DNA of 26,512 bases from a virus. Position numbers and translations under genes: made by a program. The notes under the pieces are model-generated. The model saw nothing but the letters and a program-made list of their open reading frames with translations, had not been told where the DNA came from and made no database searches. The DNA lies in the IMG/VR virus record IMGVR_UViG_3300040801_003416, positions 1 through 26,512 of that record; one strand, written 5' to 3'. Position 1 is the stretch's first letter. The number at the start of each line of letters is the position of its first letter. Below are positions 1 to 26,512 of this stretch, in pieces.

Positions 1-118
1 CGAGCTCGACCAGCGCGACGACGACAGCCACGCCGGCCCAGATGAGCAGCTCGGCGGTTTCGGGGTCGAGGGCGTAGGCGGCGACGGCGAGCGCCGGCCA
101 TTTGAGCCACGACTTCAC
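1..118 (-). CDS. Membrane protein, cut by the window edge
   Basis: An open frame starts at a GTG at 118-116 and runs off the left edge after 39 codons, so only the N-terminus is visible. The GTG overlaps the TGA of the metallophosphoesterase gene by four bases, the same coupling used by most genes here, which supports the start. The visible protein begins with a short basic stretch (VKSWLKW) and has two hydrophobic stretches, residues 7-15 and about 24-39, so it is probably a small inner-membrane protein. I do not recognise a family. It could belong to the lysis group together with the other small membrane proteins nearby, but that is inference from position only. Confidence 0.6.
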   Translation of the reverse strand, partial: MKSWLKWPALAVAAYALDPETAELLIWAGVAVVVALVEL

Positions 119-1284
119 GCAGCGCCCTCGAGGCAGGTGCGCAGGTAGCCGGCCGAGACGAGCGAGCGGGCGACCTCGCCGTGCTCGCGGTGGTAGACGA
201 TCCGGTGCATGTCGCGCCCGGAGCGGTAGCCCTCGGCGGCGTGCCACGCATCGCGCGGCGCCAGCGTGCGGAAGGTCTCGACCACGCAGCCGCGGTACTC
301 CTGGCGGGTCGTGTGATGCACGTGCCCGGTGAGCCAATGGCGATGCGAGGTCTCGCCCCAATCCTCGGGCCGGTCGCACGCCATGATGGATTCGAGGTCG
401 CTCTTCTTCGACGTGTGCCCGTGCGTGATGCCGAGGAGCACCGAGCCAAAGCGGTGGTAGCGGTGCATCGCGGGCGAGAGGTCGATCTCCACCCGCGGCT
501 CGTTCCGGTAGTAGGCATCCAGGCCGACGCTCAGGAACACGCTGCTGTGGTCGTCGTGGTTGCCGATGGCGTTGACCACGCGCACCCGCTGGTGCGCCCG
601 GAGCACCGCGTCGATGGTCGCCACCATCACGCGCACGCCCACCCGCAGCACCCGCGCCCATCGGCCGTCGACGTCGAGCGAGTGCCCGGACCGGGCGGTC
701 ACCCCCGCGGTGTTGTCGCTGTGGTAGTAGTCGCCGAGCTGGACGATAATGGCCTCTTCGGTGCGCGGCGCGTGCGACGCGAGGTCATCGATGGCCGCGC
801 CCATGACCGCCTCGGCCTTGCGCAGATCCCACGACTCGCCGCCCGTCTCTTCGCCCCACGCGAGGAGGCCGACATGGGGGTCCCCCATGGGGTAGGCAGC
901 TAGGAGGTCGGCGCTCGCTGACTTCTTCGGCGGTGTCACCGCTCGGCGACGCTTCGGCATCGACTCGGGCAGGGATTCGAGCGCGGCCCTGAGCGCCGCC
1001 TCCCGCGCCTCCTTGTCCCGGTCGGTCTTGATCCACGTCAGCCGCCCGTGGGCGTCCTTCGTCAGCGTCGAGACGCCCTTGACGTGGTGGCCGTGGGGCG
1101 TGGCCGCGTCTTGCTCGTCGAGCGCGGACGCCAGCCGCTTCGTCAGCCCCCATCGCCCGTTACTGACGGTGTGCCCGGCAGCCCTGAACTCGCGGGCCGT
1201 GAGGTCCTCCAGCGGCACGTCGAGGCTTCGCGCGAGCTCCAGGGCTTCGCGGGCCGCCTCGTGGTCTCGGTCGGTCGCGGCCAT
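115..1284 (-). CDS. Calcineurin-like metallophosphoesterase
   Basis: This 389-residue protein carries the ordered metal-binding motifs of the metallophosphoesterase superfamily: DPH at 135-137, LGD at 183-185 followed by an Asn at 191, GNHDD at 241-245, THGH at 287-290 and GHVHH at 320-324. Known members hydrolyse phosphomonoesters, phosphodiesters or nucleic acids using two metal ions; the substrate here cannot be told. Residues 1-110 form a separate, charged N-terminal region with a possible small helical DNA-binding unit around 25-60. The ATG at 1284 overlaps the preceding TAA by one base. An upstream in-frame ATG at 1344 would overlap the previous gene by 60 bases and is less likely. It lies at the downstream end of the late operon, so it may be an accessory enzyme rather than a structural protein. 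No signal peptide is seen, suggesting cytoplasmic action. Confidence 0.88.
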   Translation of the reverse strand: MAATDRDHEAAREALELARSLDVPLEDLTAREFRAAGHTVSNGRWGLTKRLASALDEQDAATPHGHHVKGVSTLTKDAHGRLTWIKTDRDKEAREAALRAALESLPESMPKRRRAVTPPKKSASADLLAAYPMGDPHVGLLAWGEETGGESWDLRKAEAVMGAAIDDLASHAPRTEEAIIVQLGDYYHSDNTAGVTARSGHSLDVDGRWARVLRVGVRVMVATIDAVLRAHQRVRVVNAIGNHDDHSSVFLSVGLDAYYRNEPRVEIDLSPAMHRYHRFGSVLLGITHGHTSKKSDLESIMACDRPEDWGETSHRHWLTGHVHHTTRQEYRGCVVETFRTLAPRDAWHAAEGYRSGRDMHRIVYHREHGEVARSLVSAGYLRTCLEGAA

Positions 1285-1481
1285 TAGCTCTCCCTCAGTC
1301 GATCGAACAGCGCCGGCAGATCGCCGGGCGCCCACGTGCCCCACTCCTGCGACCCGTCCTGCGGCGCCGATCCTGGTGGCGCGAGCAGGTAGCGGTCACC
1401 GATGAGCAGCAGCGCACGGCCCTCGCACGTGTGCACGACCACGTCGTCGCGGATCCTCGTGCTGATTCGCTTGCCGTTCAC
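1284..1481 (-). CDS. Hypothetical protein, 65 aa
   Basis: A 65-residue protein starts at a GTG (1481-1479) that overlaps the upstream TGA by four bases and ends in TAA, which overlaps the next ATG by one base. It has a compact look: a basic start (VNGKRISTRIRDD), a short beta-like core around VVVHTCEGRALLLIGDRYLL, then an acidic, Trp-containing tail ending in a short helix (LPALFDRLRES). There is no signal or membrane segment. I do not recognise the family. Its reality rests on the two exact stop/start overlaps and the sensible amino-acid mix compared with the other frames. Confidence 0.6.
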   Translation of the reverse strand: MNGKRISTRIRDDVVVHTCEGRALLLIGDRYLLAPPGSAPQDGSQEWGTWAPGDLPALFDRLRES

Positions 1482-1624
1482 CGCCTCTGCCCCGCGAGCG
1501 CCGCGCGTAGGAGCGCGCGCCGACGTAGCCGGTCGAGCCGCAGGAACGCGCGCACGCCGGGGAGCGGGCGCGTGTCGAGGTCGCGATAGCCGGGCTGCTC
1601 GCCGCGGTTCCACCGGTGGAACAT
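1478..1624 (-). CDS. Small arginine-rich protein, 48 aa
   Basis: This is a very short gene of 48 residues between two coupled neighbours: its ATG (1624-1622) shares one base with the upstream TGA, and its own TGA overlaps the GTG of the 65-aa gene by four bases. The product is strongly basic (about 15 Arg, no Lys), starting MFHRWNRGEQPGYRDLD and ending in an Arg/Leu/Ala helix. It may be a small nucleic-acid-binding or regulatory protein, but nothing specific can be recognised. The high Arg content is also what an out-of-frame stretch of GC-rich DNA would give, so the main evidence is the precise overlap at both ends and the lack of any better frame here. Confidence 0.45.
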   Translation of the reverse strand: MFHRWNRGEQPGYRDLDTRPLPGVRAFLRLDRLRRRALLRAALAGQRR

Positions 1625-1746
1625 CACAGCGCCACCCACGACAGCAGCTGCATGGCGACGATGAGCGGCAGCCGGAAGGCCACGAGCAGCATGGCCAGCG
1701 CATCGGCGATCAGCCGCTCGAGGGAGCGGAGCCAGACGGGCGGCAT
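1624..1746 (-). CDS. Small membrane protein, 40 aa
   Basis: A 40-residue protein starts at ATG 1746, one base inside the TGA of the gene before it, and ends at a TGA that shares one base with the next ATG. After a short amphipathic start (MPPVWLRSLERLIAD) residues 14-40 are almost entirely hydrophobic, interrupted by a single Arg (LLVAFRLPLIVAMQLLSWV), so it should sit in the inner membrane. Tiny membrane proteins in phage late operons are often holins, antiholins or superinfection-exclusion factors; which applies here cannot be decided. The gene is translationally coupled to both neighbours. Confidence 0.55.
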   Translation of the reverse strand: MPPVWLRSLERLIADALAMLLVAFRLPLIVAMQLLSWVAL

Positions 1747-1949
1747 CACTCGCCGCCGAACTTCTCGGCGGCCTTGGCGTAGGCCGCGGCTCGCGCCAGC
1801 TCGACCTTGAGCGGGCCGCTCAGGATCTTGTCGACCGTCTTCCAGTCGCGTCGCCGGATGGACCCGAGGATCCCCTTGACGACGTCGACCGCGCTCTCCG
1901 CCACCTCGGCGGCGTCGATGATCTTGCTGATGATGTCTGCCGCGCTCAT
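1746..1949 (-). CDS. Hypothetical helical protein, 67 aa
   Basis: A 67-residue protein starts at ATG 1949, which overlaps the upstream TGA by four bases (ATGA). It reads as two or three amphipathic helices: MSAADIISKIIDAAEVAES, then VDVVKGILGSI, a basic turn RRRDWK, and a C-terminal Ala/Lys helix ending FGGE. There is no signal or transmembrane segment and no cysteine. I do not recognise a family. It lies in the chain of small overlapping genes next to holin-like and membrane proteins, so a membrane-associated or lysis-related role is possible but unsupported by any motif. Confidence 0.6.
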   Translation of the reverse strand: MSAADIISKIIDAAEVAESAVDVVKGILGSIRRRDWKTVDKILSGPLKVELARAAAYAKAAEKFGGE

Positions 1950-2476
1950 CGCGCCCCCTCCGGGCAGAGCCCGTCCGTGTACGCCTCGGCCAGCTGCACG
2001 ACGGTGCGCAGCGACGAAAGGCGGTCCTGCATGTCCACGGCTTGCGCCGCGTCGAAGAGCACGCCGACCTGGGTGGCAAGACACCCCGCGACCGAGCGCC
2101 ACCCTGCGTCATCGCCGGTGGCGATCCACACGTTGACGGCGGCCTGCGCGGTCAGCAGCGCGCTCTTGAGCGAGCGAGCGGCCACGACCAGCGCATCATA
2201 GCCGGCCATGCCCTCGCGAAACTCAAGCATCGTTGAAACTTCGCGCAGCAGATCCTCGGCGTGCTCGGTGAGCCGCTCGGCGGCTTCGTCGCTGAATGCG
2301 TCCAGCGTCTCGGCCCCGGCCGTGAGGGTGGCCTGCGCCTTCTCGGGCGGCGTGAGTGAGCAGCCCTGGCATACGCCCGCGAGGATGGCGAGCAGCCCGG
2401 CGACGGCGACGAGGCGCGCGATGAAGCGGACGCCGTCCCACACGCGGTCGGAGCGGTCGAAGTCGTAGCGGGTCAC
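1946..2476 (-). CDS. Membrane-anchored or lipoprotein, 176 aa
   Basis: The start is a GTG (2476-2474) overlapping the upstream TGA by four bases. A charged N-terminus of about 17 residues is followed by a hydrophobic segment at residues 18-35 ending LAGVCQGCSLTPPEK. The two cysteines (36 and 39) directly after the hydrophobic stretch and the following Ser/Pro look like a degenerate lipobox, but the N-terminal region is longer than in a usual signal peptide, so a single-pass anchor with the rest in the periplasm is equally possible. The remaining 135 residues are helical and Ala/Glu/Leu-rich. Position beside a holin-like and a one-pass coiled-coil protein would fit a spanin-like component, but no spanin signature is seen. 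Confidence 0.6.
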   Translation of the reverse strand: MTRYDFDRSDRVWDGVRFIARLVAVAGLLAILAGVCQGCSLTPPEKAQATLTAGAETLDAFSDEAAERLTEHAEDLLREVSTMLEFREGMAGYDALVVAARSLKSALLTAQAAVNVWIATGDDAGWRSVAGCLATQVGVLFDAAQAVDMQDRLSSLRTVVQLAEAYTDGLCPEGAR

Positions 2477-2694
2477 TGGTCCTCCCGCTTCGGCGCTTTG
2501 CCGGGCAGCTTCCACCCGGTGCCACTGTTGGACGGCCCGCGCAGCGAGAGACGCTCGGCCACTCGTCGCAGGAAGTCGTCGTCCTTCGTCGAGGGCGTGA
2601 GGCCCACGATTACGGTAACCACCGCGTAGAGCGAGGCGAGCCCCGCGGCGATGGCGTTCCAGTTGGCCTGTAGCCAGTCGATTGCTTCGATCAT
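2473..2694 (-). CDS. Holin-like small membrane protein, 73 aa
   Basis: A 73-residue protein has one clear transmembrane segment at residues 13-33 (WNAIAAGLASLYAVVTVIVG), then a short loop TPSTKDDD and a charged C-terminal tail that ends in a Lys/Arg-rich stretch. Phage proteins of this layout, an N-terminal membrane helix followed by a TP.(T/S)KDD motif and a basic tail, are common near lysis genes and are often annotated as holins; that resemblance is from memory. Holins make lesions in the inner membrane that release or activate the endolysin. The ATG follows the upstream TGA by three bases, and its own TGA overlaps the next GTG. No endolysin is recognisable nearby, which weakens the functional claim. 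Confidence 0.6.
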   Translation of the reverse strand: MIEAIDWLQANWNAIAAGLASLYAVVTVIVGLTPSTKDDDFLRRVAERLSLRGPSNSGTGWKLPGKAPKREDQ

Positions 2695-2697
2695 GTC

Positions 2698-3072
2698 TCA
2701 GTCTCCTCGCCTCGTTCCGAAGCGATCTTCGAGCCGCCGCAGCGACTGCTTGATGTCGTCCAGGCCGTCGTCGACCTGGCGCTGTAGCGCCTCGTGCTTC
2801 GCCGCCTGCTCAGCCTGCCGCGCCTCCAGCGACCCCACGCGGGCCGCGGTCATGTCGCGGTAGCTGAGCGCGTCGGCGGCGACCTTCGCGATGCGGTCGG
2901 CCTGCCGTTCGAGCCGGGCGGCGTCCTCCTCGGCGCGGGCGCTGAGCGCGCCCCAGGCGATGAGCCCGGCGACGCCAAGCGGGACCAGCAAGCCCCCGGC
3001 CCACATCAGCCCTTTGCGCGCCCACGAGGGCATCGGCAGCCACGAGTCGCGTGCGGATTCGGTGACAGTCAT
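2698..3072 (-). CDS. One-pass membrane protein with coiled coil, 124 aa
   Basis: The ATG at 3072 overlaps the upstream TGA by four bases. Residues 21-44 are a strong transmembrane segment (GLMWAGGLLVPLGVAGLIAW), preceded by two basic residues, and residues 47-118 form a charged heptad-rich coiled coil (EEDAARLERQADRIAKVAAD and onward) ending in a basic tail. The topology, a short cytoplasmic N-terminus, a membrane anchor and a long periplasmic coiled coil, is that of inner-membrane spanins (Rz type), which help disrupt the outer membrane at lysis. This is inference from topology and from the adjacent holin-like gene; a generic membrane-anchored coiled-coil protein cannot be excluded. Confidence 0.62.
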   Translation of the reverse strand: MTVTESARDSWLPMPSWARKGLMWAGGLLVPLGVAGLIAWGALSARAEEDAARLERQADRIAKVAADALSYRDMTAARVGSLEARQAEQAAKHEALQRQVDDGLDDIKQSLRRLEDRFGTRRGD

Positions 3073-3293
3073 CGTCTCTCCAGTGCGCGGCGGAGGCTCT
3101 CGCGCGCCCTCTGCAACTCCTCGGCGTCGCGTTTGCGCTCACGGCGCAGTGCCTCGATCGTCTCGCGGAGCTCGGTGCAGCGGACGCAGACGACGGCCTT
3201 GAGCTGGCTCTTGCTCGAGGGGCGGTCGGGCCGGGTCGGCACGTCGGCGAGCGCCTCGGCGTAGGTCGGCGTGCGCTTGTCGCGGTCGGTCAT
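3069..3293 (-). CDS. Small coiled-coil protein with CxxC, 74 aa
   Basis: A 74-residue protein starts at ATG 3293, overlapping the TGA of the metallopeptidase-like lipoprotein by four bases, and its own TGA overlaps the next ATG. The N-terminal half is polar and basic; a single CVRC pair lies near residue 36, followed by a continuous charged helix (LRETIEALRRERKRDAEELQ and onward) that should form a coiled coil. With only two cysteines a zinc site would require a dimer, which the coiled coil could supply; this is inference. I do not recognise the family. Confidence 0.6.
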   Translation of the reverse strand: MTDRDKRTPTYAEALADVPTRPDRPSSKSQLKAVVCVRCTELRETIEALRRERKRDAEELQRARESLRRALERR

Positions 3294-3751
3294 GGGCAGT
3301 GCTCCGGCTGCAGGGCACACGTGGCGCGCGCCTCGACGCTCTCGGGGTGCGGCTGCCACCACGCGGGGTCCTCGTGCAGCCGGTCGCCGCCGATCTGGTG
3401 GAGCAGCTCGTGGAGCACCAGCCGCTCCGTCGCCGCCTCGGGCAGGTCGCCGCGCACGATGAGCGTGCTCGTACCCATGGTGCTGCGGCCCGTGCCGTTG
3501 GCGAGGATGCCCCACACCTCGAAGGGGCCGGGCTCGAAACACACCTCGACGCGCTTGCGCTCCTTGTGCCGCGGGATGAGGTCGCCCGCCGCCCGATGCG
3601 CCTCGACCCACACGGCGTGGAAGCGGTCGCCGTCGCGGTGCATCCACTCGCACTCCGCGCCCGAGAGCGTGAAGCGCGAGTCCCCGTAGCGGTCGCCGTG
3701 GGCGTTGGTAGCGCAGCCGGCGAGGAGCAGCAATGGGAGGATGCGGATCAC
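3290..3751 (-). CDS. Putative HExxH zinc metallopeptidase lipoprotein
   Basis: This 153-residue protein starts at a GTG (3751-3749) overlapping the upstream TGA by four bases. It opens with a textbook lipoprotein signal, a short basic start and LPLLLLAGC with the acceptor cysteine at residue 13, so it is probably exported and lipid-anchored. Near the C-terminus is HELLH (114-118) followed by Gly121 and His126, giving HExxHxxGxxxxH. In zinc metallopeptidases the two histidines bind zinc and the glutamate activates water; the later His126 could be the third ligand. Three further cysteines (34, 71, 145) could form disulfides. A lipid-anchored peptidase is an unusual find in a phage late operon; it may cleave host envelope proteins or peptidoglycan cross-links during lysis or entry, or act as a lysogenic-conversion factor. 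Substrate unknown. Confidence 0.75.
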   Translation of the reverse strand: MIRILPLLLLAGCATNAHGDRYGDSRFTLSGAECEWMHRDGDRFHAVWVEAHRAAGDLIPRHKERKRVEVCFEPGPFEVWGILANGTGRSTMGTSTLIVRGDLPEAATERLVLHELLHQIGGDRLHEDPAWWQPHPESVEARATCALQPEHCP

Positions 3752-4266
3752 GGCGCCTCTCTCGGGTCGGGCGTCGGGTCCGTGACGCAGAGTGACCAGG
3801 GCACATGGCGACCGCCGCCGACACGGCGACCGGTGCCGCCGAGCTTCGGGTTGAGCGGGATCGGCCAGGCGTGGCCCTTCGGCTGCACCCGCTCGGCCAC
3901 GAAGTCGAGCAGGTCGGCCGGGCTGATCGCGTAGGTGCGGACGCGGGACGGCCGCGCATCGATCGCCGCCTCCACCTGCGCGACGAGCGCCGCGGGAACG
4001 ACGAGCACGAGCCGCGTGCCCTCGGAGAGCAGGCGCTTCGCCATCATGTCGCGGATGTCGAGCACGCCCGCGGTCGGGCGCGCGGTGAAGCGCAGCACCA
4101 CGGCGCGGAGGAGGTCGTCGTCGAGCGAGTAGCTGCGGCGCCAGGCGTCGGCCGCGTCGCGAAGGAAGTCGGCCGGGTCGGTGACGCCGTCCTCGTACGG
4201 GACGCGGATCAGGTCGTGGCCGGGGACGTCGCCGCTGGTGATGTTGGTGATGAGTACGCGCGCCAT
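3748..4266 (-). CDS. Hypothetical protein, 172 aa
   Basis: The ATG at 4266 shares one base with the TGA of the LamG-like gene. The 172-residue product begins MARVLITNITSGDVPGHDL, has an alpha/beta look with a helical middle (AADAWRRSYSLDDDLLRAVV) and a hydrophobic stretch around LVLVVPAALVAQVEAAIDAR, and ends in a Gly/Pro-rich tail. No signal peptide or known motif is apparent. It sits between the tail-tip genes and the lysis-type genes, so it could be a small tail-tip component or an assembly factor. I do not recognise the family. Confidence 0.65.
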   Translation of the reverse strand: MARVLITNITSGDVPGHDLIRVPYEDGVTDPADFLRDAADAWRRSYSLDDDLLRAVVLRFTARPTAGVLDIRDMMAKRLLSEGTRLVLVVPAALVAQVEAAIDARPSRVRTYAISPADLLDFVAERVQPKGHAWPIPLNPKLGGTGRRVGGGRHVPWSLCVTDPTPDPREAP

Positions 4267-5033
4267 CAGAGCCCCAGCGACGGATAGAGGGTGCCGAGGT
4301 ACGCGCGCACCGCTGCCCGCACCGTGGAGTTGAGCGCGTCGTTGTAGATGAGAAAGCACGAAACGACGGCGTCGATTGGGTTTGCTGAAATGCTGTCGGC
4401 GCCGACGCGCATGCCTGCCGGAAGGGCCAGGTCGCCGCCCCATCCCTTGTCAGTGCCGATCTGTGTCCCGTTGCGGAAGGCTCTGGACGCGGAGGTGTCC
4501 GCCTGGAAGCAGAGCAGCTGCTGGCCAAGCACCGTCGGGCCGAAGTTGTAGAACGACGACCCGTCGTACATCGCGACATTGTTGGCGTTGTCGAGCGCGC
4601 AGATCTCGCGACTCGCAGGCGCGTCCGTGAGTCGTTGCGACCCGGAGATCGACAGCTGGTCCAGCACTACGAAGTAAGTCCGCTTAGACGCTGACGCGCT
4701 GACGGCCGCCGCAAACTCTAGGAAACCATTGCCATCGGCGGACGCCTGTCCGAATGCGATCGCCGGCCCGCCCTCGGGCCCGCCCGTGGCGTCGTACTCT
4801 GCGCGGGTCGAGGGGGTGCCCTGCGTGAGATCGTGCGGCCCGCTGGTCGCGTCCTGGTCGGCCCACGCCGTGACCTCGTTCGCGTCGCCGCCGCCGCCGC
4901 CCACGAGCGTGACGCCCTGGTCCGCAAAGAGCGCGACGAGCAGGTCCGTCGTCGGAAGCACGGCAGCACCCCCCACCACCACGCCGCTCGGGCGGCGCAT
5001 GAGCGCGGGGATTCGCCTGGAGAACCGGCTCAC
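4266..5033 (-). CDS. LamG/concanavalin A-like tail tip protein
   Basis: A 255-residue protein starts at a GTG (5033-5031) that overlaps the preceding TGA by four bases. From about residue 30 it shows the pattern of LamG-like jelly-roll domains often found in phage and secreted bacterial proteins: an ALFADQGVTLV strand, VTAWADQDATSGPHDL, a GGPAIAFG strand, and near the end VVSCFLIYNDALNSTVRAAV followed by YLGTLYP, the usual 'I-a-E-v-l-i-Y-n-..L...e...v..YL..kY' ending. Such domains bind carbohydrates or proteins. In this position, downstream of the tail hub, it is probably a tail tip or receptor-binding component. The exact ligand cannot be told. Confidence is good for the fold and moderate for the role. 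Confidence 0.7.
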   Translation of the reverse strand: MSRFSRRIPALMRRPSGVVVGGAAVLPTTDLLVALFADQGVTLVGGGGGDANEVTAWADQDATSGPHDLTQGTPSTRAEYDATGGPEGGPAIAFGQASADGNGFLEFAAAVSASASKRTYFVVLDQLSISGSQRLTDAPASREICALDNANNVAMYDGSSFYNFGPTVLGQQLLCFQADTSASRAFRNGTQIGTDKGWGGDLALPAGMRVGADSISANPIDAVVSCFLIYNDALNSTVRAAVRAYLGTLYPSLGL

Positions 5034-5341
5034 GGCGCGGGGCTCGACGGGACGATCATCGCCTCGTGGGCGCTCGCGCCGTCCTGGTGGATGACCGCGC
5101 AGTAGGTCGAGTTGTTGTCGGCCTGCCAGGTGAGCGTCGTCTTCGCGCCGAGGTAGGCGTCGTTGACGGTCGCGGTCGGGCTCGACGATCCCCAGCGGAT
5201 GTAAAGATCGTTGTCGCCAACGAAGAGGGTGTACCAGCGACCGACCTCCATTGCCGTCGAGTTGGCGGTGGACCCGGTGCCGGAGAGATCCTGCTTGTTG
5301 GCCCAGTCGAAGCTGACTTGGGTAGCGAGTAGCGGCTGCAT
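5030..5341 (-). CDS. Hypothetical virion-associated protein, 103 aa
   Basis: A 103-residue, beta-rich protein starts at ATG 5341 with an AGGAG ribosome site about ten bases upstream, and ends in a TGA that overlaps the GTG of the LamG-like gene. The sequence is rich in Thr, Ser, Asn and aromatic residues (MEVGRWYTLFVGDNDLYIRW, then TTLTWQADNNSTYCAVIHQD) as in small tail-tip or capsid-decoration proteins. Position among tail-tip genes suggests a small tail or fibre-associated protein. No family recognised. Confidence 0.68.
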   Translation of the reverse strand: MQPLLATQVSFDWANKQDLSGTGSTANSTAMEVGRWYTLFVGDNDLYIRWGSSSPTATVNDAYLGAKTTLTWQADNNSTYCAVIHQDGASAHEAMIVPSSPAP

Positions 5342-5407
5342 GACGGAGTGCTCCTGTGGCGCCGCGAGGGGCGCAGAATGGGGCGCGAGCGCGAAGGGCT
5401 CAGCGCG
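5342..5407 (-). other. 66-base spacer with no clear signal
   Basis: This gap separates the 348-aa tail protein from the 103-aa gene. It contains a direct repeat of GGGGCGC (plus strand, about 5371-5389) and only short GC stems; a ribosome site AGGAG lies near its downstream end. I see no convincing promoter or terminator in it. Confidence 0.4.
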
Positions 5408-6454
5408 TTAGCTGGTGGGTTCGTAGATGACGACGCCGGCGACGTAGATGGTGCCGACGGTGGCGCGGAACTCGATGTCCGCGAGATCCCAGGTGCCGCC
5501 TGGGAGGCCGGTGGTGGTGCTGAGATCTTCCGAGCTCGCCTCGGTGGTCGTGGGTGAGGACGTCCAGGCGGGCGTGGTCGTGGTGACGTTCTGTGATACG
5601 TCGTCGGCTGCGCTGGTCGTCGTGATCCGCACGTCGCCATCGCCCCCGGCGCTGACCCACGCGAAGACGTCGGCGCGGATCTCGACACCGGCACCCGGGG
5701 CGCCGGTGGTATTCCGCATGAGGACCGGCACCGGGGTATCCCAAATGCTGGTCCATGTGCTGGTGGCGTTGCTCGCGGCGTAGAGGGTGGTCGTGGTCGG
5801 CGTCGCGCCGGTCGCGTAGGGCACGGCCCATGCGCTCAGCACGCGATGGCCGATCGTCTGGTCTGCCGCGCCGGCGCGCAGGTTGCTCACGAGGCTGGCG
5901 GTGATGGGCTGACCGCTGACGATCCGCGTGGTGTCCTGGCCCTGGGCGTCGGTAAGGAAGGGGTGCGGCACCTCCCAGCACCGCAGATCCATGATCTCGA
6001 GGGAGCCAATGGACTCCTGGATCTGCAGCCGCACGTCGATGTCGACGGCGGTCAGCGCGGTGGGCAGCGATCCGAGCTCCTCGTGGATCTCCAGGGTCTC
6101 GAGCCGCGGAATGGCGAGGCCGGTGGTGGACGGCGCCGCGCTCGGGAAGTAGGTGCGCGCGGCGAGCGATCCGACCGTGACCGTCGTCTGCCCGCTGCCG
6201 GTGCCGCGGAGCGACCATAGGCGGGTGTGGTGGTAGCCGCTGGGGTAGAGTCGCACGGGAAGCGTGAGGTCGTCGCCCTCGTCGTAGGTCAGCGAGCCGG
6301 CGCTACTGATGCCCGGCAGCAGGTCCCGCGGCTGTCCCTTGAGCCAGTTGTGCAGCCTGGCCATGTCGCCCCATGTGGAGGCGCCCACGGGCTGCGTCGC
6401 CTTGATGCCGCGCACCGAGGGCGTGCGCCGGGCCGGCGGCACGAGGATGGTCAT
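5408..6454 (-). CDS. Putative tail tip/fibre protein, 348 aa
   Basis: The start chosen is ATG 6454, overlapping the upstream TGA by four bases (ATGA); an upstream extension in the same frame is Arg-rich and looks non-coding. The protein is long, polar and beta-rich, with many Thr, Ser, Gly and aromatic residues and few charged helices, typical of phage tail tip or fibre proteins. Segments such as RLYPSGYHHTRLWSLRGTGS, a Thr-rich stretch near residues 280-320, and the ending IEFRATVGTIYVAGVVIYEP suggest beta-sandwich modules. It follows the 222-aa protein and the 900-aa hub protein in the order expected of tail-tip genes. No specific family is recognised. Confidence 0.68.
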   Translation of the reverse strand: MTILVPPARRTPSVRGIKATQPVGASTWGDMARLHNWLKGQPRDLLPGISSAGSLTYDEGDDLTLPVRLYPSGYHHTRLWSLRGTGSGQTTVTVGSLAARTYFPSAAPSTTGLAIPRLETLEIHEELGSLPTALTAVDIDVRLQIQESIGSLEIMDLRCWEVPHPFLTDAQGQDTTRIVSGQPITASLVSNLRAGAADQTIGHRVLSAWAVPYATGATPTTTTLYAASNATSTWTSIWDTPVPVLMRNTTGAPGAGVEIRADVFAWVSAGGDGDVRITTTSAADDVSQNVTTTTPAWTSSPTTTEASSEDLSTTTGLPGGTWDLADIEFRATVGTIYVAGVVIYEPTS

Positions 6455-7119
6455 GCGTAATACTCCGCGGCATAGAAGCCGGTCAGCTCGGCGCCGGTGG
6501 CCGCGGAGCCCGTTGCTCGCCTCGAAAACACGCTGATGGCGGACCACGTGGGGAGAGTCCCGAGGGACGCCCCGCCGATCTCATCGCGCACGCCAAGGGG
6601 CGCGCGGGCGCCGCGGGTGTCGCGCGCCGTCATTCGCAGCAGCGGCGAGCCCGCGTCCGGCGCCACCCATGCGGGCGTGGTGCTGCTGGTGGTGTGGATC
6701 TGCACGGCGGGGTTTCCCGCGCTGGCTTCAAAGGCATCGACGGCGCGGCCGATGCCCGCGGGGGCGGTGCCGTAAGGGTGCAGCCACACCGCGAACTCGA
6801 TGCCGTTGGTGGCCTTGTCTGACGCGCCGTGCAGCCGGTACCGGACCGCGTAGGTGCGCCCATCGCTGCGCGCACGCGGAAAGAACGGCCCGAAGGTGGC
6901 GTGAAGCACGAAGAGGGAGCCGCTGGCCGAGTAGGTTCGGGCGAAGCCGCTGGCGGCGGCGTTCGGCGGATGGGCGACGAGGACTTGCGCCGAGGCGTCG
7001 GCGAGGTGCGCGACGTTGCTTGCGATGACGCGCGACTGAAGTGTGTCTACGGCCTCGTTGGCCGCATGCTCGGCCGGGTCGTAGTCGATGACCTTCCCGA
7101 AGAGTGAGCTCCCAGCCAT
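6451..7119 (-). CDS. Putative tail tip protein, 222 aa
   Basis: The ATG at 7119 shares one base with the TGA of the large hub gene, which fixes the start; a second ATG four codons upstream lies inside the hub gene. The 222-residue product has a short helical N-terminus (AANEAVDTLQSRVIASNVAH) then a beta-rich body with alternating aromatic strands, for example LFVLHATFGPFFPRARSDG and YAVRYRLHGAS. This layout, a helical attachment region followed by a beta-sandwich, is usual for tail-tip or adsorption proteins. Assignment rests on position directly after the hub and on composition; I do not recognise the family. Confidence 0.66.
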   Translation of the reverse strand: MAGSSLFGKVIDYDPAEHAANEAVDTLQSRVIASNVAHLADASAQVLVAHPPNAAASGFARTYSASGSLFVLHATFGPFFPRARSDGRTYAVRYRLHGASDKATNGIEFAVWLHPYGTAPAGIGRAVDAFEASAGNPAVQIHTTSSTTPAWVAPDAGSPLLRMTARDTRGARAPLGVRDEIGGASLGTLPTWSAISVFSRRATGSAATGAELTGFYAAEYYA

Positions 7120-9821
7120 CAGGCCGCCCACACGTCCGCGGGGTCGGCCCCGCTCGCAAAGTCGATCTCCGCGTCGTCGGCGGCGTAGAACGCGAACTCC
7201 TCTTGCGAGCTCACGACGGACCCCGCCGCAGCAAACCGCATGTAATACGTCGCGGGCTCCGTGAATGTGGAGTCAAAGAGGATCTCCACGCTACTCGCGC
7301 TGACGGATACGATGGAGCCGGTCTGCACTGCCTGGGTGGCGCTGTTCCACTCGACCACTTCGACCTCGTCGCCTGCATCGAAGAGGTCCGCGGCGTCCAC
7401 ACCATCCGGCGCGGTGCTCTCCACGCCTTCGGGGTCGGTCAGCGTCAGATCAAAGGCCCACTTGTTGCCGCCGCCGTCCACACCGTTGGAGAGCGTGGCG
7501 CTCGGCGCGTACCCGGCGATCGGCTCATCGGTGACGATCATGCTGATCTGCACACGCTCCTCCATGTCGAGCGCCCACATCCGGCCAGTGACCAGGCCCA
7601 CGGCCTCGGTCAGGCCGCGATCGCCGGTGGTCGTGTCGGGAAGCCGCGGGAACGCCACCCGCCCCACGGACCCCACAAGCGCCGTCGTGGCCAGCGTGTA
7701 GGGCACCTCGAAGACGATCTTGACGTAGGGGCGGCCGAAGATTCCGAGGACCTTCTGGGAGACCACGACGGCATCGTCATACGTCCAGTCAAAGCCTGCG
7801 CCCGCACCCCCCGCGCTGGTGTCCATGGAGAGCGGCGCGATCTCGAGCTCGCGCGTGTTCTTGCGGCTGGCGAGCGCGGTGAGGTCGCGGACCTGGAACG
7901 GCGGGCCCCGGTGCTCCTCTTCGTTCGGGTCGTAGTTGGTGAGGATCGTGACGGTGTTGAAGCTGCCCCAAGCGTTGCGCTCCCACGCGGGCCACTCAGA
8001 ATCGACGATGCGATTGGCGTCAGTGATCTCAAAGTCCGCCGGGGTGCTGGCGGTCGGTAGGGTCAGCAGGGAAAACGTGAGCTTTCCGGTGGCCGAAAGG
8101 TGCGGGAACATCCCGAGCAGCCGGCACTCGTGCGAGATGAGCTCGCCAAGCTCGATCTCTTGTGCGGCAAGGTACCGTCGGAGGGAGAGGAGCGGTAGCC
8201 CGCGTTCGGCCTCGGTGAAGACGTCGGGGTCGAGGTCCATGTCCGAGGCCACGAGGAAGGGCTGCGCCCCCTTGTTTGCGTTGGCCGGCGAGGACGCGCC
8301 GAGCTGCGCGAGGAACTGGTAGAAGGTCCCGGCCGTGTAGAGCCGGCGCACCCGAAGCCGAGGGATGCCGATGGCGGGCGAGTAGTAGATGGCCCGCGGC
8401 ATCGAGTCGAGCCGCACCCGGTTGGTGGTACTGTTGACGGCGGCGATTGTGTTGTAGACGGGCTCATCGTGGCGGGGGCCAAAGTCGATCTGTAGCTCGT
8501 CGTCGGCGTCGGCTGCCACGGGATTGTCTAGGTAGAAGTCGGTCCCCGCAAAGTCGGTCCCCAAGTCGACCTCGCCGGTTAGCGAGGTGTTGCGCCCGTA
8601 CACGCCGCGCGGCACCTGGGCTTCGCCAAAGGAGTACCGCACCACGTCACCGCTCGTCACGGACCCCGAGCCCGAGTAGTAGGCGATCCGGATGTCGCCC
8701 TCCGCGCCGGTCGACGTCCGGTCGAACGCAAGCCCACCATCGGCCCCGGCAACGAGGGTGATGGCCCACCCAGTGCCGAAGGTGTCGCAGCTGAGGGAGG
8801 TGTACGCGACGTCCACCGATAGCGGCGAGGCGAGGATCTGCGCCTTGCCCTGAGTGCTGGTGTCCGGGTTGCTCTCGATGTAGTCGGTCGGGCTGGTGAG
8901 CGTCGCCTCCTCGAGCCGCGGTTGCAGCCACTCGACGAAATCGGCGTTGGTCTCCCAGAAGCCGACGACCCGCAGTTTGCAGGTCTTGAGCGGGTTGATT
9001 GACGAGGTGACCGCGCGGCCCTCCTCGGGCGCCTCGCTGGTAGCGGCTGGCCCGAAGATGAGATCGAGCGGCGCGTCTTCCGGGTAGTGGATCCCCCGCG
9101 GCAAGAAGGGCTGTTCAAGGTCCGAGCCGAGGTCCTCGCCGAAGAGGCTCGTGATGGGGTCGACCTGCAGAGACCACGTGGTTCCGCCGGTGAGCTTGGC
9201 GTCCGTGGTGCAGAGGCCGAGCCACACCTGGGTGCCGTTGCCGTCCAGGGCGTCTTCGCCCACCACGTAGCGGTAGAGCTTCGCGCGGCGGCCCTCGATG
9301 GTCGTCGGGTAGGTCTTCGTGATGACCGGCCGCACCAGATCGGCGCCGTCGGCCGTGAAGTGATACTGACCCGTCGTGCCCCAGTAGCCGCGCCCGCCGG
9401 CGAGCACGCTGAGGAAGGGCCCGGTCCCGTCGGAGCCCGTGGCGTCGACGAGGAGCGCCTCTGTGCCGATCTGCGCAATGTCGCCCGCTGACCACCCCGT
9501 GGTGCTGTCCACGTAGAAGCTCGCGGCGCTGTTGGCGCTCTGGACGCTCGCGGTGAGGTAGGTCCGCACGCCGGCCCGGCGCGTAAATGTGTCGGTCCAG
9601 ATCGCATCGGACTGGCGATCCACGATCGAGACCTGCATACCGCTCGACTCGATCTCGGCGCGGGCGATGTCCACCTGCTCCTCGATCTGCAGGCCCTCGC
9701 GAGACAGCCCGACCACGCGCTGGCGCCCGTCGGCAAGCGTCCGCTCCATGGCCGGATCGGTCACCGCCTCGACGGGCAGGCCCTCGATCTCGAGGCGGTA
9801 AGCGGTCTTGATTCCGGTCAT
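7119..9821 (-). CDS. Large tail hub/baseplate-like protein, 900 aa
   Basis: This is the largest gene in the window. The ATG at 9821 opens MTGIKTAYRLEIEGLPVEAV and the protein is soluble, mixed beta and alpha, without signal or membrane segments. It includes repeated strand-turn units such as FYVDSTTGWSAGDIAQIGTE and a helical region around ERGLPLLSLRRYLAAQEIEL. In long-tailed phages the genes after the tape measure encode the distal tail protein and then a large central hub or tail-associated protein that closes the tube; this gene is in that position. A specific family was not recognised and no peptidase or glycosidase motif was found by eye. Its promoter-side neighbour is a plus-strand gene, so it is not directly coupled to the distal tail gene. 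Confidence 0.75.
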   Translation of the reverse strand: MTGIKTAYRLEIEGLPVEAVTDPAMERTLADGRQRVVGLSREGLQIEEQVDIARAEIESSGMQVSIVDRQSDAIWTDTFTRRAGVRTYLTASVQSANSAASFYVDSTTGWSAGDIAQIGTEALLVDATGSDGTGPFLSVLAGGRGYWGTTGQYHFTADGADLVRPVITKTYPTTIEGRRAKLYRYVVGEDALDGNGTQVWLGLCTTDAKLTGGTTWSLQVDPITSLFGEDLGSDLEQPFLPRGIHYPEDAPLDLIFGPAATSEAPEEGRAVTSSINPLKTCKLRVVGFWETNADFVEWLQPRLEEATLTSPTDYIESNPDTSTQGKAQILASPLSVDVAYTSLSCDTFGTGWAITLVAGADGGLAFDRTSTGAEGDIRIAYYSGSGSVTSGDVVRYSFGEAQVPRGVYGRNTSLTGEVDLGTDFAGTDFYLDNPVAADADDELQIDFGPRHDEPVYNTIAAVNSTTNRVRLDSMPRAIYYSPAIGIPRLRVRRLYTAGTFYQFLAQLGASSPANANKGAQPFLVASDMDLDPDVFTEAERGLPLLSLRRYLAAQEIELGELISHECRLLGMFPHLSATGKLTFSLLTLPTASTPADFEITDANRIVDSEWPAWERNAWGSFNTVTILTNYDPNEEEHRGPPFQVRDLTALASRKNTRELEIAPLSMDTSAGGAGAGFDWTYDDAVVVSQKVLGIFGRPYVKIVFEVPYTLATTALVGSVGRVAFPRLPDTTTGDRGLTEAVGLVTGRMWALDMEERVQISMIVTDEPIAGYAPSATLSNGVDGGGNKWAFDLTLTDPEGVESTAPDGVDAADLFDAGDEVEVVEWNSATQAVQTGSIVSVSASSVEILFDSTFTEPATYYMRFAAAGSVVSSQEEFAFYAADDAEIDFASGADPADVWAA

Positions 9822-9830
9822 GGGGTGGAC

Positions 9831-9850
9831 ATGCCCCCGGTGGGGTGCAT
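9831..9850. repeat. Imperfect inverted repeat in divergent spacer
   Basis: The 41-base spacer between the divergent starts of the hub gene (9821, minus) and the lipoprotein gene (9863, plus) contains an imperfect palindrome, ATGCCCC...GGGGTGCAT, with seven pairs and one mismatch. It could be an operator or simply a chance GC hairpin. No convincing promoter hexamers are visible beside it. Confidence 0.3.
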
Positions 9851-9862
9851 AGGTTGATCGCT

Positions 9863-10144
9863 ATGAGGCAAGCGATCTGGGGTCTGGTGATGATGATGGG
9901 GTGCGCGGCGGCGGGCCCGTTCGAGGGCGGGAACTGCGTCCAGGCGGGAACGCCGGGCAGCTGCGGCGACGGGCGGATCGCGGTGTGCGGCGCGCCCGTG
10001 TGCGATGGTGAGGGGTGGTACGAGCCCAACATCTTCTGCAGCCGCGGCGCCGAGGGGCGCGACGGTCGGCCCTACTGCGCCGATGCCGCCGAGGAGTCGT
10101 GCTACTCCGAAGAGGAGATCGCCGAGCTCTGCGCGGTCGACTAG
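9863..10144 (+). CDS. Cysteine-rich lipoprotein, plus-strand moron
   Basis: This is the only plus-strand gene. The 93-residue product starts at ATG 9863 with a short hydrophobic signal (IWGLVMMMGC), the likely lipid-acceptor cysteine being residue 14; the lipobox MMGC is not canonical. Eight further cysteines (25, 34, 42, 47, 59, 72, 80, 90) could form four disulfides, and the mature protein is acidic and Gly-rich. The opposite frame here is unstructured Arg/His-rich sequence, which supports the plus-strand reading. Its TAG and the TAG of the converging tail gene overlap in the palindrome CTAG. An opposite-strand gene inserted in a structural operon is typical of a moron, expressed from the prophage and altering the host surface. 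A GTG at 9845 is a possible alternative start. Function unknown. Confidence 0.72.
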   Translation: MRQAIWGLVMMMGCAAAGPFEGGNCVQAGTPGSCGDGRIAVCGAPVCDGEGWYEPNIFCSRGAEGRDGRPYCADAAEESCYSEEEIAELCAVD

Positions 10145-10914
10145 GGCCGCCCGATCAGCCGGCACTGGAACGGCCAGTTCCAATGGTCGTCGAAGTCTTT
10201 CGTCACCCGCGTGGGCGCGAACACCGCCGCCTTGGCGCGCATCGTGTAGACCGCCGAGTCGCTGGCGTTGCGGACCCAGAAGGGGTGCGCGGCGCGCACG
10301 TCCTCGATGAAGCGCTGGAAGGTGTATGGCACGGACGCCGACGCTTCGCGCGTGAACGTCGCCGCGTGGGACTCGTAGACGAAGCGGAAGTCCTCGTACT
10401 GCGGCGCGGTTGACCGGGCGATGGTGTAGCTCGAGCCGTCGTCGGCCTCGGCCTCGCTGACGATGCCGTCGGGCTCGTAGGTGTCCGAGACGTTGGACTT
10501 CTCGTCGATCGCCGTCTCGATCGCGAAGTACGGCGTGACGTCGCTCGTGATGCTGGTGGCGTTGGTGAGCGACGTGGAGAAGCCGCAGAAGCGGCCGAGG
10601 CGAGCGATGTCCGCGTCGGCCTCGTCGGCGCCGATCTTCCAGTCGCCCGCGCCGGTCTTGCTGAACGTGTACTGCAGGTTGGAGCTCGACCATGAGCCGG
10701 TGACGGTGGAGCCCATGCTCGCGGTCATGGCGGTGGCGACGGCGGTGGCGAAGGCGGTGTACCCGCTCGCGCCACTGATGGCCGCCATGGTCTCGGCGCA
10801 GTAGGTGCCGGCCGTGACGTCGGTCGATACGTAGGACCCCGAGCCCGTGGTGCCGCGGCCCTCAAACGTCAGCGTGCCATGCTCGGCGGTGTCGAATCCT
10901 GCGAGAATACGCAT
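10141..10914 (-). CDS. Tail protein in distal tail position, 257 aa
   Basis: The start is ATG 10914, two bases after the tape measure TAG. The product begins MRILAGFDTAEHGTLTFEG and is a polar, beta-rich protein without membrane segments, with a Thr/Ala-rich region at about residues 30-75 and an ending rich in aromatics (HWNWPFQCRLIGRP). In siphovirus-type operons the first gene after the tape measure encodes the distal tail protein, which forms a ring joining tube and tip. The assignment is by position only. A longer in-frame reading into the tape measure gene exists but its composition there is Arg/Gly-rich and non-coding. The stop overlaps that of the convergent lipoprotein gene. Confidence 0.7.
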   Translation of the reverse strand: MRILAGFDTAEHGTLTFEGRGTTGSGSYVSTDVTAGTYCAETMAAISGASGYTAFATAVATAMTASMGSTVTGSWSSSNLQYTFSKTGAGDWKIGADEADADIARLGRFCGFSTSLTNATSITSDVTPYFAIETAIDEKSNVSDTYEPDGIVSEAEADDGSSYTIARSTAPQYEDFRFVYESHAATFTREASASVPYTFQRFIEDVRAAHPFWVRNASDSAVYTMRAKAAVFAPTRVTKDFDDHWNWPFQCRLIGRP

Positions 10915-10916
10915 GG

Positions 10917-12767
10917 CTACCGGAATCGTCTTTCGGCCTCGCGCTGGCTCCGCGCGGTCATACGGCCGAGGTATTGCTCTGAGACCGGGGCGTTGACGTT
11001 GACGACGACGGTCCCGCCCCCGTCGCCCCCGCCGCCTTGGTCGGCGCTTGCGCTTCCGGCGCCCGCGCCGCCACTGGCGCCCCCGCCGCCGCCCTGGTTC
11101 GGGATGGCGGCCGACGCGCCACCGGCGACCGCCGCAAGGGCGAAGTGCTGGGCAGCCTCGGCAAACTTGGCGGCGGCGTGGCCCGTGTTCATCACGGCGT
11201 TGCCGATGCCCTCGGCAAACGCGGCCGCGCCCTTGTACGCCTCTTGAATCGCGAACTGCTTGAGCCACTCGTCAATCATCGTGACGAAGCTCTTGCCGAG
11301 GTTCTCCTGGCCTTCGGCGGCGAGCTCGAGCGTGTTCTGGATCAGGCCGGCGAACTCCTCGGCGCCGCGCTGGATCCGTTGCTGGGTCTTCGCGGACTTC
11401 TCGCGCTTGGCGTTGGCCTTCGCCTCGACCTCGGCGCGGTCGGCGACCTCTTCCTTCAGCAGCCGGTTTGCCTCGAGCTCCTCCTCGGCGAGCCGCTGGC
11501 GCGTCTTGGCCATCGCCAGCGCTTCGGCGGCAGCCTCCGCCTTGAGCTGCTCGTTCTCGGCAAGCTCGCGCTCGATCTCCATCTGGCGCTCGCGGCGCTC
11601 GTTGAGCGCTTCGGCGAGCTCGACCTGGAACTCGTACGCGCTGATGGACTCGCCGGGACCCATGCCGACGTCGCGGTCGTTGCCACCGCCACCGCCAGGT
11701 GGAGGCGGGCCACCGCCACCGCTGGATCCGTCGGCCTTGCCCTTCTCGCTCGCCGCGCGATTCAAGCCCTGCATGGTGAGGTCCTCGATTCGCTGGTCCG
11801 CGTCGAAGCCGCCCGCGCGGGTGATGTCCTCTTGGATGCCGCTGAGCGCGTCACCGATGTCACCGAAGCGCGACTCGCGAAGGGCTCGGCCCGCATCGCC
11901 CAGCTTGCGCAGGATGGTCACCGACGCCTCGACGCGCTCGGTGAAGGCGGTAAGCATCGCCGCGCCCGTGATCGTGAAGACCTCGATGTCCGAGAGCGGT
12001 CCCACGCTCGCGTCGCCGAAGAGGCTGAACTCGCCGATGAGATCGCGCGTCGCCCCGCCGAGGTTGTCGAAGGCTTCATCGAGAAGGCCCGACTGCTCGA
12101 TCGCACCGATCATCTCGGTTTCCGCGTTGTCGAGCCGGGTGCCGAGCGTGAGCAGCTTGCCGGCGAGGGAGTCGGCCTCGCTGGTCGCGTCCTCGTAGCC
12201 CGTGGTCAACTCGCGGAGCGCGACCTCCTGGCGCTCCTGAATCGTCGTGAGCCCCTGCAGGTTGACGCCGAGCTCCTTGAGCGGCCCTTCCTCGCCGGTG
12301 GCCACCGACTGCATGAGCCGGTCGAACGCCTCGGTCGCATCCTTGCCCGTCGCCGCGGCCCACTCGGAGGCGCGCACGGCGAGGGTGCCGAACTGCTCGG
12401 CGGTGAGTTCGAGCCCGGCCCGGCTCGCCTTGTTCTGCTGAATCATCAGATCGATGTCTGAGATCAGCCCGTTCACGCGGCGGCTCGCGTTGGAGATGTC
12501 GCCGCTGAAGCGGTTGATGACCGCCGACTGCCGCTCGAACTCCTTGGCCGCCTCGGCGGCCTTGGTGACGAGCGCGCTGATCGCGTCGTACGCCGCACGC
12601 ACGCTGACCACGCCCGCCGTGATCTTGTCGCTGAGCGTGCCCCAGCCGGACCCCGCGCCCTTCGCGGCGTCGCCGGCCTCGCGGGTCTCGCCGACGAGTC
12701 GCTTGAGATCGCGGATGCCCTCGTCGAGGCCATCGATCACGAACTTGCCTTCGAGGGGTTCAGCCAT
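10917..12767 (-). CDS. Tail tape measure protein
   Basis: This 616-residue, Ala/Glu-rich and mostly helical protein follows the tail assembly chaperone frames, the expected place for the tape measure, which sets tail length and leaves the tail during DNA injection. Residues 25-110 are a helical N-terminal region; GPLKELGVNL (161-170) is a motif seen in many tape measures. A flexible Gly/Pro linker at 348-363 joins to a long coiled coil (about 378-470), then a helical segment and a Gly/Ser-rich stretch at 558-585. Ending VVVNVNAPVSEQYLGRM resembles the C-terminal strands common in this family. At roughly 1.5 angstrom per residue the tail would be near 90 nm, an estimate only. The ATG at 12767 lies eight bases after the chaperone-extension stop. 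It is short for a tape measure but within range. Confidence 0.88.
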   Translation of the reverse strand: MAEPLEGKFVIDGLDEGIRDLKRLVGETREAGDAAKGAGSGWGTLSDKITAGVVSVRAAYDAISALVTKAAEAAKEFERQSAVINRFSGDISNASRRVNGLISDIDLMIQQNKASRAGLELTAEQFGTLAVRASEWAAATGKDATEAFDRLMQSVATGEEGPLKELGVNLQGLTTIQERQEVALRELTTGYEDATSEADSLAGKLLTLGTRLDNAETEMIGAIEQSGLLDEAFDNLGGATRDLIGEFSLFGDASVGPLSDIEVFTITGAAMLTAFTERVEASVTILRKLGDAGRALRESRFGDIGDALSGIQEDITRAGGFDADQRIEDLTMQGLNRAASEKGKADGSSGGGGPPPPGGGGGNDRDVGMGPGESISAYEFQVELAEALNERRERQMEIERELAENEQLKAEAAAEALAMAKTRQRLAEEELEANRLLKEEVADRAEVEAKANAKREKSAKTQQRIQRGAEEFAGLIQNTLELAAEGQENLGKSFVTMIDEWLKQFAIQEAYKGAAAFAEGIGNAVMNTGHAAAKFAEAAQHFALAAVAGGASAAIPNQGGGGGASGGAGAGSASADQGGGGDGGGTVVVNVNAPVSEQYLGRMTARSQREAERRFR

Positions 12768-12775
12768 GGGGTTTC

Positions 12776-13045
12776 TCAGTGCCCCCGCGCTCGGCGGGCG
12801 GCCTCTTCACGTTCGCGCCGGATGCGCTGCCAGTGGTGGCGGGACTTGGTCACAGCGACGGCGTACGCCTGCACCCCCTGCCACAGATGGGCAGGGAGGC
12901 CGGGGCGGTAGACGCTCGCCAGGTGGCAGCCGGTGTCACCGACGCGGGCCTGCTCGTAGAGCGCGATCACATCGCGCACGAGGGGCGCGGAGAACGCCTG
13001 CCAGGGGCAGGTCGGGGGCCGGTGGCCGGCTACTTCTTCGACCGC
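12776..13045 (-). CDS. Tail assembly chaperone extension (GT-type frame)
   Basis: This frame lies between the chaperone G-like gene and the tape measure. It is open from before the G stop and, read in the -1 frame from the slip site, adds 89 residues (AVEEVAGHRPPTCPWQAFSA and onward) to the first 236 residues of the upstream protein, giving a 325-residue fusion. In lambda-like tails the G and GT products are made by exactly such a -1 shift and chaperone the tape measure. A GTG at 12979 could start a separate 67-residue protein, but no ribosome site is evident and the coding look begins upstream of it. The C-terminus is strongly basic (REREEAARRARGH). Zinc-like Cys residues are present but unpaired. 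Confidence 0.75.
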   Translation of the reverse strand, partial: AVEEVAGHRPPTCPWQAFSAPLVRDVIALYEQARVGDTGCHLASVYRPGLPAHLWQGVQAYAVAVTKSRHHWQRIRREREEAARRARGH

Positions 13046-13752
13046 TTTTTGGGCCGCTTGCGGCGCCCGGAAGGAGCGGCCGAGGGCGTCGACGGGGGTG
13101 TCCCATCGGCGGTGGCTGATCCCGTCGCAGGGGCATCGGTAGCCGGCGCGCCAGAGCTCGCCTTGTCCTCGTCCGCCTGCGACTGCCTTTTGGCGTCGGT
13201 CCGAAACCTCTGATCGGTCTCGGCCACAACCTGGGAGGTCTTCGTCAGGAGGAGCAGTCGCCAGGAACGCGGCCGCGGAAAGTAGGCCGCGGTCGTTGGC
13301 GCTAAAAAACTGAGGGCAAACGCCACCCCTCCGATCTCATCGACGTACTGCGGCGCGATCTTCGCCATCTGCTTTTCGGACAGATGGGGGACCGGCACGC
13401 CGTCGATGCGGCGCTCCTCCTCGCCCTCGAGCCGCGCCACCTGCTCCCCGCTGAGCGCGGTCAGGTTGTCGATGCGCACCACCGCGTACTTGAGCGCCAC
13501 TCGGTGGCGCATGTGGTCATTCTCCTGGCTCAGCACCAGATCCATGATCGCCGCGTCGAGGCGGCGAATCGTGAACCACGTCAGCTTCTGGCCAGGGATC
13601 TCGCGCACCATCGACGCTTCGCGCGTGGTGGCGTACTCCTCGATCACGGTCGCGCACTTGGCCTCGCTGCCCGAGAACTCTCGGGCCATTTCGAGCCAGT
13701 CGAGCGCCGAGTCGGCGACCGACACCACGCGCAGTGGCTTCAACGTCTCCAT
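13030..13752 (-). CDS. Tail assembly chaperone, G-like
   Basis: A 240-residue protein starts at ATG 13752 with a strong ribosome site (GGAGGAG, five bases away). Residues 1-175 are a folded alpha/beta region; 180-240 are a low-complexity Ala/Pro/Thr/Ser tail ending in a Lys/Arg-rich stretch. Its place between tail tube and tape measure, and the presence of an overlapping -1 frame at its 3' end, identify it as the first product of the tail chaperone pair. The terminal codons CCC AAA AAG form a slippery run. A second ATG at 13765, just upstream, is in another frame and leads to an Arg-rich peptide, so it is probably not used. Confidence 0.78.
   Translation of the reverse strand: METLKPLRVVSVADSALDWLEMAREFSGSEAKCATVIEEYATTREASMVREIPGQKLTWFTIRRLDAAIMDLVLSQENDHMRHRVALKYAVVRIDNLTALSGEQVARLEGEEERRIDGVPVPHLSEKQMAKIAPQYVDEIGGVAFALSFLAPTTAAYFPRPRSWRLLLLTKTSQVVAETDQRFRTDAKRQSQADEDKASSGAPATDAPATGSATADGTPPSTPSAAPSGRRKRPKKRSKK
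13045..13053 (-). promoter_or_regulatory. Candidate -1 ribosomal frameshift site (G to GT)
   Basis: On the minus strand the last codons of the G-like gene read CCC AAA AAG. A tRNA-Lys on AAG can slip back one base to AAA in the run of five A residues, as in the A-AAG type of slip site; the classical heptamer would be A AAA AAG, so this C AAA AAG version is a near match. About 14 bases downstream GCCGG-CCA-CCGGC can form a five-pair hairpin. The shift leads directly into the open downstream frame, with no stop between. Confidence 0.7.
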
Positions 13753-13767
13753 GCTTCTCCTCCATGT

Positions 13768-13790
13768 CCCGCGCGTTCGGGCGGCGCGGG
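13768..13790 (-). other. GC-rich hairpin between tail tube and chaperone genes
   Basis: The 49-base gap contains a perfect seven-pair inverted repeat, CCCGCGC and GCGCGGG, around a nine-base loop. There is no following U run, so it is not a standard intrinsic terminator. It may act as an mRNA-processing or attenuation element lowering chaperone expression relative to the abundant tail tube protein; this is inference. Confidence 0.5.
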
Positions 13791-13801
13791 GCGCCCGTGC
13801 G

Positions 13802-15025
13802 TCAGAGCAGGTGGACGCGGAAGGGCGCGACGTGCTGGTCGCCGGTGCCGGTCACGCCATCGTCGAGGCCGGCGTGGAACTCGAGCGTCTGGTACGCGAG
13901 CCCGTCCTGGTTGGTCCGCTGCGGGTTCTGAATCTGCGCCGTGCTCGTCTCGAGCAGCAGGATCTTCCCCGCGGTCAGGCCGATCTGGTCGTGGATGTAG
14001 AACGAATCGCGGTCGTCGCGATCGGTCCAGTAGGCGTAGGTCTCGTAGGGCAGCGAGATCGCCACCTGCACGAACGGCTTGACCCGCTGCGCGCGCCACC
14101 GGGCGATCGTGTTCGTGCCGTTCGGCGAGCTCACCGGCTGGAAGACCGGACCGTTGAAAGTGTAGGTCACCGAAGCCGCGTCGACCTGCGTGTGGGTCGT
14201 GGTGCCGGTGCCGCTGATCTTCAGCGCGAAGTCGCCGTGCACGTACTCGGGCGCGTAGTTGCTGTAGCTCGCGGTCGTGATGGCCTGCTCGGGCTCGCGG
14301 GCCCAGTCGGCGAAGGTGAACGTGAACGTCCACATCGGCACCTCGCCGTTGGCGCGTTCGAGCTGCGGCGCGGTCGTGAGCTGCCCGCCCATGAGCAGCC
14401 AGCGGTCGGACTGCTCGGCGCCCTCGACGATCATCTGCAGCGTGCCCTGCGGGTCCTGCGTCGGGTAGATGGTGGTCGCCGCGTACAGCACATCGGAGCC
14501 CGAGGGCGTGCCGCTCAGCGCGCTCTTGACGGTGACGGTGCCGCTGGCTTCGTCGCTGATCACGCGCGCCTCGATGTCGCCACTGCTGTTGGCCCAGCCG
14601 ATCGCGGTGCCCTCGAGGAAGTCGGTCGCGCTCGTCGGGTCGAAGGCGACGGCGCTTGCAGCGGTGCTCACGGTCGAGCCGGTGTTCTCCGCGTCGATGC
14701 CGCCAAAGACGACGGCGAGTAGCTGGATCAGCGCGTTCGCGTCCTCGGCCGCCGAGTCGGTCGCGTCGCCGGCCGCGGTGCCGTAGGCGTAGGCCGGCAC
14801 CTGGAACGTGTACGTCGCCGACCGCTTACCGAGCACGCTGAGTGCGCGCCCATACAGGTGCTGCTGCTGGATGTCGACGTCCAGGTGGTCCTTGATGAGC
14901 GTCAGTTGCCCGCTGTTCTCGATCACCGGAAGGTCGAGATAGGTGCCGGTGGCGGTTTCGTCGACGGCGAAGCTCGACTCCTTGAGAAGCGCGGTCCGCG
15001 CGATGGCGTGCTGTTCGATGGTCAT
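13802..15025 (-). CDS. Major tail tube protein
   Basis: This 407-residue protein is soluble, beta-rich and Thr/Ala/Ser-rich, with no membrane or signal segments. It lies directly before the tail chaperone pair and tape measure and after small connector genes, the standard place of the siphovirus tail tube gene. The N-terminus (MTIEQHAIARTALLKESSFA) and the segment FDPTSATDFLEGTAIG resemble tail tube proteins annotated in other phages in general layout only. It is larger than the usual 150-250-residue tube protein, so residues about 90-220, with VSDEASGTVTV-like strands, may include an inserted surface domain. The gene is followed by a hairpin-containing gap. Confidence 0.75.
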   Translation of the reverse strand: MTIEQHAIARTALLKESSFAVDETATGTYLDLPVIENSGQLTLIKDHLDVDIQQQHLYGRALSVLGKRSATYTFQVPAYAYGTAAGDATDSAAEDANALIQLLAVVFGGIDAENTGSTVSTAASAVAFDPTSATDFLEGTAIGWANSSGDIEARVISDEASGTVTVKSALSGTPSGSDVLYAATTIYPTQDPQGTLQMIVEGAEQSDRWLLMGGQLTTAPQLERANGEVPMWTFTFTFADWAREPEQAITTASYSNYAPEYVHGDFALKISGTGTTTHTQVDAASVTYTFNGPVFQPVSSPNGTNTIARWRAQRVKPFVQVAISLPYETYAYWTDRDDRDSFYIHDQIGLTAGKILLLETSTAQIQNPQRTNQDGLAYQTLEFHAGLDDGVTGTGDQHVAPFRVHLL

Positions 15026-15032
15026 GGGCGGG

Positions 15033-15572
15033 TCAGCTCGTGGCGAGGGCGACCTGGGCGATCGCGGTGAATCGATGGATGGTGATCAGGCGGCCGAGGT
15101 CGGAGCCATCGGCCTCCACCGTCCCGACGGCGCTGCGCCAGTCGGTGCGGAGGCAGCCGCTCACGAGCCCCGTGGCGGCGGCTGCGGCGGTCTGGGTGAG
15201 GTTGCCGGGCCAGGTGAGGGCCTGGGCGAGGACGTCGCCGTCGAGCGCCGCGAGGGCGTGGACGGCTTGGCGCGCGTCGTGGTCGAGCAGCTTGAACGTC
15301 GTCAGGCTCCGGACGAGACGGATCTCGAGGTCGAGCGCGAGCAGCTGGAAGCTCCCAGTGATCGCGGGGCTCGCCTCGCTGCGCGTCGTTTCGACGAGGC
15401 GGACCTCGGCGCGGGGCGCAATCAGCGCGTCGCGCGAGAGCCCGGGGATGCTCCGGGCCGACGTCTCGCCGGGGAGGTAGTCGCCGCTCGTGATCGTGCG
15501 GACGGAGCCCGTGCCGTCCTCGATGACTTCGCGGATCGCGGTCAGGATCGCGGAGGTGGCGAGGTTGGCCAT
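15033..15572 (-). CDS. Probable tail terminator/connector, 179 aa
   Basis: A 179-residue protein starts at ATG 15572, four bases after the stop of the gpG-like gene, and ends seven bases before the tail tube start. It begins MANLATSAILTAIREVIEDG, an N-terminal helix, followed by a mixed alpha/beta region with LLALDLEIRLVRSLTTFKLL and a C-terminal strand-rich part. Between the gpG-like protein and the tail tube, phages normally encode the tail terminator, a hexameric ring that stops tube growth and joins the head; N-terminal helix followed by strands fits that fold. The assignment is by position and rough layout, not by motif. Confidence 0.65.
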   Translation of the reverse strand: MANLATSAILTAIREVIEDGTGSVRTITSGDYLPGETSARSIPGLSRDALIAPRAEVRLVETTRSEASPAITGSFQLLALDLEIRLVRSLTTFKLLDHDARQAVHALAALDGDVLAQALTWPGNLTQTAAAAATGLVSGCLRTDWRSAVGTVEADGSDLGRLITIHRFTAIAQVALATS

Positions 15573-15576
15573 GGGG

Positions 15577-16089
15577 TCACTTCTTGCCGTGCATCACGTA
15601 CTCGACGATCGCTTCGGCGGTGCCGTCGAACCAGCGCTTGGCGGCGCCGGTCGTGAACGCGGTCTCGCCGCTCTTGTCGATGGGGAGGAAGGCGCGACGC
15701 GGGATCGTCACGTTGCGCTTGCGGCCCGCGCGGCTCGTGCCGAACTGGTGCACCGGCCCGTACTGCTGCGGGGCGCCGCTGATACCGAAGGTGATTCGGT
15801 CCTTGCCGGCCACGATGGTGATCGACTGCCGCATTTCCCCGGTGTCGACGAGCGGCTTGCTCGACCCCTTGCGCCGACTGGCGACGGTGGAGGGCGCGAG
15901 GGCCTTCCACGCCTCGCCGAGTGGGCTCTTGCTCTGCCGGAACGAGGTCTGGATCACGCCGTCGAGCAGGGCCGCGCGGGTGCGCAGCACGGGCTCGAGG
16001 TTGCCCAGGCGCTCGATGACCGGGAGCGCCATGCGCTCGAGGCCCCCGACCGCGCCGTCGAGGTCGAGGCCGATCTTGACGCCGGCCAC
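15577..16089 (-). CDS. Mu gpG-like virion morphogenesis protein
   Basis: The 170-residue protein starts at a GTG (16089-16087) three bases after the upstream TAG. It shows the hallmarks of the phage virion morphogenesis family (Mu gpG, P2 gpS): a helix LLDGVIQTSFRQSKSPLGEA, then W..LAPSTVASRRKGSSKPL, VDTGEMRQSI, YGPVHQFGTS, and the conserved IPRRAFLPI near residues 137-145. These proteins act in tail completion and head-tail joining in the cytoplasm. Together with the gp36-like gene before it, it reproduces the Mu connector gene order. Confidence is high for the family. Confidence 0.88.
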   Translation of the reverse strand: MAGVKIGLDLDGAVGGLERMALPVIERLGNLEPVLRTRAALLDGVIQTSFRQSKSPLGEAWKALAPSTVASRRKGSSKPLVDTGEMRQSITIVAGKDRITFGISGAPQQYGPVHQFGTSRAGRKRNVTIPRRAFLPIDKSGETAFTTGAAKRWFDGTAEAIVEYVMHGKK

Positions 16090-16092
16090 GGG

Positions 16093-16548
16093 CTACCGGA
16101 CGTCGGCGAGGTTCTTGAAGATCGGCGGCCGTCCGCTGGTGGAGGTCGTCGATCGGTTGGTCGATTTGATGCCCCCAACCCCATCGGCGCTGCTCGGCGA
16201 GAGGTTCGGGATCGGCACGTCGCCGACCCGCACGCCCTCGAGCAGATCCGCGAGGATCGTCTGCGTCGCCTCGGGCACCGCGAGTCCCTTGCGCCCGAAG
16301 GCGAAAGAGATCAGCGCGGCGAGCGCCACGATGGTGACGCCGTCCTCGGTCGTGGTCTCGCCGGGCGTGTAGCCCGCGTTCTCCATGGCCGCGCGCGCCC
16401 GAATGGAGGCGAGCTGCGCGGCCCGATCGAAGAGGGTGGACGAGTAGCCGGTGCCGTCCTCGGCGTCGGTATCGTCGAACAGGACCAGCCGCGTGCGCCC
16501 GTCAACGAGCGCGTCGAAGTCGTCGGTGTCGAGGTACGTGGTGGGCAT
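16093..16548 (-). CDS. Mu gp36-like protein (DUF1320)
   Basis: The 151-residue product starts at ATG 16548 (MPTTYLDTDDFDALVDGRT), the usual opening of Mu gp36/DUF1320 proteins, which are small head-tail connector components with an N-terminal strand and a helical body. The segment FDRAAQLASIRARAAMENAG and the mention of paired helices around AALISFAFGRKGL fit that family. The tail from residue 118 is Ser/Thr/Gly-rich. A GTG eight codons upstream is inside the terminator stem and is rejected as start. The start codon lies only two bases after the terminator's U-rich tail and lacks a visible ribosome site, which is odd and is noted separately. Confidence 0.78.
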   Translation of the reverse strand: MPTTYLDTDDFDALVDGRTRLVLFDDTDAEDGTGYSSTLFDRAAQLASIRARAAMENAGYTPGETTTEDGVTIVALAALISFAFGRKGLAVPEATQTILADLLEGVRVGDVPIPNLSPSSADGVGGIKSTNRSTTSTSGRPPIFKNLADVR

Positions 16549-16550
16549 GT

Positions 16551-16589
16551 GAAAATAGCGGGGGCAGGCCACCGAAGCGGCCCGCCCCC
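16551..16589 (-). terminator. Intrinsic terminator with UUCG tetraloop
   Basis: On the minus strand a 13-pair stem (GGGGGCGGGCCGC with GUGGCCUGCCCCC, two of the pairs G-U) closes on a UUCG tetraloop and is followed by GCTATTTTC. UUCG loops and a U-containing tail are usual for strong rho-independent terminators, though four T residues is a short tract. It divides the head genes from the connector/tail genes and lies immediately upstream of the gp36-like start codon. Confidence 0.72.
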
Positions 16590-16635
16590 TGGGGTGTCCG
16601 GGGTCACGACGGAACCCAGACAGATGGTGAGCGAG

Positions 16636-17100
16636 TCAGCCCTTCGAGCCGCGCCGGCTCTTGCCAGCCGAGGCCGAGGCGGTGGCCTGGGCGACGGCGA
16701 GAGCGCGCTTCTCTTCGAGCGTCAGGGGCGGATCGAGATCGTCCTCGACGACCTCGAGCGACCGGAGCGGGGGGATGTCAGCGCGCCAGATCGTGCGGTA
16801 GGACCGCGCGAGGCTCATCGGCGAGCTCTCGGGCGTGTTGTCCTTGCACCACTCGGCGTGCTCCTGTTCGAAGTGGGTCTGCGCGGCGGCGATCTTCTGC
16901 TCGTCGGCGACCATGTCCTTGAGCATGGGGACCATGCTCTGCGGGACGAGGATCTCAGCGGGCGCACCGCTGCGAATGTTGTAGCCCGCGATCTGTAGGC
17001 GGGCGGGTCGAACCTCGAGCCGCACACGCGACCGACGCTCGTGAGCGTAGCGGTCGCGCGGCGACTCGTTGAAGTTCTGCACCATCTGGGGTTCCGTCAT
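16636..17100 (-). CDS. Hypothetical protein after capsid gene, 154 aa
   Basis: A 154-residue protein starts at ATG 17100 with a good purine-rich ribosome site (AGGAGAGAAGGA) just upstream. It is charged: an N-terminal Arg-rich region (DRYAHERRSRVRLEVRPARL), a middle helix (VPMLKDMVADEQKIAAAQTH), and a basic Ala/Ser tail ending in KSRRGSKG. Genes placed between the major capsid gene and the connector genes are usually virion or assembly proteins of unknown role. No family recognised. It is the last gene before the terminator. Confidence 0.68.
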   Translation of the reverse strand: MTEPQMVQNFNESPRDRYAHERRSRVRLEVRPARLQIAGYNIRSGAPAEILVPQSMVPMLKDMVADEQKIAAAQTHFEQEHAEWCKDNTPESSPMSLARSYRTIWRADIPPLRSLEVVEDDLDPPLTLEEKRALAVAQATASASAGKSRRGSKG

Positions 17101-17124
17101 GATTCCTTCTCTCCTCTATTCAGC

Positions 17125-18066
17125 TCAGCTGATCTTGCCGTAGGCCGCCTGCCAGTGGCCGGGGCCGTGGGCGATGTCGCCGAAGATCACCCACTCGAGC
17201 TGCGCGAGCTTGCGCACGACGTAGTCGTCGGCCTCGTCGGGGTGGCTCTCCTGCATCGGGGCGCCGTGGCCGAGCACCCAGGGGCGCACGCCGGGCTTGG
17301 TGAGGTCCATCAGGGCCCAATCACCGGAGGTGATCTTGGGGGTGACGACGACGGTGGTGTCGCCCTGGTAGACGTTCGTGATGGAGGTAACGCCGATGCG
17401 GGTACCGGTGTCGATGTCGCCGGCGTTGTCGACGCTCACCGGGCGCTCGGCGCCGGTGATCTCCTTGGCCACGCGCTCCTCGTCGGGATGGACGAAGAGG
17501 TGCGAGGCGGTCATGTCGAGGTCTTCGCCCGACTCGGTCGTGTAGGACCGCATCGCCGCCTTGCCAGCGTTGTAGCTGGAGTGGCTGAGCGCGTCGGTCG
17601 TCTTGTTGCTCTGCGTCGCGCCGCCCGACCCGTTGGGGTGAGCGGTGCTGAACAGAGCCACGCCGTCCGGGCCGGTGACGGTGTTGGCCGTCAGCTTGGT
17701 CCAGACCTTCGAGTTGACGATCGAGGCGCCGCGCATCGCGAACTTCTGCAGCGCCGAGGCGATGCGTCCGGTGGCGTCGTTCTGCACCTTGATGCGGTCG
17801 AGCCTGAGCGCGGCGTAGACCTCTTCGAGGTCGTAGCTCGCGCCGTAGGCACGCAGACCGTCGAAGGCACGATCCTGCCCCGGCTTCATGGTCCGGGCCT
17901 GGGCGATGTCTTCGGTGTAGCCGACGTTCAGCTTCGTGGCGTTGATGTTCCCGACGTCTTCGGTGAACATCTGCCACGAGCCCGCGGTGATGTCGATGGC
18001 CTCGAGAGTGTCGAGATAGGCGGTGTTCGCAGCCGCCAGCTTGTCCTGAAAATCAGTGATGCTCAT
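17125..18066 (-). CDS. Mu gpT-like major capsid protein
   Basis: This 313-residue protein is the major head subunit. Its order matches Mu gpT: an N-terminal helical region MSITDFQDKLAAANTAYLDT, a strand region with YGASYDLEEVYAALRLDRIK, ALFSTAHPN (a highly conserved element in gpT proteins, residues about 137-145), a long middle with HLFVHPDEERVAKEI, and a C-terminal part with DWALMDLTKPGVRPW. The family has the HK97 fold and builds the icosahedral shell in the cytoplasm. ATG 18066 has a ribosome site AAGGGAG about ten bases upstream. It follows protease, scaffold and decoration genes as in other Mu-like heads. Confidence 0.9.
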   Translation of the reverse strand: MSITDFQDKLAAANTAYLDTLEAIDITAGSWQMFTEDVGNINATKLNVGYTEDIAQARTMKPGQDRAFDGLRAYGASYDLEEVYAALRLDRIKVQNDATGRIASALQKFAMRGASIVNSKVWTKLTANTVTGPDGVALFSTAHPNGSGGATQSNKTTDALSHSSYNAGKAAMRSYTTESGEDLDMTASHLFVHPDEERVAKEITGAERPVSVDNAGDIDTGTRIGVTSITNVYQGDTTVVVTPKITSGDWALMDLTKPGVRPWVLGHGAPMQESHPDEADDYVVRKLAQLEWVIFGDIAHGPGHWQAAYGKIS

Positions 18067-18081
18067 GGTTCATTGCTCCCT

Positions 18082-18507
18082 TCAGGCGTCCACGTCAGCG
18101 AAGACGCCGATGAGCACGAGGGCGTCGCCGTCCTCGAAGCCGACCAGGGTCCCGACCTTGACGTCGTTGGTGGCGGCCGCGGCATCGGTGACGGTGTTGT
18201 CATCCGAGACCACGACGTTCTTCCCGACGTCCGCCTGGGTGAGCGCCGAGTGGTTGAGCTTTTCGATGTGCCCGCGCTGGATGACGACGGTCTTGTCGCC
18301 GTCCGAGCCGGACGAGTTGTCGACCTTCTCGGCGACGATGCCGAGGAGGGCCAGGCCGGAGGCGTCGGTGGCCGCGACGGCGTCGCCGCCAGCGTCACCG
18401 AGCGCGATCGCGCCCTGGTAGAGAGTGGTGGACGCAGCCACGCGCATGTCGACCCCGATCGGGGTCCCATACACCGTGCGCGCCTTGTCTGCGGTGAGTG
18501 CAGCCAT
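18082..18507 (-). CDS. Capsid decoration/cement-type protein, 141 aa
   Basis: A 141-residue, Ala/Val/Asp-rich protein of predicted beta structure lies between scaffold and major capsid genes, where head-stabilising (decoration or cement) proteins are usually encoded. Typical features are VAASTTLYQGAIALGDAGGD, GLALLGIVAEKVDN and VGTLVGFEDGDALVLIGVF, the last resembling the C-terminus of small trimeric cement proteins. The ATG at 18507 has an AAAGGA site about ten bases upstream. No charged helix, signal or membrane segment. Confidence is fair for the role and good for the gene. Confidence 0.75.
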   Translation of the reverse strand: MAALTADKARTVYGTPIGVDMRVAASTTLYQGAIALGDAGGDAVAATDASGLALLGIVAEKVDNSSGSDGDKTVVIQRGHIEKLNHSALTQADVGKNVVVSDDNTVTDAAAATNDVKVGTLVGFEDGDALVLIGVFADVDA

Positions 18508-18534
18508 GGTTCGTGTGTTCCTTTCGGGGTGGGG

Positions 18535-19464
18535 TTAGTTGGCCGCGACCCGCGAGGAGCGAGCCTTGGCGATGGCGTTGGAGAGCGCGTCCGAGTGCGA
18601 CTTGCCGCACGCGACCTGCGCGTCGTAGAAGTGCCGCTCACGGCTGCTCAGCGCGGCGAGCTGCTCGCGCTTGCTGCCCTTCGGGCTGCGGTCGCCGCCG
18701 GGCTTGGCGGGGGTGTGCCGCCGCTTGAGCGGGACGCCGGGCGGCGGGGCAACTTCCTTGGCCGTGGCCAGGGTGTCGTCGAAGAGCTCGCGATCGGAGC
18801 GCCCGAGCTTGAGCAGGGTCTCGCGGCGCTCCTCGCGGATGGCGCCGCACTCGATCGCGGCGTCGACCTGCTTGGCAAGGTCGGCGTCCCGCGCCTCGTC
18901 GATCCGGGCCTGCAGCTCGTTCGCGCGCTCGGACTCCCTTGAGAGGCTCGACCGAAGCGATTCGATGATCGTGTCCCTGGATTCGATCTTGCGGCCGAGC
19001 TCGCTCATAGCCTCGTCGCTCGCCTCGTCGCCGTCCTGGGGCGCGCCCTGGAACTTCGCGGCGAGGTCGGCGGCGTTCTCGGCCAGCCACGCCTCGACGG
19101 CGATCACGTCGGCGGTGCCGCCACCGGCCACGATCTCGGCCACGATGGCCTCCGCGCCGGGTCCGTAGGCCATGCCGTCCATGGCTTCGACCGTCTCGGC
19201 ACCGGGCTCGTCGCCCGCCTCGATGGTCTCGCCCTCGGGCTCGGCGGACGCAGCGACCTTCTCGTCGTCGTCCTTGCCCATGGCGGGCGGCTCGTCGCCG
19301 CCCTCGGCCGGGGGCTCGCCCTCGGACTCGGAGCCCTCGTCGGACTCGCCTTCGATGGCCTTCATCTTCTGATGCTCGGCGTCGAGCAGCGCCTTGAGCT
19401 GCTCGTAGTCGGCACCCTCGGGCAGCTCTTCGCTGACCTTCTCAAGTAGTTCCTTCGCGTCCAT
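18535..19464 (-). CDS. Nested in-frame scaffold protein (gpZ-like)
   Basis: In frame with the protease gene, an ATG at 19464 opens MDAKELLEKVSEELPEGADY and gives a 309-residue scaffold. It is preceded by AAAGGAG with a seven-base spacer, one of the best ribosome sites in the window, which argues for separate translation. The product has an acidic Glu/Asp/Ala-rich region (about residues 36-110), an Ala-rich region, a coiled coil containing LSRESERANELQARIDEARD and a basic C-terminus, the usual layout of scaffolds that bind the capsid protein through their C-terminal end. In Mu, gpZ is produced from inside gene I in the same way. Confidence 0.78.
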   Translation of the reverse strand: MDAKELLEKVSEELPEGADYEQLKALLDAEHQKMKAIEGESDEGSESEGEPPAEGGDEPPAMGKDDDEKVAASAEPEGETIEAGDEPGAETVEAMDGMAYGPGAEAIVAEIVAGGGTADVIAVEAWLAENAADLAAKFQGAPQDGDEASDEAMSELGRKIESRDTIIESLRSSLSRESERANELQARIDEARDADLAKQVDAAIECGAIREERRETLLKLGRSDRELFDDTLATAKEVAPPPGVPLKRRHTPAKPGGDRSPKGSKREQLAALSSRERHFYDAQVACGKSHSDALSNAIAKARSSRVAAN

Positions 19465-20058
19465 GGCGAGGCTCCTTTCGGTGTTGGTCCCGCCATGAGC
19501 GGGGGTGTTCTTGCGGCGACGGTCACGACCCGCGGCGAGCGGGCGCATGCCGTCGATGAATGCGCTGAGGACCAGGCCGACCTCGTAGAGCTCGGCGCCC
19601 ACGGGCTCGCCGGTCTTCTCGTCGATGCCCTCGAAGGTCACGACGACCGAGCAGTGCCGCTGCTCGCCGCTGTTGACCTGCCCGGCGGCGCGCTCGGTGA
19701 ACTCCATCTCGGCGAAGAGGCCGAGCCGGCCCTCGTCGTCGGTGCCGAGCTTGAGCGCGTGGATCCAGCCGGCCGCGCCCATGTAGGAAGCGGTCTCGCT
19801 GTCGGGGTGTCCGTAGGTGAGCGGGAGCGGATCGGTGCGGCGCTCGAAGTTGGCGATGATCTGGTCGAAGACCTCGCGGGTGAACTCGAACTCACCGGCG
19901 CCGTGGCCGAGCCACTCGCCTTCGTAAGCGACTTGATTCCAGACGCGGCGGCTGCCGTCGGCGAGCTTGCGCTTGGCGGTGGTGCCGATGGCGCTGCGGA
20001 CGGAGAGCCGCCGCACCGTCGCCAGGTCGGCTTCAGTGGCGAAGAGATGGATGGCCAT
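18535..20058 (-). CDS. Mu gpI-like prohead protease with fused scaffold
   Basis: The 507-residue protein has an N-terminal protease domain (about 1-178) and a C-terminal scaffold domain. The first part matches the phage I-like protease family (Mu gpI): VAYEGEWLGHGAGEFEFT, then LTYGHPDSETASYMGAAGWI with His84, and EQRHCSVVV with Ser137, the likely catalytic His and Ser. Such proteases remove scaffold and trim capsid proteins during head maturation. Residues 199-507 are acidic then coiled coil (around 350-400), as in scaffolds. A strong internal start makes the scaffold alone (next entry), as in Mu I/Z. ATG 20058 follows the previous stop by three bases. Confidence 0.87.
   Translation of the reverse strand: MAIHLFATEADLATVRRLSVRSAIGTTAKRKLADGSRRVWNQVAYEGEWLGHGAGEFEFTREVFDQIIANFERRTDPLPLTYGHPDSETASYMGAAGWIHALKLGTDDEGRLGLFAEMEFTERAAGQVNSGEQRHCSVVVTFEGIDEKTGEPVGAELYEVGLVLSAFIDGMRPLAAGRDRRRKNTPAHGGTNTERSLAMDAKELLEKVSEELPEGADYEQLKALLDAEHQKMKAIEGESDEGSESEGEPPAEGGDEPPAMGKDDDEKVAASAEPEGETIEAGDEPGAETVEAMDGMAYGPGAEAIVAEIVAGGGTADVIAVEAWLAENAADLAAKFQGAPQDGDEASDEAMSELGRKIESRDTIIESLRSSLSRESERANELQARIDEARDADLAKQVDAAIECGAIREERRETLLKLGRSDRELFDDTLATAKEVAPPPGVPLKRRHTPAKPGGDRSPKGSKREQLAALSSRERHFYDAQVACGKSHSDALSNAIAKARSSRVAAN
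19472..19478 (-). promoter_or_regulatory. Ribosome site deciding the internal scaffold start
   Basis: The minus strand reads AAAGGAG followed by seven bases and ATG 19464, inside the protease gene. The strength and spacing of this site are the main evidence that the scaffold is translated on its own as well as fused to the protease. Confidence 0.75.
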
Positions 20059-20061
20059 GGG

Positions 20062-20460
20062 TCAGCCCTTGTCGTCGGCCTTCGGCGTCTTCGGCGCGCG
20101 CCTCGGCTTGTCGGCCTTCGGCTCGCTCTTGGCGGGCTCGGGCAGCGTGGCGCTAGCCGCACCCTTGACCGCCGCCTCGGCGAAGCGTCCTGCGGCGTCC
20201 GCGAACGCCTTCTTGCAGGCGTCGGCGATGGCCGCCTTGCTCTCGCTCGCGCACTTCTGGAACGCGAGCGCGGCCTTCTCGAGGCGGGCCTGCGTCGACT
20301 CGTCGGGAACCGCGCCGTCCCTCAGTTCGAGGGAGCCGTCCGGGAGAAAGCGACCCTTGGCAACGCGGCGACCGTCCCCGCCGCGGTGGAGGAGGAAGAC
20401 GCAGCCGTCGCGGTCGGTCCGCTCGTAGCGTCGAAAGGCAATGTCGAGTGTGGTGCTCAT
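20062..20460 (-). CDS. Hypothetical protein before protease, 132 aa
   Basis: A 132-residue protein starts at ATG 20460. Residues 1-55 look folded and beta-rich (MSTTLDIAFRRYERTDRDGC, then VFLLHRGGDG), residues 58-100 form an Ala/Lys/Glu helix with two cysteines, and residues 105-132 are a low-complexity Lys/Pro/Ala tail like a flexible nucleic-acid or scaffold-binding extension. It sits between the minor head protein and the protease, where Mu-like heads may carry small assembly genes. I do not recognise it. No strong ribosome site is visible. Confidence 0.65.
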   Translation of the reverse strand: MSTTLDIAFRRYERTDRDGCVFLLHRGGDGRRVAKGRFLPDGSLELRDGAVPDESTQARLEKAALAFQKCASESKAAIADACKKAFADAAGRFAEAAVKGAASATLPEPAKSEPKADKPRRAPKTPKADDKG

Positions 20461-20481
20461 GGGGGTCTCACGTCCGCGCGG

Positions 20482-20500
20482 CCGGCTTCGGCGGAGCCGG
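20482..20500 (-). other. GC-rich hairpin in the 73-base gap after minor head gene
   Basis: A perfect six-pair inverted repeat (CCGGCT / AGCCGG, loop of seven) lies in the gap between the gpF-like gene and the 132-aa gene. There is no U run. It could be a processing or attenuation structure. Nothing else is recognisable in the gap. Confidence 0.4.
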
Positions 20501-20533
20501 TGGCTCGCTCGCGGTTTCGGCTGGGGGTTGCGG

Positions 20534-21379
20534 TCAGGCCCGTGCGGCCTCGTCCTCGATGGCCTCGCCGGGCGCCCCGCTGAATCCGCGGGTGATGGCG
20601 CCCTCGGCGTCGATGGGGCGGCTGAGCGCCGCGCCGTCGATGGCCTCGGTGACGATGCAGACGCACCGGCAGTTGTAGGAGTTCGGCGGGTAGACCCGCG
20701 AAAGCTCGGGGTCGCCGTGCCGCCACTGCTTGCCGTCGAGCGCGGCGTGGCTGGCGCGGACCCGGTTGTCACCGGCGGTGACGTACTCGTAGACGATCGA
20801 GTCGTTGCCCTCGGTCGCGCGGCGCTGCTGCTCGAAGCGGCCCGCGTTGTAGCTGGTGCCCGTCGCCGTGCGGTACACCATCTCGAGGTACCGGCGAACG
20901 CCACCGGGGTAGCCTTCGCCTCGGGTGACGTCGGTCAGCTCGGTGATGAAGTCGCGAAGGCCCGTGCCGTCGCCCTTCATGGCCTCACGGATGCGGCCGA
21001 AGGCGCGCTCGATGATCGCGTCCGCGATGGCGCGGCGCATGGTGAACGCCCGGAAGCGCTCGGCGTCGAGGAGTGCGTCGAAGTCCTCGGGGCTCACGAG
21101 GTCGCGGCTCACGAAGAACTCGATCGCCTCGGTGAAGTCGAGATTGAGGAAGGTCGGCGGGGGCGCCCGGTCCAGCGACCGCTCGGCGCGGCCGAGCTCG
21201 ATGTCGTTGACGAAGAGCTGGCCGGCGAGGTGCGTCTTGGTATTCGCGCTCCAGAGGGAGCCGAGTAGCCCGTCGTCGCTTTCGATGGCGGCACGGACGC
21301 GGCTGAGCGCGCTCTCGGCCTCGGTCTCGGTGGTGACCGGCGCGAGCGCCGTCATCATGGCCGCGATGTGCGGCTGCAT
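20534..21379 (-). CDS. Mu gpF-like minor head protein, fused by frameshift to portal
   Basis: From ATG 21379 the frame encodes 281 residues. Residues about 70-260 match the phage Mu F-like/SPP1 gp7 head morphogenesis family, with YRTATGTSYNAGRFEQQRRA and the signature DNRVRASHAALDGKQW followed by YPPNSYNCRCVC near the end. Such proteins are minor capsid components associated with the portal. The first 70 residues, and a further 54 codons open upstream without any start codon, look instead like the C-terminal domain of the DUF935 portal (LRGALEAAELMQPHIAAMMT and onward). The natural product is therefore probably a portal-gpF fusion of 782 residues made by a -1 shift; ATG 21379 may or may not be used alone. 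Confidence 0.82.
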   Translation of the reverse strand: MQPHIAAMMTALAPVTTETEAESALSRVRAAIESDDGLLGSLWSANTKTHLAGQLFVNDIELGRAERSLDRAPPPTFLNLDFTEAIEFFVSRDLVSPEDFDALLDAERFRAFTMRRAIADAIIERAFGRIREAMKGDGTGLRDFITELTDVTRGEGYPGGVRRYLEMVYRTATGTSYNAGRFEQQRRATEGNDSIVYEYVTAGDNRVRASHAALDGKQWRHGDPELSRVYPPNSYNCRCVCIVTEAIDGAALSRPIDAEGAITRGFSGAPGEAIEDEAARA

Positions 21380-21429
21380 GAGCTCGGCGGCTTCGAGGGC
21401 GCCGCGTAGCGCGGTCTCTCGGGGTCGGC

Positions 21430-22881
21430 CTATTCCGACCAGGGCACGCTGGCGGTCCTCGTCGGAGAGTCGGAGCGTGTCGGCGAAGTCCGGCGCGTCG
21501 TCAAAGGTAGCTGCATCTGCCCCGGCCGGGGCGCTCGGGCGAAAGGGGCAGGCTCGGGGGCCACCTCCTCACGCCGATCGAAGCCGGGCGCCGTCTTCGC
21601 GATGGGCACGACGATCTCAGCGCCACCCTGCTCGGCGTCCCATGGCTCGAGGCCCGCGCTCGCGCGCAGCTCGTTGCGGCTGACCACGCCGCCGTCGACG
21701 TGGAGTTGCGTGATGACCGGCTCGGGCTCGCGCTCGAGCACGAAGCGCGGCTCGGGCATCGGCGGCATCTGGCCGCCGAAAAGTCGCGCGTTGATTTGGA
21801 GGGTCGGCGCGCAGAACTGGTGCCGCACGGTCTCGGCGAGGCGCTTGGCGCTCGCGATGAGACGCGGCGTGATCGTGACGTCGTCCTGGCTGTCGGCGAC
21901 CGCGCGGCTCCCGTTGCCGCCCGTCGAGGACCCCTCGACGTTGACAGTGCTTCCGAGGATAGCCTTCGAGCACTCGTCCTCGTAGTGCCGGATCGCGGCG
22001 TTCCATTCGTCGGCGCCCGACGTCGACGCCTTGAGCAGCTCGATCCCCTGGCCCCCTTCGAGGACGATCGCGCCGTTGGCGCTGAGGTCTTCGAGCGCGG
22101 AGAGGAAGGCGGCCCGCGCCTCCTCGTGAGCGCTTGCGACGCTCGACCCGACCACGATGGGCGAGGCGAGCCGTTCGAGGGCTTGCTGCCGGAAGTTGAT
22201 CGCCCACTTCTTGAAGAGCCAGGACCAGGCGCACGCGAGGAGCACGCCGGCCAGCTGCGGGGGCAGGCCCACGCCGCCGGGAACGTGGATCATCCAAGCG
22301 TTGGGCTCGTCGTCGGTGCGGAGCCATTCGTAGCCGAGGCCGACGCCGGTCTCCCACGTTCGCACCTCGACCGACCAGTCCGACGCGAATCGAACGTCAC
22401 GCGGCTGGACCCGGTGCTGCTGGGTGCTGAGCCACGCCGTGCCGTACTCGGTGCGGACCGGGTTCCAGTCGTGCTCGACGACGCCGGCAAAGACGCCCTC
22501 GCCGTGGAGCAGGTGCTCCAGGGTGCGCTCGCTACCGCGGACGCGCGCCCAGGCGTCGGCGCAAAAGTCGGCGGCGCGCTGCGCGAGCTCGCTGTCGTCG
22601 GCGGGCTCGAAGCGCAGGTCCGAGGCGATGACGCCGCGGATGTAGGTCTCGTAAACGCTGCGGATGTGCGGGTCTTCCCGCAGCATCGTCTCGGCGACGT
22701 CGGCCCAATCCTCGAGGTGCCCGCGCTCCGCGTCGCTGATGATGCCCGCGAGCCGGCCCGGCGTGAGGCCGACCACCGACTGCCGTACCCATCGGCCGAT
22801 CGGGCGCGGCTGGGCCAGTCGCTCGGTGGGCACCTTGGCGCCGCTGGATCCGCTTCGGAGGGTGCGTGTGGAGCCGGACAT
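21430..22881 (-). CDS. Mu gp29-like portal protein (DUF935), 0-frame product
   Basis: The 483-residue product matches the Mu gp29/DUF935 portal family: the opening IGRWVRQSVVGLTPGRLAGI, ILREDPHIRSV-type helix, the core WSWLFKKWAINFRQQALERL followed by ASPIVVGSS, and the C-terminal PWDAEQGGAEIVVPIAKTAP. Portals form the dodecameric channel through which DNA is packed and ejected. The last 36 codons of this frame (after residue 447) are Arg/Thr/Ser/Pro-rich and unlike the family, while the expected C-terminal domain continues in the -1 frame. So this product ends in a short non-homologous tail unless ribosomes shift at 21541-21547. ATG 22881 lies nine bases after the terminase stop. Confidence 0.88.
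   Translation of the reverse strand: MSGSTRTLRSGSSGAKVPTERLAQPRPIGRWVRQSVVGLTPGRLAGIISDAERGHLEDWADVAETMLREDPHIRSVYETYIRGVIASDLRFEPADDSELAQRAADFCADAWARVRGSERTLEHLLHGEGVFAGVVEHDWNPVRTEYGTAWLSTQQHRVQPRDVRFASDWSVEVRTWETGVGLGYEWLRTDDEPNAWMIHVPGGVGLPPQLAGVLLACAWSWLFKKWAINFRQQALERLASPIVVGSSVASAHEEARAAFLSALEDLSANGAIVLEGGQGIELLKASTSGADEWNAAIRHYEDECSKAILGSTVNVEGSSTGGNGSRAVADSQDDVTITPRLIASAKRLAETVRHQFCAPTLQINARLFGGQMPPMPEPRFVLEREPEPVITQLHVDGGVVSRNELRASAGLEPWDAEQGGAEIVVPIAKTAPGFDRREEVAPEPAPFARAPRPGQMQLPLTTRRTSPTRSDSPTRTASVPWSE
21519..21547 (-). promoter_or_regulatory. Candidate -1 frameshift signal, portal to gpF
   Basis: On the minus strand the portal codons read GCC CCT TTC, containing the canonical X XXY YYZ heptamer C CCT TTC at 21547-21541. 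Eight bases downstream is the perfect 14-base palindrome GCCCCGGCCGGGGC (21532-21519), able to form a five-pair GC hairpin. Slippery heptamer, spacer of 8 and stable hairpin are the standard elements of bacterial -1 frameshifting. The shift joins portal residue 447 to an open frame of 335 codons. A sequencing or assembly error in the C-rich run is the main alternative. Confidence 0.68.
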
Positions 22882-22890
22882 GGTGGTCGG

Positions 22891-24357
22891 TCAGCGAGAG
22901 AGCCACTTGCCGCGGCCGCCTCGCTGGGGCTGCCGTCGTGGGGGAGCGAAGACGCGGGCGCCGCCGGTCAGGGGAACGCCGGTACCCTTGGGGAGCCCAT
23001 CGAATGCCGACGCGAGCGCGTCGACCTGGTCGTCGTGGCGGTCGCCGACGCCGGTGAACGCCTCGACCTCCTCGCGGAAGGCTTTCGACCAAGGCGCGTC
23101 GAAGGGGACGAGCACCTCGCCCGCGTTCCATCGGGCAGCGACGGGCAGCGCGCGCTGAAACTTGTCGGTCGTGGCGGGCACGACTTGGATTGGCAGGCCA
23201 TCGGCCTTGAAGAAGTCCGCTGAGCCCTTCTCGGTGCCGGCTGCGTGCCAGCGCGGAGTGACGTTGTATCGGTCGCGAAGGTCGGTGAGGACGCTTCGGA
23301 ACTCGGGGGCCTCGACGCGAAGGCGCCGGGCATCGACCACGTAGACCTTGCCGCCCGCCTCGCGGAGGACAACGGCCGTGCTGTAGTCGCTGTGCGCGGT
23401 CTTGGCCGAGTACGCGAGGTCAACGCCGATGCTGACGCGCCCGGTCTCGGGGATGTCGGCGAGGCGGCAGGTGGTCGCCACCTCGAAAAGCGAGCCGCCC
23501 TTGGGGATGGGCGAGCCCATGTACATGGACGCCCACTCGTATTCGGTGCGCTGCTGGCGCTTCTCGCGGAGCCACTCGAGCGGCCGGCCCTCGGGCCACA
23601 GCGCGCGCTCGGTGCCGTCGTCGTCGAGGGCGATGGCCGGAAGGTTGATGACCCGCCACTTGCCGGGCTGCTCCTTGACCAGGCGCCCGCTAAGGTCGTC
23701 GACGTGCCACCGGGTGGCGATGACGATCTGCGATGCCTGCGGGTGGCAGCGGGTGTCGACGACGTCCTGATAGAACGACCACGCGGTCTCTCGGGCCGTG
23801 GGGCTCTCGGCCTCCTTGCGGTCCTTGAACGGGTCGTCAATGACGGCGATCCCGCTGACCGGGTCACCGGTGAGCTGGCCGCCGATGGACGTCCAGGCGA
23901 TGGAGCCGCCTTGCGGGGTGGCCCAGAAGTCGAGGGTGTCGCGGTCGAGCTCGACGCCCGCGGCGCGTGCGATGGGCAGCGCCTTGCGCGACTGCTTCTC
24001 GCTGAGCTTCTGCCCGTAGGTGACGTAGGCGTGGTTCAGGTAGGGGTAACGGCCGAGGAGCCGCACGAGCCACGAGAAGGTCAGGGTGCTCTTGCCGTGC
24101 TGCGGCGGCACCGAGAGGATGATGAAGACGGGGTTGCGCGCCGGGTCGCGGAGCGCGTGCTCGGCATCGGCGAATGCGCCGATCACCTCCTCGAGCCAGT
24201 AAGGGTGAACGAATCGCCCGTGCGTCGTGGCCGGGATGAACTCGGCGAGACTCTTAGTGCAGAGGGTGGGCGTCCTCGGCGTCGTCGTCGTCAGCCTCGC
24301 CGCTCGCTCCGAAATCCAAGCCGGCGACGGTAGCCAGGGCTGAGAGGAGGTCGGCAT
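22891..24357 (-). CDS. Terminase large subunit
   Basis: The 488-residue protein is the packaging motor ATPase and nuclease. Walker A is LSVPPQHGKST at 81-91, Walker B AVIDDP at 171-176, the coupling motif IATRWHVDD at 213-221, and the RNase H-like nuclease has GVDLAYS with Asp313 and the C-terminal HDDQVDALA with Asp442, Asp443 and Asp446. It acts at the portal in the cytoplasm, cutting and translocating concatemeric DNA with the small subunit. The only usable start codon is ATG 24357, which overlaps the small subunit gene by 104 bases, far more than any other pair here; the first 34 residues are low-complexity and the family match begins near SLAEFIPATTHGRF, so the exact start is uncertain. 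Confidence 0.92.
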   Translation of the reverse strand: MPTSSQPWLPSPAWISERAARLTTTTPRTPTLCTKSLAEFIPATTHGRFVHPYWLEEVIGAFADAEHALRDPARNPVFIILSVPPQHGKSTLTFSWLVRLLGRYPYLNHAYVTYGQKLSEKQSRKALPIARAAGVELDRDTLDFWATPQGGSIAWTSIGGQLTGDPVSGIAVIDDPFKDRKEAESPTARETAWSFYQDVVDTRCHPQASQIVIATRWHVDDLSGRLVKEQPGKWRVINLPAIALDDDGTERALWPEGRPLEWLREKRQQRTEYEWASMYMGSPIPKGGSLFEVATTCRLADIPETGRVSIGVDLAYSAKTAHSDYSTAVVLREAGGKVYVVDARRLRVEAPEFRSVLTDLRDRYNVTPRWHAAGTEKGSADFFKADGLPIQVVPATTDKFQRALPVAARWNAGEVLVPFDAPWSKAFREEVEAFTGVGDRHDDQVDALASAFDGLPKGTGVPLTGGARVFAPPRRQPQRGGRGKWLSR

Positions 24358-24769
24358 ACGATTGACGGGGCATGTGGGGCTCGACCTGGCTCAGCAGCGT
24401 CTCGACGGCGCCCTGGATGCGGACGTTGACGGCCTCGCCGTACTCGTCCCGGCAGAGCGTGCCGAGGATCCACTTGTGCAGGTGGAGCCAGTCTTTGCTG
24501 CTGAGGTCCTCGGGCTTGGCCGCGGCCGAGCTGTAGACGGCGCGCTCCGAGGTCGCGATGCGCTTGGCGCGCTCCACCTCGGCCACACGCGCGAGGCGTG
24601 CCAGGGGCGTGTCCTCGCCCGCTTCGAGGTCTTCGAGGCCCTTCGCCTTCCAGCGGTACGCGGTCCGGCGCGAGACGCCGAGGAGACCCATGGCGCGCTC
24701 GAATCCGGCGCCGGCCTTGAGTGCCGCCTCAACCTTCTCGATGTCGAGGTCGCTGATTTCAATGGCCAT
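24254..24769 (-). CDS. Terminase small subunit
   Basis: A 171-residue protein starts at ATG 24769 (MAIEISDLDIEKVEAALKAG). The N-terminus carries a helix-turn-helix (AMGLLGVSRRTAYRWKAKGL, residues about 26-45) as in terminase small subunits that bind the packaging site, followed by a long helical middle for oligomerisation, including SSKDWLHLHKWILGTLCRDE, and an acidic C-terminal tail (GEADDDDAEDAH). It directly precedes the large subunit and works with it in recognising phage DNA. No ribosome site is obvious. Longer readings of the frame upstream are Arg-rich and non-coding. Confidence 0.85.
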   Translation of the reverse strand: MAIEISDLDIEKVEAALKAGAGFERAMGLLGVSRRTAYRWKAKGLEDLEAGEDTPLARLARVAEVERAKRIATSERAVYSSAAAKPEDLSSKDWLHLHKWILGTLCRDEYGEAVNVRIQGAVETLLSQVEPHMPRQSYADLLSALATVAGLDFGASGEADDDDAEDAHPLH

Positions 24770-24805
24770 GGGAAATGGAGCGCGCGGGTCGGGTCGAACG
24801 CCGCT

Positions 24806-24824
24806 CGGCGGGTGGACCCCGCCG
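24806..24824 (-). other. Perfect hairpin between mom-like and terminase genes
   Basis: The 64-base gap contains CGGCGGG and CCCGCCG around a five-base loop, nine bases past the mom-like stop codon. A U run is missing, so it may be an inefficient terminator, a 3' mRNA stabiliser or a processing site separating modification and packaging genes. It is also possible, but untested, that a packaging (pac) site lies here. Confidence 0.5.
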
Positions 24825-24833
24825 GCCTGCCAC

Positions 24834-25520
24834 TCAGGCGCGCGCGGATGGACGCTGTCCGCGATACATGCGGACTTCGTCGGGGATCTGGTCGTACGGA
24901 ATGATCGGCACAGTAAGGCGCTCGCGGACGCCATCATGGAGCGGCTTGATGTAGCGAAGCTGGTAGCCCGCCAGCGGCTCAAACCCCGCGGCCCGCATGC
25001 TGCGTCTGGTGCCGTCGATGGCATACCGATTTTGCAGCTGCGGCGAGGACGCAACGCCGACGTTGCTCACCACCGCGCCATCCGGCGCGCGCCAAAGCGT
25101 CGAGTTCTTGCGAATGCTCGTGAGCCAAAATCCGGCCGCTCGATAGATGGTTCCATCGCCACACTGGGTGGCGTCCGAGTACGACACCACCCACTGGACG
25201 TGTGGATACCGCCGAGCGATCTCTCGAAGCGCGTAGGCGATGGCACGCGACTCGCTATTGCGTGGCAACTCATCAGAGAAGGCAAGCCGATTTAGCTCCA
25301 AGTACCCATCCCACGACGTACCTTCCACGAGGGTCAGGGTCTTGCGCGTGTCGATGGCCGGCCCGAAGGCCATCGCGCCGAGCAGTCGTCCGCCAAGCGT
25401 CACACCCAGGTGTAGCCGGCTCTTGCTGTAGGCCTTGCCGGAGTAGTGCCATCGTCGGATGGCCGCTGCGGACTGCTGGCCCGTGATCGGCACGACCCGG
25501 ATATCACGAGCCGATGCCAA
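24834..25520 (-). CDS. mom: Mom-like DNA adenine hypermodification enzyme
   Basis: The product (228 residues from the start chosen) matches phage Mu Mom along its length: RRWHYSGKAY, SRLHLGV, MAFGPAID..K, LVEGT.W, LELNRLAFSDELPRNSESRA, then SYSDATQCGDGTIYRAAGF and LRYIKPLHDGVRERLTVP. Mom is a GNAT-fold enzyme that converts adenine in phage DNA to a carbamoylmethyl derivative, protecting it from many restriction enzymes. Residues I recall as functionally important in Mu Mom (Tyr49, Arg101, Asp139, Tyr149) fall at Tyr26, Arg78, Asp116 and Tyr126 here with identical spacing. TTG 25520 is preferred because AGAGG lies four bases upstream; GTG 25532, GTG 25493 and ATG 25568 are alternatives. The start overlaps the ParB-like gene by 17 bases. 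Confidence 0.9.
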   Translation of the reverse strand: MASARDIRVVPITGQQSAAAIRRWHYSGKAYSKSRLHLGVTLGGRLLGAMAFGPAIDTRKTLTLVEGTSWDGYLELNRLAFSDELPRNSESRAIAYALREIARRYPHVQWVVSYSDATQCGDGTIYRAAGFWLTSIRKNSTLWRAPDGAVVSNVGVASSPQLQNRYAIDGTRRSMRAAGFEPLAGYQLRYIKPLHDGVRERLTVPIIPYDQIPDEVRMYRGQRPSARA

Positions 25521-26130
25521 GACACCTCTCACAGATCGCGACCAGCGCCAGGCTCCGACGACGGCCATCTTCGCCCGACACGTCCACCGATCCAATCGCT
25601 CGCTCCACGAGCGCGCGTTGCTCAGCGTTGAGATAGAATGCGACCTGTCCCATCTCGGGCTCGTCGCCATCGGGTAGGCTCGGCCACTCGGCGCCCTTAT
25701 CCAGCGGCCCGAAGTCCGGCACCGCATCGGCGAGCGCCCCGAGCGCCTCGCTGTCCCAGCCGGCGAGCTCGGCATCCTCGAGCCCGAAGTCGCTAAGCGC
25801 CTCGGCGAGCATCGGCTCGTCCCACGGCGTCAGCTCGGTCTGTCGGTTGTCGGCGAGCGCCAGCAGGTGGGCCTCGCGGTCACCGAGATCCATGAAGCGC
25901 ACGGGTACCTTGGTTAGCCCGAGTTTCTGCGCGGCCTTCCACCGCGTGTGCCCGGCGATGATCTCGCCGTCCTCGCGCCGGGCCACGATGGGCGCGGCGA
26001 AGCCGAATCGCTCGATGCTCTTGGCGACAGCCTCAACGGGCTTGCCGTCGTTGCGGCGCGGGTTGCCGGGCCACGGCTTGAGCGTGTCGGGGCTCACCCA
26101 CTCGGCGGGGGCGTCGGCCTTCTTGCTCAC
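25504..26130 (-). CDS. ParB-like domain protein
   Basis: The 208-residue protein starts at a GTG (26130-26128) overlapping the zinc-ribbon TGA by four bases. Residues 10-100 match the ParB/sulfiredoxin-like domain: NPRRND, a helix KPVEAVAKSIERFGF, PIVARREDGEIIAG, GHTRWKAAQKLG (60-71), VPVRFMDL and ALADNRQTE. The R64 within GHTRW corresponds to the catalytic or nucleotide-binding Arg of the ParB box. Phage proteins of this type often lie beside DNA methyltransferases and may bind DNA or CTP; here the partner is Mom. The C-terminal 100 residues are acidic and unassigned. The gene's 3' end overlaps the mom-like start, so the two are translationally coupled. Confidence 0.85.
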   Translation of the reverse strand: MSKKADAPAEWVSPDTLKPWPGNPRRNDGKPVEAVAKSIERFGFAAPIVARREDGEIIAGHTRWKAAQKLGLTKVPVRFMDLGDREAHLLALADNRQTELTPWDEPMLAEALSDFGLEDAELAGWDSEALGALADAVPDFGPLDKGAEWPSLPDGDEPEMGQVAFYLNAEQRALVERAIGSVDVSGEDGRRRSLALVAICERCLGIGS

Positions 26131-26285
26131 CGCTCGACCTCGACGCGCAGCCGCTCGAGCTCCTGCACGCCCTCCCGCTCGGCGTCGCGGCGGAAGTCCT
26201 GATACGCGAGCCAGCACTCGGGGCAGAGCACCACGTCAGCGCGGGCGCGGTCGTTGTCGCAGCCGTCGGTTTCGCAGCGCTTCAT
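26127..26285 (-). CDS. Small four-cysteine zinc-ribbon-like protein, 52 aa
   Basis: A 52-residue protein starts at ATG 26285 (overlapping the TGA of the 59-aa gene by four bases). Four cysteines in a CETDGC ... CPEC arrangement (residues 4, 9, 22 and 25) make a zinc-binding site likely; the rest is a charged helix (AYQDFRRDAEREGVQELERL). Zinc-ribbon proteins of this size often bind RNA or DNA. In Mu the small zinc-finger protein Com activates translation of mom mRNA and is encoded directly before mom; this gene is two genes upstream of the mom-like gene, so a Com-like role is a possible but unproven idea, as the cysteine spacing differs. Confidence 0.7.
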   Translation of the reverse strand: MKRCETDGCDNDRARADVVLCPECWLAYQDFRRDAEREGVQELERLRVEVER

Positions 26286-26461
26286 GCTTCGGCCCACTGG
26301 AGATCGCGCGCCTCGTGCCACCAAATGAGCGCGGCGCGCTCGCCGGCCGTCAGGCTGACGACACAGCGGTCGCCGTTCGCCTCGCGCCAGCCCCACCGCA
26401 CGCGCTCGTGTAGCGCGTCCAGGTCGAGGGCGCGCTGAGTCGCGTCGAAGGTGGTGAGCAT
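26282..26461 (-). CDS. Hypothetical protein, 59 aa
   Basis: A 59-residue protein starts at ATG 26461, 12 bases after the tRNA CCA end, and ends in a TGA overlapping the next ATG (ATGA). It reads as a mix of helices with many Trp and Arg residues: MLTTFDATQRALDLDALHER, then VRWGWREANGDRCVVSLTAG and ERAALIWWHEARDLQWAEA. The composition and the clean overlap with the zinc-ribbon gene support it, although it has no ribosome site. I do not recognise a family. Confidence 0.62.
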   Translation of the reverse strand: MLTTFDATQRALDLDALHERVRWGWREANGDRCVVSLTAGERAALIWWHEARDLQWAEA

Positions 26462-26473
26462 GGCGTGCGTGAT

Positions 26474-26512
26474 TGGCTGTGGGGGCAGGTCTCGAACCTG
26501 CGACCGGGCGAG
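26474..26512 (-). tRNA. tRNA 3' end, cut by the window edge
   Basis: On the minus strand the sequence has a perfect T arm, GCAGG-TTCGAGA-CCTGC (26501-26485), then the 3' half of an acceptor stem CCCCACA, a G discriminator and an encoded CCA. The 5' half including the anticodon is outside the window. A partner starting TGTGGGG, with U1-A72 and G73, would fit tRNA-Gln or another G73 tRNA; the identity cannot be settled. It is either a phage tRNA gene or a host tRNA at an integration site. Confidence 0.8.

Follow-up and report, generated by a model that had tools for sequence, protein, structure and literature searches.

The window analysed here comprises the 26,512 nucleotides of a complete IMG/VR virus record (IMGVR_UViG_3300040801_003416), a single metagenome contig in which all head-module coordinates lie on the minus strand. 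The module runs in the order terminase, portal, MuF, protease and major head protein (Table 1). The portal matched PF06074 with an E value of 2.7e-47 (162 bits, curated cut-off 23.9), and its profile matched the solved portal 8rka with an E value of 6e-27. MuF adjoins the portal but is encoded in the -1 frame, where it matched PF04233 with E values of about 6e-21 to 8.7e-21 (75-78 bits, above the cut-off) and phrog_220 with an E value of 4e-30. Outside the portal region, a Mom-like DNA modification gene was found next to the small terminase gene (24834-25775, minus strand; phrog_1384, E 1.4e-41). An open frame of 633 aa (17041-18942, plus strand) lies antisense to the head genes; it has likely arisen from high G+C codon bias and is not taken for a gene.

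Table 1. Features of the head module and of the portal/MuF junction in the window.
Feature	Position	Strand	Remarks
Terminase	24357-22891	minus	
Mu-type portal, 0 frame, 483 aa (predicted short product)	22881-21430	minus	PF06074; phrog_113 portal
Shine-Dalgarno-like AGGAGGT	21569-21563	minus	candidate stimulator, 15 nt upstream of heptamer
-1 frame: linker, conserved segment of about 110 aa, MuF	open 21568-20534	minus	
Slippery heptamer C_CCT_TTC (Pro446-Phe447)	21547-21541	minus	in phase with portal
Palindrome GCCCCGGCCGGGGC	21532-21519	minus	hairpin of the initial annotation; unsupported as conserved element
0-frame tail	portal residues 448-483	minus	conserved
Segment DFADTLRLSD...GQLFV, about 109 aa, before MuF	21490-21164	minus	conserved in all three relatives
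MuF (Phage_Mu_F) core domain	20971-20654	minus	PF04233, 77.7 bits, cut-off 29.6
Mu I-like protease gene	20058-18535	minus	PF10123; just downstream of MuF
Major head protein	18066-17125	minus	

Relatives of the window were identified with a terminase-based scan (L002 and L003) and a later alignment search (L095), while single-sequence scans with portal and MuF and two scans of bacterial genomes returned none. The DNA identity to the window was 76.6% over 7.6 kb for L002 and 68-73% for L003. L095 was a 100% copy of the L003 region from another dataset, and the lineage consists of three distinct members only. The portal of the window was 64-66% and 50-51% identical to those of its relatives over the full length, tail included, and the -1 product was 55% and 64% identical. 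Portal and MuF overlapped in the -1 frame in both L002 (496 nt) and L003 (334 nt). As the window is one metagenome contig, and portal and MuF are on record as a single-gene fusion in other phages (PMC7302621), the switch could be an indel from assembly or sequencing, or the mark of a gene that broke recently, in what is truly one ORF. However, the same -1 overlap was present in two divergent relatives and in the identical copy from the other dataset, both frames were conserved, and the switch fell at a conserved heptamer. We therefore regard an indel as very improbable. The frame switch proposed in the initial annotation thus held in the relatives, neither of which had an uninterrupted portal frame and both of which retained the heptamer and the overlap.

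By comparison of the three sequences, the overlapping stretch is dual coding, with both frames conserved. Directly after the heptamer the -1 frame encodes a variable Ala/Pro/Asp linker, and the 0 frame keeps Q-[LM]-x-LPLT (..GQ[LM]xLPLT..). Further on it is the -1 frame that keeps DFADxxxLSDxD...IGRPRETALRG. Indels within the overlap were multiples of three, and the excess of third-position substitutions vanished there, although the numbers were small. The 0-frame motif Q[LM]xLPLT (residues 455-461; 21523-21500, minus strand) resembles a sliding-clamp-binding motif, which we take to be a chance likeness.

Overlapping genes are normal in Mu-type head modules, and MuF could also be a separate gene that overlaps the portal and is translated from an internal start (a weak GTG or a non-AUG codon) or by re-initiation after portal termination. 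The -1 frame has an ATG at 21379 in the window and a GTG in L003, and the Shine-Dalgarno-like AGGAGGT lies upstream. It was confirmed that neither ATG, GTG nor TTG precedes the ATG at 21379 in this frame. The first such codon after the heptamer was an ATG at codon 54 in the window, a GTG at codon 70 in L002 and a GTG at codon 35 in L003. Separate initiation of MuF is unlikely because these first starts are at non-homologous places and lie within the conserved -1 protein, so that conserved -1 residues would be lost; the linker holds no start at all. L002 offers no start until codon 70, the Shine-Dalgarno-like site has no start codon behind it, and the portal stops are at differing places among the three phages. 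In most of the conventional Mu-type junctions that we collected, the portal stop has an ATG no more than about 20 nt away, and the heptamer is lacking. Unlike these, the three phages had no ATG near the portal stop.

The initial annotation had placed a slippery heptamer at the switch point, and this was borne out: CCCTTTC is read C|CCT|TTC in the portal frame, with the portal stop 36 codons further on, and it is found in identical form and phase in L002 (7768-7774) and L003 (8790-8796). Among in-phase heptamers of the form X_XXY_YYZ, the portals of the window and L003 hold this one alone, and that of L002 has one more (GGGCCCC). The codon CCT is rare in the three portals (3/46, 1/50 and 2/52 Pro codons, 2-7%), yet invariant at the site. 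Judged on these sequences, the conservation of the heptamer exceeds chance, because it is the sole in-phase X_XXY_YYZ in the portal of the window and its rare CCT is kept in all three phages. An internal start of MuF would leave this conservation unexplained. High-level -1 frameshifting on C_CC.U_UU.C has been measured in E. coli (PMC4066793). A +1 shift on CCC_UUU_C has been proposed for a fungal virus (PMC9029208); it was rejected for the window, as the opposite phase would be needed. Two products per gene could likewise come from transcriptional slippage instead of ribosomal frameshifting. Such slippage needs a long run of A or T. The site CCCCTTTC has no such run, and we give transcriptional slippage next to no credence.

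The initial annotation had further described an 8-nt spacer, GCCCGAGC, 3' of the heptamer, followed by a hairpin, GCCCCGGCCGGGGC, as stimulator. The positions of both hold on the minus strand. However, the hairpin was absent from the relatives, and the region folded no better than shuffled sequences or other windows. No downstream stimulatory structure was conserved in the lineage (combined P 0.6), and such a feature is optional in bacteria, as is a Shine-Dalgarno-like stimulator upstream. AGGAGGT, with its 15-nt spacing and no start codon behind it, was identical in the window, L002 and L003. This spacing is at or just beyond the outer edge of those reported to stimulate -1 shifts (PMC4066793, PMC5009743). 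The conservation of AGGAGGT may partly reflect the coding of Glu/Gln-Glu-Val. A similar element, GAGGAGGT, encodes Glu-Glu-Val in a second portal family at longer, variable distances, and for this reason we keep AGGAGGT as a candidate stimulator of the slip only.

Between the linker and the MuF domain, the -1 frame encodes a segment that the initial annotation had taken for the expected C-terminal domain of DUF935 portals. An hhalign comparison with 13 Mu-type portal C-termini gave a weak, collinear match (probability 20%, E 0.001). The signal was weak in all three approaches taken to this homology, and the segment is possibly a displaced Mu-portal C-terminal domain. AlphaFold modelled the -1 product with a pLDDT of 44, too low for the model to be used.

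The whole of IMG/VR was also scanned for AGGAGGT-N15-CCCTTTCGNCCG. Four contigs carried this pattern, all at portal/MuF junctions and in the right phase; three were the lineage of the window and the fourth (L106) had no detectable homology to it and belonged to another portal family. The L106 portal, an 824-aa PF04860 protein with NUDIX, has the pattern at its end; MuF is in the -1 frame, and a hairpin (GCCCCCUU/AAGGGGGU) follows the heptamer pattern. Because a GTG occurs 13 codons into this -1 frame, MuF of L106 may have its own start. In the isolated Arthrobacter phages Sonali and Mufasa8, which are related to L106, portal, NUDIX and MuF form one ORF. Close to the corresponding boundary, an in-phase C_CCA_AAA was present in both phages together with a CCCTCC/GGAGGG hairpin. 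Their -1 frames close after 9 codons, one with TAG and one with TGA, and the two proteins are 57% identical.

With an alignment-based scan by protein similarity, independent of the heptamer, 77 loci of the PF04860 portal family were collected, mostly with NUDIX. Where MuF was split off into an overlapping -1 frame, an in-phase heptamer of an efficient type (GGGAAAA, CCCAAAA, AAAAAAA or CCCTTTC) was found inside the overlap in 10/10 distinct loci, L106 included, although some overlaps were just 19-31 nt long. Two loci (L146 and L153) had no MuF start codon ahead of the domain. Where portal and MuF formed a single ORF, about 24 of 27 loci had a heptamer near the boundary and a -1 stop within 17 codons, against a background of 8 such heptamers in 29,726 codons elsewhere in these ORFs. 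Downstream folding was above that of other windows of the same genes, with combined P values of about 1e-10 for fused and 1e-6 for split loci, which are rough because the loci share ancestry. In L156, L161 and L163 the stem sequence differed and the pairing was retained. In these three loci and L186 the heptamer precedes the NUDIX-like segment, which would place both NUDIX and MuF in the frameshift extension.

In other loci of the PF04860 family (L118/L119, L123, L124/L125, L131 and L160) MuF was in the +1 frame or followed a gap, which may mean separate genes or a frameshift of another type. Loci with an in-frame stop between portal and MuF also occur in this family. Among Mu-type portals, Rhizobium phage RR1-B (L103) has a 472-aa portal with MuF in an overlapping -1 frame (2357-2420). 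The 64-nt overlap contains an in-phase AAAAAAA / AAAAAAC, and MuF is annotated as starting from a TTG (2501). It is a possible further case in an isolated phage.

Based on the relatives and on the recurrence in the second family, which both support the initial reading of two portal forms, we consider it very probable that a -1 programmed ribosomal frameshift at the portal/MuF junction gives a 483-aa portal and a 782-aa portal-MuF fusion. Most ribosomes would stay in frame on C|CCU|UUC and terminate after a further 36 codons, which would yield the 483-aa portal with its conserved tail. A fraction would slip one base back on CCCUUUC and go on in the -1 frame through the segment into MuF. The length of 782 aa was reproduced when the -1 reading was taken from 21541 onward, and the predicted junction peptide is ...EPAPF-RPSAPAGADAATF... 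Both products may co-assemble in one portal ring, in which case the frameshift efficiency would set the number of MuF domains per capsid. Each SPP1 capsid contains one to two copies of MuF, attached to the portal.

It is also conceivable that frameshifting serves only the low-level production of MuF with the preceding segment, and that the fusion is subsequently cleaved, perhaps by the I-type protease of the phage, so that a mixed ring does not persist. A gene for a Mu-like I protease does lie just downstream, and in Mu and SPP1 MuF normally occurs as a free protein. However, second-family relatives with an unsplit portal-MuF ORF add a frameshift signal that would yield the short form, which suggests that the covalent fusion itself is wanted. 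We regard later cleavage as the less probable outcome, though one that carries some weight. As heptamers were found at both split and fused junctions, the relative amounts of portal and portal-MuF seem to be governed by frameshifting. A shift would yield the fusion in loci with split genes and, as in dnaX, truncate it to the short portal in those with fused genes. Taken over the families, -1 frameshifting at this junction is probably a general and independently recurring device, present in at least two portal families, that fixes the MuF-bearing subunits of the ring (some with NUDIX) and has two mirror-image versions, one fusion-making and one truncating.

Frameshifts in phages are on record for tail chaperones, major head and tail-tube genes (PMC5009743, PMC6316719). 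The lambda tail chaperone gpG/gpGT likewise depends on a -1 slip at a heptamer, whereby a short form and a form with a C-terminal extension are made in a fixed ratio. However, it lies between the genes of the major tail or tail tube protein and the tape measure and is an assembly chaperone, whereas the site in the window belongs to the packaging module, where it would link the portal with a minor head protein. The major head protein of Lactobacillus phage A2, the capsid of Listeria phage PSA and SPP1 gp17.1/17.1* also use a frameshift to obtain a minority of C-terminally extended subunits in an oligomeric part of the virion, but there it is the major head or tail-tube protein that is extended, and no such case was found for a portal or for its joining to MuF. 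The dnaX gene of E. coli (tau/gamma) likewise combines an internal Shine-Dalgarno-like element with X_XXY_YYZ, and the relatives with a fused ORF mirror its truncating shift; dnaX encodes a cellular DNA polymerase subunit and its shift truncates, whereas the shift in the window extends. In SPP1 the portal (gp6) and MuF (gp7) are separate genes whose products bind non-covalently, in contrast to the covalent fusion predicted here. Sonali, Mufasa8 and Microbacterium EA3/EA5/EA8/EB phages have the same covalent portal-MuF product, but these have been reported as plain gene fusions; the boundary heptamer with its quick, dnaX-like -1 stop was seen here in Sonali, Mufasa8 and most related contigs. 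Open-access literature searches, in which absence is not proof, returned no report of a frameshift at the portal/MuF junction, and it is apparently unreported so far.

The twelve subunits of the portal ring are usually regarded as identical. A ring in which a set fraction of them carries a fused MuF would be heterogeneous by programmed translation. Our results also suggest that many portal and MuF genes may be incompletely annotated, as plain fusions or as separate genes. Fused and split forms interchange around a conserved heptamer across many homologous loci, which makes the proposed frameshift testable in isolated phages.
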